DNA of 64,000 nt from Choricystis sp. odSpoLacu1 (Eukaryota; Chlorophyta; Trebouxiophyceae), in NCBI GenBank assembly GCA_958009055.1, contig OY253651.1:372001-436000 (forward strand), read 5' to 3'. The notes beneath the pieces were generated by a model that saw only the letters and a program-made list of their open reading frames with translations, was not told the DNA's origin and did not search any database. The translations under genes were made by a program, and so were the position numbers. Of this stretch, positions 1 through 64,000 are shown in pieces; positions within the stretch are counted from its first letter, which is position 1, and every line of letters begins with the position of its first letter.

Positions 1-525
1 TTGGCGGAGAAAGGGCGTGGGGAGAGCACTGGTGGCGCGTGCCACGGCAGACGCGCGCGCGCGCGGCGCGTCCAGTGTGGTCGCCTTTGTTCCGCCGGGG
101 AAAAATCGCCTGTTTTTTCAGAGGTGTGGGTTCCGCATCAGCACAGCGTACCGGATGTTGAGGCATGAGGAGTCGACGGGGTAGAAAAGAGAGAATGAAA
201 AGGTTTGTTTTTGTTTTTTCGACATGTTTTTTTTTTTTCGCTCAACACTTGGAGACAGAGAGACACACGCACGCACTAGCCACACTTTGTAAAAGGATTG
301 AATGAAAGGAAACTACACGCGCGGGGGGGGGGGGGGAAAGGGGCTCGCGTCTCACCGTTTTTTTCGAGGGCACAAAACCACCTCGCCACCCCCACTCCTC
401 CCACTCTTCCACACGCACCCGCCCAGACCCCACACACCCGCACGCAAATAGGCCAAAGGGCCACATTGGAACACCCTCTTAAAAAAAATCCTAGTTTTCA
501 CCAAAAAAAAAACTCCTCTCTGCCA
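1..525. other. Left-edge region without a supported gene
   Basis: This stretch lies 3' of CYC1. It contains a poly-T tract ending in TCG near 225-240, a 10-base or longer G run near 325, and a CG-T7-CG tract at 358-364. A minus-strand open frame starts at an ATG at 166 and runs off the left end (about 55 codons, basic, no recognisable motif). It could be the first exon of a gene outside the window, but nothing in its composition proves this. Confidence 0.4.
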
Positions 526-1826
526 TCAGTTGATCGCGTCCACAATGATGCGCCGACTCTTGATCGGCGCCCACTTCCACCGCTTGTAGTACAGCGCGGT
601 CGCCCACACGAGGGCCAGCACCAGGGTCCACTTGGCGCCCGCCAGCTTGCGGTCGTCGGCTTCAGGTTCAGCCGCCCAGGCGAGGAAGGTGGCCACGTCT
701 TTTGCTTGCTGCGCTTCGGTCGCGGGCGTCCCGTCATCATACTCCGTCCCCTCATCCACCAGCATTTTGGGCATGGCGATGGCCCCCCCGGGGAAGTAGG
801 GGTTGTAGTACAGGCCCTCGCGCACATTGACGCCGGCCGGGGGGTCGCGGTAGCCAAGCAGGAGGGCCATCAAGTAGTTTTGACCGTCATGCCGCGCTTT
901 GGTGATCAGCGTGAGGTCGGGAGGGTAGGCGCCCCCATTCGCAAACCGAGCCGCCTCCTCCGATGCGTACGGCCTCGGCAGCGGGTCGGACAGGCGCCCC
1001 GGGCGCTCAAACATCTCGCCCTCGTCATTTGGGCCGTCGGTCACCTCAGCCTCAGCCGCCATCGCCTTCGCCTCCTCCTCCGTGTAGCACACGCCCACCA
1101 GGTTGCGGTAGTGCAGCGTGTTGACAGAGTGGCAGGCGGCGCAGACCTAGTGGAGAGGTGGGGTGGGAGAGAGCGTGTGAGTCGCCAGTCGTTTTTTTTG
1201 TTTCGTTCCGCCACGGCCCACCCCTCTCTCCATCCATCCTTCTCACCTGGGTGTACACCTGGTGTCCCCGCCGAATGGAGGCATAGTCGTACGACGAGAA
1301 CAGGCCTTCGTGTGACCAGGCGAAGCGGGGGGGTTGGAGGCCGTGGTCGGCCTCGTCTTCAGCGAGCGCGGGCGCGAGCGCGGCGGCCAGGCCGACAGCC
1401 GCGCCGCCCGCCAGGATGGCGCCGCCCCAGCGGGAGTCGGAGGAGGAGGTGGAGGCGGCGGCGGTGGCGGGCAGGGCCTGAGAAGGGGGGTGGGAGGAGA
1501 GGTGGGCAGGGTCGCGAATTGGATGGCGGCGGCCGTTTTTTTTTGCGCAGGGCGTCTCTTCAACGCAGCAACAGACGCTCCCCCCACCCCCGCCCACGCC
1601 TGCGCTGCACCCGCCTCCGCGAAAAGGGGGCGGTGGGAGTGGAGGCGCGAGCGTGTGGGGGCGCCACCCGCGACCCCGCGACGCCGCCCCCGCGACGCCG
1701 CCCCAAAAACGCGAGCCAAAAAACGCGCGCTCGCGCCACCCAAAACACACGCACCTCTGCCACCCCGGTGCGGCCGGTGACTGACGCCGCCCTGCGCAGC
1801 AGCGCGGCCGCGGTGGTGCGCAACAT
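526..1826 (-). CDS. CYC1: Cytochrome c1, heme protein of respiratory complex III
   Basis: Cytochrome c1 carries electrons from the Rieske protein to cytochrome c in the mitochondrial inner membrane. The three exons are 1826-1755, 1477-1247 and 1146-526, giving about 307 residues. The last exon opens with the covalent heme site V-CAACH-S (Cys103, Cys106, His107). Downstream come the conserved YPPDLT and the axial-ligand region around A-M-P-K-M. A single C-terminal membrane helix ([20 protein letters not shown]) is followed by a basic tail, the usual anchor. The arginine-rich N-terminus ([15 protein letters not shown]) fits a mitochondrial presequence, and the start was chosen there. The gene is head to head with NDUFV1. 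Confidence 0.93.
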
Positions 1827-2067
1827 CGGGACGCAGGAAGGGAGAGCGCGGAGGGGGAACAAAAGAGGACGCACGCCGCGTGCGAAGAGTGAACACAACG
1901 ATCGAGCGTTTCTCTCTTCCTCCCTCTCTCGCGCCTGCTCCCCCGTGCCTCCCGTGCGCACAGGGGCTCGTGAAGAGGCGTCTCACCCAGACACCGGGAG
2001 AGTGTGGCTGGCACACACCCTCCCTTCTGCTGACGCGCCGCCTTCTTTTCTTTCAACTTCGAGAGCC
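1827..2067. promoter_or_regulatory. Bidirectional promoter region, CYC1/NDUFV1
   Basis: These 241 bases separate the start codons of two divergently transcribed respiratory-chain genes. The stretch is C/T-rich toward NDUFV1 and has no obvious TATA box. It must hold both promoters, which suggests shared control of complexes III and I (inference). Confidence 0.55.
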
Positions 2068-3892
2068 ATGCTGCTCGCGCGCCACGCGCGCACCGCGGCG
2101 GCCCGCCTGCAGGCTGCTGGGTGAGTTCTGCACACGGGCGCATGACAGGGACATGTGTGGGTCTCTGCCGTGGCTTGGGGTGGGCGCGTGCGTGCGCACG
2201 CGGTGGGGAGGCTGGCGGGCAAACACGCGAGGGCGCGTGAGGGGGGCCGCCGTTTTTGCACTCAAACGGCCCTCTGCCCGCGCCCGGACACCGCGCATCG
2301 CGCCGCCGCCAGTCACTAGCACACGGCACGCTGTTGCCCTGCCCAGTGGGGGGCAGGTGGCTGGAGCACACGGAGGCAGACGCCAGAGGCAGAGCCCGCG
2401 CGTTTTTTTTTTTGCTCACCACCCTACCCTCCACCCTCACAGCGCCCGCGCGTTTGCCTCCGCCCCCGCCACCGACGGCGGCAAGACGTCGTACGGCGGC
2501 CTGGCCGACGAGGACCGCATCTTCATCAACCTGTACCGCCAGGGCGACCCGTTCATGAAGGTGAGAGAGAGAAGAGGAGGGAAGGGAAAGGGTTTCGTTC
2601 CGTTTCTTTTTCCTCCGCACCCAACCACGCACGCGCCCTCCACCCCATCCACCCACACACCCACACACCCACAGGGCGCCCTCGCCCGTGGCGACTGGTA
2701 CCGCACCGCCGACTTAATCTCGAAAGGCCCCGACTGGATCGTGGACCAAATGAAAAAGTCCGGCCTGCGTGGGCGCGGCGGCGCGGGCTTCCCCTCCGGC
2801 CTCAAATGGTCCTTCATGCCCAAAGTGTCGGATGGGCGGCCGTCTTACTTGGTCGTCAACGCGGATGAATCGGAGCCGGGCACGTGCAAGGACCGTGAAA
2901 TCATGAGGCACGACCCCCACAAGCTCGTCGAGGGGTGCCTCATCGCCGGCACCGCCATGCGCGCCCGCGCCGCCTACATCTACATCCGGGGCGAGTACGT
3001 GAATGAGCGCCTCGCCCTGCAGCGCGCGGTGGCGGAGGCGTATGCATCGGGCTTCCTCGGCAAAAACGTGTGCGGCTCCGGCATCGACTTTGACGTCAAC
3101 GTGCACTGGGGTGCGGGCGCCTACATCTGTGGCGAGGAGACGGCCCTGATTGAGTCGCTGGAAGGCAAGCAGGGCAAACCCCGGCTCAAGCCCCCGTTCC
3201 CTGCCAACGTGGGGCTGTACGGGTGCCCCTCCACCGTGACCAACGTCGAAACCGTCGCGGTGTCCCCCACCATCCTGCGCCGGGGCCCGGACTGGTTCGC
3301 CTCCTTTGGGCGCGCCAACAACCATGGCACCAAGCTGTTCTGCATCTCGGGCCACGTCAACCGGCCGTGCACAGTCGAGGAGGAGCTGTCCATCCCGCTG
3401 CGCGAGTTGATCGAGCGCCACGCGGGCGGCGTGCGCGGCGGGTGGGACAACCTGCTGGCCATCATCCCGGGCGGTTCCTCTGTGCCCCTCCTCCCCAAAC
3501 ACGTGTGCGACGACGTGTTGATGGACTTTGACGCGTTGAAGGAAGCACAATCAGGGCTGGGGACGGCCGCTGTGATTGTCATGGACAAATCGACCGACGT
3601 CATCGACGCCATCGCCCGCCTGTCCTACTTTTACAAGCACGAGTCGTGCGGTCAGTGCACCCCCTGCCGCGAGGGCACGGGCTGGCTGCACAAGATGATG
3701 CTGCGGATGCGGGCGGGCGACGCGCGCGTGGAGGAGATCGACACGCTGTGGGAACTCACCAAACAGATTGAAGGCCACACGATCTGTGCGCTGGGGGATG
3801 CGGCCGCGTGGCCGGTGCAGGGCCTGATCCGCCACTTCAGGCCGCTGATGGAGGCGCGGATCACGAGCGCGGCCGACAGGATCGCGGCGTGA
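2068..3892 (+). CDS. NDUFV1: NADH dehydrogenase (complex I) 51-kDa flavoprotein subunit
   Basis: This subunit binds FMN and NADH and starts electron transfer in mitochondrial complex I. The exons are 2068-2120, 2443-2560 and 2675-3892, giving 462 residues, the family's usual length. The NADH/FMN glycine-rich loop is [13 protein letters not shown] (about residue 87), followed by [14 protein letters not shown] (about 119). The N3 iron-sulphur ligands sit in [15 protein letters not shown] (about 380), with the fourth cysteine in [13 protein letters not shown]. The N-terminus ([15 protein letters not shown]) resembles a mitochondrial targeting signal. Splice junctions preserve the frame at phases 2 and 0. 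Near-identity to plant and animal proteins makes the call secure. Confidence 0.96.
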
Positions 3893-4136
3893 GACGAGGC
3901 GGGGGCGGCGTGTCGGCCGGCGCGTCCGTGGCGGGCGGCAGCGGTGGCGTGTTTTTCTTTTTGTTTGTACCCCGACTTTTTCTCCTGTGTAGCTCTTTTT
4001 CCATCTTTTCCATTTCCCACTATCAAAGTCAATCTGTGTGTCAAGTGCGTGTGTGTGCTGAAAACGAATACAGAAAAGGGGAGCGCGTAAAAACATTCAA
4101 CCATCGAAAAAAAAAAGCCTGTTCTCTATCCTCTCT

Positions 4137-4987
4137 TCACTCACCCCACCCACTGCCCCCCGCAGCCGACGGCGTCGTAGCCCGCGATGTCGAGCGCCGC
4201 CCACTCGTGCGCCCACCCGACGGCGGTGTGCCTCCACGCGCCCGCTTGGAGCCAGGCTCCCACGTTCCGTCGGCGCGGCGCGGCACGCCGATCGGGGGCG
4301 GCTCCAGCCCCCTCTCCTCCCACTGCTGCCGAATGACGGCGATGCCGCGCGGCTTGCCAAAGCCCAGGGCCTGGCGCACCCGCTCCCGGTGGCGGGCCGG
4401 GTCCTCCCCCGGGCGCTGGCACAGCGCGGCCCACTCGGGGCGGCAGCGCCCATGCTTGCCCGCCAGGAAGCGGAGGGCGGGGGCCATGGCGTTGATCTTG
4501 TGCTTGCCATGCACACACCTGGCAAACAGGACGCGGGCGGGGGTGGGGCGGTCGGGCAGGAGGATGTCTTCGCGCACAAACCCGCGCGGCAGGGGGCGCC
4601 CCCCCACCCCGTACCCCTGGGTGTCGTCCACCTCGTCAAACTCGGCGGCTGCGGCTGCGTCTTCGGCGGCGGCCTGGGCGGCGGCCGCGGCCGCGGCGGC
4701 TGCGCGCGCGCCGGGGGACGAGCGGCGTGGAACAGCGCGCGCAGACCGGTCGGCCGAGGGTGGAGCAGAGGGCACGGTGGCGACTGCAGGCCGCTTGCCG
4801 CATCCATCGTCATCTGACGACGACGACGCGTAGTCCACGGCGCAGGCGGCGGGTGGAGGGTCGCCCGGGTACTCGCCGCCCCCGCCGTCTGGGGCGGGGG
4901 GGACGGGGGGGGCGGTGACGCAGGGGGGCGGCCCAGCGGGGGACACCGTCAGCGCGTGCGCATCGTCAGACTGCAGCAGGGCGGTGA
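4137..4987 (-). CDS. Unrecognised protein with acidic/alanine-rich N-terminal half
   Basis: I do not recognise this gene. A minus-strand frame reads from about 4987 (after a possible acceptor CTGCAG) to a stop at 4137. It shows an acidic Ser/Asp patch, an alanine tract, then a well-mixed segment (RGFVREDILLPDRPTPARVLF; HGKHKINAMAPALRFLAGK) with near-saturated GC at third codon positions. Around 4265 the coding signal appears to move to another frame ending at 4141, where the tail is tryptophan-rich (GWAHEWAALDIAGYDAVG) and keeps high GC3. A surplus GC dinucleotide in the GCCGCGCCGCGCC stretch would explain this. The 5' exon is unresolved. One candidate first exon begins at the ATG at 5134. 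The gene converges on NDUFV1. Confidence 0.45.
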
Positions 4988-5515
4988 ACGAAGGGTGGCG
5001 GGGGGGGGGGGGGGGCTGGAGGAGGGAGGGGTGGTGTGCGAATGTGGGCCGGGCGGCGGGGGCGGGTGTCAACTCGCGCGGCGTGTGCCCGGCCACACAC
5101 TCTGTCACACACACGCACCGTAGGCGCCCGCCATGGCTGGCCGGGGGGCGCGCGGGGTGGGCGCGGGGAGCAGCCCGAAACACACGGGAGTCCGCTGGTG
5201 GCGGTGGCGTGTGGTCTGCGCACAGGAGCCTGCCGGTGGGGGGCAGGGGTGGGGAGCACGCACGCGCCGCTCCCGCCACGCGCGTGGTGGAGCGGGTGGG
5301 CGGTGGGAGGGAGGAGGAGAGAAAAAACGGTCGTCGGCGTGTGTTCGAAAACCACGTTTTTTTCTCTCTCTCTGTTGACCGACCTCTCTGTTGCACGCTC
5401 AAAACACGCACGCTCCCACTCACAATGAATTTCAAACGGGGCAGGCAGAATGACCCTCTCCCAACAAAGACAAAAGGGGATTTCCTGAAGACGAAACAGT
5501 TCTGCTTCCTCTCTC
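4988..5515. other. Region upstream of the unknown gene, with a 17-base G run
   Basis: This stretch lies between the unknown minus-strand gene and the 3' end of the SMP/C2 gene. It holds a run of 17 G at 5000-5016, a candidate short first exon with ATG at 5134, and an AT-richer patch at 5420-5510 without recognisable coding content. The ORFs through it are low complexity. Confidence 0.35.
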
Positions 5516-8063
5516 TCACCCACCCCCACCACCCCCGCCACCCGCGTCGTGCAGCCGCCACAGCACCAACAAGAACAACACTGCAGACGACGCCGAGAAC
5601 ACGGTCAACAGGATGAGCCACGGCTTTTCGGAGCGCTCCACCGCTTTGCGCACCAGGGCTTCAGCGTGCACCTCCTTCAGTTTCCACGAGTTTTTGACTT
5701 CCTCTGCGATGGCTTCTAGGGGCAGGTCGGCGGGGACATTTATGTCGGTGTCATCGACGGGAGAGTCGGCGGACCGGGGCTCTTTCTTCGGGGGCGGAGC
5801 GACGGGTTTTTGAGTGCGGTCGGCCCACCACCCACCCACGGCCGCGCCCACGCCGCTCGCCCAGCCGCCCACCGCGCCCCCCACGCCGGACGCCCACGAC
5901 TTGACGGCGGCGGTGGCGACCGCGGTTTTGCTGCCGGTGGCGGGGGGGGGTGGACGACGCGGGCGTGGCACCGTCGGCCGTGGTCGACGACAGCGCGGCC
6001 CCCTGCGCTCTTTGCGCCGCGTCCATCACGCTGTGCTCTGGCAGCTCCAGCCTCGGCCCAGGCGTCGCCAGATCCTCGTCTGCGTGCCCCACAAACGCGG
6101 CTTGAGGAGGGGGGCGGGGGACGCCGGGTGGAGGGGCCAGGGCGGCCACCAGTTCGCGCGGCGGCGCGCCGTCGTCGTCGGCGGCGGCGCTGCTGCCGGC
6201 CGCGGCCGCGGCGGCGGCCTCAATCGACCCCAGCACCGCATTCACGGCTGCGTCCGCAGTCTCGGGCGCGTCCGCCAGGGACAGCGCGCCATCCCCCGCG
6301 TCCAGCAGGGCGGCGGCCGCCGCGCCGGCCGCCGCGTCGGCGGCCGCGACCGCGTCGGCCGTCGCGCCCAGCGTGCGGGGCGCCGCGATGGCGGGCCTCG
6401 GGGACGCGGGGGTGGCCTTGTCCCCGCCAAATGCGTAGGGTGCGTCCTCGTCCGCCACGTCCGAGATGCGGAACTCGACGGCGGGGAAGATGTCGTCTGG
6501 CGAGACGGCGGTGACGTCGACGACGCGGCGCGCAGGAGCGACACTCTTCTCCTCCTCCTCCGACGCCGTCGTCCAGGATGATGAGGATGCATCCGAGGCG
6601 GCACGCTGCGCCACCGCATCGCTTGCCGTCTGCTCGCCGTCCGCGGCAGCGCGCCGAGCCGCGCGCGCCGCGCGCGCGGCTTTGGTGGCCTTGGTCGCCG
6701 CGCGCGCGGCGGCCGCCTTGGTCACCGCCACCGCGGCCGCAGCAGCGGAGGCAGCCACCGCGGCTCTCGACGACGCATCCGCAGCCGACTTGACGTCCGT
6801 GATCTCGGACGACCGCCCCGACGGCCACGTGTCGCCGCGCCGCGCGGCGGCCGCGCGCGCTTCGCGGTACCCTGAATCCTCTTCATCGTCTTCAAAGGGT
6901 CTGTAGACGAGCGACAGCTTGAGCTCGCCCTCGTCACGCGCGCCAGAGGCGGGGGGGGCGGCCACGGGGAGCCAGAGCGTGACAGCACCGTCAGCCGGCA
7001 TCGAGGCGAGGGAGAACTCAACCCGCCCGACATCCGCGCGCCCCGTGACGTGGGAGTCGCGCACGTCAATGGTCAACACTTGGACAGCCGGGTCCTCCAC
7101 CAGCAGCTGAAACTCTTGGTTCCACACGGGGGCGCGGTGGGACCCCGCGTGCGAGGTCGCGTCGTCGCGGCGCGAGCGGACGGCCTGCGAGCCGAGGGTG
7201 AGGCGGCAGTAGGGGTTGGACTGCCAGGGGAAACCCCAGACAGGCAGGTCGCGGGCCTCGTGCAGGGTGACGCACAGTTCGCCCACAAACGAGTCGGGCA
7301 GGGAGACGCCGCCCGCGGCTGATTGAGGGCCGAGGGGGAGTGCAGCCGCGAGCGCGGTTTCCAGCGCGTCGGCTTGCAGCACTGCCGTCGCGACAGCCCG
7401 CATGACAGCGTCCCTCCCCACGGCAGCCTCCGCCACCGCGGTGACGGCGGGCGGGATGTTGATCTCCAGGCGGCGGGGGAGGACCATGAGGCCGGGCAGG
7501 TCGACGGTGAAGAGGCGGGTGAGGTACGCCTGCAGAATGGGGATGCGCATCAACCGCACCCGGTTGTACGGCGACAGCTGCACCTTGACGTCGGGCTGCC
7601 CCACAAACGCCAGGGACAGGGTGCCGACGTAGGGGCACATGGGGGCGAGCCTCACCTTGATCCAGGTGGCGCACTCGAGGTCGACGTCGGACACGAGGAC
7701 GGGCACCTTGACGCGCCACCTCGCCTGCCCCACCTCCAGCAGCAGCAGCATGCGGGCGCCCCCCGTGTACCTCAGGTCGACGACGCCGTTGAGGTCGGAA
7801 TCTTTGCGGGAGGTGCGGCGGCGCATGCAGGAGAAGGAGGGGGCTTCGTGGTCGAGCGTGAACTCGAGGATGCGCAGGCGCTGCACAAAGCGGGGGACCT
7901 GGCCGTCGGCCACGAGGCCGTCGAAGACGGGCTGGAGGAGGAAGGCGAACCAGCGTTCGAGGCCGCGCTGGTAGACGCGCCAGGCCTGGGTGTGGGTGGG
8001 GTGGGGGGTGGGGGGGTGGGGGGGTGGGGGGGGGCGTGAAACGACCGAGCACACACGCACGCG

Positions 8064-8094
<31 letters not shown>

Positions 8095-8345
8095 TGCCAC
8101 CGCCCACCATCCACAACCATCCTCACCTTGCGCACACACATGTTCACCCACTCCACCGCCTCTGCGTCGTCCTGGTACAGGACGAGCGCTGTCGTGGCAG
8201 CGTCATTGCGCGCGGCGGTGCTGGTGCTGCCCCCCTCCCCATCCGCCTCGGGCGCCCACCACACAAACCGGCGCACAATGCGCCGCGTCAGCGGCAGGTG
8301 GGACGCCCACCTCAGCAGGGCGGTGGCGCCCAGGGCGGCCGCCAT
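5516..8345 (-). CDS. SMP- and C2-domain lipid-transfer protein (extended-synaptotagmin/NTMC2-like)
   Basis: SMP-C2 proteins bridge membranes at contact sites and move lipids. Exon 1 is 8345-8127 and exon 2 is 7985-5516, giving about 895 residues. After a short N-terminal part, residues about 74-270 match an SMP domain (LRILEFTLDHEAPSF, DLNGVVDLRYTGG, VPVLVSDVDLECATWIKVRLAP, LPGLMVLPRRLEI). A C2 domain follows at about 305-430 (GELCVTLHEARDLPVWGF...SNPYCRLTLG). Its first loop lacks the usual calcium-binding acidic pair. Then comes a long Ala/Ser/Asp-rich linker and one C-terminal membrane helix (WLILLTVFSASSAVLFLLVLW), as in plant NTMC2T5-type proteins. The frame breaks at a nine-C run (5942-5950). 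Dropping one C joins the linker to the helix. Confidence 0.75.
8050..8094. repeat. (CA/CG)n microsatellite in the SMP/C2 intron
   Basis: Alternating CA and CG dinucleotides fill much of the single intron (7986-8126). The intron is 141 bases long, a multiple of three, and has no stop in the host frame. Confidence 0.8.
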
Positions 8346-9364
8346 GCCGGCGACGAAAAAGCGGCCGTCGCGGCCGGGCAGCGGGGGAGGGGGGGGAGAA
8401 TGGGCGGGCCATCATGCCGGGCGTCGCGCCGGCAAGGGGGGCGTGCACGGTGGTGGGCGGCAGGTGGCGGCTGGTGTGAGGAGAGGGGAGGGTTGGTTGG
8501 TCGCAGGGTCGTCGGCGAGCGACGAGGACGGCCGGAAGCCAATGGCCGTGCGCGACGGTGGGCCTCTCTCCCCGCGCACATTCTGCCCACGCCCCCCCCG
8601 ACACTAAGACGTCACACACACACACACACTCACCCGCTGACCGACGCAAACGCGCCCGCCTCCACGCGCTCCGCATCGCTGCGCACGGGCACGGGGGGCA
8701 GTGGGCGCGCAGTCGCTGCCTCGGCACCGCGTGCCGACTCGAGGGGCGCGTGTGGCGGCGTGTGTCGAGACTGTGCACGCTGTCGGGGAGGGAGGAGGAG
8801 GGGGAGGGGGAGTGAGAGGCAGGGGTAAGGAGTCATCGGCGGCCGAACCCAACGCGGCACCCCGACACGCAAGGTGCTTCGTTTGCGCCATCGCAACTGA
8901 AGCCTGCACACTAGGTGTTGATGGGATTTCGTTATTTTTTGTCATTTTGACGGCTTTTTTAATTCCAATTTGCATTCTTGTGTGTCAAAGTGCGGCAGTC
9001 GGCTGCCGCGTTCCCACACTCCACACGCACCGTGGCGGCTGCACACAACCGTCGCCGTGGCGGCAGCAGCGGCCCCGCCGGCCGGCTGGGCGCGACCGGG
9101 GGGGGTCGTGCGGCCAGGGCCGGCATGGACGCAGGGGGGGGTGCGTCGGCGGGGGCGGAGGGTGGGAAGAGAGGGGAAACGAGAGGGTGAAACCTGATTG
9201 GGGAGTGACGCGTTTTTTTCGCTTTTCCGTCCTCCTCACCGCCGACCCGGTGCTTTCGTTGGTTTCCACACCCCAGAAAAGACAAGCAAGCGTGCGCGCG
9301 CACACACACACGCAGAAACACTAGCGATGGAAAGAAAGAAAAGGAGCCAAAAAACACTCGCCCT
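8346..9364. other. Intergenic kilobase holding the SMP/C2 promoter and a mitochondrial insertion
   Basis: About 1 kb separates the start of the SMP/C2 gene from the 3' end of the RING gene. I see no GC3-rich coding frame. It contains the nad4 fragment (separate entry) and a CG-T7-CG tract at 9213-9219. Confidence 0.5.
8908..8984 (+). pseudogene. nad4: Nuclear insertion of mitochondrial nad4 fragment (NUMT)
   Basis: A sharply AT-rich island in otherwise GC-rich DNA translates from 8911 without a stop as LGVDGISLFFVILTAFLIPI followed by CILV. This is the highly conserved core of NADH dehydrogenase subunit 4 (canonical form LG(I/L)DGISLFF followed by LTTFLIPICIL). Codon use (TTA, TTT, ATT, GCT, GTT) is organellar and opposite to every nuclear gene here. 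Only about 25 of some 490 codons are present, with GC-rich non-homologous DNA on both sides, so this is a non-functional transfer rather than a nuclear gene. Confidence 0.9.
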
Positions 9365-10875
9365 TCACTCGTCCTCCGACGACGTCGCAAACTCAGAACG
9401 AGCGGCGGCGACGGCGGCAGCGGGCCTGCCAACAGAGCGGGCGGCCTCCATGACGGCGGCAGCCGCCGCCTCTACCCGTTGCACGGCATCGGTGGCCGCA
9501 AGTTCGGCCATCGCGCCCAAGCGCGCCACTTCTGGCCTAGGAGACAGCTCCGGCTCAGAGTCGTGTCCGAGTCTCAAGTCCCGAAGGGGGCCCAGCTGGT
9601 CAGCCGGATATGCAGCCGGATCGGCCGCAGGCGCGGCAGCCGGCTCGGCCGCAGGCTCGGCCGCCCGAGGTGGCGGCGCCAGAGCGGCCACGACGCTCTC
9701 GTTCATCGCCTCAGACACAGCCGCCAGGCGCGAGCCGCGAGGCGGGGTCGCCGTAGGCATCGACGATGGAGCCCACGTGCTCCAGCGCCGCACGCAGCGC
9801 GGCGACCACACAGGACGCACCACCGTCGCCGCGCGGCGCGGCGCGCGCGGCCGCCGAACGCGCAGCCGGCACGATGCCGCTGCCGTCGCCGGCGGCCGCC
9901 ACACCCGCGGTCAGGGCAGCCGCCAGAATGGGGAGGGAGGCGTGCAGCTCGTCCCACCACTCCTCGAACACCCACTTCCTCACCACATCCACTGCTTCCG
10001 CCACCCCCACCAGCGCGCCGCCCACGGTGCGGTGGACGATGACGGCGGCAGCAGAGGCGGCGGCCAGCGTGTCGGCCATGCCGCGGACGCTTTCGTCTTC
10101 GTCGGTGAGGTACTGGTCGGCTTGCATCTGCAGCCACTGCGCAGGTTCGAAGGCGCCGATGAACGCGCCGCCGCCACCGCCACCTACATCCTCGTCCGAG
10201 TCGTACCCCTCCGAGTCGGTGTAGCCTTCGTCTCCATCGTGGTGGTGGCCACCGTGCCCGCCGCACAGCATCCCCAGCTCGCCCGCCAGAGCGTCCGACC
10301 ACTCGCGCACGGTGGGCAACGGCGGCGGCGCGTCGGCCTCCGCCGCCTCGTCACGCGGTTGAGACGGCGGCAGGACCGCCGCCAGGGCCGCCACCACGCC
10401 CTCCACCGCGCGCACGTGCACCGGGGCAGAGCGCACGCGCGCGCGGCAGGAGGGGCACGCGATCGGGCGCCCGCGCGACGACGCGACGCGGGCCATGGCC
10501 AGGAGGCAGTGGCCACAGAACAGGTGGCCACATTGCAGCGCGTGCGGGGCGGATGGGAGGGAGAGGCAGATGGCGCAGGTGAGCTGGGTGGGTGGGTTTG
10601 GGGTGGGCGCCCACTCAAACCTCGGGGAAGCAGGCCGCTGGCACCCACCGGCCCCCACCCGCGCCTTGGCCCCGCCTCGGGAGCATGCCCACAGCGTGTG
10701 CATGCCGGCGCCGCGCCCGCCGACCCACCCGAGGCGCCCTCACCCCCCCAAGACTGCCAACACCCCTCACCTCGCTGCGCGACGCCTTCACCGCCTTGAG
10801 CGCGCCCTCGCCGTGCTTGCGGCCTGACGGCGACGGGCGCGGCATGCGCTTGCGTTTTTTGGCGGGAGTCATCAT
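9365..10875 (-). CDS. RING-finger protein, probable E3 ubiquitin ligase
   Basis: Exon 1 (10875-10771) encodes a basic, nuclear-localisation-like start (MMTPAKKRKRMPRPS). Exon 2 (10583-9365) begins directly with a C3HC4 RING: LTCAICLSLP, QCGHLFCGHCL, then IACPSCRARV. After it come an acidic Asp/Glu/Gly patch, a stretch with a possible amphipathic region (VVRKWVFEEWWDELHASLPIL), and an alanine/proline-rich tail ending SEFATSSEDE. The exon 2 frame stops early at 9711. A surplus C in the CCCC at 9744-9747 would restore the tail (AAVSEAMNESVVAALAPPP). The substrate is unknown. The RING is certain, the exact C-terminus less so. Confidence 0.75.
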
Positions 10876-11215
10876 CCGTTTTAGGGTGCGGGTGTCGAGG
10901 GTTCTAGGGTGTGATTTTGTTTGTTTTTTATTTCGTCCCGCTGCCGCTGCCAACGCCGCTGTTTTTCAATGCTTTTCTTCTTTTTATTTCCTTCATGTCA
11001 TCAACCACGAAAGCCAACGCTTGGACCATCGGTTTTACTCAAGACAGAGGGTGTCTCTCCCCACCCTCTGTCTTTCCACGGCGGGCGGCCAAGGCAGGTG
11101 CGGGTGGGGAGGGGAGACGTTCGAAGAGTGAGTCGCGCTCAGTTTTTTTCTCACTCTCTCTTTCGCCGCGCCGCTGCGCGCTTTCCGCGCGCCCTCTCAC
11201 CCTCACCCCTCCTGC
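10876..11215. promoter_or_regulatory. Divergent promoter region, RING/calycin-like genes
   Basis: This 340-base gap separates two head-to-head starts. It contains an AT-richer stretch at 10910-11040 and a T7 tract followed by CTCACTCTC about 70 bases before the plus-strand ATG. I found no organellar homology in the AT-rich part. Confidence 0.45.
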
Positions 11216-12392
11216 ATGGCCATCCCCATCATCGCGGCCGCCGTCGTGGGCGGCGGCGCCCTGCTGAAAGCGCGGCGCGGGCGTGAGTGCAAATTGGGGG
11301 CGGGGGGGGCGCACGCCGCGCGCATTTGGGCCCGCGCCCTGGCGCGACACACAGGCACACACACACGTGCCCAGTGTGAGGCGCATCACGCTGCGACTGT
11401 GGCACGGTTTGGTGGGCGTGGGTGCGCTGGGGCTGCGTCACCGATGCGCAACATTTTGCACAACATTTTTTTCAACAACACCTGCAACCCCCCCCACACC
11501 CCAGGCCGCGCCAACACCCCACTCACACCCCAGCCTCCTCCCCCTCTGCCCGGCGGCCTCACCCTGGAGCAAGCGGTGGCGGTGGAGGAGAACGCGGACG
11601 CCATCACCGCGCGCGTCAACGCAAAGGCGGCCACGCTGCGCGCGCGCGCGGCGGGGCGGGCGGCGGTGCTGGTGGCGGTGGCGGCAGCAGGTGAGTAGGG
11701 TGTGTGATGTGGAAGCGAGATGTATGCGGGTGCGCGGGTCCCTGAATCAAGCCAACCCCTCAACCCTCACCCCCGCAGCCCACCGCCTGCACCCGTTGGC
11801 CGCCGTCGTCGCCGTCGCCATATTCCTCCTCCTCAACGCTTCTTTCCTGAGGCTACTGGCCCGCTCCATCCGCAACCGGCGCCAGATGCAGGCCACCATC
11901 GCCTCCGCGCGCGCCGCGACGGCCGCCGCACGCGCCGCGACCTCGGTCGACGTCGCCTTCACCGGCACCTGGACCAAGGACACGTCTTCCTCCGACTCCA
12001 TGGACGCTGTGCTGGACTTGATGAGGGTGGGAGGGCTGCCCCGCGCCGCGATCACGTTGGTGCGTGGGATCGAGCTGAGAGTGACGCGCGACGTGTTTGA
12101 GATGGCGGCCTTTTCCCCCATCCCCCTGCTGAAAGTGAAAGAGCGCTATTCTCTGACCGGCACCCCCTCCATCCACCGCCGCCGCGACTTGAGGGGAATG
12201 GGCGCGACCGGGAGGACGGTGCGCACGACGCGCGGCGGCGGGTTTTGCACCGTGCTGGCGTGGGGCGCCCCCGTCGCGGGCGAGTGTGTGGACACGTACG
12301 CGGTGGCGGGGGACGTGCTGATGGTGACGTCCACTGTGAAAGTGGAGGCTGGATCTGTCACGTATCGCACTGTGTACCGGCGGAAAGTGTGA
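11216..12392 (+). CDS. Membrane-anchored protein with a calycin/lipocalin-like domain
   Basis: The exons are 11216-11282, 11505-11690 and 11779-12392, giving 288 residues. A short hydrophobic N-terminus (MAIPIIAAAVVGGGALL) is followed by a helical segment, then a membrane span (HPLAAVVAVAIFLLLNASFLRLL). The last 150 residues look like a calycin beta-barrel: VAFTGTWTKDTSSSDSMDAVL at the start (G-x-W signature), alternating strands, and a closing Arg-rich strand (VTYRTVYRRKV). Such domains bind small hydrophobic ligands, but no ligand can be inferred. Intron 1 is 222 bases, in frame and stop-free, so its retention would insert 74 residues. The assignment to calycins is by pattern only. Confidence 0.65.
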
Positions 12393-12568
12393 GAGGGTTA
12401 TTTTTTTTCGGGCAGCGTTAGTTTTTGTTTTGAGTCGGTCGAAATCATTGAACATCGGTTTTGCAGAGCAACATTGTAGTGTTTGTGGGGAGCACATTCA
12501 CATCAGAGGAACAAAAAACAAGGGGGAAACGCTGGGGGAGGGAAAACGCAGAACGAAAAAGACAAAAA

Positions 12569-13960
12569 TCACCGCCTCTGCCTCGGCGCTGCCGTCTCCC
12601 GCTCCACCTCCACCTCGCGCCGCCCCCGCTTGCCGCCAGGGCCGTCCGCGGGACGCCTCCGCCCCCGCTCCGTGCGGCGGGGGGGAGTGGGCCCCCCCAA
12701 GTCCTCGATGTCGCCGCCAGACGGCGACGCGTCGCCGTCGTCGTCGTCATCGTCGCTCGCGTCGCTCGGGCCGTCCGACACATCCTCCAGCTCGCCACCC
12801 TCCTCGTCCTCCCACTCCACATCGTCCTCCGAGTCTCCCTCGATGTAGGCATCTCCATCGGTCCCTGCCTCGGCTTCAGCTTCTGCCTCTTCCGCCGCGT
12901 CGAGCACTTTTTCGTATTCCGCCGTCGGAAAGTTGTAGATGTCGCCATACGTCCCCGCCCGCAGCCGCGCCAGCAGCTCCTGCTCGATGGACGTCTCCAG
13001 TTTGGCCGCTGTCTCGGCTTTGGCTTCGCGCCGGCGTTCGCGCTGCTCGGTGCGCGTGGCGACGGGAATCAGCGTCGTCGTCGACCGCGCGGCCAGGCGG
13101 CGGGCGCGGATGAGGTACTGCGTGATCTTGGTCAGGCGCTGCTTGTTTTTGTGGACGAGAAACTTGGGAAAGTGGGCCAAGTGTTCGTCGATCTAGGGAA
13201 GGAGGGGGGTGGTGCGGTGTGGTGAGTCGAGACCGTGTTTGTTTCCTCTCCTCCTTTCCACAATGCCCTCTCCTTCTCTCATCTCACCTGCTCCAATGCT
13301 TTGGCGTACGCCCGGTGCAGCCTCACCCTCTGCCACAGCTTGGCGGGCGTGTGCGCCCGCTCGATCGTCTTCATGTATAAATAGAGGCGCCCTCCATCCT
13401 CCCGAATGGTGGCGTAGCGCGAGTTGGCCAGGGGGCAGGAGGAGCGGTTGCAGAGGCCGGAAACATTGTACTCGTTGCGGCAAAAGTTCTGGAGGGATGA
13501 AGGGGAGGGACGGTGGTGGGAAACAATTCCAAACAGTCGCCAGGCCCTCTCCCCCACACACCGCCAACACGCACGCCCACTCACCTGCTTGGTCGTCTTG
13601 ACTTTGAAGGCGCAGTGGCCGTGGTTGATGACTTGCCAGATGACCTGTGTGTGTGTGAGGTGGGAGCGTCAGTTTGGGGACGCGCATGCGTTTCACGGCC
13701 GCCCCCTTGGCTTCCGCGCTGGCGACGCCTTCTCCCCCCATTTGCGTCGCTAGTCGGGTGCACACGCAGCATGCACGACTGCACGCCAGGCGGTGTGGGC
13801 AGGCGCGCGCGAGGGCGGGGCGGGGGCCAGCAACACCACGCCGGCGGCCCGCGTCCGGGCGTTGGCTTGTGCGTGTGCACGCCCGGCCGCGGCCGGCGCG
13901 ACACTGGCCTGTGCACACGTGCATGTGTACAATGGCATCACGCACCTCGTCGTGCTGCAT
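12569..13960 (-). CDS. MAK16: MAK16, nucleolar 60S ribosome-biogenesis factor
   Basis: MAK16 acts in pre-60S assembly and 25S/5.8S rRNA maturation. The four exons are 13960-13946 (five codons), 13644-13585, 13488-13288 and 13192-12569, giving 299 residues. The protein starts [20 protein letters not shown]. It continues with the Cys-rich motif [20 protein letters not shown], then [19 protein letters not shown] and [20 protein letters not shown], all hallmark MAK16 segments. The C-terminal third is acidic (Asp/Glu runs) and ends in a basic cluster, as usual. The 15-base first exon begins at the only ATG that gives the family N-terminus. The gene is divergent from the EMAPII-domain gene. Confidence 0.95.
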
Positions 13961-14160
13961 GGCCGCTGAGGAAGAGGGCGCGGGGGCGCCGGGCAGCCGC
14001 AAAGAAAAAACAAGAACGTTTATTTCGTCGTCGAAACACTCGCTTTTTCCCTTCCCTCCCAAATCGTGAGCCGCCCCCTAATCACGCGCGTGTGCCCGTG
14101 TGCGGGTGTGTTTGACCCAACCCAGTCTCTCTATCCACGCGGCTCTTCACATCCTCCCCA

Positions 14161-15607
14161 ATGCCCACCCTCGCCGCCCCCTCGCGCGTCGCGGTGGCCG
14201 ACGTGCTGCTGGCCGCGTCGGCAGCAGGCGTCGACCTACCCCTCACCCAGGCCCCGTCCCTGGCGTTGAAGCTGGATGACGGCACCACCGTCACAGAGAG
14301 CAACGCCGCCTGCCGGGCGGTGGTGGGGCTGGCGGGTGACAGCGGCGACGCGCTGCTGGGTGGCCCGGACGCGACTGCGCGGGCCATCGTCGCCGACTGG
14401 CTGGCGCGCCGCCACACCACGTTCAACCCGGTGACGGAGGCGGGGTTGCAAGAGGTGCGTTGAGAGAGGGTGTGGGTTAAGGAGGGGCTTTGATTGAGTG
14501 GGGCCACTCAATCAACACTGCACACCTCGACGGCTCCACCGCCAACCCTCCCTTTTTCCACCCCCTTCCTGTCCAGCTCAACGACCACCTGCTCTCCCGC
14601 ACCTACCTGGCGGGCGGCAGCACTGCGACTCTGGCAGACATCGTGCTGGCGGCTGTGCTGGCGTACGCGGTGGTGAGTGGCAACAGGAATGTTGAGGGGT
14701 GGGGGTCAGAGAAAACATATAAAGACACAACTGCACTTACATTTTTATTGTCCTCTTTCAGTCCAACTTCCCTGCCGCCCAAGTCACCCACTTCCCCGCC
14801 GTCGCCCGCTGGTACGACCACGTCGCCGCCACCGCCGCGGGCGCGGACGACGAGCTGCTGCCGCGCGTGCGGCTGGACCGTGCGCCGTTGCTCGCGCCGG
14901 TGGCTCCTCCTGCGCCTCCCGCCAAAAAGGACGACGCCGCCCCCGGCAAAAAGGAGGGCGGCGCGGCGGCTGCCAATGGGAAAGCTGACGCTAAGAAAGG
15001 GGGGGCTGATGCCAAAGAGGCGAGTGCGGCCGCCGCGCCCGCCGCGGCCTCCAAAAAAATCAAGGCCAAGCCCGGCAAAACGGCCGCCCCCGCCGCTCCC
15101 GCCACCCCCGCCCGCGCCCCCGACGCGTACGACCTGCTGGACGTGCGCGTGGGCCGCATCCTGACAGCGGCCAAGCACCCCGACGCCGACAAACTGTACG
15201 TCGAAACAATTGACTTTGGGGAGGACGCACCCCGCACCGTCGTCTCAGGCCTGGCCGCCCACGTCCCCCTGGACGCGCTGACCGACCGACTGGTGGTATG
15301 TGTGTGCAACCTGAAGTCGGCCGCCATGCGGGGCGTCACCTCGGCTGCCATGGTGCTGTGCGGTGTGGGTGACTCCACCGACCCCATCAACCCTCCTGCG
15401 GGGGCTGCCGTTGGGGACCAGGTCATGGTGGCAGGGTACGAGGGCGAGCCCGAGGCCGTGATCAACCCCAAGAAGAAGAAAACATTTGAAGAGGTGGCTG
15501 CCCACTTTGCGACGTCGGCGGAGGGGGTGTGCACGTACAAAGGGGTGCCGCTGACGGTCAAGGGGGAGGCGGTGACGTCGACGGTAGTCAACGGCAAGAT
15601 TCAGTGA
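14161..15607 (+). CDS. GST-like plus EMAPII tRNA-binding domain protein (Arc1p/AIMP1-like)
   Basis: The exons are 14161-14454, 14577-14672 and 14762-15607, giving 411 residues. Residues about 1-165 resemble the GST-like module of aminoacyl-tRNA synthetase cofactors (SRTYLAGGSTATLADIVLAA). A Lys/Ala-rich linker follows. The C-terminal 165 residues are an EMAPII/OB-fold tRNA-binding domain: DLLDVRVGRILTAAKHPDAD, DKLYVETIDFGE, VVSGLAAHVP, CNLKSAAMRGVTSAAMVLC. This architecture matches yeast Arc1p, which delivers tRNA to MetRS and GluRS. The role here is therefore likely a cytosolic synthetase cofactor (inference). Several plants fuse EMAPII to MetRS instead, so the separate form is worth noting. 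Confidence 0.85.
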
Positions 15608-15689
15608 CCATGAAAGAAAGTAAAGAGCAAAGAACGGAAGGAAGATAAGTTTATCAGCTTGCTACAGGAAAAACACATCTATTCTCCAC

Positions 15690-16781
15690 TCACGTCCTCA
15701 CCCCCCGCCTCCTGTCCGCTACCGCCCCCGGCGTCGGGGGGGACACGCCTGCCGCCTCCCCTAGCCTCGGCGGAGGCGGCGGCGGCAGGTGGCCTGACGC
15801 GGTGTAGTGGGAGCGGCAGGCGGGCGCGTAAGTGTCTGCTCCGCCCACCACCACCACCGCACCCTCTCCACCACCCAGCCTCACGCTGAAGTGGGCGTCA
15901 CACCCGCACCACGCGCAGGACGCTGCAAGCCTGTCGACGCGTTCAGCGTGGGGGATGAGGGTCAGCACGCCGCCAAACGGGCGGCGCGACGCGTCACCGT
16001 CCAGCCCCGCCACGACGACCGTCTGGCCGCGGGCGTCGGCGGCAGTCGTGGCATACGGCACCAGGTCGTCAAAGAATTGGGCTTCATCGATGGCGACGAC
16101 GTCGGCGTGGGCGGTGGAGGGGGAGGCAGCGTCGACGTCGGCGAGTGCGTCCACCGCGACCGCCGCCGCCCTGGTGCCGGCGTGGGTGGCGATGGCGTCG
16201 ACATCAGAATAGCGTGTGTCGTGAGAGGACGAGATGACGGCGACGGTGCGGCCAGCGGCCTAGAGGGGTTGGGGGAGAGGGTTGTGTGAGCGTGCAAGGG
16301 TGGCGGTGTCGTTTTTCATTTCCCTCCACCCCACACAACCCCAAACGTACTCTGTGCTCTGCCACGCGGCGCAGCAGCTCGGTGGACTTGCCCGCAAACA
16401 TGGGGCCGGTGATGATGTCGATGCGGCCGACGCGGACGGGTGGGTCTGTGGAGAGGGAGGTCGGGTGAAGAGTCGACGTTTTGGCGGCAAGGCGGTCTCG
16501 CGCGCCGACGGCCGCCGCCCGCCCCCGCGCCTCTCTGAAAACATCACCACAATTGCCCCAAATCCACACAACTCACCATCGTCACCATCGCGCGACGCGG
16601 CTGTGCCGATGCGACGGCGCGCCGATGCGGTGACGCGGCGTGCCGCGACCAGGCCGGGGGCAGGGCAGGGCCGGCCGACTGAGGCGCAGCGACTGACTGA
16701 GCATTTGTACATGCGTGTGGAGAGAGGGCGGGGCGTGAAAACCGCCAGACGGCGAAGGAAGTGTGGGCCAACCGGCAACAT
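15690..16781 (-). CDS. TK1: Thymidine kinase, type II (TK1-like)
   Basis: It phosphorylates thymidine with ATP in pyrimidine salvage. The exons are 16781-16577, 16445-16351 and 16259-15690, giving 289 residues. Walker A is GPMFAGKST (residues 82-90) and the DEAQFF Walker B/catalytic Glu is at 158-163. The zinc site is SCAWCGC (Cys215, Cys218) paired with CRSH (Cys248, His251). The lasso region includes a tyrosine in ADTYAPACR. An N-terminal extension of about 70 residues, rich in Arg/Ser/Ala and lacking acids at first, precedes the kinase fold and suggests import into an organelle (inference). The proline-rich C-terminus is divergent. Confidence 0.9.
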
Positions 16782-16872
16782 CGCAATTTTTCTTTTCGGC
16801 GAACTCTTCTCGCTGTGCTTTTTCCTCCCTTCCCTCCCTCTGTCAACGTCACCCCGTTTCACAAAAATCAAG

Positions 16873-18558
16873 TCACAGAAACTCCATGTGCACTCTCTCC
16901 ACATCCAGCTCCAAGCACTCCGCGGTGGTCCCCTCCCCCAGCCCCAACAACGTGCTCACGTTGGGCACCGTGCGCCCGCCGTCGCCGTGCACAAACTCTT
17001 TCACGTAGAGACCCGCCTGCGTCGTCAACCGCAGCTCCAGCCTGCGTGGCTTGCCCGCAGGATCAGGCGTGGCCTCTGCCGTCACCACAGTGCGCTCCCG
17101 CACCATCATGGCGCGCCTGTGCTCGACGCGGGTGGGGGTGGTCTGTTTGAGGACCAGGTCGCGAATCGCAGACAGTGTTGTCAAAACACTCTCGCTCACA
17201 TCAACAGGCAACTCCACCAACGCTCTGTACGATTTGCGCTTGGTCGTCTCCCCCTCCTTGATGGCGCCCAGCTTGGAGCGCGGCACGATGGCCAGGCGGC
17301 GGGCGCCGACGCCGACAGCTGCCGCGGTCAGAGCCGCCTCTGCAGCAGCCAGCGCTTCAGGCGTGGGCAGGGGCGCGCGCGCGTTGGCCACGTCCAACAC
17401 AAACGGGCGCCCATCCCCCAGGCACCGCACATCCAGGTCTTCGCGCCCCGCAGTCACGAATTTGGCGCCATCCGCGCGCAGCAGGGGCAGGATGTGGCGT
17501 TCGATCTCTTCCTGGACAGAGGTGCGCCCTTTGCGCTCGCCATCGATGAAGAACGGCGACTGTGACACGTCGCGCTCGTGTTTCAAGTAGTAGCCCCCGA
17601 TGTAGACAGGCAGGCGGCGCACCCGCACCAGCACGTGGGCTGAGGCGGCGGGTGGGGGCGGCGGCACGCCTGTCGCGGCCTGCAGCCTGTCCACGCTCAG
17701 CGCGGTCGCGGCAGCCACCGCCGTCGAGGACGCCATTTTGCCAATGTCAATGTTGGGGGGCGGCCTCCGTCTCTTCCCATGCAGGTGGCGCCCCCGCCCC
17801 AGTTTGGAGGCGCCCGGCAGGGACGCAGCCTCTCGTGCCGTCTGCGGGTGAATAAAGTGAATGCACACTGAGAGTGTCACGTCGGCGTCGGCGTCGGTGC
17901 CAGCCCGCCTGCTCAAAGCAGACGCCAAAGCAGGCGTCAGCGCCATCTTGGCCGCATCCTTGATGTCGACAACGGCCGCGGTGTGGGCGGCGTGCGGGTT
18001 GGGGCGCGGCAGCGACGGTGGGAGGCCCGCGGCTGCGAGCGCGGCGCCCGCGGCCGCACTACGCACGGCTGCAGAGGCGGGGTAACTGAGCGAGATGCAG
18101 AACGCGCCGTCTGCGTGGCCTTCTTTGTCCACGGCACGCGCCAGGTCGGCGGCAGCGCCGGGCGCTGCACACGTCCACTCGCCCGCCCCGATATCGATCG
18201 CGGCCGCCACCGCAGCCACATCCTTCGGGGTGGGGGGCGCGGTGACGCCGCCGTCATCCACCACCTGCAGCACGCCCAGGCAGAGGGAGCATGGGGTGGA
18301 GGTGTCGAGCGTGGCTGCTGCGGGCGCGCCGGCAAGGTCGGCCAACAGATCGCGCCTGCACGGCGCGCGGGACGCGTACAGCTTGCCGTCTCTGCACCCC
18401 GCAAACCGGAGACAGCAGCGTGGACAGCCTCCACGGGACAGGAGGAAGCAGGCTTGGTCGACGGCGCCCGCGGCGGCCAGGGCGGCCGCGAATGGGGACG
18501 GCAGCTGGGCGGGGGCGGGGGGCGGGGAGGCGACCACGTCCAGTGTAGCGGTCGTCAT
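16873..18558 (-). CDS. PUS10: PUS10, tRNA pseudouridine synthase
   Basis: PUS10 makes pseudouridine 54/55 in tRNA in archaea and many eukaryotes. The gene is a single exon of 561 residues. The N-terminal part carries a zinc-ribbon pair CPRC (45-48) and CSLC (90-93), then the THUMP-containing accessory region. The catalytic half shows RRLPVYIGGYYLKHERDVSQ and GREDLDVRCLGDGRPF (catalytic Asp near 375), followed by TQAGLYVKEFVHGDGGRT near the C-terminus. These are family signatures in the right order and spacing. The lack of introns is unusual beside its neighbours. The gene is divergent from XPB. Confidence 0.94.
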   Translation of the reverse strand: MTTATLDVVASPPPAPAQLPSPFAAALAAAGAVDQACFLLSRGGCPRCCLRFAGCRDGKLYASRAPCRRDLLADLAGAPAAATLDTSTPCSLCLGVLQVVDDGGVTAPPTPKDVAAVAAAIDIGAGEWTCAAPGAAADLARAVDKEGHADGAFCISLSYPASAAVRSAAAGAALAAAGLPPSLPRPNPHAAHTAAVVDIKDAAKMALTPALASALSRRAGTDADADVTLSVCIHFIHPQTAREAASLPGASKLGRGRHLHGKRRRPPPNIDIGKMASSTAVAAATALSVDRLQAATGVPPPPPAASAHVLVRVRRLPVYIGGYYLKHERDVSQSPFFIDGERKGRTSVQEEIERHILPLLRADGAKFVTAGREDLDVRCLGDGRPFVLDVANARAPLPTPEALAAAEAALTAAAVGVGARRLAIVPRSKLGAIKEGETTKRKSYRALVELPVDVSESVLTTLSAIRDLVLKQTTPTRVEHRRAMMVRERTVVTAEATPDPAGKPRRLELRLTTQAGLYVKEFVHGDGGRTVPNVSTLLGLGEGTTAECLELDVERVHMEFL

Positions 18559-18839
18559 TGTTTGTGGGGCAGTGTGTGGGGAGCGGCGGCAACACAGGCG
18601 CCGCGCGCGGGGTGATGGGGGCTCTGCCTTTGAGGGGACAAAGGAGTTTGTCGGCTCACTCTCTGCCGAGCGTTTTTCACGCTCCGCCGCATTACCCTCC
18701 GCGTGGCGCGCGCCTCCTCACCCACACACACTCGCGCCCGCCACATAGACAGAGCGTGTGGCCACCGGGTGCCCGCACCCGCCCCCTCGGCACGCGGCCC
18801 CACTCTCACCTGTCCCGCGCTTCGCTGTGTTTCTCGGCC

Positions 18840-21814
18840 ATGGGCTCTGGTGCGTCCTTCCCCCCCCCGCCCCGCGCCACCCCACTGACGAGAGCCTGCT
18901 TTGGCTTCTGTCTGACGCGGCGTGGAGTGGGCCGAAGTGGCCCCACAGAACGCCACCACACTCACCCCTTCCACCCCGTCCTCTCCCTCCCCAGACCCTC
19001 TCAAACCCAAGCCCGCCGTCACCAAGCGCGCCTCGTCGCGCGCGCGGTCGGCCAGCGCCAAGGCTGCGTCAGCGGCGGTGAGTATGGGTGGAGGAGTGTG
19101 TGTGTTTTGTTTTTGTGTCGCTTCTCGATCGTGTGTTCACCCTCCACACCCTCTCTCCACCCGCGCAGCTCGCCGCCGCTGACGACTCCGACGCCGTCAT
19201 GCTGTCCTCCGACGATGACGACGGCGACGCCTCGCCCCGCCCCTCCTCCTCCCGCCGCGCCAAGCCGCGCGCCGCGCCGTCGCTGCCGCCGCCGCACACG
19301 CGTGCACGCTCGTCCACACCTCACTCTGGCGCCTCCGTCTCCGTGGAAGGGGCCGACATGGACTTTGTGTCGGACGATGACGATGACGCCGACGCCAACC
19401 ACCACTCCTGCCGCACCGGCACGGGGGGTGCTCTGGTCGCGCGCGCGGCGGATTACACAGGCCTAACCTTAAAACCCGACGCCTCGGCCCGCCCGCTCTG
19501 GGTCTGCCCCGACGGCCGCATCCTGCTGGAGACCTTCTCCCCCGTCTACCGCCAGGCCACCGACTTTCTGGTGGCGGTCGCGGAACCCGTGTGCCGCCCC
19601 GCCGCCGTGCACGAGTACGCACTCACCCCCCACTCTCTCTATGCTGCTGTTTCAGTCGGCCTCTCCCCTGCCACCATTACCACCGTCCTCCAACGCCTCT
19701 CCAAAGTGGACCTCCCCCCCGAAGTGCGCCGCTTCGTGGACGCCGCCACCGGCAACTTTGGCAAGGCCAAGCTGGTGCTGGCCCACAACCGTTTTTTTGT
19801 CGAGACGGCCGACGCGCGTGTGGCGGCGACACTTTTGGCCGACCCGACCATCCGGGACGCAGCCGTCGGCGACGCCGCCGTCACGGCGGCCGCGGCGGCC
19901 GCCGAGACGGCGGGCCCCGCCATCGCGGCGGACGTGCTGGCGGCGGCGGATGAAGCGATGGAGGACGGGGGCAAGGGTGGAGGGGAGGAGGGTGGCGCGC
20001 TGGCCAAGGCGGCAGCGGCAGACACTCCTGCCCCTGCCGCACCCCCACCCCCCACCAACCAAGTCTACTCCTTTGAGATTGAAGCCTCCAAAGTGGAGCA
20101 CGTCAAGTCGCGCTGCCTGCCGGGCGGGTTGAACTTTCCTCTCCTAGAAGAGTACGATTTTCGCAACGACGCCACCAACCCAGACCTCGACATCGTGCTC
20201 AAACCCGGCGTCGCCCACCGCCCCTACCAAGAGAAAGCAATGGCCAAAATGTTTGGCAACGGGCGCGCCCGGTCGGGCATCGTCGTGCTGCCGTGCGGTG
20301 CCGGCAAATCATTGGTCGGCATCACGGCCGCCGCCCGCGTCCGCAAATCCACCCTCGTCCTCGTCACCAACCAAGTCTCAGTCGACCAATGGGCCCACCA
20401 GTTCAAGCTGTGGACCAACATGCAGGACCACAACGTGGCGCGGTTCACGGCTGACGCGCGTGAATCGTGGACGGGGGACGCCGGCGTGACGATCACCACG
20501 TACACCATGGTCGCCTACTCTGGCCGCCGCTCTGACGAGGCCGCCCGCGTCATGGACGACATCTCGGGGCGGGAGTGGGGCCTGATCCTGCTGGACGAGG
20601 TGCACGTGGTGCCCGCCGCCATGTTTCGCCGCGTCGTGGGGATCGTCAAGGCGCACGCCAAGCTCGGCCTCACCGCCACCCTCGTCCGTGAGGACGCCCT
20701 CATCACCGACCTCAACTTTCTGATCGGCCCCAAACTGTACGAAGCCAACTGGCTGGACCTCACCCGGGCGGGCCACATCGCCAACGTGTCGTGCGCTGAA
20801 GTGTGGTGCCCGATGACCAAAGAGTTTCACCGCGAGTACCTGCGCTCGGCCAACTCTGCCCGCCGCCCTCTGCTGTACGCCATGAACCCCAACAAGTTTG
20901 CGGCGTGCGCGCTGCTGGTGGACTACCACGAGCGCGTACGGCGGGACAAGGCAAGGGAAGAGGGGGGTGGTGTGCCTGTGTGGGGTCGGTGTGTGCAGCG
21001 CGACGTTTCAAACTCACCTTCCCTCCCCCACCCTCTCTAGGTCATCGTCTTCTCCGACAACATCTTCGCCCTGCGCGAGTACGCCGTCCGCCTGCGCCGC
21101 CCCTTCATCTATGGCGGCACCGGCCACGCGGAGCGCACACGCGTGCTGGCGCGCTTCAAAACTGACCCTGCTGTCAACACCGTCTTCCTCTCCAAAGTGG
21201 GCGACAACTCCATCGACATCCCAGAGGCCAATGTGCTCATCCAGATCTCGTCCCACGCCGGGTCGCGGCGCCAGGAGGCGCAACGCCTGGGCCGCATCCT
21301 GCGCGCCAAGCGCCCGCCGGGGGGCGGCCCGCCCTCACCCGACGAGTTCAACGCCTTCTTCTACACCCTCGTCTCCACCGACACCCAGGAGATGTACTTC
21401 TCGGCCAAGCGGCAGCAGTTCCTGGTGGACCAGGGGTACGCGTTCCGCGTCATCACCAACCTGCTGGGGGACGGGGGGGCCCCCGCGGCCGGCCTCGGGG
21501 GGGGCGCCGCCGCCGCCGGCCCCGCGGGCGGGCTGGCCTCCAAGGACGCCCAACTGGATTTGCTGGCCAAAGTGCTGGCCGCGGGTGAGGAGGAGACGGG
21601 GGAGGAGGTGCTGCCGGGAGGCCCCGTGCGCCGCGTCGGCGGCGGTGCGCGGCGCGCGGGCGGCTCGCTGGCCGCGCTCTCCGGCGCGGGTGGCCTCACC
21701 TACCTCGAGTACGGGGGTGCAGGGGGGCGTGGGTCCACCAAGTCGCGCACCCACACCAAGAGCGGCAAGATGCGGCACATTCTGTTCCGCAAGCGGGCGC
21801 AGGGCAAGCTGTGA
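18840..21814 (+). CDS. ERCC3: XPB/ERCC3 DNA helicase, TFIIH subunit
   Basis: XPB is the TFIIH translocase that opens promoters and damaged DNA. The exons are 18840-18849 (10 bases), 18995-19077, 19169-20950 and 21041-21814, giving 882 residues. Helicase motif I is GAGKS (about residue 403), motif II is DEVH (about 507), motif III is [10 protein letters not shown] (the RED motif), and the C-terminal lobe includes [20 protein letters not shown]. The N-terminal damage-recognition region ([21 protein letters not shown]) is present. The last intron (20951-21040) begins GCAAGG, so it is a GC-AG intron, needed to keep the frame from RRDK to VIVFSDN. The acidic linker between the domains is species-specific. 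Confidence 0.95.
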
Positions 21815-22155
21815 AGAGAGGGAGAGAGGGAAGGAGATGAGCGCACTGATGTTTCTGTTTTGTAGACACAAACCCGAGAACGCTTTTTGAACTCTGTTTG
21901 GTGTTTCCGTGCCGATTGTGTCGAGAGTCGGGGGAAAGGATTACAGCCCGCACGGTGGCGATGGGAGGGGGGGGTGGGGGCAGGCGGCAGGCGGCAGGAA
22001 GAAGCAGAAAGGTGAAGGGGGAAAGTTCGAGTGAAAAACGCAGGTCAAGGGGCCTCTCTCTCTCGCCGTCTCAAAACAAAACAGTCAAAAACACAACAAC
22101 AGCTTGGAGAGACACGTGTGTGCACGTTTGGCGTGTGTCGATCCCTCTCTCTCTC
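21815..22155. other. Convergent 3' intergenic region
   Basis: These 341 bases lie between the stop codons of XPB (plus) and UBE2H (minus). They contain a G-rich patch with GGCAGGCGGCAGG repeats near 21980 and a CT repeat near 22050. I see no coding signal. Confidence 0.5.
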
Positions 22156-23350
22156 TCACGTGTCCATGCCGCCTGCAGGTTCGTCATCGTCCGACGACGA
22201 CAGGAAACCATCCCCCTCATCCTCCCCGCCCTCGCCACCACCACCCGCGGGGCCGGGCCCCGCCCCCCTGTCCCGCCCCGCCGCGTCCTCCGGGTTGGCG
22301 TAGCGGCGGACGTAGTCTCGGACTTTGGCCGCGTATGCCTCTGGCTCCCGCATCAGCAGGGCGGCCGCCTCCCCGTTGAGGGGGTCGGCGGCATTGGGGT
22401 AGAGGAGGAGTTGGGGGAGGAAGACTTCGAAGACGTTGATGAGGTCTGAGTGGTGTGTGTGTGAGGGGGGGTTGGTAAACAGAGCAAACGGTGAGAATGA
22501 AACACACACGCCCCCCCACCTCTCTCTTTCCCAGCACTCTCACCAAACATGGGCGACCACGTCTGGTTGATGACGTCCAAGCACACGGAGCCGGCTCTGG
22601 TGGAGTGTTTTTGGGGGGTAGGAGAGTGTGGGAGGTGTGAGCGGTGTGTGTGTGTGTGTGCGCGTTGGCTCCCGTCTCTCTCGCGACACAGAACCCACAA
22701 CACTCACAGCTCGTCCACGTTGGGGTGGTAGATGCGGTTGACGAAGCCGATGGACGGCGACTTGTAGGGGTAGGCCTGTGGGTCGGAGGGGAGACGTTTG
22801 GGCGACAGGAGCGTGGGCAGCACGCTGCGCTGGCGAAGCACGAAAGTGTGTCCAATTCGAGCGCCCCTCCTCCTCATCTTGCCTCTCTCTCTCTCTCTCC
22901 TCACCTCTGGCAGTTCGACGTGTAGTTTCCAGACGCCGCCTTCGTAGGGGCCTGTGTGTGTTTGTGGAGGCGCGGGGGTGAGAAGGGAACGCAAAAAAAC
23001 GCGCGCACAGAGACTCCAGGGCAAAAGCCAAAAACACGGCGCCATTTGACCGGACGCGCCTCCAGCCCGCGACCAACCGCCCAGTGGGCGGTGGTGCATG
23101 CACTGACACCGTACGTGTGGGAGGCGGGCGTGGGGAGGGCGCCGTGTGCGGCGTGGGGGGGGCGCCCATTGTCGTTTTGGTCGCCCCCAAACACACTCCC
23201 CGCCCCCACCTCTCCACACGACTCACTCTCTTTGGGCCCGTGGAACGTGATGTAAAACTCGGAGATGTTGTCGTCCACCAGCTCAACCGCGTGGTCGGAC
23301 AGCAGCAGCTTGGTGATGTCGAGCTCGCGCCGCTTCGAGGGGGACGTCAT
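22156..23350 (-). CDS. UBE2H: Ubiquitin-conjugating enzyme E2, UBE2H/Ubc8 type
   Basis: This E2 pairs with the GID/CTLH ligase in other organisms. The five exons are 23350-23227, 22951-22905, 22775-22708, 22596-22544 and 22445-22156, giving 193 residues. The start [16 protein letters not shown] and the core [31 protein letters not shown] (HPN 74-76) and [12 protein letters not shown] (active-site Cys85) are diagnostic of the UBE2H subgroup, as is [19 protein letters not shown]. The C-terminal tail is acidic and ends [11 protein letters not shown], matching the Ser/Asp-rich tail of human and yeast homologues, which is a phosphorylation target there. All junctions keep the frame. Confidence 0.95.
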
Positions 23351-23526
23351 GGCGGGCGAGAACCCTCTCTCCCTCCGCTGGACTGTGTGTTGCGAGGCTT
23401 GGGTGGGAGCGTGTCGAGCGTGTGCGTGTGTGGGGGGGGACGGAGGAAGACACACGGCCCTTCTTTACAGAAAACGCGGTTTTGTTGTGTTTTTATTTGA
23501 CTCTCTCTCCTTTTTTCTCACCAGCT

Positions 23527-23563
23527 TCTCCTCGCCAAACGCGTCTGTTAAGCGTTCGCCGAG
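23527..23563. terminator. Imperfect inverted repeat between convergently read flanks
   Basis: The arms TCCTCGCCAAACGC and GCGTTCGCCGAGGA pair at 12 of 14 positions around a short loop, just 3' of the coiled-coil gene. It could act in 3'-end formation; this is a weak inference. Confidence 0.3.
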
Positions 23564-23589
23564 GAGAGCCACGACACGTACATTCACTC

Positions 23590-25610
23590 TCACTGCCGCG
23601 CCCCCACTCTCAACGCCAGCCTGACCCGGCTGATCTCCTTGGTCAGTTCCGCCACTCTATCATCCGCCGCCTCCCGCCGCCGCCGCTCGGCAGCACAGTG
23701 GCGCAGCCAGGCGGGGGGCGCCCTGGCCAGGTCGCGCTCCAGGGCGTCTCGTTCGGCAGTGAGTGCGGCGACCGCGGCGGCCGCTGCTGTGGGGCCGCCC
23801 AGCGCGGCCAGCAGGGCGGCCGGGTCGGCGGCGTGTGTGGTGGACGGCACGATGGCCAGGGCTTGGGATGATGACGGTGGCCGTGGTGGTGGCGGCGGCG
23901 GCGGTGCAGCGGGCGGAAGTGGCGGTGGCGCAGCAGCGACGGCCACCGCACCCGCCCCAAGCGCCGCCTCCAGGCGGGCACAGCGCGCGGCCGCGGTCGC
24001 CGCCTCCCGCCGCGCCACCGCCGCATCGTCAGCCGACGTCTTGGCGGCCGCATGCGCGGTGGCGACAGCCGCGTCAGCCGCCGCGCGCGCGGCTGCCTCC
24101 CCCGCCAGCACGCCGCGCGCAGAGGCAAGCTCGTCCGACGCCGACGCCGCGGACGCGGACGCCGCGTCGGCGCGAGTGCGGGCCACGGCGGCGTCATCGC
24201 GAGCGGTTTGCAGGGCCGCGGTGGCGGCGGCCGCGGCCGCGCGTTCGCCCGCTAGGGCCGCCTCTGCCGCGGCGGTCGCCCTTTCCGCCGCGGCGCGCGC
24301 AGTGCGCTCACCATCCAGCTCCACCCGCAAAGCTGCGGCCGCTGCATCAGCTTCAGCGGCGCGAGACGCGGCAGCTGCTGATGTCGCCGCGTCCGCGCGC
24401 GCCGCGTCGGCCGCCGCGCGCGCGGCCGCGAGCATGGCGTCGCGATCGTCCAGCGCCGCGCGCAGGCGGGCGGCGCCGTCCCGCTCCAGGCACAAGGCCG
24501 CGTCGGCGGCAGCTGCTGCGGTGATGGCTTTATCGCGCGCGGTTTCCGCAGCGGATACGCGTTCCAGCGCGGCGTCGAGAGCTTGAATAGCAGCGTCACG
24601 GGCTGCCACCGCGGCGTCGCGCGCGGCCGCCCCCTCGCTCGCAGCCGCGGTCGCTGTCGCCGCCCGCGCGTCAGCCTCCAGGGCTGCGTCCCGGTATCTG
24701 GAGGCTTCAGCTAGCGCGCTCTCAGCAGTCGCGGCTGCCGCGACGCGCGCGTCGCGCTCGCTCAGCGCGACCGCCTCGGCCGCGGTGCGCGCGGCAGCCT
24801 CCGCCTCCGCGTCCCGCGTCGCCGCATCCGCGCGCGCGCTCTCGGCAGCGGCCGCCATGGCGAGTCTGGCGGTGGCTGTCGGAGGAGGCGGCAGTGAGAG
24901 CACGTCGCAGCCGGGGGACGACGCGCGCGCGTCGGCCACGACGCGCGTGCGCAACGGGGCCAGGCTCGCCGTCCGTTTTGGGACCATGGCCAACGCGGCG
25001 GCCGCGATGTCGGCCTTGTCGCTGGGGCTGCCGTATAGCCAGGCGTTGCCAAAGGCTTGGGCGCGGGGCGTCGGGTCGCAGGAGGACGGGGGAGGAGCAA
25101 GGGCGTCGGGCTCCGCGGCTGCCGCCTCGCGGGGAGTGGCAGCCGGCTCACTGGTCGCGGAACTCGTCTTGCGCCTGAAAAAGGGCAGCCGCCCCGCCAA
25201 CTGGCTGGGCGGCGGCGGGGGACGCGGGGTGGAGGCGCGAGAGGAGGGCGCGGCCTCGCTCGCGTCGCTCTGCACACGCCCCGTCCCCGCTGTCGACAAG
25301 GGGCGAATTTGTTTGTCGGGGGACGGCACCGAGGGTGTGGCTTCCACGATGTAGGTGGTGGCGTCGGCGGCGGCGCGCGGGGAGGAGGTGGGGCTGAAGG
25401 GGGTGAGAGGGAGATGGTCGACGTCGCGCGCGCGCGCGGCGTCCCATTGCCCCGTCGCCTCTTCCCGAAGAGACGACACCTTCATACAAACACACACACG
25501 CCCACACGCACACACACTGCTCACCTGTCCACTCCAAACGGGTCCACATCCAGCGGCACCAGCGCGCTGGACGCGGCCAGCAGTGGGGACGGCGCGGAGA
25601 TGAGGGACAT
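23590..25610 (-). CDS. Alanine-rich coiled-coil protein
   Basis: Exon 1 is 25610-25525 (MSLISAPSPLLAASSALVPLD) and exon 2 is 25393-23590, giving about 629 residues. After a disordered Ser/Pro region there is a motif-like patch (RAQAFGNAWLYGSPSDKADIA). From about residue 190 onward the sequence is an almost continuous Ala/Arg/Glu/Asp heptad pattern typical of a long coiled coil, broken by a proline-rich stretch, with a final short coil ELTKEISRVRLALRVG. No family is identifiable. It is head to head with a kinesin that has a similar Ala-rich coil, so a cytoskeletal partner role is possible, but this is only guilt by position. An upstream in-frame ATG exists at 25766. Confidence 0.7.
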
Positions 25611-25846
25611 GGGGGAAAATTGTGCGCAGTGTGCGCCCGGCCTCTCAGGCAAGTGTTGACCGACACCCGCGGGCACCGCAAGGTGTGAGCGTGCCTTGAC
25701 GTGTGCACACGTCTGTGGCGCAGGCGCGGCGAAATCAAACACGGGAGTGTTTTTTTGTGAGGCCACTCTTGAGTTTCTCGCTTCTCACGCGCGGCCGCTG
25801 TGTGTGGGCGACGGCGCGGCCTTCTGCTCTCACACGCGCCCACTCA

Positions 25847-28800
25847 ATGGGACCCATCACCACAGCGCTTCGGTCCGCCTCGCGGTCGCCCGCCAAGGCG
25901 GCGTCCCCGCGCGAGCGGCGCGACGAACGCGCGCTCTCACCATTGCAGCCGTCCCGGCTCGCGGTGAGCACGCCTGCGGACGAGGTGAGAGGAGGAGAAA
26001 GGAGAGAGTGCGGCGAGGTTGACGAGGCGGGTGTTTCGTCTGGGGAGGGCGCTGGGCGGGCGCGGGCGGGCGGGCGGGCAGTGCGCGCTCGAAACCCGGT
26101 GCGCCCCACCCCACCCCACCCCACCACAGCCTCGCGCCACCCTGGCCTCCTCCACCAACGACGCCGTCAAAGTCGTCGTCCGCATTCGCCCACCGTCTGA
26201 AACCACCTCGCGTTCCCGCTGCGTCATCCAAGCAGGCCCCTCCGCCGTCGCCCTCCCTGACGGCACCGGCTTCACCTTTGACGCGGTCGCCGGCGTCGCC
26301 GCCGACAATGACGCCGTTTTCGCGGCTGCCGGCCGCCCCATCGTGGACGCCGTGCTGGCGGGGTACAACGGGTGCGTGTTTGCGTACGGTCAAACTGGGT
26401 CTGGCAAGACACACACCATGCTGGGCGACTTGACAGGCGGCCCTGGCGCCGGCCTCGCCCCCCGCGCGTTCGCGTCCCTGTTTGAGAGGGCGGCCGAACT
26501 GGATGCGCGTGATGGTGGGTCGACAAAGGTGCGCGTCTCGTTCGTTGAGATTTACAACGAAACGATCACCGACCTTTTGGCACCTGTTGCCTCTGGAGCT
26601 ACCGCCCCACCACCCGCCCTCCCCCTGCGCGAGGACGCGCGCCGCGGAGTGTATGTGGATGGCGCCATCGAGACGTCTGTATCCTGCGCTGACGACGCGG
26701 TCGCGTTGCTGGCGCGCGGCGCAGCCGCGCGGCGCGCGGCCGAGACGCGCGCCAACGCGTCGTCGTCGCGGTCGCACGCCGTATTGATCGCGGTCGTGGA
26801 GCGCGCCGCTTCCGAGGGACGCCACGGCCGCCCCCCTTCCACCCGGGCCCGGCTCACGCTCGTGGACTTGGCGGGGTCGGAGCGCGCGGCCGCGACGGGC
26901 GCCGACGGCGCTCGGTTACGGGAAGCGTGCGGCATCAACCGCTCCCTCTCCGCCCTGGGCAACGTCATCGTCATTCTGGCTGATGCGGCCACGAGTGGGA
27001 GGCCGCCTCGGCACGTGCCCTACCGCGACTCCCGGCTGACGTTTTTGTTGGCCGAGTCGTTGGGTGGCAACGCAAAGACTGCGCTCGTCGCGACCGTTTC
27101 GTGCGACACCGCCGCGGCCGCTGAGACTCTGTCCACCCTGCGCTTTGCCGCGCGCGCGTCCCGCGTCACCTGCCGCGCCGTCGTCAACGCGGGGCGAGAC
27201 GGGGGCGGAGCCAGCGAGCTGGAGGCTGAGGTGGCTAGGTTGAGAGCGCAGGTGGCGGCGCTTCAACTGCGCGCCGCTGCGGCGCCTCCTGCCGACGCGG
27301 CGCGCACGCCTCCGCCCGCCGCCTCTATGCCGCCCTCGCGCGACGCCTCCCCCGCCCTGGATTTTGGAGATGCGGCCGCCTCCCTGGTGGATGGCACCAC
27401 CCCCCTGGTGCGCGCGTCGGACGGCGGCGCTCACCCCGCTGTCGTTGCCGCCCTCCGCCGCGAAGCGGCCGCCACCGCGCGCGCCGCCGCCCTGGACACC
27501 GAGCTGGCCGCCGTGCGCGAGCTGGCTCGCCGGGCTGAAGCGGACGGCCACCGCGTGCGCCTCGTGCTCAAGCTGCGTGAGGATCGGTTGGCGCGGCTGG
27601 AGGGAAGGAGTGGCGAGAGCGTGCCGCCCGACGCGGCCGCCGCGGCCGAGATAGAGGCCCTGCGCCTGGAGTTGGCGGCCGCCAAGGATGCAGCCGAGAG
27701 GCCGCCCTCTGAACAAGCGCTGGCGGTGCAAGTGCTGCGCCTGGAGCGCGAACTGGAGGAGGCGCGCGGGGTGGCAGCTGCATCGCCCTCCAACACGGCG
27801 GCCGCCTCTGCCGCCGATGTCGACCACTTGCGCACCCAGGCCCTGGCCGCCGCCGATGCGGCCGACGCCATGCGCTCCGCCCACGAAGCCGCCCTGGCGG
27901 ACGCCGCCGCCGCGCGGGGGAGGGCGGAAGCGTATGTGGAAGGCGCGGCCGCCGAAGCGGTGGCGCTGCGGGGTGAAGTGGAGGCTGCGCGAGCCGACGC
28001 CTCCGCCTGGCGGCGGCAGCTGGCTGACATGGCTGGCGAGCGCGACACACTCACCTCCCAGTTGGATGCCGCCCGGTCAGAGGCCGCTGACGCAGTGGCC
28101 CGCGCTGACGCGGCGATAGCTGCGGCCGCGGCGGCAGACGCGCGCGCGCGCGCGCGACGGAGGCCTCTGCTTCTGAGCAGGCCGCCGCTGCTGGTGCACG
28201 CATCGCAACTGCCGAACGTACTGTGACGGCAGCCGTCGCTGCCCGCGATGCGGCCGCCGCGGACGCGGCCAAGCAGGCGACTGATGTGGAGGTGGCGAAA
28301 CGCGCGGCTGTGGTGGCGGCAGAGAAAGTTGCTGCCGCCAACGCACGCGCCGAAGCTGCTGAGAAACAAACTGAGGCTGCTGACGAGCGTGCTGCTGCTG
28401 CTGAGGCACGGGCCGCTGCCGCAGAGGGCGCCGCGATCGATCCAGCAGAGTTGGCGTCTGCGCGTGCCGCGGCGGACGACGCGGGCGCGCGCGCGGCGGC
28501 GGCGACTGTTGAGCGCGATGCTGCTGTGACTGCACGCGATGCTGCCGTGGCTGAGCGTGACGCCAAAGTGGCGGACGTGCAGCGGGAAGCCGCGGCGTCG
28601 GTGGCAGCAGCCACCGCAGCGGCCGACGCGGCCGCCCAAGAAGCCGCCAGCCTGCGTACCGCCCTGGCCGCCGCCCAGAGCACGGCCGCGGCCGCCCAGG
28701 CCGAGGCCGAGGCCGCGCGCGCCGCGGCCGCCGAGTCGGCCGACCGCGCGGCGACCGGCGGCGAAGCGGCTCGCCGAGACGCGGAGACCGCGAGCGCGGC

Positions 28801-29242
28801 AGCCGCCGCCGCCGCCGACCGCGAGCGCGCGGCTGTGGCGGACGCGGAGGCTGCGCGAGCAGCTGCAGCGACTGCCCAAGCGGAGGCTGAAGCTGCGACT
28901 GCGCGTGCAGAGGAGGCCGACGCCGCGGCCGACGCGGCGGAGGCACGTGTGTCCACACTGGAAACCGACCTCGCCGCCGCTCTCGCCGCCTCCGCCGCAG
29001 CTGCCTCCCGTGCGAACGACGCGGAAGCCGACCTGCGGGACGTGCAGGCCACGCTGCGAGACCACGAGGTCAGCCTGTCGGCCGCGCACGCCGCGCGCGC
29101 GCGCGCTGAACGCGAAGCCGCCGCAGCCAACTCGCGCGCCGCTGAGTCGCACGCCGCCCGGCGGCGGGCGGAGGACGCGCTGGCGGCGGCGGCGCGGGGG
29201 CCGCTGGCGCGCGGGGCTGCGGCGGCAGCGCCAGAGGCGTGA
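25847..29242 (+). CDS. N-terminal motor kinesin with long coiled-coil tail
   Basis: Kinesins move along microtubules using ATP. Exon 1 (25847-25984) codes a low-complexity basic leader and exon 2 starts at 26130. The motor begins AVKVVVRIRPPSE. The P-loop is GQTGSGKTHTM (about residue 132), switch I is ANASSSRSHAV (about 255), switch II is LVDLAGSERAA (about 290), and YRDSRLTFLLAESLGGNAKT follows. After the motor comes a proline-rich neck and some 650 residues of Ala-rich coiled coil ending at 29242. The frame breaks in a (CG)9 tract at 28139-28156. Removing one CG joins the two halves of the coil. The subfamily cannot be assigned from the motor alone by eye. Confidence 0.85.
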
Positions 29243-29349
29243 TTTGGTGAGAGGGGGGTTTATGAGGGTGGTCTCTGTTGCGCGTTGTTTGCAAAAAAAA
29301 ATGAATGTCTTTCCCAGCCACCGTTCTCTCTTCTCCACACGCTTCCTCT

Positions 29350-30134
29350 TCACGGGTGGGCCACCGGGTCCTGGTACGTGCCACGCTCGCGCAGGAACGC
29401 GGCACCCGCCGGGTTGAACGACTCGCGCGGCGAGCGGCACCCCAGGGCGGGGGGGCCGGCACCGTACTTGGTGGCGCCATAGTATTTGAGCACGTCCTGG
29501 TGTGTGAGGTTTGTGGGGGTGGATGGGTGTCGGCAAGGAAAAAGAGGGGCGGTCTTCGCGCCCTCTCGACGCAGAGTAACTGCCGCCCCTCTCTCCCCTC
29601 TCTCCCTCTCACCTCGGGATACACCCCCTTCTCCTCTGTCGCGCCATACTTGACCTTGGCCACCGCGTACGACAGCGGCGTCCAGCCGCGGGGGCAGGAC
29701 GCGTCCAGGGAGGCGCCGTAGCGAATGAACAGTTGCGTCATCCCCACCCCCCCGTCAATGGCCCAGAACAGGGCCGCGTCCCCCCCCGCGTTGACGTGGT
29801 TGGGGTCGGCGCCCGCGCGCAGCAGGGCGGTGGCGGCGGCCAGGTGGCCCCGGTGGGCGGCGGCCATCAGGGGGGTGTAGCCTTCGCGCGATTTGTAGGC
29901 GAGGCCAAACTCCCAGCCGGGGTCTGCCCCATCCTCCAGCGCTTTGTACACTCCATCAATGTCGTCTGCCACGATGGCGTTGTACATGAGCTCGGTGGCG
30001 CGGTCAGCGCGGAGAGCGCCGTCGGCGGCGGCCTCTGGGTCAAAGTCGGGGTGGTGCGACCCGCGGCCGCCGTCCCAAGCCGCCTCGTGGGCGGCGGCGG
30101 CTTCGGCGGCCCGTTTTTTCATGATGTCGTCCAT
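29350..30134 (-). CDS. Ankyrin-repeat protein
   Basis: Exon 1 is 30134-29613 and exon 2 is 29496-29350, giving 222 residues. The start MDDIMKKRAAEAAAAH is followed by about four ankyrin repeats: TELMYNAIVADDIDGVYKAL, YTPLMAAAHRGHLAAATALL, DAALFWAIDGGVGMTQLF and WTPLSYAVAKVKYGATEEK. The C-terminal exon encodes a conserved-looking tail (SPRESFNPAGAAFLRERGTY). No other domain is present, so it is a protein-binding adaptor of unknown partner. It converges on the kinesin with a 107-base gap and is divergent from ATG4. Confidence 0.85.
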
Positions 30135-30351
30135 GGTGGGGTGTGTTGGTGTTGGTGTGTCGGGGGGGGGGGGGCGACCGTTTCGGGGTGTGGAGAGAGG
30201 TGTGCCTGCTCTCGAAAGACTCAGTTTTTTGTTTGCCTTGTTTTGGGCTTTCGCCTCTTCCCGGCAAACACACACCGCACACACACACCTCCCCGCGGTC
30301 ACCGACGCAGTTGGAGCCCGCCACTCAACCCACCCTCCCCCCGGTCGCCGC

Positions 30352-31706
30352 ATGCTGGTGGGCGGGCCGCCCCCTCCCGACGCGCAGCTCTCGTCGGCGG
30401 AGCGCCTGCGCCTCTCCCTGGCGTCCCGCTGCCACGCGATGGCGCAGGCGCTGGGACTGAGGCGACTGGCAGACTATGTGGTCTATGTGAGAGTGGCTGT
30501 GGGGAGGGGGGAGAGGGGCGGGAGTCGTTTTTTTTTTTTTTTTTCGCATCCCATGCCCGCCCTTTTAACCAACCTAAAAAACCCACCCCACTCTCCCACC
30601 AGAGCGCCACCCTGCCCCCCACCTCCACCGTCACCGTGCTGGGCGCACGATACGCGGGTAGTGACGCTGTCGATGCAGGCGCTGATGCAACAGCCGACCC
30701 CCCTCCCCACATCGCGTGCGCGTTTCACCACGCCTCCTCCCTGCCGTGGCTCACCTACCGCCGCGACTTCCCCCCCCTGGACGGCATCACCACAGATGTA
30801 GGCTGGGGCTGCACCCTGCGGTCTGGCCAGATGCTGCTGGCTGCCGCCCTGCTGCGGGGCGCGGTGGGGCGGGAGTGGCGCCGCGCGCGCGACGCGGACA
30901 CGCCACTGCCACCGTCCATCGATGCCCTGCTGTCCCTGTTTGCCGACACAAAGGATGCACCGTTGAGCCTGCACTCCCTGGTGTCAGCGGGAGCCCGTCA
31001 CGGCGTGGTGGCGGGACGGTGGATTGGGCCGTCTGCGTTTTGCGGGGCGGCCGCGGCGGCACTCAACACAGCACGCGCTGCCCGCCCCAGCTCGACCCCC
31101 ACCCTGCCTTCCGTCATTGTGCTGGATGGTGGAGGTGGTGCCCCCACCCTGTGGCGGGGGACGGCGCCCCCACCGTCGTGGCCAGCCCTGGTGTTGATTC
31201 CCCTCACCCTTGGCCCCTCGCGGTCCCTCACCCCGGCCTACGCCCCCCCCCTGGCGTCCGCCCTGGCCCTGCCCCAGTCCGCGGGGGCGCTAGGGGGGAG
31301 GCCGGGGGCGTCCCTGTTTTTTGTGGGGGTGGCGGTGGACGAGAGTGGTGGTGGTGACGCCAGCGGCAGTGGAGGCGCACCTCCCTCCTCACCCACCCTA
31401 CTCCTCCACCTCGACCCCCACGACGCCCGCCCCGCCGCCGCCCCCCTGGCCCACTGGTGCGACGCTCCCCGCGTGTTGCGGCTGGACGGGGTGGACCCAT
31501 CGCTTGCCCTGGCGTATTGGTGTGGCGGGGCAGAAGACTGGACCGCGCTGTGCGACGGCCTCGCCTCCATTGAAGCGTCCCACCCGGGCGCCCCCCTGGT
31601 GTCGGTGCGGGACGGGGATGGCGCGGCCGCCGCTGCGGCGGACGCGGCGGCGGCGGCGGCGGTGGCGGGAGGGGAGTGTGAGGATGGCGGGTTTGAACTG
31701 TTGTGA
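30352..31706 (+). CDS. ATG4: ATG4 cysteine protease of autophagy
   Basis: ATG4 trims ATG8 before lipidation and recycles it afterwards. Exon 1 is 30352-30486 and exon 2 is 30603-31706, giving 412 residues. The catalytic cysteine lies in TDVGWGCTLRSGQM (Cys115) after LTYRRDFPPLDG. The Asp-His part of the triad is in LLHLDPHDARP (about 316-318), as in other C54 peptidases. The tail ends in Ala runs and an acidic EDGGFELL, whose FELL could serve as an ATG8-interacting motif (inference). The intron contains a 17-T tract. A TGTAA element lies about 65 bases after the stop. Confidence 0.93.
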
Positions 31707-31707
31707 G

Positions 31708-31734
31708 TTTTTTTTTTTGTTGTTGTTGTTGTTG
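31708..31734. repeat. Poly-T/(TTG)n microsatellite
   Basis: Eleven T are followed by five to six TTG units immediately after the ATG4 stop codon. Confidence 0.8.
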
Positions 31735-31768
31735 CTGTCTCCCCATCCCCTGTTGTCCAAAGAAGTCA

Positions 31769-31773
31769 TGTAA
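31769..31773 (+). promoter_or_regulatory. TGTAA polyadenylation-like signal for ATG4
   Basis: TGTAA lies about 65 bases past the ATG4 stop. TGTAA is the known poly(A) signal of chlorophyte algae; the match is short and could be chance. Confidence 0.4.
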
Positions 31774-32040
31774 GAGAGACAGAAACACCACGCCCTCCAC
31801 TAGCGCACGCAGAATGTGAAAAAGGGAGAAAAAAACGGCGGATTTTTACACACACGGGTGCAAAAAAAGGGGGACGCAGGGAGGGCAAATGTGAGGAAAA
31901 ACAGGCCAGGGTGATGGAGGAGAAGCGGTGCAGGGCCAGACACACGCACGCTCCAGCCCCCACCACACGCTGGTGCGCAGACGGGGAAGGAGGCGAGCAT
32001 GGGGCAGCCCCTGCCGCGAATTTCGTCGTGCCCTCAATCT

Positions 32041-32804
32041 TCAAGCCTTCTTCTGCTCCTGCCCCGGGCGCCACCGCTTCGGCGGCTCCCGCACCTTGCG
32101 CGCCTCACGCGACCGCACGCGCACCACTTTCGAGTGGATGGCGGCCGACACACAGTAGTAGACTTTGCGGTAAATCTTGGGCAGCGCGTACCCGTCGATC
32201 GTCGACGCGTCCTGCATGTCGCGCACCGCGGACGCGTCCACGATGTTGCGCACGATGAAGCGCTTGATGGCCTTGTCCTTGGGGACGAGCACGCCGGACG
32301 ACTCGCAGCGGACGCGCTTGACCTGGGGGAGATGTGGAGAGGGGGGGAACAGGTGAGCGTTGTGGGGTTGTGGAGACTTAGGGTGCCGCCCACTCACACA
32401 CCACATGCGGCACCACGCAACGCGCGCGCGTGCGGTGGCGGGGGGCGCGGGGCCGGGAGGGGGGGCCGGGAGGGCACGGCCGGCGACAACGCGCGCACGC
32501 GAGATCGCAGAGGCAGAGCCGCCGTGATTGCCTGCGCACACGCTCGCCGCCCCCCCGCTGCTCGATCGCGGCCAGCGGCGCGGCATGTGGGCACGCAAGC
32601 AATCACTCCGCCCTGCAGGCGACAGCAGGGGACGCCGCGCCCGGGTGGCGGCGGCGGCGGTGAGGCCACCGTGTGCTGGGGACACTCCGAATCGCGGAGC
32701 GCCGCGTCGCCCCCCCCCCCCCCACGTTTCCCCCCCTGCGCCCTCCTACTCACGTGGCCGCGGCCGTGCTTGTTGCGGCCGCCGTTGCGACGCTTCTTGG
32801 TCAT
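32041..32804 (-). CDS. RPS26: 40S ribosomal protein eS26
   Basis: This small-subunit protein sits at the mRNA exit channel. Exon 1 (32804-32754) encodes [17 protein letters not shown]. Exon 2 (32322-32041) continues VKRVRC, then [38 protein letters not shown] and [11 protein letters not shown], giving 110 residues. The canonical protein has two CxxC pairs for zinc. Here only one cysteine of each pair is visible (RCESSG and YYCVSAA), so the usual zinc site is incomplete. The intron is long for this window (431 bases). I searched it by eye for C/D snoRNA boxes and saw none. It is divergent from the AlkB-like gene by 120 bases. Confidence 0.94.
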
Positions 32805-32924
32805 GGTGGTGTGTGTGTTTGGGGGGGGGGGGGGGAGCGGACAAGAAAAAAGAGTGTGAGAGCCAGACGCTCACGCACCACCACACTCCTCTCGAGCGAG
32901 CGAGAGAGGCGTCACCCAGGCGAG

Positions 32925-33602
32925 ATGGCGACCGCGGCCCTCCTGGCCGCCTCCGGCCTCGTCGACGCCGACGACACGCCCTCCTGGCTGTCGGACGGTT
33001 CGTCCGGCACCGACGACGGCGACACCGTCACCCCACACGCGCCGCCCGGCCTGCGTCTCCACCGCCGCGCGCTCTCGCGCACCGCGCGGGCCGCGCTGGC
33101 GACCGCGCTGGCGGCCTCCCTGCCCGACCTGGCCCGGGACGACGCGGCTGTCAACCAGGCCATGGTGTTTGCGGGGTCAAGTGAGCCCCTGCCGCCATGG
33201 GCGGCGCTGGCAGCGGCTGCAGTCGACACCGCGCACTGGCCGCCCAGCTTGACTGACCGCGGTCACCCACCCTTCAACTCGACCGCGATCAACGTGTACA
33301 AGCCACATGACGTGTTGGTGCCGCACGTGGATTTAAGCCACTATGCAGACGGCGTGGCCATCGTGTCGCTGGGAGGTCCGGTTGTGATGTCGCTCACCCA
33401 CCTGCACGACGCCACCCGCACGTGTGCCGTGTTGCTGCGCCCGGGGGACATTCTCACGCTGCACGGAGATGCGCGCTGGCGGTGGACGCACGGCTTTGGG
33501 GCGGGAGATGGAGTGTGGAGGGGGGCGCGCGTGCCGCGCGCGCGTGTGCGCGTGGGGGTCACGCTGCGCTGGATGGAACGTGAGGCTGGGGCGGATGCGT
33601 GA
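32925..33602 (+). CDS. AlkB-like Fe(II)/2-oxoglutarate dioxygenase
   Basis: AlkB family enzymes demethylate nucleic acids or proteins. The gene is a single exon of 225 residues. It has the substrate/cofactor motif N-S-T-A-I-N-V-Y, the iron-binding HVD (in LVPHVDLSHYADGVAIVSLG), a second-half histidine in WRWTHGFGAGD, and the 2-oxoglutarate-binding arginines in RVRVGVTLRWM. The layout fits the ALKBH6/ALKBH8-catalytic-domain group better than ALKBH1, but I cannot decide the subfamily or substrate. There is no RNA-binding or methyltransferase domain attached. The leader before the fold is short and acidic. Confidence 0.88.
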   Translation: MATAALLAASGLVDADDTPSWLSDGSSGTDDGDTVTPHAPPGLRLHRRALSRTARAALATALAASLPDLARDDAAVNQAMVFAGSSEPLPPWAALAAAAVDTAHWPPSLTDRGHPPFNSTAINVYKPHDVLVPHVDLSHYADGVAIVSLGGPVVMSLTHLHDATRTCAVLLRPGDILTLHGDARWRWTHGFGAGDGVWRGARVPRARVRVGVTLRWMEREAGADA

Positions 33603-33712
33603 CGTCTAGAGAGAGACAGGCGGTGTGCGTGTTTGTAGGAACGAAAATAGAAATTAAGCAACTAGTGATGGATCACCTCACCCACCTCACCCCAACCCCT
33701 CTCTCCCAAAAC

Positions 33713-35996
33713 TCACGCCGCCGACGCCGCCGCCTTGGCGTCCGCCTCCGTCAACGGCCCCACAGACCACCCAGACAGAGCGTCCGCATCTCCGTCCCCG
33801 GGGGACAGGCGCAGCAGGGAGGCGTGGTAGCGCGTGAGCGTGGGGCGGTGGCCGACGCTCACATACGTGACCCCCGCCCCCCGCAGCGCGGCATACATGG
33901 CGGCCTCGTTGGACACATCAAGTGCAGACGTGGATTCATCCATCAGCACGAGGGCGGGGCGGGCGAGGAGGACGCGCGCAAAGGCCAGGCGTTGCTGTTC
34001 GCCGAGGGACAGCATGGAGGCCCAATCAGCAACAGCGTCCAACCCTGTCCCAGCCACTCTGCATGATGGATCAGCCCTGTCCAGCAGGCCGCCCAGGCGC
34101 ACGGTGCGCAGGGCGGCCGCCATGTCGGCGTCGGAGGGAGGGGGGGCGGGAGGAGTGCGCGCGCGTGGCGCGCGCGGCGCCGTTGCCGGAGTCACGCTCA
34201 CCACTTCCGTCGGGCGCGCTCGTCCACCCGGGGTACAGCAGCTGGTCCCTCAAGCTGCCCAGTACGACGTACGGTCGCTGGGGGACGAAGAAGACGTCCC
34301 CCCCGCCGACACGGGTGATGGTGCCTGATCCGTCGGACCACAGCCCCGCGGCGGCACGCAGGATGGACGTCTTGCCCGCGCCCGACGGCCCCATGATGAG
34401 CAGGGAGTCACCCGAATCTACGTCAAACGTCAGACCGGACACTAGGGGGCGGGCGGGGCCTGCCGTGGCGGCGCCCGGCGGGAAGAGGGTGACGCGGTCG
34501 ACCTGCAGGAGTGGGGCGGCACCGGCCCCACCCTTCTCCACCAACACCACCCCGCCGCGCGCATCCTTGGCAGCGTCCACCGCTTCCGAGAACTCGCCCA
34601 GACGGTCCACAACAGCAGAAAAGCCGGCCAAGGATTCAAGTTGGTAGACGACGAGGGAGACGTCGCTTAACACGTGGTTAAAGGCGGACGACGATTGTTG
34701 GATGACGCCCAGTTCGATGGCGCCCCGAAAGTACAACGGCGCCACGACGGCGGCAGGCAGGATCATGATGAGGTAGCGGTAGAGGGAGGTGAAGAAGGAC
34801 AGGTTGCGCGAGGTGGAGAGGAGTTGGAGACCGTTGGCGACGGCGGCGGCCAGGCGCGACCGCAGCGTGGTGCCTTCCCCTGCTTCTCCTCCATAGAAGG
34901 CCACCGACTCTGCATTTTCACACACACGCAGCAGGGCGTACCGTAGGTCGGCTTCAGCCGCCTCCTGCGCAAAGTTGAGCTTGATGAGGGGGCGGCCGAG
35001 CCAGAGCGAGGTGGCGGTGCCGCCAACTGAGTAGATGAGCAAAGCCGCATACAGTGGCGGATAGATCGAGGCCAGAATGCCGGAGAAGGACACCAGGTCG
35101 ACGGCGGCGGAGAGCAGGGTCAGGGCGAGCCCCAGGAAGGCGTCTGTGAAGGCACCCACATCCGCTGCTATGCGTTGGTCCGGGTTGTCCACTTTGCCCC
35201 CCGTCGCCAGCCGGTAGAAGGACCGGTTGGCCAGGTAGTCGGCGGTCAGGCGGTCGGTCAACCACTGGCGCCACTCGAGGGCGAGGCGGGATTGCAGGTA
35301 GTCTCGGAACACAAAAACGGGAATGCCAGCAGCCAGGGCGCCCAACCACTTGAACAGCATGGTGGTGAAGCGGGCGGCGTCCTTCTCGGAGAGTGCGTTG
35401 AAGAAGTCGCGGTTGAGGAAGTTGAAGAGGACGCTGGGTGTGTGGGGTGGGTGGGTGGGTTAAATGGACGAAAAGAAAGAGGCATTCGACCCCTTGCCAC
35501 TCTCTCTCTCATCTTCTCTCACCTGACGCCCGTCGTGCCCAACGTCAGCCCCACGACGGCGGCCAACCTCCAGCGCGCCTTGTTGGCGACGGCGGGGTCG
35601 GACCAGTAAGGGGCGGCGAGCTGAGTGGAGGGAGAAGAAGGGGGTGGGTCATCGATGTTGGTTGGATGACCAAACTCCCGCCGTTTGCGTTAGTGCACAC
35701 TGTCAAACACACGTCTCAAAACACATGTCTCTCTCCCTCTCTCTCACCTTGAACGCGCGCGACGCGATGACGCGCAGGTCGACCGACGGCCCTTCTCGCA
35801 CAGCCCCCGCGTCGAGGGCCGGGGCGCCACCATCGTCCACGGGGGCGGCCCGCGTGGCCAGCACGCGATCACGCAGCACGCGTTGCGTGCCGGGCACGAG
35901 GGCTGGGCGACGGGCGGGGCGGGGCGGGGGCGCCGGCCGGCGCGGCAGCGGTGGCGGCAGCGGTCGGCCGCGCGGCGCCAGGGTGGTGGGGCGCAT
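33713..35996 (-). CDS. ABC half-transporter, ABCD2/SbmA-BacA type
   Basis: The exons are 35996-35748, 35621-35523 and 35433-33713. The membrane domain shows LNRDFFNALSEKDAARF, FRDYLQSRLALEWRQWLTD and NPDQRIAADVGAFTDAF, typical of the SbmA/BacA-YddA family and plant ABCD2 (chloroplast-predicted). The nucleotide-binding domain has Walker A GPSGAGKT, PQRPY, the signature LSLGEQQRLAFAR, Walker B LVLMDESTSALD, and a switch His in VSVGHRPTL. Two frame breaks occur. An extra A in AAA (35581-35583) interrupts YWSDPAVANK/ARWRLAAVVG, and an extra C in the seven-C run at 34140-34146 interrupts the region before DADMAAALRTV. The Arg/Pro-rich N-terminus could be a transit peptide. Confidence 0.85.
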
Positions 35997-36126
35997 TGCG
36001 TGTGTGATGTGGGTGTGGAGCAAGGATACGGTCCAGGCGACAGGAAACAGCGCCCCCCACGCACCGGCTGGCGCAGGCGAAAGAGAGAGAGTGTTTTGCC
36101 CTCTCGCTCGATCGACCACAGCTCGA

Positions 36127-37508
36127 ATGCCGCGACAACCCTACCCTACCTCCCTCGACGCGCCGGCCCGCCGGCGCGTCGACGCGGCCTCTGAGTTGTC
36201 GCACGCAAGTCGTCAGGCCACGTTGCTTGCCGCCCGCCGGCGCCTGCGCACGGGAGGCGCCCCCCCAGTCGTCGACGCGGTGGGCACGGCCGCAGCAGCA
36301 GCAGCAGCCTTGGTTGAGGCTGCCTGCACGCCGACAGACCTGCTGGCCCGTGTCACGGATCTGCGTCGAGCGGTGGCGCACGGCGATCCGCAGGCTGCGG
36401 CGGCTGCTGTGCCTGCAGCGCCAGCGTTGGCGTCCGCGCTCTCGTCCCGCACAGTCGCCGCAGAGGCTGCCTGGGCGCTGGGATCCATGGCGGCCAGTGA
36501 CTGCGACGCTGCGCGAGCAGCTGTCGTGGACTGTGCGTTGCCGCGGCTGACTGCAGCCGCTGCGGGTGGGGGTGAAGTGGCGGCGTGGGCCGTCGGCAAC
36601 ATTTCAGCAGGCGCCGACGCCACCACTGCTGCCGCCCTGGCAGCCGCAGGCACCCTGGCCGCCCTGTTGACCGCTGCCTCCAACTCGCCCGACGTCCAGA
36701 CGGCGGCCGTGGCTGCGTGGGCGGCGTCGGTAACTGCTCGTGCGATGGCAGATGTGCGCGCTGCCGTCACTCGCGACCCCCGCGTGCCTGCAGCCGCCGT
36801 CACCTCTCTCACGCGCGCCGGTGACGAATGCGGGTGGGCTCTGGCCGCCCTGGCGGCGTGCGGGTCGCGCGCCGCGGCCGCGCTGGCCGACGCCGGGGCG
36901 GCCCCGACGCTCGCGCGCGCGCGCTCGCTCACCACCCCACCCCCGGCCTCATCCGGGCGGCCGGCCACTTGCTGGCGCGTGCTCCCGCCCCGTCCGTGGC
37001 CGCGTTTGCGGGCGTGCCGGGCGCGTTGGCAGCGCTGGCGCGCGCGGTGGTGTCGCCACCCGCTCACACCGCTGCAGAAGCCGCCTGGGCACTGGCCAGC
37101 GCGGCGGCGGGGGGTGGCACCACCGCTGCGTCCGCGTTGGCGTCGGCTGGTGGCATCGAAGCCGGCCTCGCAGCGGCCGCCAGCGGCAGCGGGCTCGCGC
37201 CGCGGGAGGGGGCCGCGTTGTTGACGGCGCTCGTCGCTGCGCGCGCTGCCCCGCCACACGCCGCCCTGGCTCCCGCCACGGCCGCCGCGCTGGCCGTGCC
37301 CACCGCCCGCCCCTTTGCGGTGGGCCTGGCGGCCGCTGCGCTGGACGTGGATGGCGTTGGCGCGGCAGCCGCGCTTGCTGTGCCGGAGTGGCGCGACGGG
37401 CTGCGCGCGGCCGCGGCGGCCGGCTGCGACACCGCGGCACGCATTCTGGCGCGCGCGGGATGGAGTGGGAGATGGGATGCATGTTTTGTGGGCACACACT
37501 GTGCGTGA
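36127..37508 (+). CDS. Armadillo-repeat protein resembling importin-alpha
   Basis: The protein starts MPRQPYPTSLDAPARRR and has a basic importin-beta-binding-like segment (ASRQATLLAARRRLR). ARM repeats follow, with the importin-alpha-type spacing AAEAAWALGSMAAS, EVAAWAVGNISAGAD, VQTAAVAAWAAS and TAAEAAWALASAA. The asparagine ladder that binds classical NLS peptides is largely absent, so it is better called importin-alpha-like (compare TMCO6-type proteins) than a karyopherin. The frame breaks near 36912-36922 in a CG-repeat. Removing one CG joins ALARARS to LAHHPTPGLIRAAGHLLAR. It is 52 bases from the convergent PA2G4 stop and divergent from ABCD2. Confidence 0.7.
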
Positions 37509-37560
37509 TTGTTCCTGTTTTTCTTCAACAAAAAACCCACCCACCCAATCCTCTCTCCCC

Positions 37561-39146
37561 TCACGCTGCCACCGCCTTGGCCGCCGCCTTCTTCTTCTTC
37601 TTGGTCTTCAGCGAGGACGCCAGCAACATTTTGAGGTCGGCGTCCTCCACCTTTTTGTCGGTGGGGGCGTCCTGGTGGGGCGCGCCCGTCACGCGGTCGG
37701 AGCCGTTGGGCAGCAGCAGCACGGTCGCCTTGAACTGGGCAACGCGGGCGCCCGACTTTTCGTGCAGCACGGGGTAGGAGTGCAGCAGGCCGTGGTTGAC
37801 GCATTCCACGAGGCCCAGGCGGGCGCCGGGCGTCTCCAGGGAGCGCAAGCAAAACGGCATGGTCGAAAACCGGCGCGACACCTCGGACAGCACGCCGCGC
37901 GCGGCTTTCAGCTTCAGGCTGTACCCCCCCTCCAGCGCGCGCTTGTACACGGTGGTCGCCCTCTCGTCGTGCACCTTGGCCCGGCCGTCCCCGGTGGACA
38001 GCACGATGTCGATGGCCCACGCCTCGTTTTCGTCAAACACGTCCCCCGTGTCTTTGGGCGGGGGCGGTGCGTTGGCACTGTCCTCCACGTGCCGCGACAG
38101 CAGGCACTTGTCGCCGTCGATGACAAACTGGGCCAGTTTGTGGGAGAGGACGCCTTCCACGACGGTGAGGCCGAAGGCGGCAGCGACCTTTTCCAGGACG
38201 GGGGCGACGTCGGCCAGTTTCTTGCCGGGGCGCACGCACCGCAGCGCGGCCTCCATCGCGGTGGCTGCGCCGGCCAGCAGGTCGGCGTCCCTGCCCGTCA
38301 CGGGGCCCAGGACCAGGGTGTGGCCGACGACCGCGATCCAGCCGTCGATGTGGGCACCAAGATCGATTTTGACGACGTCCCCGTCAGCCAGCGTGGTCGC
38401 GTCGTCGCCCTGGGGGCAGTAGTGGCCGACCACCGAGTTGATGGACAGGCAGGTGGGGAAGGCGATGCCCTTCTCCAGCTTCTTGCCTTTGTAGACTTTG
38501 GAGCAGAGGCTGTGGGTGGGTGGGTGGGTGGGTGAGGGTCGACGGCTTGTGTGTTTGCTGCGCATGTGCTGCCAATCGTGGCGACGCGTCTCCCACAGGT
38601 TGCCCCAAACACACACAGGCAATTGAGCAGCATGTGCTGACCGCGCGCACGCGTGTGGCGGGGCCAGTTCAACACCCAAACCCAGCACCAACCAAAACGA
38701 CTCACTCGTCGATCACAGCGTCGCCCTTCGCGCACACGTCCACCAGCTTGGCGCCCGGCTTGCACTCCTCGATGACGGCCTTGAGGGCAGCTGTGTTGGG
38801 TGATAGTGGGGTGGGAGAAAGGGAATGAGGATGAGTGAGGGCGCGGGGCGGCCGCGTCTACTCGGACAAATCGTTGCCGATTGGGGGTCGAGCGAAAAAA
38901 GAAAACAAAAGCCCTCCTCCCCCCTCCACACTGACCATTCGCGATCTCAGCGGCCGCCTTGTACTTGGTGACGACGTCAGACTGTGGGAATGAGTGGGAG
39001 GGTGCACGAGTGAGTGTGAGAGACCGTGCTTTTGCCGCGGTCCGGGCCGCCGGTCGTTTCGCCCGGTTGCCGTTCCCTCGCGTCCCCCCCCACACAACAC
39101 GCACGTTGGTCAGGTCCAGCTCCTGCTCGCTGCCCGCGTCCGACAT
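37561..39146 (-). CDS. PA2G4: PA2G4/EBP1, methionine-aminopeptidase-like protein
   Basis: EBP1 binds the ribosome tunnel exit and regulates growth. It has the pita-bread fold but lacks peptidase activity. The exons are 39146-39105, 38981-38936, 38790-38706 and 38509-37561, giving 373 residues. The family N-terminus DVVTKYKAAAEIAN is followed by VDVCAKGDAVID, KGIAFPTCLSINSVVGHYCP, GDVVKIDLGAHIDGWIAVVGHT and AWAIDIVLSTGDG, then the C-terminal lysine-rich tail (KTKKKKKAAAK) typical of the family. The MetAP metal ligands are incomplete, as expected for EBP1. All introns are short, with consensus ends. Confidence 0.94.
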
Positions 39147-39323
39147 GGTGGTGCGCGGTGCAAAAAGGGGTGGTGAAGAAGGGAAAGAGAGAGGGAGGAG
39201 GGGACGCGCGGGCAGGAGGAAGAGATGGGAGTTTGTGAAGAGTCGTTTTTTTTCGACGCGCTCCATTGTCTTTGCTTGTTTTCTCTTGTGCTCGTCCCGC
39301 GCCCTCTCTTCCACACACACACG

Positions 39324-39815
39324 ATGACGCTGTGGACGCTTTGCCAGGTGTGTGCGTGTGTGTGTGTGTGTGCGTGCGGTTCGGCGAGCGCGCGCGTGCA
39401 GCACAGGCAAAAAGGGCACGCTGGTTTTCAGTCGCGCGCATCAGTTTCAGTCCACACCACCCACACGACCCAACCCACACAGGCCGCCCTGCTCGTCGTC
39501 AACGGCCTGGCCGTGTTCAACAACGACCGCTGCCTGGAGAAGTGGGGGCTGGGCCACTCCCTCGTCGGCCGCGGCGACAGCCTGACCGCAGGCCCGGGGC
39601 TGCTTCGGCGCCAGGTGGTCGAGTTTCTGCACGCGGTGACGTATTTGAGGGGTGAGTGGAGTGTGGTTGTGTATGCGAGAGAGTTGGATCGGGATCAAGG
39701 CGGCAGTTTTTCTGAGACTTAAAAAACTCACGCCCTCTCTTCCCCCACCCCTCCTTCAGTCCCACTCATCCCCATCAATGCCATCGTCATCATCGTCAAG
39801 CTGCTGTTTGGTTGA
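39324..39815 (+). CDS. YOS1: YOS1/IER3IP1, ER-Golgi transport membrane protein
   Basis: Yos1 associates with Yip1-Yif1 in COPII vesicle transport. The exons are 39324-39347, 39483-39651 and 39760-39815, giving 82 residues, the family's usual length. The protein reads MTLWTLCQAALLVVNGLAVF (first membrane span), then NDRCLEKWGLGHS, VVEFLHAVTYLR, and a second span VPLIPINAIVIIVKLLFG at the very C-terminus. This matches human IER3IP1 throughout. The first exon is only eight codons. It is divergent from PA2G4 with 177 bases between the starts. Confidence 0.95.
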
Positions 39816-39911
39816 GAGAGAGAGAGAGGGAGCGTGAGAGAATCGTGTAGGCACTGTGTAGTTTTGATTTGTTTTCGACACCAAAAAAAAAAAAACGCTC
39901 TTTTCTTCTCT

Positions 39912-41816
39912 TCACACGTCCACCGCCGACATCCCCCTGTTCCCCACCGCCCCCCCCCCGCTCCAGCCAGTGAGCCAGCTGGCCCAGGCCGCGCGGATGC
40001 TTGCGCGCGCCCGCCGTGACTTCGTCGGCCGACGGCCGCACCTCGACGCGAGAGTGGGGGCGCAGCGCGGCGGCCGCAGCCGCGGACGGTGGGGGGGGCC
40101 GCCCCCGCGCGCCCTTCCCCTGGAGTCACCAGTCCCGCCGCCACCAGCCGCTGAAACGCGGCCCAGGCAGCCCCCCGCCCCCTGTCTGCGTCGGGGCCGT
40201 AGCCGCCCGCGCCCAAGGAGGCGTAGAGCGACCACGCCGCGTCAAAGGAGGCGCGGCCTTTCGAGGCTGCCACGCGGGCCAGGCACGCCAACACGAACAC
40301 CTCCAGCACGGACGCCGACCGCACCGCATCCACCAGGTCGCGCTGGCGGGACCGCAGGGCGGCCAGGGCGGTGGTGATGTCGGTGGGCGTGGGCGCACGG
40401 TGGGAGAGGGCGGCGACAGACGCGACCTGGACTGCCGCCACCGCCGCGTCCCCTGCAGACAGCAGACCAAAGAAGTCGGCTTCATCCAGGGCGGAGGTGA
40501 CGGTGGGGGTGGCCAGGGACGCGTCGACGGCAGCATTCCAGGCGGCCGCGTCGGCAGGAGTGAGGGAGGGTGGCGCGCCGGCGGACGGCAGCGACAGTGA
40601 CTCGCGCAGCACGCCCGCCCCGGTGTCGGGGGGGGGCGGCCACACCGCGGGCGCGTAGGCGGGGACAGCGGCGCTGGTGTCGTCGCCGTCAGCATTCACA
40701 TCCACGCCCCCGCCCGGGCGGGGCAGGTAGAGGACGCGCCCCGAAAAGCGGGAGCGCACCCGTTTCTCCAACAGGTCCACACAATCGATGCGGGCACTCA
40801 CCCCAACCAAGGCGGCCGCCACGCGGGCCCCCGACACGCGGTCGCACAGGTTGTAGAGCAGGGCTTGGCGGGAGCGGCGGGCAAAGGCGTCTAGCTCGTC
40901 TAAGACAAAGACGGCTGCCCGTTTTGCAGACGCGAGTTGGGCTAAAACATCAGCAAAGAAGCCGATGTTTTCGTCGTGCGACGCCGACCGCTCAAAGGGC
41001 AGCCCAAACTGGGCGCACAGCTGGCGGGCGGCTTCGCGGAAGGCGACGCGTTCCTCCCAGTGCAGGAGGCCGGAGAGGCGCACGACGCCGACGCGGGGGG
41101 GGGGGCGCGCCCTCGGGCAGGGTCGCCCCCACAGCCAGGGTGGAGGTGCAGCCGACACGCACCTTGACAGCGCGCAGGACACGCTCAACCACCAGCGTCT
41201 TGCCTGCGCCGCGGGGGCCGACAAGGAGGGCAGACGTCGAGCCGTGGGGGAGGGTGACAGCGTCACCGACCACCCGCCCCAGCGACTCCGCCACCGACGC
41301 TGCCGATGGGCGCAGGGTCAGCGTGGTGGCGGCGTCCCCCGTGGGCCAAAGCAGGCGGGCGCGGATGGAGGTGGCGGCGGCAGACGCGGCAAGACGGGGG
41401 AGGGGAGTGACGGCGGGAGGCGGGGGGGTCACCGCTGAGGCCGCCTTGCCCCGAGGCGATGGCCGCGCTTTCGGCGATGCGGCCGTCTGCTTGACGCGCT
41501 TGGCGGCGGGTGGGGAGGGGGCGGACGGGGAGGAGGGGGCGGCGCGTTTGGCGGGCTGATGGGAGGGTGGGGGGAAAAGTGTGTGCGGGATGAAGGGCGT
41601 GGGTGGGCGCCCTTTTTTTGACATACACGCGCGGTGCAGGCCATGATGGTTGCGTGTGGTGGGCGATGGGTGCAGAGAGGAGGGGGCGCGGCGCGGCGCG
41701 GCAGCCACCGATTGAATTCAATCGGCAGTCGCATTAACGCGCGCTGTCTCCTCCCTCACCTTGGCGTCGGCCGCGCCGCCGCGCACTGGGGCGCGTTTGC
41801 GGGCGCCGGCGCGCAT
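39912..41816 (-). CDS. ORC4: Origin recognition complex subunit 4
   Basis: ORC4 is an AAA+ subunit of the replication-origin binding complex. Exon 1 (41816-41760) encodes MRAGARKRAPVRGGAADAK and exon 2 starts at 41555. Walker A is VGPRGAGKTLVV (about residue 131), then RLSGLLHWEERVAFREAARQL and SHDENIGFFADVLA. Walker B is VFVLDELDAFA (about 233), followed by LLYNLCDRV, ALVGVSARIDCVDLLEKRVRSRF and the winged-helix part (ASVLEVFVLACLARVAASKG). The frame breaks in three poly-C runs on the coding strand's complement: 41095-41105, 40091-40098 and 39950-39959. One base fewer in each gives a continuous protein ending GNRGMSAVDV at 39912. Confidence 0.85.
41708..41725. repeat. Perfect 18-base palindrome in ORC4 intron 1
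   Basis: CCGATTGAATTCAATCGG reads identically on both strands and includes an EcoRI site. It lies in the ORC4 intron (41556-41759), in a locally AT-rich patch. Confidence 0.9.
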
Positions 41817-41905
41817 GTTGGGCGTGCGTGTGCGTGTGTGTGTGAGGGGAGAGGGAGTGTGTTGCCCGCGAGAGTGTGGGAAAAAATAAACAGCACGCGA
41901 TGCGC

Positions 41906-41910
41906 TTACA
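41906..41910 (-). promoter_or_regulatory. TGTAA polyadenylation-like signal for ADPRM
   Basis: TGTAA on the minus strand lies about 27 bases past the ADPRM stop codon, a position typical for the chlorophyte signal. Confidence 0.45.
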
Positions 41911-41936
41911 GTCTCCCGCTCCTCTCTCTCTTCACT

Positions 41937-42962
41937 CTACGCCCGCGGCGCCAGCGCCCACTCGCACGACGCCACCCCCCGCCCCCGCACGCGGATGCGG
42001 TCGTCATACAAGTCCAGGGTGGCGTAGCAGTCGTGGCCGGGCGCTGTCTCCAAGACTGCGGCAAACACGCGGTAGTGAAGACCCGCCTCCTCACACGTCA
42101 CTCCGCCGTCCCTGTGTGCGTGCCCCCCCAACACCGCGGCCACGACGCCCGTCCCATGCGTGTTCAGCACTCTCCTCACTGCGTCATGGTTCCATAGCAG
42201 GCAGACGGGGGGCGCGGTGGCGGGGTGGAGGGGTTGGTGGATGGCGATCAACGCGCGCTCCCCAGCGGCACGTGCCGCACTCAGCTCCCCATCCAGCCAC
42301 GCCAGCTGGGCGTCGGACACGCCTCCACCAAACGCGACAAAGCGGCGATTCTCTCCCACCAGCCCATCGGCGCTGTTTTTGTTGGGGTTGGGGTTGTGGC
42401 GGGCGAGTAGTCCAGCAGCTGCTTTGGCATTCGGATGATCGGGGGCGCGCCCTGTGACTGCCACGTCGTACCCATCCAACACGACCAACCTCCACCCGGG
42501 CGCAATGAGAGTGGACGAGTACGAGTGGTCGGTGGAGCCGCCCCCCATGCCCAGCACCCGGTTGGCCAGGGGGCGGCCAAGATAGGTCAAACAGTGATTG
42601 CCAATCGTGTGGTGATGGGAAGCTCCTGCGATTTTCAACGCTGCCACCACTCTGTCCAGCAGGGCGGGTGCCGTGTCCTTGGGCTGGAACCCATCGATCA
42701 CGTCGCCCAGGCCTAGGACTGCGTTGACGCCCTCGTCGCGCCACGCGGTGGCAGCGCGCGCGGCGCCGTCGACGGCCGCGCGATAATACCTTGGCCTGCC
42801 GCTAAACCCAGCACCGTCCGGTATGTCGGCCGCCTGGATGTCAGCCAGCACGCCGATGCGGGCGCGCGGCGCGGGCGGTGGGGGCAGTGGGGCTGCGCCG
42901 GCCGAGTCGGCCGCACGCGCGGCGACGGCGCGCGGGGAGGTGGGGGTGGACATGCCACGCAT
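41937..42962 (-). CDS. ADPRM: Mn-dependent ADP-ribose/CDP-alcohol diphosphatase (calcineurin-like)
   Basis: ADPRM hydrolyses ADP-ribose and CDP-choline-type substrates. The gene is a single exon of 341 residues. Metallophosphatase motifs appear in order: RIGVLADIQAADIPDG (family-specific), GLGDVIDGF, HHTIGNHCLTYLGR, IAIHQPLHP and VLGGHAHRDGG. The spacing between the motifs and the long YDVAVTGRAPDHPNA insert match plant and animal ADPRM. There is a possible second start at residue 4. It lies tandem between ORC4 and the nuclease gene on the same strand. Confidence 0.92.
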   Translation of the reverse strand: MRGMSTPTSPRAVAARAADSAGAAPLPPPPAPRARIGVLADIQAADIPDGAGFSGRPRYYRAAVDGAARAATAWRDEGVNAVLGLGDVIDGFQPKDTAPALLDRVVAALKIAGASHHHTIGNHCLTYLGRPLANRVLGMGGGSTDHSYSSTLIAPGWRLVVLDGYDVAVTGRAPDHPNAKAAAGLLARHNPNPNKNSADGLVGENRRFVAFGGGVSDAQLAWLDGELSAARAAGERALIAIHQPLHPATAPPVCLLWNHDAVRRVLNTHGTGVVAAVLGGHAHRDGGVTCEEAGLHYRVFAAVLETAPGHDCYATLDLYDDRIRVRGRGVASCEWALAPRA

Positions 42963-43075
42963 TTGACGGCCCGCTGCTGTCAGGGCGCGCGCGGCGTGGC
43001 GAATGTGGGGGGAGAGAGAGGAGGAAGCAGGAAAACCGAATCAGAGTTGTGTTGTTTCACTCGTGCGTCGTTCTC

Positions 43076-43981
43076 TCACTCTGCCGGCGCTCGCCAACCC
43101 GCTGCTTCTGCTTCAGCCACACTGTCAAAGCAGCGCTCCCCCCGCCTGTTGATCTTGACAGAGGCGTACAACCGGTCCGCTGGCACATAGTAGATCCTCT
43201 GGCCTCTGCTAGAGATGTTGCCCTTGATCTTGTCGCACGTCGGCTCGGGTGTCGTCGGAGCGGACGCCGCCACCGCCTCCGACCCGCTGCGCAGCCAACC
43301 GCCACGCGGCCTGGGCGCCCCCTTTGGCGCAGCCTCCGCGCGCGCCGCCACCGCCTCCAGCTGCGCGATGCGCGCTTCACGCCGCCACTCGGCGGGCTGC
43401 AGAAACGGGCCCGCCCACACGCCCGCGTGTGCGGCCCGGGCGCGCGCCTGGGCGTCTGCGTACGCGCCACGCGAGTATTGGGGCAGCTCGACCGCGAGGC
43501 CGCGTTCGACGAGGGTGCGTCCCGCGTCGGTGCCAGAGGGGCCAGCGCAGGAAGCGACGGCGCGTCCATACTGGTCGCCACCCTTCACGCTGCACGTCAC
43601 GTCACGCAAGTCGCCCAGTGCGATGGCCAGGCCGTCCGTGGCTGCGTCGCCACAGGGGTAGTCGGCGCCGTCGTCACCGCGGCAGGCCTGCTTTTTTTCG
43701 GGGGCGTCCACACCCCACGACCGCACGCGGCGGGTGACGCCATCGGCCGACGTCAAGTCTAACGTGTCACCGTCAGCCAGGCGGGCGGTGTCATGGAGGG
43801 TGGTGCCGTGAGGCGGGGCGGGCGCGGCAGCAGCGAGGGCGGAGGGCAGGGGCAGTAGCGCCAGTGTGGCGACCAGAGCGGTCGCCAGCTGATGAGTGCG
43901 TGGAGGCTTGGCGATGGATGCATGGCACTCGATGCACGGTGTGAGAGTGGCTGGAGGGCGTGCAGGCCAGCGGGGCAGCAT
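43076..43981 (-). CDS. Thermonuclease-like (SNase) protein with bacterial-type C-terminal domain
   Basis: The gene is a single exon of 301 residues. A hydrophobic stretch (ALVATLALLPLPSALAAAAPA) looks like a signal or thylakoid-transfer segment. The SNase domain (about 58-195) keeps the catalytic set: DGDTLDLTS, RVRSWGVDAPEKKQ (Arg, Asp, Glu), DQYGRAVAS (Arg) and TLVERGLAVE. The last 50 residues (CDKIKGNISSRGQRIYYVPA to EAEAAGWRAPAE) match the small C-terminal KGNI-type domain often fused to bacterial SNases. The architecture is therefore bacterial, suggesting descent from an endosymbiont or lateral transfer (inference). It is divergent from the helicase gene by 120 bases. Confidence 0.85.
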   Translation of the reverse strand: MLPRWPARPPATLTPCIECHASIAKPPRTHQLATALVATLALLPLPSALAAAAPAPPHGTTLHDTARLADGDTLDLTSADGVTRRVRSWGVDAPEKKQACRGDDGADYPCGDAATDGLAIALGDLRDVTCSVKGGDQYGRAVASCAGPSGTDAGRTLVERGLAVELPQYSRGAYADAQARARAAHAGVWAGPFLQPAEWRREARIAQLEAVAARAEAAPKGAPRPRGGWLRSGSEAVAASAPTTPEPTCDKIKGNISSRGQRIYYVPADRLYASVKINRRGERCFDSVAEAEAAGWRAPAE

Positions 43982-44101
43982 TGAAAAAGGGGGGACAGCG
44001 TTTTCAATGTGTCTCAGTCAGAAAAACCGAAACGTCGTTTTCTTGTTGTTTTTTCGCAATTGGGCCGCCGTGCCCGGGCGCCTCACACCCCAGGCGCCAT
44101 C

Positions 44102-46585
44102 ATGGACGCCACAACGCGGTACAACCTACCGTCCACCCTGACGTCTCGCCAGCGCGCCGCCGTCCACGCCGCCGCGACTGCTGCAAACGTCGGCCACGCC
44201 TCCACAGGAGAGGGGACCGCCCGGTCGCTCTCTATAGGCTGCCTGACCGCCGACCCTGTTCACACAGTGGCCGTGCCATGTGACGGCGACAGCGATGACA
44301 CCCTGTTGGCAGCCCTGGCGGCGACAATAGGGGACGCGTTCTCCGGCGCAGTGTCCGTCGCGCTGGCCACCCCCAAGCCAACAGCAGCCAGCGGCCCAGC
44401 TGGCCGCTTGAACACAGCAGACGCGGCCACCTATGCAGCCGGCGTCCTGCCCCTGCTCACCGCTGAACGGGACGCAGAGGTTGCAGCCGCGCGGGCCGCG
44501 CTGGCAGGCGGCGGGCGCGGCGGCCACCGCCTGGCCCCCCTGCGCATCGACAGCATGGAGACGGGGTTGATGGGGCGCACCATGGTGAGGCTGGTGTCTG
44601 CCAAAGGGGGTGGTGGAGGCGGCGGTGGAGGCGGAGGCGGTACAAAGGGGGGTGACCACCCTCCTTTACCTGCCCACCGCTTTGGACCGCACGACCTGGT
44701 TGAACTGCGCCCCTCCAAAGCCCCCCCCTCCGACCCACCCCTCGCCTCCGGCATCGTGTCCCGCCTGACGGATGACGCCGTCACCGTGGCGTGCGATGAA
44801 GCGCCGGATGTTGATGCTGATGGAGGCACCGCCTCCTTCCGCCTGGACCGCCTGGCCAACGACGTCACCCACCGCCGCCTGACGGCCGCGGTGGATGACT
44901 TGGTGGCGGTGGCCAGCGCGCGGGATGGGCCCGGGGCGGGCGTGGTGGGCGTGCTGTTTGGTGGGGAGGCGGCCGACGCGGACCCTCCGCGCGCGCCGCT
45001 CGTGCCCTTCAACCAGGGGCTGGATCCCTCCCAGAGGGCGGCCGTGGAGGCGGCCCTGGGGGCGCGGCGTGTGGCGTTGGTGCATGGGCCGCCAGGTGAG
45101 TTGAGTGAGAAGGAGGATGGGGGGTTGGAAAACAAGGGCAGAGCAAACAACCCAGTCATCCACCCTCCCCCCTCTCACCCAGGCACCGGCAAAACCACCA
45201 CCGTCGTCGAGATCGTGCGCCAGCTGGTGGCCCGAGGCGACCGCGTCCTGCTGGCGGCGCCGTCCAACGTGGCGGTGGACACGCTTGTGGAGAGGATCAC
45301 TTCTTCCGACCCGCGCCTCGCCATCGTGCGCGTCGGCCACCCCGCCCGCCTGCTGCCGTCCGTTCTGGCCACCTGTCTGGATGCCCGGGTGGCGGCCTCC
45401 GATGCGGCGGGGCTGGCGGCGGACGCGAGGGCGGATGCCAAGAGGTTGAACGCAAAGCTGGGCAAACTTGGGCGGAGAGATTTCGACGCGCGGCGGCGCA
45501 TCCGCAGCGAGCTGCGCTCCCTGGCCAAGGAGGCGCGGTCCCGGGATCGCCAAGCGGTGGCTGAAGTCGTGTCCCGGGCGCGAGTCGTGGCGGCCACGCT
45601 GACGGGGCTGTCGCAGAGGCTGCTCGGGTCTGTGCGGCGGGCAACGCGCTCCGACGCGCGCGACGCCTCCACCCCTTCCTTTGACGTCGCCGTCGTCGAT
45701 GAAGCCGCCCAAGCCCTGGAGCCCGCTGCCTGGGCGGCCCTGCTGCGCGCGCCGAGGGCGGTGCTGGCGGGGGACCACAAGCAGCTGCCACCCACTGTGA
45801 CTGATGCTGGAGCGGCAGCGGGCGGTCTCAGCGTGACGCTCTTCGAACGTGCACACACCCTCCTCGACGCTGCCGCCTCCTCGGCCTCCACCTCCCTCCC
45901 TCACCACCCCTGCGTCGCCATGCTGACGACGCAGTACAGGATGCATGACGCGATTGGGGGGTGGGCATCGAGGGAGATGTACGGGGGAGCACTGACAGCT
46001 GATGACTCTGTCGCAGCCCACACCTTGGCCGACCTGCTGCGCTCCCGCGGCAATGCCGCCGCCGCAGACGCAGCGGACGCTGACGACGCCCTCGGCCCCC
46101 TCCTGCTTCTGGACACGGCGGGGTGCGACTGTGAGGAGAGCAAACCAGATGGCGAGGAAGGGTCGACGCTCAACCCGCGCGAAGCGGCGGCCGCCTGGGC
46201 CCACGTGCAACGGCTGCTGGACGCCGGCCTCACAGACACCGACATCGGCGTCATTGCCCCCTACTCTGCTCAAGTCGCCACCCTGCGTGGGTTGAGGCCG
46301 GCCGATGGGCGAGGGTCGGGAGTGGAGGTGGCAACCGTCGACGGTTTTCAAGGCCGAGAAAAGGAGGCCATCATCATCTCCGCCACCCGGTCCAACCCGG
46401 ACGCGTCCGTCGGCTTCCTGGCGGACGCGCGCCGCATGAATGTGGCCGTCACGCGGGGGCGGCGCCACGTGGCCCTGGTGTGTGACACCGACACGCTCGC
46501 GCGGGGGGATGCGTTCCTGGGGCGCCTGGTGGCCTGGACCTCGGAGCACGGCGCCCACGAGTCGGCTGCTGGGCTGGTGGATTGA
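44102..46585 (+). CDS. Superfamily 1 helicase, IGHMBP2/SMUBP2-like
   Basis: Exon 1 is 44102-45095 and exon 2 is 45183-46585, giving 798 residues. Motif I is [16 protein letters not shown] (about residue 328), Ia is APSNVAVDTLVERI, II is VVDEAAQALEP, III is AGDHKQLPPTV, IV is LTTQYRMHDAI, V is VDGFQGREKEAIIIS and VI is MNVAVTRGRRHVALV. This is the Upf1-like group. The C-terminal R3H and AN1 domains of human IGHMBP2 are absent. A glycine run occurs in the 1B region. The intron (45096-45182) splits the fourth P-loop glycine codon, is 87 bases long and has no stop, so retention would insert 29 residues into the ATP site. Confidence 0.92.
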   Translation: MDATTRYNLPSTLTSRQRAAVHAAATAANVGHASTGEGTARSLSIGCLTADPVHTVAVPCDGDSDDTLLAALAATIGDAFSGAVSVALATPKPTAASGPAGRLNTADAATYAAGVLPLLTAERDAEVAAARAALAGGGRGGHRLAPLRIDSMETGLMGRTMVRLVSAKGGGGGGGGGGGGTKGGDHPPLPAHRFGPHDLVELRPSKAPPSDPPLASGIVSRLTDDAVTVACDEAPDVDADGGTASFRLDRLANDVTHRRLTAAVDDLVAVASARDGPGAGVVGVLFGGEAADADPPRAPLVPFNQGLDPSQRAAVEAALGARRVALVHGPPGELSEKEDGGLENKGRANNPVIHPPPSHPGTGKTTTVVEIVRQLVARGDRVLLAAPSNVAVDTLVERITSSDPRLAIVRVGHPARLLPSVLATCLDARVAASDAAGLAADARADAKRLNAKLGKLGRRDFDARRRIRSELRSLAKEARSRDRQAVAEVVSRARVVAATLTGLSQRLLGSVRRATRSDARDASTPSFDVAVVDEAAQALEPAAWAALLRAPRAVLAGDHKQLPPTVTDAGAAAGGLSVTLFERAHTLLDAAASSASTSLPHHPCVAMLTTQYRMHDAIGGWASREMYGGALTADDSVAAHTLADLLRSRGNAAAADAADADDALGPLLLLDTAGCDCEESKPDGEEGSTLNPREAAAAWAHVQRLLDAGLTDTDIGVIAPYSAQVATLRGLRPADGRGSGVEVATVDGFQGREKEAIIISATRSNPDASVGFLADARRMNVAVTRGRRHVALVCDTDTLARGDAFLGRLVAWTSEHGAHESAAGLVD

Positions 46586-46698
46586 TGGCGTGTGTGTGGA
46601 AAAACGGCATGTTTTTTTTTGTGGTGTGTGTGCACCGGGCGTGCACCACACAAGAATTTCAAACAGACTCTGTGCTCAACCTCCCCCAACCACCATCA

Positions 46699-47860
46699 TC
46701 ACCGCATCGCCCCGGCCCGCAGCACGTCCACCATGTCGAACAGCTTCATCTCGCTCCCCTCCGCCGCCCGCGCCGCCAGGAACAGGGCGGCGTCCACCGT
46801 GCCCTCCGCGTAAATGGTCCGTCCACACACGTTGTGCTGAAACTCAAAGCTCACACTCCCATCAGGCGACGTCAGGCGGTACGTGTGGAACGCGTGCCCG
46901 GACAGCGCGGCTTCGGGCACCTTCATCTCATCCATGGCGGCGACCGGGTCGCGCACGCGTTCAATGTCTGAGTCGGAGAAGGGGAGGACGCCCAGGCCGC
47001 GGAATGACTCCACCACCGATTTGGCGGTGCCACTGGTGTCCGCTTTGGAGCGTTGGTGAGACTCGCGCACAGTCAGCGTGTAGCCTGAGAAGGCGCCAGG
47101 GAATTCAGAGGCCATGGCGGCCAGGGTGGCTTGGAAGGCGACGACTTGTTTGCCCATCTGGGGCGCGATCACGGCGTACGCCCCCGCCGCCTTCGTGTCG
47201 GCCAGCAGAGCGTCTCGGTCGCCGCCCGTGGTGCCCATGACGAAGGGGACGCCGTTAGCGGCGTAGAAGCGGGCGTTGTCTGAAGGGAGGGGAGGGTGGG
47301 GTGGGTTTGGGGACGCACACACACAAAACCGATCAAAAAAACGCATCATTCTCCCAAATCACACACTCACCATTCACCGCCGTCGGCAGCGTGTAGTCCA
47401 CCACCACCAGGCCCGGGAACTCGCTCTTCACCCTGTCCATGGCGGCCTGGCGTTCGGCGGGGGCGACCAATTCAACTGGAATGCCGCTGACTCCCACGTT
47501 GGCCACCGCCACCGCTTCCGAGGCGCCGGTGAAGGTGTAGGGGACGAGGGTGAGGCCGGCCCTGACGACGGCTTCGGCGGTGGCGTGGCCCATCTGGGCG
47601 AGGGAGGGAGGGTTGGTTTGGAGCGTTTCGGCTGTCCGATGCGGAGTCGCCGCCTGCTTTCCCTCTCCCAACTGGCGCGACCCACACCCACACACACACT
47701 CCATCATTCTCACCTTGCCCGTGCACGCGTTGACCATGATGGGGGGGCCGCCCGCGGGCGCAGCCGCGACCGCGATGCAGGCGCGCCGCGCCGCGAGCTT
47801 GCGGGGAGGGGGGGCGGCGCCGGTGGGCGAGGGGCGCGGTCCCCGTGTGGCACGCAGCAT
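46699..47860 (-). CDS. dapB: 4-Hydroxy-tetrahydrodipicolinate reductase
   Basis: DapB reduces dihydrodipicolinate in plastid lysine synthesis. The exons are 47860-47714, 47593-47371 and 47279-46699, giving 316 residues. The N-terminus (MLRATRGPRPSPTGAAPP) resembles a chloroplast transit peptide. The Rossmann start is IMVNACTGKMGHATAEAVV, followed by VVVDYTLPTAVNDNARFYAANG, VPFVMGTTGGDRDAL and VIAPQMGKQVVAFQ. Substrate-side motifs are YTLTVRESHQRSKADTSGTA and HAFHTYRLTSPDG, the plant-type variant. Splice phases (0, 1) keep the frame. It is divergent from the candidate eIF4E-binding gene. Confidence 0.94.
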
Positions 47861-48071
47861 TGTTGCGTTGGTTGATTGGGGGGGGACGCGGGGGACGCGG
47901 GAGGACGCGAGCGTCTGGAAACAGAGCGAAAGAGAAAAAAAAAAAACTGTGGCCGACTCCCACACACACCCGAAACCGACGCTCCGTCCCCCCCACGACA
48001 CGCGCCCTTGCCCAGCGCTGGTGACGGGCGCGTCCCCTCTTCTGCGCACACACGCACGCACACGCACCGCC

Positions 48072-50279
48072 ATGCCGGCCGACAGTGCGAGCGACGCCGG
48101 CGCGTCCGCCAGAGTCGCGAGCGATGCCGCCAGGTGAGAGAGAGTGGTGTGGATGGGGGAGGAGGGCGCGTGAATTTGGGACATTACGCGCTGGAGGAGC
48201 GCATACAGCGTGTGCAGAACTGCAGACGGAGGTGGCGCCGTCGCGGGCGGCGGGGGGCGTGCGTGCGAGACGACACCGACACCCCGACCGTGCGCCCCTG
48301 ATTTCACGCCTCCTCCGCCTCCCTCCCCACCCTCCCCCACACAGCCCACGCGCCACCGGCAACAAGTCCGCGAGCCACTGCTACGACACGTGAGTGTCAG
48401 AGTGGTGGGGGGAGGCAAGGGAAGGAGCGCGGCAAGCGGAAACAAAGCGCGTCCCCGACCCCCCATGCCAACCCAAAACACCCCCACCCACACACACACA
48501 CAGCGACACCCTGCTCTCCCTTGCCGACGCGCACAAAGCCCTGCCGTCCGACCTGACCCAGGACGACCTGCGCGAACTGTTCAACGACGGTCGGGCGCCC
48601 CCCCCGTCAGACGCACGCCCGATCTCCGAGCGGGTTGCGATTCCCGACAGGCGCGCCCCCGACGCCGCCTCCTCCCGCGACTCGGCGGGGTGGCGCGGCG
48701 GCGGCGGCGGCGCCGATGGTGGAGGCGGCGGCTCCGCAGACGGCACGTCGTGGCGTGGGGGCGGGTTCGCGGGGGCCGCGTCGCTGTCGCCGCGCGGGGG
48801 GGGGGGGTGCCCCCGCCGCCGCCCCGCCGCCCGCCCTGCGGTCCCGCCTGCTGGACGGTGGCGCGGAGCCGGGGACGTCGCCACCGGGGGGCGCCTGGCG
48901 CGGCCCTGGTGGCGAGCGGGGCGGGGCGCTGCCCTCCCCCGGCGGCGGCGGCAGAGGCCGCGGCGGTGGCGGCGCGAAAGCCCCCTGGGAACCGCGCGGC
49001 ACCCCTCCCGGCCGCTCCGCCGCCGACCGGCGCGACGGGTGGGCCAAGCCGCCCCCCCCCGTCAAAGACCGCAAACCCGGGGGCGGCGACGACGACCGCG
49101 ACGGTGACTGGCGTGCCGCCAAGGCGAGCGGTGGCGGCGGCGCGGCCGCCAAACCGCGGCGCGGCGACTGGGCCGACCCCCGAGACGCGCCCGGCCGTCG
49201 CGACCGGCGCGACCGGCGCGACCGGGGCGACCGGGGAGGCGCTGCCTGGGCGGATGAACCGGTGACCGGGGATGCGGCAGCGTCAGCAGACGCGCGCAGG
49301 GCAGAGTTTGAGGCGGAGCGCCAGCGCCGCGCGGCCGAGCGCGGCGGCGCGGCCCACCCGGGCGCTGCTGCAGCCGCCGCCTCCATGGCGGAACTGCTGG
49401 ACGATGACGAGATTGAAGCCATGCGGCGGGAAGCGTTGGCCGACCTGGGGGGGGCGAGCGCGGCTGACGACCTGTTTTTCGGGAGAGGCGGCGGAGGCGG
49501 GGGAGGTGCCCCACCCTCCGGCCGCGCATCCTCTCGATTTGGGTTTGGGGAGCCGGCGCCTCCATCCGCGGCGCCACCGCCTGCCCAGTCTGGCGGTGGT
49601 GGGTTCGACTTCACGCGGCTGGCTGCCGCTGCCGCCGCGACGGGCGCGGCGCTGCCGCCGCCCCCCGGGCGCGCGGCAGCTGCGGCGGATATCGAGGCGT
49701 CGTTGCTGGCGGGCAGCGGGGGCGGCGGTGCACCACCTCCTGCTGCGCGGGGCCACGACCCCAACGCGGGCAAAACGCTGCTGTATTTGCTGCGGCGCGG
49801 CAGCGGCCCCGCGGCCGTGACGCCACCCGCGCCGCCTCCCGCCGCGCACCACCCGCCTCTTCCTGCCACCCACCACCCCCAACCCTCGTCGGGCGCCGCC
49901 CTGCTGGCCGCTCTCACGGGCGGCGCCCCCCGCCCGGACGCCCCCCCCGTGTACGTGCGCCCCCCCCCCCCTGCCGCCCGCTGAGGCGGAGGCCGCGTAC
50001 CAGCGCCAGCTGGAGTGGGCGGCGCGCGAGTCCATGCAGGAGCACCAGCACGCGGTGCGGCAGGGGCAGCGGCCGCCGCCGCCGCCGCCCGGATGGCCGG
50101 TCGGGGTGCCGTATGGGGGGGCGCTGCCACAGCAGCACGCGCACGGGGGGCCGCCCCCCGCCGCGCTGGCCGCGCTGGCGGCGCAGGCGACGGCGGCCCA
50201 GCTGTACCCGCCTGGGGGGCCGCCGCAGCAGCACCAGCAACCGCCGTATGGGGGTGGGGGTGGGGGTGGGTTCTATTGA
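48072..50279 (+). CDS. Gly/Arg/Pro-rich protein with a candidate eIF4E-binding motif
   Basis: The exons are 48072-48133, 48345-48389 and 48504-50279. Near the N-terminus the spliced protein contains YDTDTLL (Tyr34 to Leu39-Leu40), which fits the eIF4E-binding consensus Y-x4-L-hydrophobic, followed by LADAHKALPSDLTQDDLREL. The rest is low complexity: Gly/Arg and Asp-Arg repeats (RRDRRDRRDRGDRGG), a helical part (MAELLDDDEIEAMRREALAD), and a Pro/Gln-rich tail starting YQRQLEWAARESMQEHQHA. It resembles 4E-T/GIGYF-like translational repressors in style, but that is inference. The frame breaks in G12 (48796-48807) and C12 (49960-49971). One base fewer in each gives one continuous protein. Confidence 0.65.
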
Positions 50280-50634
50280 GAGTGGAGAGGGAGGGTGAGG
50301 GTGTGCGAGTCGGGGAGGGTTTGCGTTTTTTTTGGGGGGGGGGGCTAGTGCGTGGACGTGCTTGATTGTGTCACCAACGCACCAGCAAACGAAACAAAAC
50401 CAGCTCGCTATCCTGGGCGCCGGCTCCCGGCCTGCTTTGGGGGGTCGAGAGGGAAAAAACGGCGAGACGAGGGCGGCGACGACGAAAAAAACGCGTCGGC
50501 CACGCTGTTTTTTTACACCTCGCCTGCGTTTTTTTTGGGGGGGACGACCGGGCGGCGCCTCCCCTGTGCTCTCCCTCCCTCCCTCGACCCCCAATGAGGG
50601 CCCCTGTCTAGCTAGCCAGCTTCCCCCCTCACCA
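50280..50634. other. Tandem intergenic region before the kelch/RING gene
   Basis: These 355 bases include a T8G10 tract near 50325-50342, an A6 tract, and T7-T8 tracts at 50509-50530, then a pyrimidine-rich leader to the ATG at 50635. No reading frame is convincing. Confidence 0.45.
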
Positions 50635-53344
50635 ATGAGCTCCCGCACCGCGCCCGACGCGCCGCTCGCGGGCGCGCCGCCCGACAAGCCCCCCCCCTCG
50701 CGCGAGGGGTCGGTGAGGCGAGGCTTTCAAGCGTTTGCAGGTGTGTGTGGGTTCTGTGTGTCTGTTGCGTGGCGGTGTGGGAGGCTGTTGTGCGGAGGAG
50801 GCGGCGGGACAAGCCGCACGCGGCGCGCCGAATGCCCACCCACACGACGGCACGGTCTTCCCGGCCTGTTTCCCGGCCGCCTCCGCCACGCGTTCCCCTC
50901 ACTAACGGTGGAGACACATGCTGTCTCTCGTTGTGGCGGGACGGCAGGGGCGGCTGCCGGGCCAAAACGGGTGAGAGCGTGCCAATAGGTCGAGCGGCGT
51001 TTTGTTTGTCTTGTTTTTTCCAACCCACACTCCTCACACAAAGCCGCCTTCACCCGCCGCGACTCCGCGACCGCGACGCCACCCTGCCCCTCCTCCCGGG
51101 AAGGCTCCCGCCGGGGCGGCCTGAGCACCTCGCGCGAAGGCTCCCGCCGCGGCGGCGGCGCGTTCACTGGGCTGCGCACAGTCGAGCCGGTCGCAGAGGA
51201 CGCCTCCCTGCCGCCCTCCCCCACGCGGGACACGGTGGCAGCAGCCGCTGCCGCCCTGGAGGAACAGCAAGCGTTGAGACGCGGCGACGACGGCGCGCGG
51301 GAGGGGACGCCGGGCAGTGTGGTCGATGTTGCGACGACGAGCGACCCCCTGCCTGCCGCCACCGACGATGCCCCCACACCACCCTCCATCATCACCACCA
51401 CCATCACTCGCGCCCTCGCGCCCCCACGCGCCGTCTTTTACGACTTTGTGCCGACCGCCGGCGCCCCCCCTCCCCCCCGCTGGGGCGCTGCCGCAGCAGC
51501 TGTGGGCGACGCCTTGGTCGTCGTGGGCGGTGTCGGCGCCGCCGTCTTCGACGATGCCTGGAGCTACGACGCCGCGGCCGCGGCGTGGACCCGCCTGCGC
51601 ACGCACGCCGCGCCGTCCCACACGCTCGCCCCCACTTTTAGACGCTCCGACGGCCCGGGCGCCGTCTTCGGCGCCGCAGCAGCCGCCTGGAATGGCGACT
51701 TCTACGTGTATGGCGGCCGCGCGGGGCGTGCTTTCCTGAGGACGACGCACGTGTTGGACGTGGGGGCCGCGGCGTGGCGGTCGCTCAAAGACGCGCCGCC
51801 GCGCGATGCACCCCCCGCGGTGGCGGGGGCGACTCTGACCGCGGTCGACTACGCAGGCCTCGTGCTGTTTGGTGGCGCCGGCAAGAGAGTGAGTGGGGAC
51901 GCCTGGGTGTTGGCGCCACCAGACAACGGGGCCAGCACCGCGCGCTGGCAGCGCCTGGCCCTCGCCCCCGGCTCCCCGACCCCCCCCCCCCCGCCACGGC
52001 CACACCGCGGTCCTGGCCCCAGGCGGCCGCGTCATCATCCATGGCGGCGCGGGTGCCGACGGTGGCGCTCTGGGCGATGTCTGGGAGCTCGATGTGGGCG
52101 CGCGCGCCTGGACGCGCCGCGACCCGACCGGCCCACCCCCCCTCCCCCGCTTCTCGCACGCCGCCGCCCTCACCCCGTGCGGCGCCATGTTTGTGTTTGG
52201 CGGGTGTTCAGGGGAGGGCGGCTTTTTGAATGATGGCGTGGTGTTGAGCTTGGACACGTGGACGTGGGCCCACACGACCCCTGTCGGCCCGCCCCCACCC
52301 CCCCGCTACGGCGCGGCGGCTGCATCTGTCTCGGACCGCGTCCTGCTGTTTGGTGGGTCGGATGCGCGCCAACCGTTTGGCGGCATCGTGTCAGTGTCGA
52401 CAGACCTGGGCACCGCAGGCGGCGACGACGCCCTCCCCCGCTCCAGCGTGGGCGCGTCCGCCCCCACCTCCCCCACCGCGGGCGGCACATCCAGTGTCGC
52501 CCTGGCCACCACGCTGAGGCGGCGCAATGCAGTTGCTGCCCATGAGGCGGCCGCCAAGAAGGCGGCGGTGGCGGCGGGCCTGTTTCGGGCCGAGCGCGCG
52601 CGCGCCGACACGCTCGCCGCCGAGCTGGCCGCCGCCCGCATGCTGCTGGAGGAGGCGGCAGAGACGACTGCGGATGACAGGAAGGCTGCTGACGTGGCCA
52701 GGCGGGCGGCGGCGTCCGCCGACGCACGCGCCGCGGCGGTCGCGCGAGAGCGCGACGCCGCTCGCGCGGCGACCGCGGCCGCCGCGGCTGAAGCCACCGC
52801 CCTGCGCGCCCGTGTGGCCGCCGCCGAAGCCAGAGAAGCCGTGGCAGACGAGCGCGCCCGCGCCGCGGAAGCCGCCCGCGACGCGGCGCGGGCGGACGCG
52901 GCGGCCGCGCGCGCGGCCGCGCGCGCGGCAGCGGGCGACAGCGCCGCGGCCGCCGCACGCGACGCGTTGGCCGCCGAACTTCGCCTCCTGCGCGGCGACC
53001 CGGGCGCCCTGGCGGCCGCGCCCCGCGCCGACCTGGTGGCCCTGGAAGAAACGGCGCGTGCCACGTGGGACGCGGCGGCGGGCGCGCTGCGCGCGGCCGA
53101 CGCGGCGGAGGCGCGCGCCCTGCGCGCTGCCCTGGCCGAGCGCGACGCCGCGCTCGCGGCGCGTGCCCCTCCCCCCGTCCGCGCCTCCGAGTGTGGCCTC
53201 TGCCTGGCTGCCGATGTGGGGGGCGCCCTAGACTGCGGCCACCTGACGTGTGGGCCGTGTGGGGAGCGGTTGGTGGAGGACAAAGCAGACTGCCCGTGGT
53301 GTGCCGCGCCCGTCACACAAACGCGGCGCGTGTTCACCGGGTGA
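50635..53344 (+). CDS. Kelch-repeat, coiled-coil and RING protein
   Basis: Exon 1 is 50635-50740 and exon 2 starts at 51044. An N-terminal disordered part has two copies of REGSRRGG. Kelch repeats follow: RWGAAAAAVGDALVVVGGVG, WNGDFYVYGGRAG, AGLVLFGGAGKRVSGDAW, RVIIHGGAGADGGALGDVWEL, AMFVFGGCSGEGGFLNDGV and RVLLFGGSDARQPFGG. A long Ala/Arg coiled coil leads to a C-terminal IAP-type RING: ECGLCLAADVGGALDCGHLT, CGPCGERL, CPWCAAPV. A propeller for substrate binding plus a RING implies an E3 ligase (inference). The frame breaks in C13 at 51980-51992, inside a kelch repeat. One C fewer restores it. Confidence 0.82.
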
Positions 53345-53851
53345 GGTGAGAGAGAGAGAGAGAGAGAGCGTGATTCATACTTAGCCCCTTCCCACACACA
53401 CCCTCCCGCCTGCGCGCGGGGGGAGTGCGGAGGGCAGGAACGGGAGGGACGGTTGGAGGCGAGAGAGGGAGGGGGCAACTGCTGCGCCCCCGCCCGCTTT
53501 CGCCTTCACCCATCCCCCACCAACCAAACGCACACGTGACGTCCCCGAAGGAAACTTCTTGTTGTTTTTGTGTGTGTTTTTGGCGCTGGGAGAGAGAGAT
53601 CGATTGTTTTTAACAAAGAAAATGAAACACTGTCGTTTTGTCTCGTCGTTTTGGTTTTCAGCAAGCGGGAGTGCATGCGTGTGCCTACGGGATACACAAA
53701 AAGGAACATGGAAGAAGAAAAAACAGGGGGTTGGGGGGGGGGGTTCGTGTGCGCTCTCTTCAAAAAAAACACTCAAAAAGAACCGCACACACACATACAC
53801 ACACTTCACCCACACAAGGCACACGCACTCCACACGCCCACTCCACACGCT
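53345..53851. other. Convergent intergenic region, kelch-RING/SKP1
   Basis: These 507 bases hold a (GA)n microsatellite at 53348-53368, an AT-richer stretch at 53550-53700, a G9 run near 53741 and CA-rich DNA near 53790. I see no coding or organellar homology. Confidence 0.45.
53348..53368. repeat. (GA)n microsatellite
   Basis: About ten GA units start directly after the kelch/RING stop codon. Confidence 0.85.
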
Positions 53852-54905
53852 TCACTCAAACGCCCACTGGTTCTCGCGGCGCACCTCCTCCTCCTCCTCG
53901 GGAGTAAAGTCGTTGGGAATGTTGAACGTCTTGCGAATCTCTTCCGGCGTTTTCCCCTTGATCATGTTGGCCACCGTCAGGCACGACAGGTCCAGCAGGG
54001 GCTTGATGTTGAGGTAGTTGGAGGCGAGGATGAGTTCGAACAGGGTGGATTGGTCGACTTTGACAAAGTCGGCGTCGTAGTCCTTCACCTCGTCGTCCGT
54101 CACGCGCTCGCCTGCCGGGGGGGCGGGAGGCGGGGGCGCGCCCTCCGCGGTGGGGGCGGGGGCGAGGGGGGTGACCTTGGCGTGGAACTTGCAGTACTCG
54201 AGGACCTGTGGGAGGAGGGTGGGGGTGGGGTGGGTGGGTGCGGGAGGGTGCGGAAGCGGAAGCACGAAAAGGAGAAAACGCTCTCTTTTTCTCTCTCTCC
54301 TTCTGCCCACACACAAACACTCACCTTGGACAGGATCTTGCCCGACACGTTGGGCAGGGGGATGGGGTCCTCGATGCCGGAGTCTGTGTGGGAGAGGAGG
54401 GGAAGAGAGTGAGCGTTTTTTTGTGTGTGGACCGCGTTTTTTTTTTTCTTATCCTCCCTCCACCCCACCACTCACCCTCCACCGTGTTCTTGATCATCAG
54501 CGACATCTCGGCCACCTCCACGTCCACCGTGAACGACTGCTGGTCGGACGACACGAGCGTGACTTCGCCCTTGGCCTGTGGGGGTGTGGGTGGGTGGAAG
54601 GAGGGCGTGAGGGTCAATGGCCCCCCCTCTTTCGCACGCAAAGACACGCGCCGCCCGTCGCATCGCGCCAATCCCTCGCCCTCCCCTACCACCACCGGCA
54701 GCACATGCATCATGCCCGCCGTGCGCGGGGAGGGTGGGCGGGCAGGGGGGGGGGGGGGGGGAAGGGCATCGCGGCAGCGCGCGCGGTCCCCACTCGGAGG
54801 GAGACGCCCCCCCGCACGAAAACGGGCGTTACCGCCCCACCCACGCCCACCCGCCGGTCCCTGGGGTGGGGGTGGGGGGGGTGAGGGGGGTGCTGGACGC
54901 ACCAT
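53852..54905 (-). CDS. SKP1: SKP1, adaptor of SCF ubiquitin ligases
   Basis: SKP1 links cullin-1 to F-box proteins. The exons are 54905-54903, 54575-54476, 54383-54325 and 54205-53852, giving 171 residues. The POZ part reads [20 protein letters not shown], then [20 protein letters not shown]. The F-box-binding tail shows [59 protein letters not shown] and the terminal ENQWAFE, near-identical to plant and animal SKP1. The first coding exon appears to be only the ATG, followed at once by donor GTGCGT and a 327-base intron. No other in-frame ATG precedes AKGEVTLV. A Pro/Ala-rich insert lies in the acidic linker. Confidence 0.95.
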
Positions 54906-55186
54906 GGTGACTCGGGTGTGAGGGAGGGGAGCGGTAAGGGAGGGGAGGCAGAAAGAAGGAAAGGAGTGTGGCAGAAACGCCGACACCCTCGCGTCGAGAA
55001 GAAAAAACGCGCGCGGTCCCATCGAGAACAAGGGGCGCCCCTCCCTCTCTCCCCGCACACGCCCGCGCCAACCTCCCATCAGCGCCTGCGCACACCCGCC
55101 CCTCCACAGCTCGCCTCTTCAGTGGGCGCCCAAATTGCTTTTGCAACATCGAGCCGCGTTTTTTTTTTTTTTTTTTCGAAAACAAG

Positions 55187-56408
55187 ATGCGTGCCCTCCA
55201 GTCGCTCTCCGCCTTCTCCCACTCGGCGGGCGCCGACTTTGTGATGAAGACAAACCGGGGGGCTGTGGGTGAGTGGGCGTGGTGTGGGACGGGGGAAGGA
55301 GAGGGGAGCGAGGGGGGGACCGCGCCGCCCATCTCAAAACACGCTCGACCCACCCTCACCCTCACCCCCAGTCTCCACCCTGGCCCTGCTCACCGCCGCC
55401 TGGCTGCTGGCGGCTGAGACGTCGTCCTACTTCCGCCCCCCCCTGGAGCAGACGGTGGGTGACCCCCCCCACCGGCGGCACGACCTGTTGCGAGTGACCT
55501 TTGACGTGGCCTTCCCCTCCATGCCGTGCCACGCCCTTCACGTGGACACCTTTGACTCCACGGGCGACGCCTCCTCCGATGCTCGCGGCGGCATCCACGG
55601 CCGCGGCGTGGAGGGCGGGGGGGGTGACCGCGGCGCCGCACGCGCGGGGGAGGTCCACAAAACGCGCCTCGGCCCCGACGGCCACCCGATCCGCGCCCCC
55701 GAGTACGTGGCCCCCGCCTACGACGCGCTGCGGGTTGGTGGGTTTGCGTTTGCGGCGCCTGCTGTCGATGGCGCCGCCTTGGACGCTGCGTTTGACCAGG
55801 GGGAAGGGTGTGCCGTCACGGGGTGGCTTGCTGTCTCCCGCGTCTCGGGCGCCCTGCGCTTCACGCCCCACTTGGAAGACTACATGGCGACCCGGGCCGC
55901 TCGGTCGGCGCTGGCGGGCGCACTGTCGGCGGAACTCCACGCTGCGGGGGTGGAGGGACGGGGGCGCGCCTTTCTGCCCCACGTGCTGCGCCTGCAGCCC
56001 GACTTCTCTCGCCTCAACGTGTCCCACGTCGTGCGCAAGCTGTCTTTTGGCCCGCCCACGCCCGCCTCCCCGCCCAACCCGCTCGAAGATTCGGGGCGGG
56101 TGAGGGTGGGGGACAGCGGCGCCACCGGCACGTTTCGCTATTTCGCGCGCGTCGTTCCGATCGACGACCGCACGGGGCGCTGGCCGGAGAGGACGGCCGC
56201 GTATTCTTTAGGCGAAAAGTTCGACGTGCTCAAGCCGGAGGCGCCCGTGATTCCGTCGGTGTCGGTGCTGTATGACGTGGCCCCCCTCGCCGTCACCCTG
56301 GCCAAAGCACGCCCGCCGCTCGCCGTGGCTGCCGTGCGCTGGGCCGCGGTGACGGGGGGCGTCAAAGCGATGGCCAGCTTTGTGGACAGGGCGCTGCACG
56401 TGGTGTGA
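55187..56408 (+). CDS. ERGIC3: ERGIC3/Erv46-type ER-Golgi cargo receptor
   Basis: Erv46/ERGIC3 cycles in COPII vesicles with ERGIC2/Erv41. Exon 1 is 55187-55268 and exon 2 is 55372-56408, giving 372 residues. After LSAFSHSAGADFVMKTNRGA comes the first membrane span (VSTLALLTAAWLLAAET). The lumenal region includes LLRVTFDVAFPSMPCHALHVD, CAVTGWLAVSRVSGALRFTPH, NVSHVVRKLSFGPP and YFARVVPID, the expected ERGIC family order. The second span and the C-terminal tail (LAVAAVRWAAVTGG, VDRALHVV) are more divergent, and the double-Phe exit signal is not seen. A T18 tract flanked by CG lies 11-28 bases before the ATG. Confidence 0.9.
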
Positions 56409-56492
56409 TGTGGGTGGAGGGAGGGAGAGGTGTGTCAGCGCGTGTGACAAACAGCAAAAAAAAACGTTGGATGTTAAAAACCTTTGTTGTCT

Positions 56493-59229
<2,737 letters not shown>

Positions 59230-59315
59230 GCGAAACGGCCTTTCTTTTGTTGGGGTCACAGAGTCGATTTTGTTTTGTTTTTGGTCGGCGTGTTTCTCTG
59301 CCCCGCCCGCGCGCC
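59230..59315. promoter_or_regulatory. Shortest divergent promoter in the window (BPL_N/SMC5)
   Basis: Only 86 bases separate two opposite start codons, so 5' UTRs must be very short or the two transcripts overlap. It contains TTTTGTTTTGTTTTTGG but no clear TATA box. Confidence 0.5.
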
Positions 59316-62300
59316 ATGACGCGGCCCGCAGACGGCGCCGGGCCCTCCGGTCGCCCCGCCAAGCGGCCCCGCCAGCGCGAGTGCGTGTGTGGAGTGGGAG
59401 GGAGGACCGGCGTGGGGCGCGGGGCTCCCTCGCTTTGACGTGCGCATCGACTCTCACACACCCCTATCTCCCCTCACCCTTCAGATACGCGCGTGGCGCC
59501 ATCATGCGCATCCGCGCCGAAAATTTCATGGCGAGTGGGGAGCGGGAGCAGAGGCCAATGAGGGAGCGCGTTTGGCACAGACGAAACGTTTGTCTCACAC
59601 ATACCACCATTCCCTCCCCTCCACCAGACCTACGCCAACCTGATCGACGTGTCGCCCGGACCCCAGCTCAACCTGGTGGTGGGGCCCAACGGTGAGTGGC
59701 TGGTTTTTTGCGGAGCGGCCGCTCCGCAAAAGTCTCGGCCTGAACAGGCCGAGACTGGGTCTGAACAGAAAACCGTTGGTCAGTATTGCACCCACACCTT
59801 CACACCCACCCTACCCAGGCGCCGGCAAATCCTCCCTCGTCTGCGCCATCTGTATCGGCCTGGGCGGCTCCCCCTCCATCCTGGGGCGGGCCCGGGACGT
59901 GGGCGAGTACGTGCGCCGCGGCTCCCAACGCGGGTGGGTCGAAATCACGCTCTCGCGCGGCCCCGGCCTCCCCCCCAGCGCCCTGCGCCGCGACCTGACG
60001 GCAGGGTCCAATGCGTCCGATTGGAGGCTGGACGGGTCCCCCTGCCGCGGGGAGGACGCGCTGGCGGTGGTGGCAGACCTGGGGGTGCAGCTGTCGAATC
60101 TGTGCCAGTTCCTGCCCCAGGACCGCGTCGCCGACTTTGCCCGCCTCACGCCGGCCGCCCTGCTGCGCGAAACGGAGGCCGCTGCAGGTGGGGCCGGCCT
60201 GGGCGCCGCCCACGATGGTTTGGTGGAGGCGGCGGACGCGGCGCGCGCGGCCGAGAGCGCGGCGTCCGCACTGACCGCCGAGGAAGCTGCTGCCGCCCGC
60301 CAGCATGAAGCCACCCGGCATGACGCGGAGCGGGCGGAGGCACGCGTCGCGGCTGAAGCGCGGGGCGCGGCGGCGCGCGCCAAGCTGGCGAGGCAGCGGG
60401 TGGACCGGCTGCGGCGCGATGAGGGCGCGGCGTCGGCCGCGCTGGCGACGGCAGAAAGGCTGCTGACGGAGGCACGCGCCCGGCATGATGAAGCCTCCCG
60501 CGGCGCGGTGCCGGGAACCGGCCCCGCGGCGGCCGCGGTGGCGGCCGCGGCGCGGCGCGTGGCCACGACGCGTGCCGCGCTCGAGCGGGAAGCTTCCACC
60601 TCTGCCTTTGAAGACGCTGTGTCCGCCGCAGCCACCGCCTCTGAGACGCTGCGCCGGTTGCCCGAGCTGGAGGCCCAGCGCGAGAGCAGGCTGGCGGCGC
60701 GGCGGGCCGCGGTGGAGGCGGCAGAGGCGGTCGCCGCCGACGCGGCCGCCGCGGCTGCCACACAGGGTGACGACCCCGCGTCCCGCGCGCGCAAGGCGGC
60801 CGCGGACGCCGCGCTGTCCGCCTTTACAGACGTCAACGCGGCCCGGCTGACGGCGGAGGCCGCCCTGAAAGCGGCGCGCCACGACGCGGCGACCGCTGCG
60901 CGCCGCGCGGCCGCCGCGCGCGGCGCCGACGCGCGCCGCGCCGCCGAGCGCGCCCGCCGCTGCGCAGCACTGGGACTTTCCGAACTGACCCGCCGCATCG
61001 CCACCGCGCGTGACGCGGGCGCGTTCAGGGGGGAGGTGCACGGCCCCCTCGCGGCAGAGTTCAGTGTCGTCGCCCCCCCCGGGCGCGCGCTCCGGCGCGC
61101 TGGCCGCCGCCGTGGAGGCCGCCCTGCCGCGCGACCTGTTGACCCGGTTTGTGGTGACGAATGCGGCGGATCAAGAGGCGGTGGCTGCTATTGCAGCCGA
61201 GGAGGGGGCGCGGGTGGCGGTGTCCCTTGTGCTCGACGCTGCCACCACCCACCTCCCGCCCCCCCGCCGCGCGCCGCTCGCGTCCCTCGCCCGCTTCGGC
61301 GTCACCGTCACCCTGGACTCCTGCATCCGGGCCCCACCCGCCGTGTCCCGTGTGCTGGCGGATGAGGGTGTGCCCCAGTTTGCGGTGGTGGGAGATGGGG
61401 GCGGGTCACCCGCCGACGCGGCTGCGTTTGACGTGCGCGCCGCCTACGCCGCCGCCGGCGGGCGGGCCGCCCCCCTGCGCGGCATCATCGTGGGGCGCAC
61501 CCTGCTGCGCGCCTCCTACTCGCGCTATGATGAAGGCGCGTTCACGGTGGGCACGGTGGCGCTGCGGGAGGCGCGCGTGTTGGGAGCCGACGCTGACCGG
61601 TCCGCCGACGCGGACGATGCGGCCGCGACCGCCGAGGCTGCAGCCGCCGAGGCCGCGGTGGAGGCGGCGACGGCAGTAGTGGAGGCGGCGCGCGAGGCGG
61701 AGCGTGGGGCGAGGGAGGCGATGCAGCGCGAGCAGGCGGCCGCCGAGACTGCGGCGACGCGCGCGCAGACAGCAAAGGCAGACCTCGCGGCCGCGCGCCA
61801 GCGCCTGGCGGCAGAGGAGCGCAAGCCCGGCATCGAGGCGCAAGAGGCGGCCGCGCAGCAGGCCCTCGCCCGCGCGTCCGAGGCCGCGACGGCCGCGGCC
61901 GACGCGCTCGTGGCCGCGGCGGCCGCCCACGCAGCCGCCGCGCACGCCGCCACCACCGCCGGCCTCACCGCCGCCGAAGTCAAGGCCACCGCCACCGCGG
62001 GTGAGGCAGCGGTGGCTGCCGCCCGCGCAGACGTGGCGAGGCGGGAGAGGGTGGCGGACGAACTGCGGTCGACCGCGCGCGCGGCCGCGGCAGAAGTCGC
62101 AGCGGCCGCGACATCCGCCGCGACCGCGCTCTCAGCCGCCGGCCCCGACGCGCCCGCCGTCATCGCCACCCTGCCCGACGACCCGGACGAACTGGACGCC
62201 ATTGTGTCCGAAGCCGACGCCCTGGCGGGCGGCGGCGACCGCGGCGACGCGGCCGCGCTGGCGCGCTTTCGCGAACGCGGCCGCGGGCTCGCCGCCCTGC

Positions 62301-62953
62301 GCGCGCGCGCCGCCGCCGCCGCCGCGGACGCCGTCGCCGCCGCCGCCCGCGTCCAAGACGCGCGCGCGTCCTGGGAGCCCCGCGCCCGTGCGCTTGTCAG
62401 CGCGGTGGGGGCAGAGTTCACGCGCGCGATGCGGGCGCTCGGCTGCGACGGCGGCGTGGCGCTCGACCCGGGCCCCCCTACCGCCCCCGACGCCGCCGCG
62501 GTGCGCGTCTCTGTCCGCTTCCGGGACGGGGAAGCCCTGCACCCGCTGGACGGACGCAGGCAGTCGGGCGGGGAGAGGGCGGTGGCGACGATGCTGTACC
62601 TTGTCGCGCTGCAGGCAGGGGGTGACGCGGTGTCCGCTGCGGCTGCAGCCGCGGACGCCACCACCACCAACAACGACACCCGCCCTCCTCCTCCGCGCCC
62701 GGTCGCCCCGTTCCGTGTGGTGGACGAAATCAACCAGGGCATGGACCCCCACAACGAGCGCGCCGTGTTTGGGCTGCTGGCCGCGCGGGCGGCCGCCCCG
62801 GGCACCCCCCAGTGCATTCTCCTCACCCCCAAGCTGCTGCCGGGGCTGCCCTACGGAGACGCCGTCACCCTGCTGCAAGTCATCAACGGCAAACTGGCGC
62901 ACGGCGTGGCGGCGGCGCCCGTGGCGCCGGGGCGGTTGCTGGGTGGTGTGTGA
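59316..62953 (+). CDS. SMC5: SMC5, structural maintenance of chromosomes protein
   Basis: SMC5 forms the SMC5/6 complex for recombination repair. The exons are 59316-59380, 59485-59530, 59628-59691 and 59819-62953, giving about 1100 residues. The head shows AIMRIRAENFMTYANLIDVS and Walker A GPNGAGKSSLV (about 54-62), then CQFLPQDRVADFARLTPAAL, which is specific to SMC5. The coils are Ala-rich. The hinge is near 61080-61580. The C-terminal half has RQSGGERAVATMLYLVALQA (signature) and VVDEINQGMDPHNERAVF (Walker B). Intron 2 (59531-59627) starts GCGAGT, so it is a likely GC-AG intron. A C8 run at 61073-61080 breaks the frame by one base at the hinge. Confidence 0.92.
59698..59776. repeat. Fold-back element: two adjacent perfect inverted repeats in SMC5 intron 3
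   Basis: The intron 59692-59818 holds a 26-base perfect palindrome (TTTTGCGGAGCGG and its complement, near 59702-59727). Directly after it is a 12-base-stem perfect hairpin (AGTCTCGGCCTG-AA-CAGGCCGAGACT). The whole is bounded by GGTTTT and AAAACC. It may be a small MITE-like insertion or a structured RNA element. Confidence 0.85.
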
Positions 62954-63145
62954 GAAGTATGTGTGCTTTTTTGTGTGTGTACGAGTCTCTCCCACTCCCT
63001 CTGTGTGCCACATTCAACAAAACAACAACAATAACAAACCCCAAGTTGTGTGTCCAACGATAAGAAAAAAAAGGGGTGTGGGGGGACAAGAAAAAAAGAA
63101 AGAAAAAACGAAACGGCACAAATCACGCCCCCCACACAAACCCAA

Positions 63146-63894
63146 TCACGCCGCCCCCCCCTCCACACAACGCGGGCACTTCCACTTGCCCATGCGCTGG
63201 GCGCGCCAAGGGGTCATGGCGACGCAGCCGCCACAGTACCAGGTGTCGCAATAATCACAGGCGATCCAAAACTCGCCGACTGTGTACAGCCGGCGGCAGG
63301 CGGGGCAGGGGTCGCCCTCGCCATCGGCGTAGGTGGTGGTGGCGGCCGCGGCGGCGGCGGCGGCTGCATCGGCGGCGGCGGCGGCGCGGGCGGTCTTGGC
63401 GGGGCGGCCCGAGCCGCCGCCGGCGCGGCCGGCTTTGCCGCCCCCTGTGCCGGCGCCTCCACCCGCCACACCATCCCCTACGTCGGCGGCTTTGCCGGAC
63501 ACGACTTCGTAGCAGGTGGGCAGCTCGTTGACGAGCTCGAACAAGCGCTCCCGACCTTCACGATTCAGGCGAGCGCCGTTGTAACAAGCAACTCCGACCA
63601 GCCAGGCATCCGAGTGCACCGCCACCAGGGCCAGCCAGTAGGGGCGGGCCATGCCGTTGCGGGCGAAGTTGATGCCGAGGGCAGGCTCGGGCAGCTCGGG
63701 CGGGACCTGGGGTAGAGGGTGGTGGGGAGGTGAGAGAAGGAGGCGGCCACGGCGACAAACAAAAAACGCGGACAACCCCCCTTTCTCAACTCACCTCCTC
63801 CGCCGGCAGGTCCACCTCCCACGTGGAGTCGGGGTTGCCGTACAGGCACAGGTTCTCGCGGTCGGGGTTGGCCAGCTCGTAGAAGCGGTCCTGA
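63146..63894 (-). CDS. Alfin-like PHD-finger protein (5' end outside window)
   Basis: Alfin-like proteins are green-lineage readers of H3K4me3. Two exons are visible, 63894-63795 and 63706-63146 (stop at 63146). The start and first exon or exons lie beyond the right edge. The N-terminal domain is unmistakable: [66 protein letters not shown] and [18 protein letters not shown]. An Ala-rich linker leads to the [46 protein letters not shown]. In the usual C4HC3 finger the fifth ligand is His (WFHGKC); here it is Cys (WYCGGC). The gene converges on SMC5. Confidence 0.93.
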
Positions 63895-64000
63895 CTGTGG
63901 GAAGGTTTGAGGAGGAGGGGATGGATGGGGGGACGGCGGTCGGCATGCGGCCGGACAAAAACAAAAAGAGGGAGAGCGTATGCCCCACGCAGCTTTCTCC

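What the first reader, a model, noticed from the sequence alone, without database searches (positions are those of the whole stretch)
8908..8984. Fragment of mitochondrial nad4 in the nuclear genome
An AT-rich island translates as about 24 residues of the most conserved ND4 core (GVDGISLFFVILTAFLIPI), with organellar codons, inside GC-rich intergenic DNA. It is a NUMT by sequence recognition. It shows recent organelle-to-nucleus transfer in a very compact genome and gives a direct read of this species' mitochondrial codon use.
Basis: partly seen in the sequence, partly recalled or inferred. Interest (0 to 1): 0.75.

Follow-up and report, generated by a model that had tools for sequence, protein, structure and literature searches.

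The report
Small mitochondrial nad4 fragment in nucleus
A 70-base scrap of the alga's own mitochondrial nad4 gene sits between two nuclear genes; it looks like an ordinary leftover of DNA repair, one of a handful found in this genome.

Summary
Window 8912-8981 (70 bp, 31% GC, in ~70% GC flanks) is identical, 70 of 70, to G000:C18:14165-14234. C18 is a 34,737-bp, 39% GC contig with a complete nad4 ORF, full-length bacterial-type rRNAs and tRNAs: the mitochondrial genome of the same assembly. The island is a NUMT: 22 whole ND4 codons plus two bases at each end, with abrupt ends, in sequence with no second copy found, between an SMP-C2 gene and a RING-finger ORF. Nothing is unusual: searches with all of C18 found six other likely NUMT loci, 39-1044 bp, 93-100% identical, much like the 23 NUMTs (28-384 bp with the NUPTs) reported for Chlamydomonas reinhardtii. 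'Recent' fits zero differences, but 70 bp dates weakly. 'A direct read of mitochondrial codon use' adds nothing: the mitochondrial contig is in the assembly, and its nad4 uses the standard code. Most likely mechanism: capture of a stray mitochondrial fragment at a chromosome break by end joining (inferred; no empty site was obtained). Long reads could not be examined.

The parts
8912..8981 (+). NUMT: 70 bp of mitochondrial nad4 (sense strand), 100% identical to G000:C18:14165-14234
8914..8979 (+). the 22 complete nad4 codons inside the NUMT (GVDGISLFFVILTAFLIPICIL)
5751..8345 (-). flanking gene: reading frame of an SMP-C2 (extended-synaptotagmin/tricalbin-like) protein; one likely intron of 141 bp at 8126-7986 that keeps the frame open; exon(s) upstream of 8345 not settled
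9711..10703 (-). flanking ORF with a RING finger (C3HC4); exon structure not settled

Best explanation
The island is a NUMT, a nuclear copy of a 70-bp piece of the alga's own mitochondrial nad4 gene. Shown: exact identity to the mitochondrial contig, abrupt ends, nuclear flanks on both sides without a second copy found, and other NUMT-like loci elsewhere in the genome. Inferred: a short mitochondrial DNA fragment reached the nucleus and was ligated into a double-strand break by end joining, without function, and recently enough that no substitution has accumulated in 70 bp.
For: 70 of 70 identity to C18:14165-14234. C18 is mitochondrial: a nad4 ORF of 491 aa whose listed relatives carry PF00361, several named NADH-quinone oxidoreductase chain M; full-length bacterial-type LSU and SSU rRNA, a 5S and tRNAs; 39% GC against 70% in the window. 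A search with 8300-9800 found only itself and, for the island, C18 (the tool skips simple repeats and very common words). Six other likely NUMT loci, one of which (C13) joins two mitochondrial pieces about 470 bp apart in C18, as end joining can. Same size and identity range as the NUMTs of C. reinhardtii.
Against: None against the NUMT itself. Against the details: no empty site from a relative was obtained (one search confirmed no relative), so microhomology and target-site change are not shown; no reads could be examined; recency rests on 70 bp.
Confidence: 0.97

Rival explanations
1. Assembly chimera: mitochondrial read sequence was wrongly placed in the nuclear contig.
For: The match is 100%, as a chimera would give; reads are not available here.
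Against: Two wrong joins 70 bp apart within nuclear sequence of a 1.27-Mb contig would be needed. Five of the six other likely NUMT loci differ from the mitochondrial contig by substitutions or indels, so nuclear copies that are not misplaced reads exist in this genome.
Confidence: 0.02
2. The AT-rich island has been put to use after insertion, as part of the promoter, 5' UTR or first exon of the minus-strand SMP-C2 gene or as another AT-rich element.
For: It lies upstream of that gene; on the minus strand an ATG inside it (8975) opens a 123-aa frame to 8604. C. reinhardtii NUMTs are preferentially near introns and UTRs (passages), and tested short yeast NUMTs confer replication activity (passages).
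Against: That frame has no Pfam match at E 0.01 and is not the frame that, by eye, reads most like an exon before the donor-like site at 8633; the coding sequence shared with relatives begins some 530 bp away and the N-termini of the nine relatives aligned are unlike one another. Long chance frames are common here: 256 ORFs of 120 aa or more in 64 kb.
Confidence: 0.04
3. Chance resemblance of an AT-rich stretch to ND4.
For: 15 other AT-rich islands exist in the window.
Against: 70-bp exact match, E 9e-30; next best match 17 bp, E 0.54.
Confidence: 0.001

Closest known systems
NUMTs of Chlamydomonas reinhardtii CC-5816 (PMC10030371, passages seen)
   Same: Short organelle fragments (28-384 bp, 87.8-100% identity, NUPTs and NUMTs together), lower in GC than the nuclear genome; long-read coverage across them was examined there.
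   Different: Another green-algal species with 23 NUMTs and 33 NUPTs; here 7 likely NUMT loci, the longest 1,044 bp, and one candidate NUPT in the 30 kb of C19 searched.
NUMTs of Saccharomyces cerevisiae (PMC3050842, passages seen)
   Same: Short fragments (37-236 bp for those tested), some captured during repair of double-strand breaks.
   Different: The yeast NUMTs were tested for replication activity; nothing of the kind is tested here.
NUMTs and NUPTs of Mychonastes homosphaera (PMC7354681, abstract start and passages)
   Same: A small (24.23 Mbp), 72.4% GC green picoalga reported to have NUMTs.
   Different: It belongs to the Sphaeropleales; its NUMT tables are in supplements that I did not see.

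Membership tests
NUMT (nuclear copy of mitochondrial DNA) | sequence derived from mitochondrial DNA of the same organism | tested here: met
   70 of 70 identical to C18:14165-14234 in the same assembly; C18 is mitochondrial by its nad4 and rRNAs
NUMT (nuclear copy of mitochondrial DNA) | embedded in nuclear DNA on both sides | tested here: met
   67-71% GC flanks with no second copy found, an SMP-C2 gene on one side and a RING ORF on the other, inside a 1.27-Mb contig
NUMT (nuclear copy of mitochondrial DNA) | not a functional gene copy | tested here: met
   22 of 491 codons only; the complete nad4 ORF remains in C18
NUMT (nuclear copy of mitochondrial DNA) | junctions supported by single reads | not testable with these tools
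   no reads available
NUMT inserted by non-homologous end joining | blunt, short-microhomology or filler junctions against an empty site | tested here: inconclusive
   the match ends abruptly and the next base differs on both sides, but no empty site was available

The most novel reading that the evidence does not exclude
The 70-bp AT-rich mitochondrial fragment has become a working upstream element (open promoter, 5' UTR or new start region) of the SMP-C2 gene in a 70% GC genome.
Probability: 0.04. Interest if true: 0.4.

Novelty: new member of a known kind. Interest (0 to 1): 0.12.

Why it matters
Little by itself. It shows that a small, GC-rich green-algal genome takes up mitochondrial DNA, and the few NUMTs here, being AT-rich in a 70% GC nucleus, could serve as small neutral markers of nuclear mutation bias once relatives are sequenced.

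Tried and rejected
Chance similarity: rejected by the exact 70-bp match. A duplicated nuclear locus with an empty site: none found. Identification as Medakamo hakoo: its published assembly has 18 contigs, two of them organellar, 15.8 Mb and 72.7% GC (passages), against 19 contigs and 14.59 Mb here, so the species is left open; relatives of the SMP-C2 protein point to a green alga, nearest named hit Coccomyxa elongata at 57% over 81% of the query, two unnamed hits being nearer at 94% and 69%. A test of whether NUMT differences run towards GC is uninformative: 11 of 732 mitochondrial GC sites changed to AT in the nucleus against 9 of 1025 AT sites changed to GC, Fisher p 0.26 (seven loci, gapped columns left out, and one alternative overlapping alignment at the C13 locus dropped). 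Hits dropped from the NUMT count: C9:546967 as nuclear 28S rRNA. Hits dropped from the NUPT count: C1:1404277 (68%, taken for a diverged homologous gene, not searched further) and C9:116172 (76%; a tRNA match just above the Rfam cut-off, 30.4 against 29 bits).

Full report
Observation. The window lies at 372001-436000 of contig C3 of a 19-contig, 14.59-Mb assembly. A search of that assembly with window 8880-9010 gave two places: itself and C18:14165-14234, 70 bp at 100%. Base-by-base extension gives a maximal exact match of window 8912-8981 to C18:14165-14234. The island is 31% GC; the 500 bp on either side are 71% and 67%. In blastn of the whole window against C18 it is the only significant match (E 9e-30; the only other match listed is 17 bp at E 0.54); against the unmasked part of C19 the best is E 0.40.

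What the source is. C18 is 34,737 bp and 39.4% GC. Its stretch 10001-20000 (L004) holds full-length ORFs that I recognise as atp1, nad1, nad4, rps12, rps7, cox2, cox3 and atp6 (apart from nad4 these names are my recognition, not a search). The nad4 ORF (C18:13933-15408, 491 aa) has 120 listed relatives, all with PF00361, several named NADH-quinone oxidoreductase chain M (the list and the candidates were capped). Rfam finds full-length bacterial-type LSU and SSU rRNA, a 5S rRNA and tRNAs on C18. C18 is therefore the mitochondrial genome. Contig C19 (91,072 bp) is probably the plastid genome; this is inferred from its size and from rRNA and gene similarity to C18, not tested further, and part of it is masked. 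nad4 reads through with the standard code, 0 TGA and 9 TGG codons.

The fragment. It holds the last two bases of a Val codon, 22 complete codons and the first two bases of the next Val codon (counted from the coordinates). At both ends the identity stops at once: the next base differs on each side. The flanking nuclear bases read CACAC before and GTGTC after, so a simple joined site would hold a short palindrome; as CA/GT tracts are seen nearby and there is no empty site, I draw nothing from that.

Surroundings. On the minus strand, at lower coordinates, lies a gene for an SMP-C2 protein (PF25669 and PF00168), with 364 relatives at E <= 0.001 among 7995 scored candidates; the highest-scoring named ones are green algae. 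I aligned the window frame with nine of the 120 listed relatives. The part alike between them begins at the membrane segment near 8381-8345. A likely 141-bp intron at 8126-7986 follows from the splice-like ends and from the alignment: seven of nine relatives lack the stretch, P0002 has a shorter unlike one, and P0024 has a wider gap there. A donor-like GTGAGT at 8633 suggests a further exon upstream, not proven. At higher coordinates is a RING-finger ORF, 9711-10703, also minus. The island thus lies upstream of the SMP-C2 gene, about 530 bp from its shared coding sequence. Three frames that cross or overlap it (8701-9324 plus, 8604-8975 and 8959-9432 minus) have no Pfam match at E 0.01.

Other NUMTs. 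All four pieces of C18 were searched against the own assembly. Setting aside C18 itself, C19, and C9:546967, which is nuclear 28S rRNA, seven nuclear loci remain: C3 (this one), C14:261937-262980 (1,044 bp, 98%), C1:1380344-1380590 (247 bp, 98%, also nad4), C11:389626-389810 (185 bp, 99%), C13:62738-62871 (two pieces, 93% and 96%), C4:822005-822044 (40 bp, 98%) and C14:174995-175033 (39 bp, 100%). Together they span about 1.76 kb, some 0.012% of the 14.47 Mb outside C18 and C19 (my arithmetic). The tool states that such counts are lower bounds. Three of ten fetched C19 pieces were searched, 30 kb of 91 kb: one candidate NUPT of 46 bp at 91% without an Rfam match (C10:78067-78112), one 68% match that I take for a diverged homologous gene, and one weak tRNA-like match.

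Age and mechanism. Zero differences in 70 bp is compatible with recent insertion, but by the rule of three it bounds divergence only at about 4%; two of the seven loci have no difference and five have some. Insertion by end joining at a break is the usual explanation for such fragments (established knowledge) and is inferred here. The two-piece C13 locus fits it: its two best alignments overlap by 3 bp and lie on opposite strands of C18, although the first 26 bases of the locus also match the other strand at 100%, so the orientation of that piece is not certain.

Comparison. Passages of PMC10030371 report 33 NUPTs and 23 NUMTs of 28-384 bp at 87.8-100% identity in C. reinhardtii, with NUMTs preferentially near introns and UTRs. 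The present one falls inside both ranges. M. homosphaera, another GC-rich picoalga, is reported to have NUMTs (passages of PMC7354681).

Noticed in passing
L017 (G000:C14:261937-262980): A 1,044-bp NUMT (98%) of the 3' part of mitochondrial LSU rRNA plus a tRNA; the eight nuclear bases just before it repeat the first eight of the insert (GACTCAGT twice in tandem).
   Followed up: partly
L020 (G000:C13:62738-62871): Composite NUMT: two mitochondrial pieces about 470 bp apart in C18, joined with a 3-bp overlap; the orientation of the first piece is ambiguous because part of it also matches the other strand.
   Followed up: partly
L027 (G000:C11:389626-389810): A 185-bp NUMT from the ORF I recognise as cox2, whose start (GATGCTA) is the inverse complement of nuclear bases seven positions before it (TAGCATC): a possible snap-back junction, or chance.
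   Followed up: no
L022 (G000:C9): Nuclear rDNA with a group I intron match (RF00028) upstream of the 5.8S gene.
   Followed up: no
window 155-279 and 14 other places: Fifteen other islands of the window hold a 70-mer of at most 40% GC; none has a significant match to C18. What they are was not looked into.
   Followed up: no
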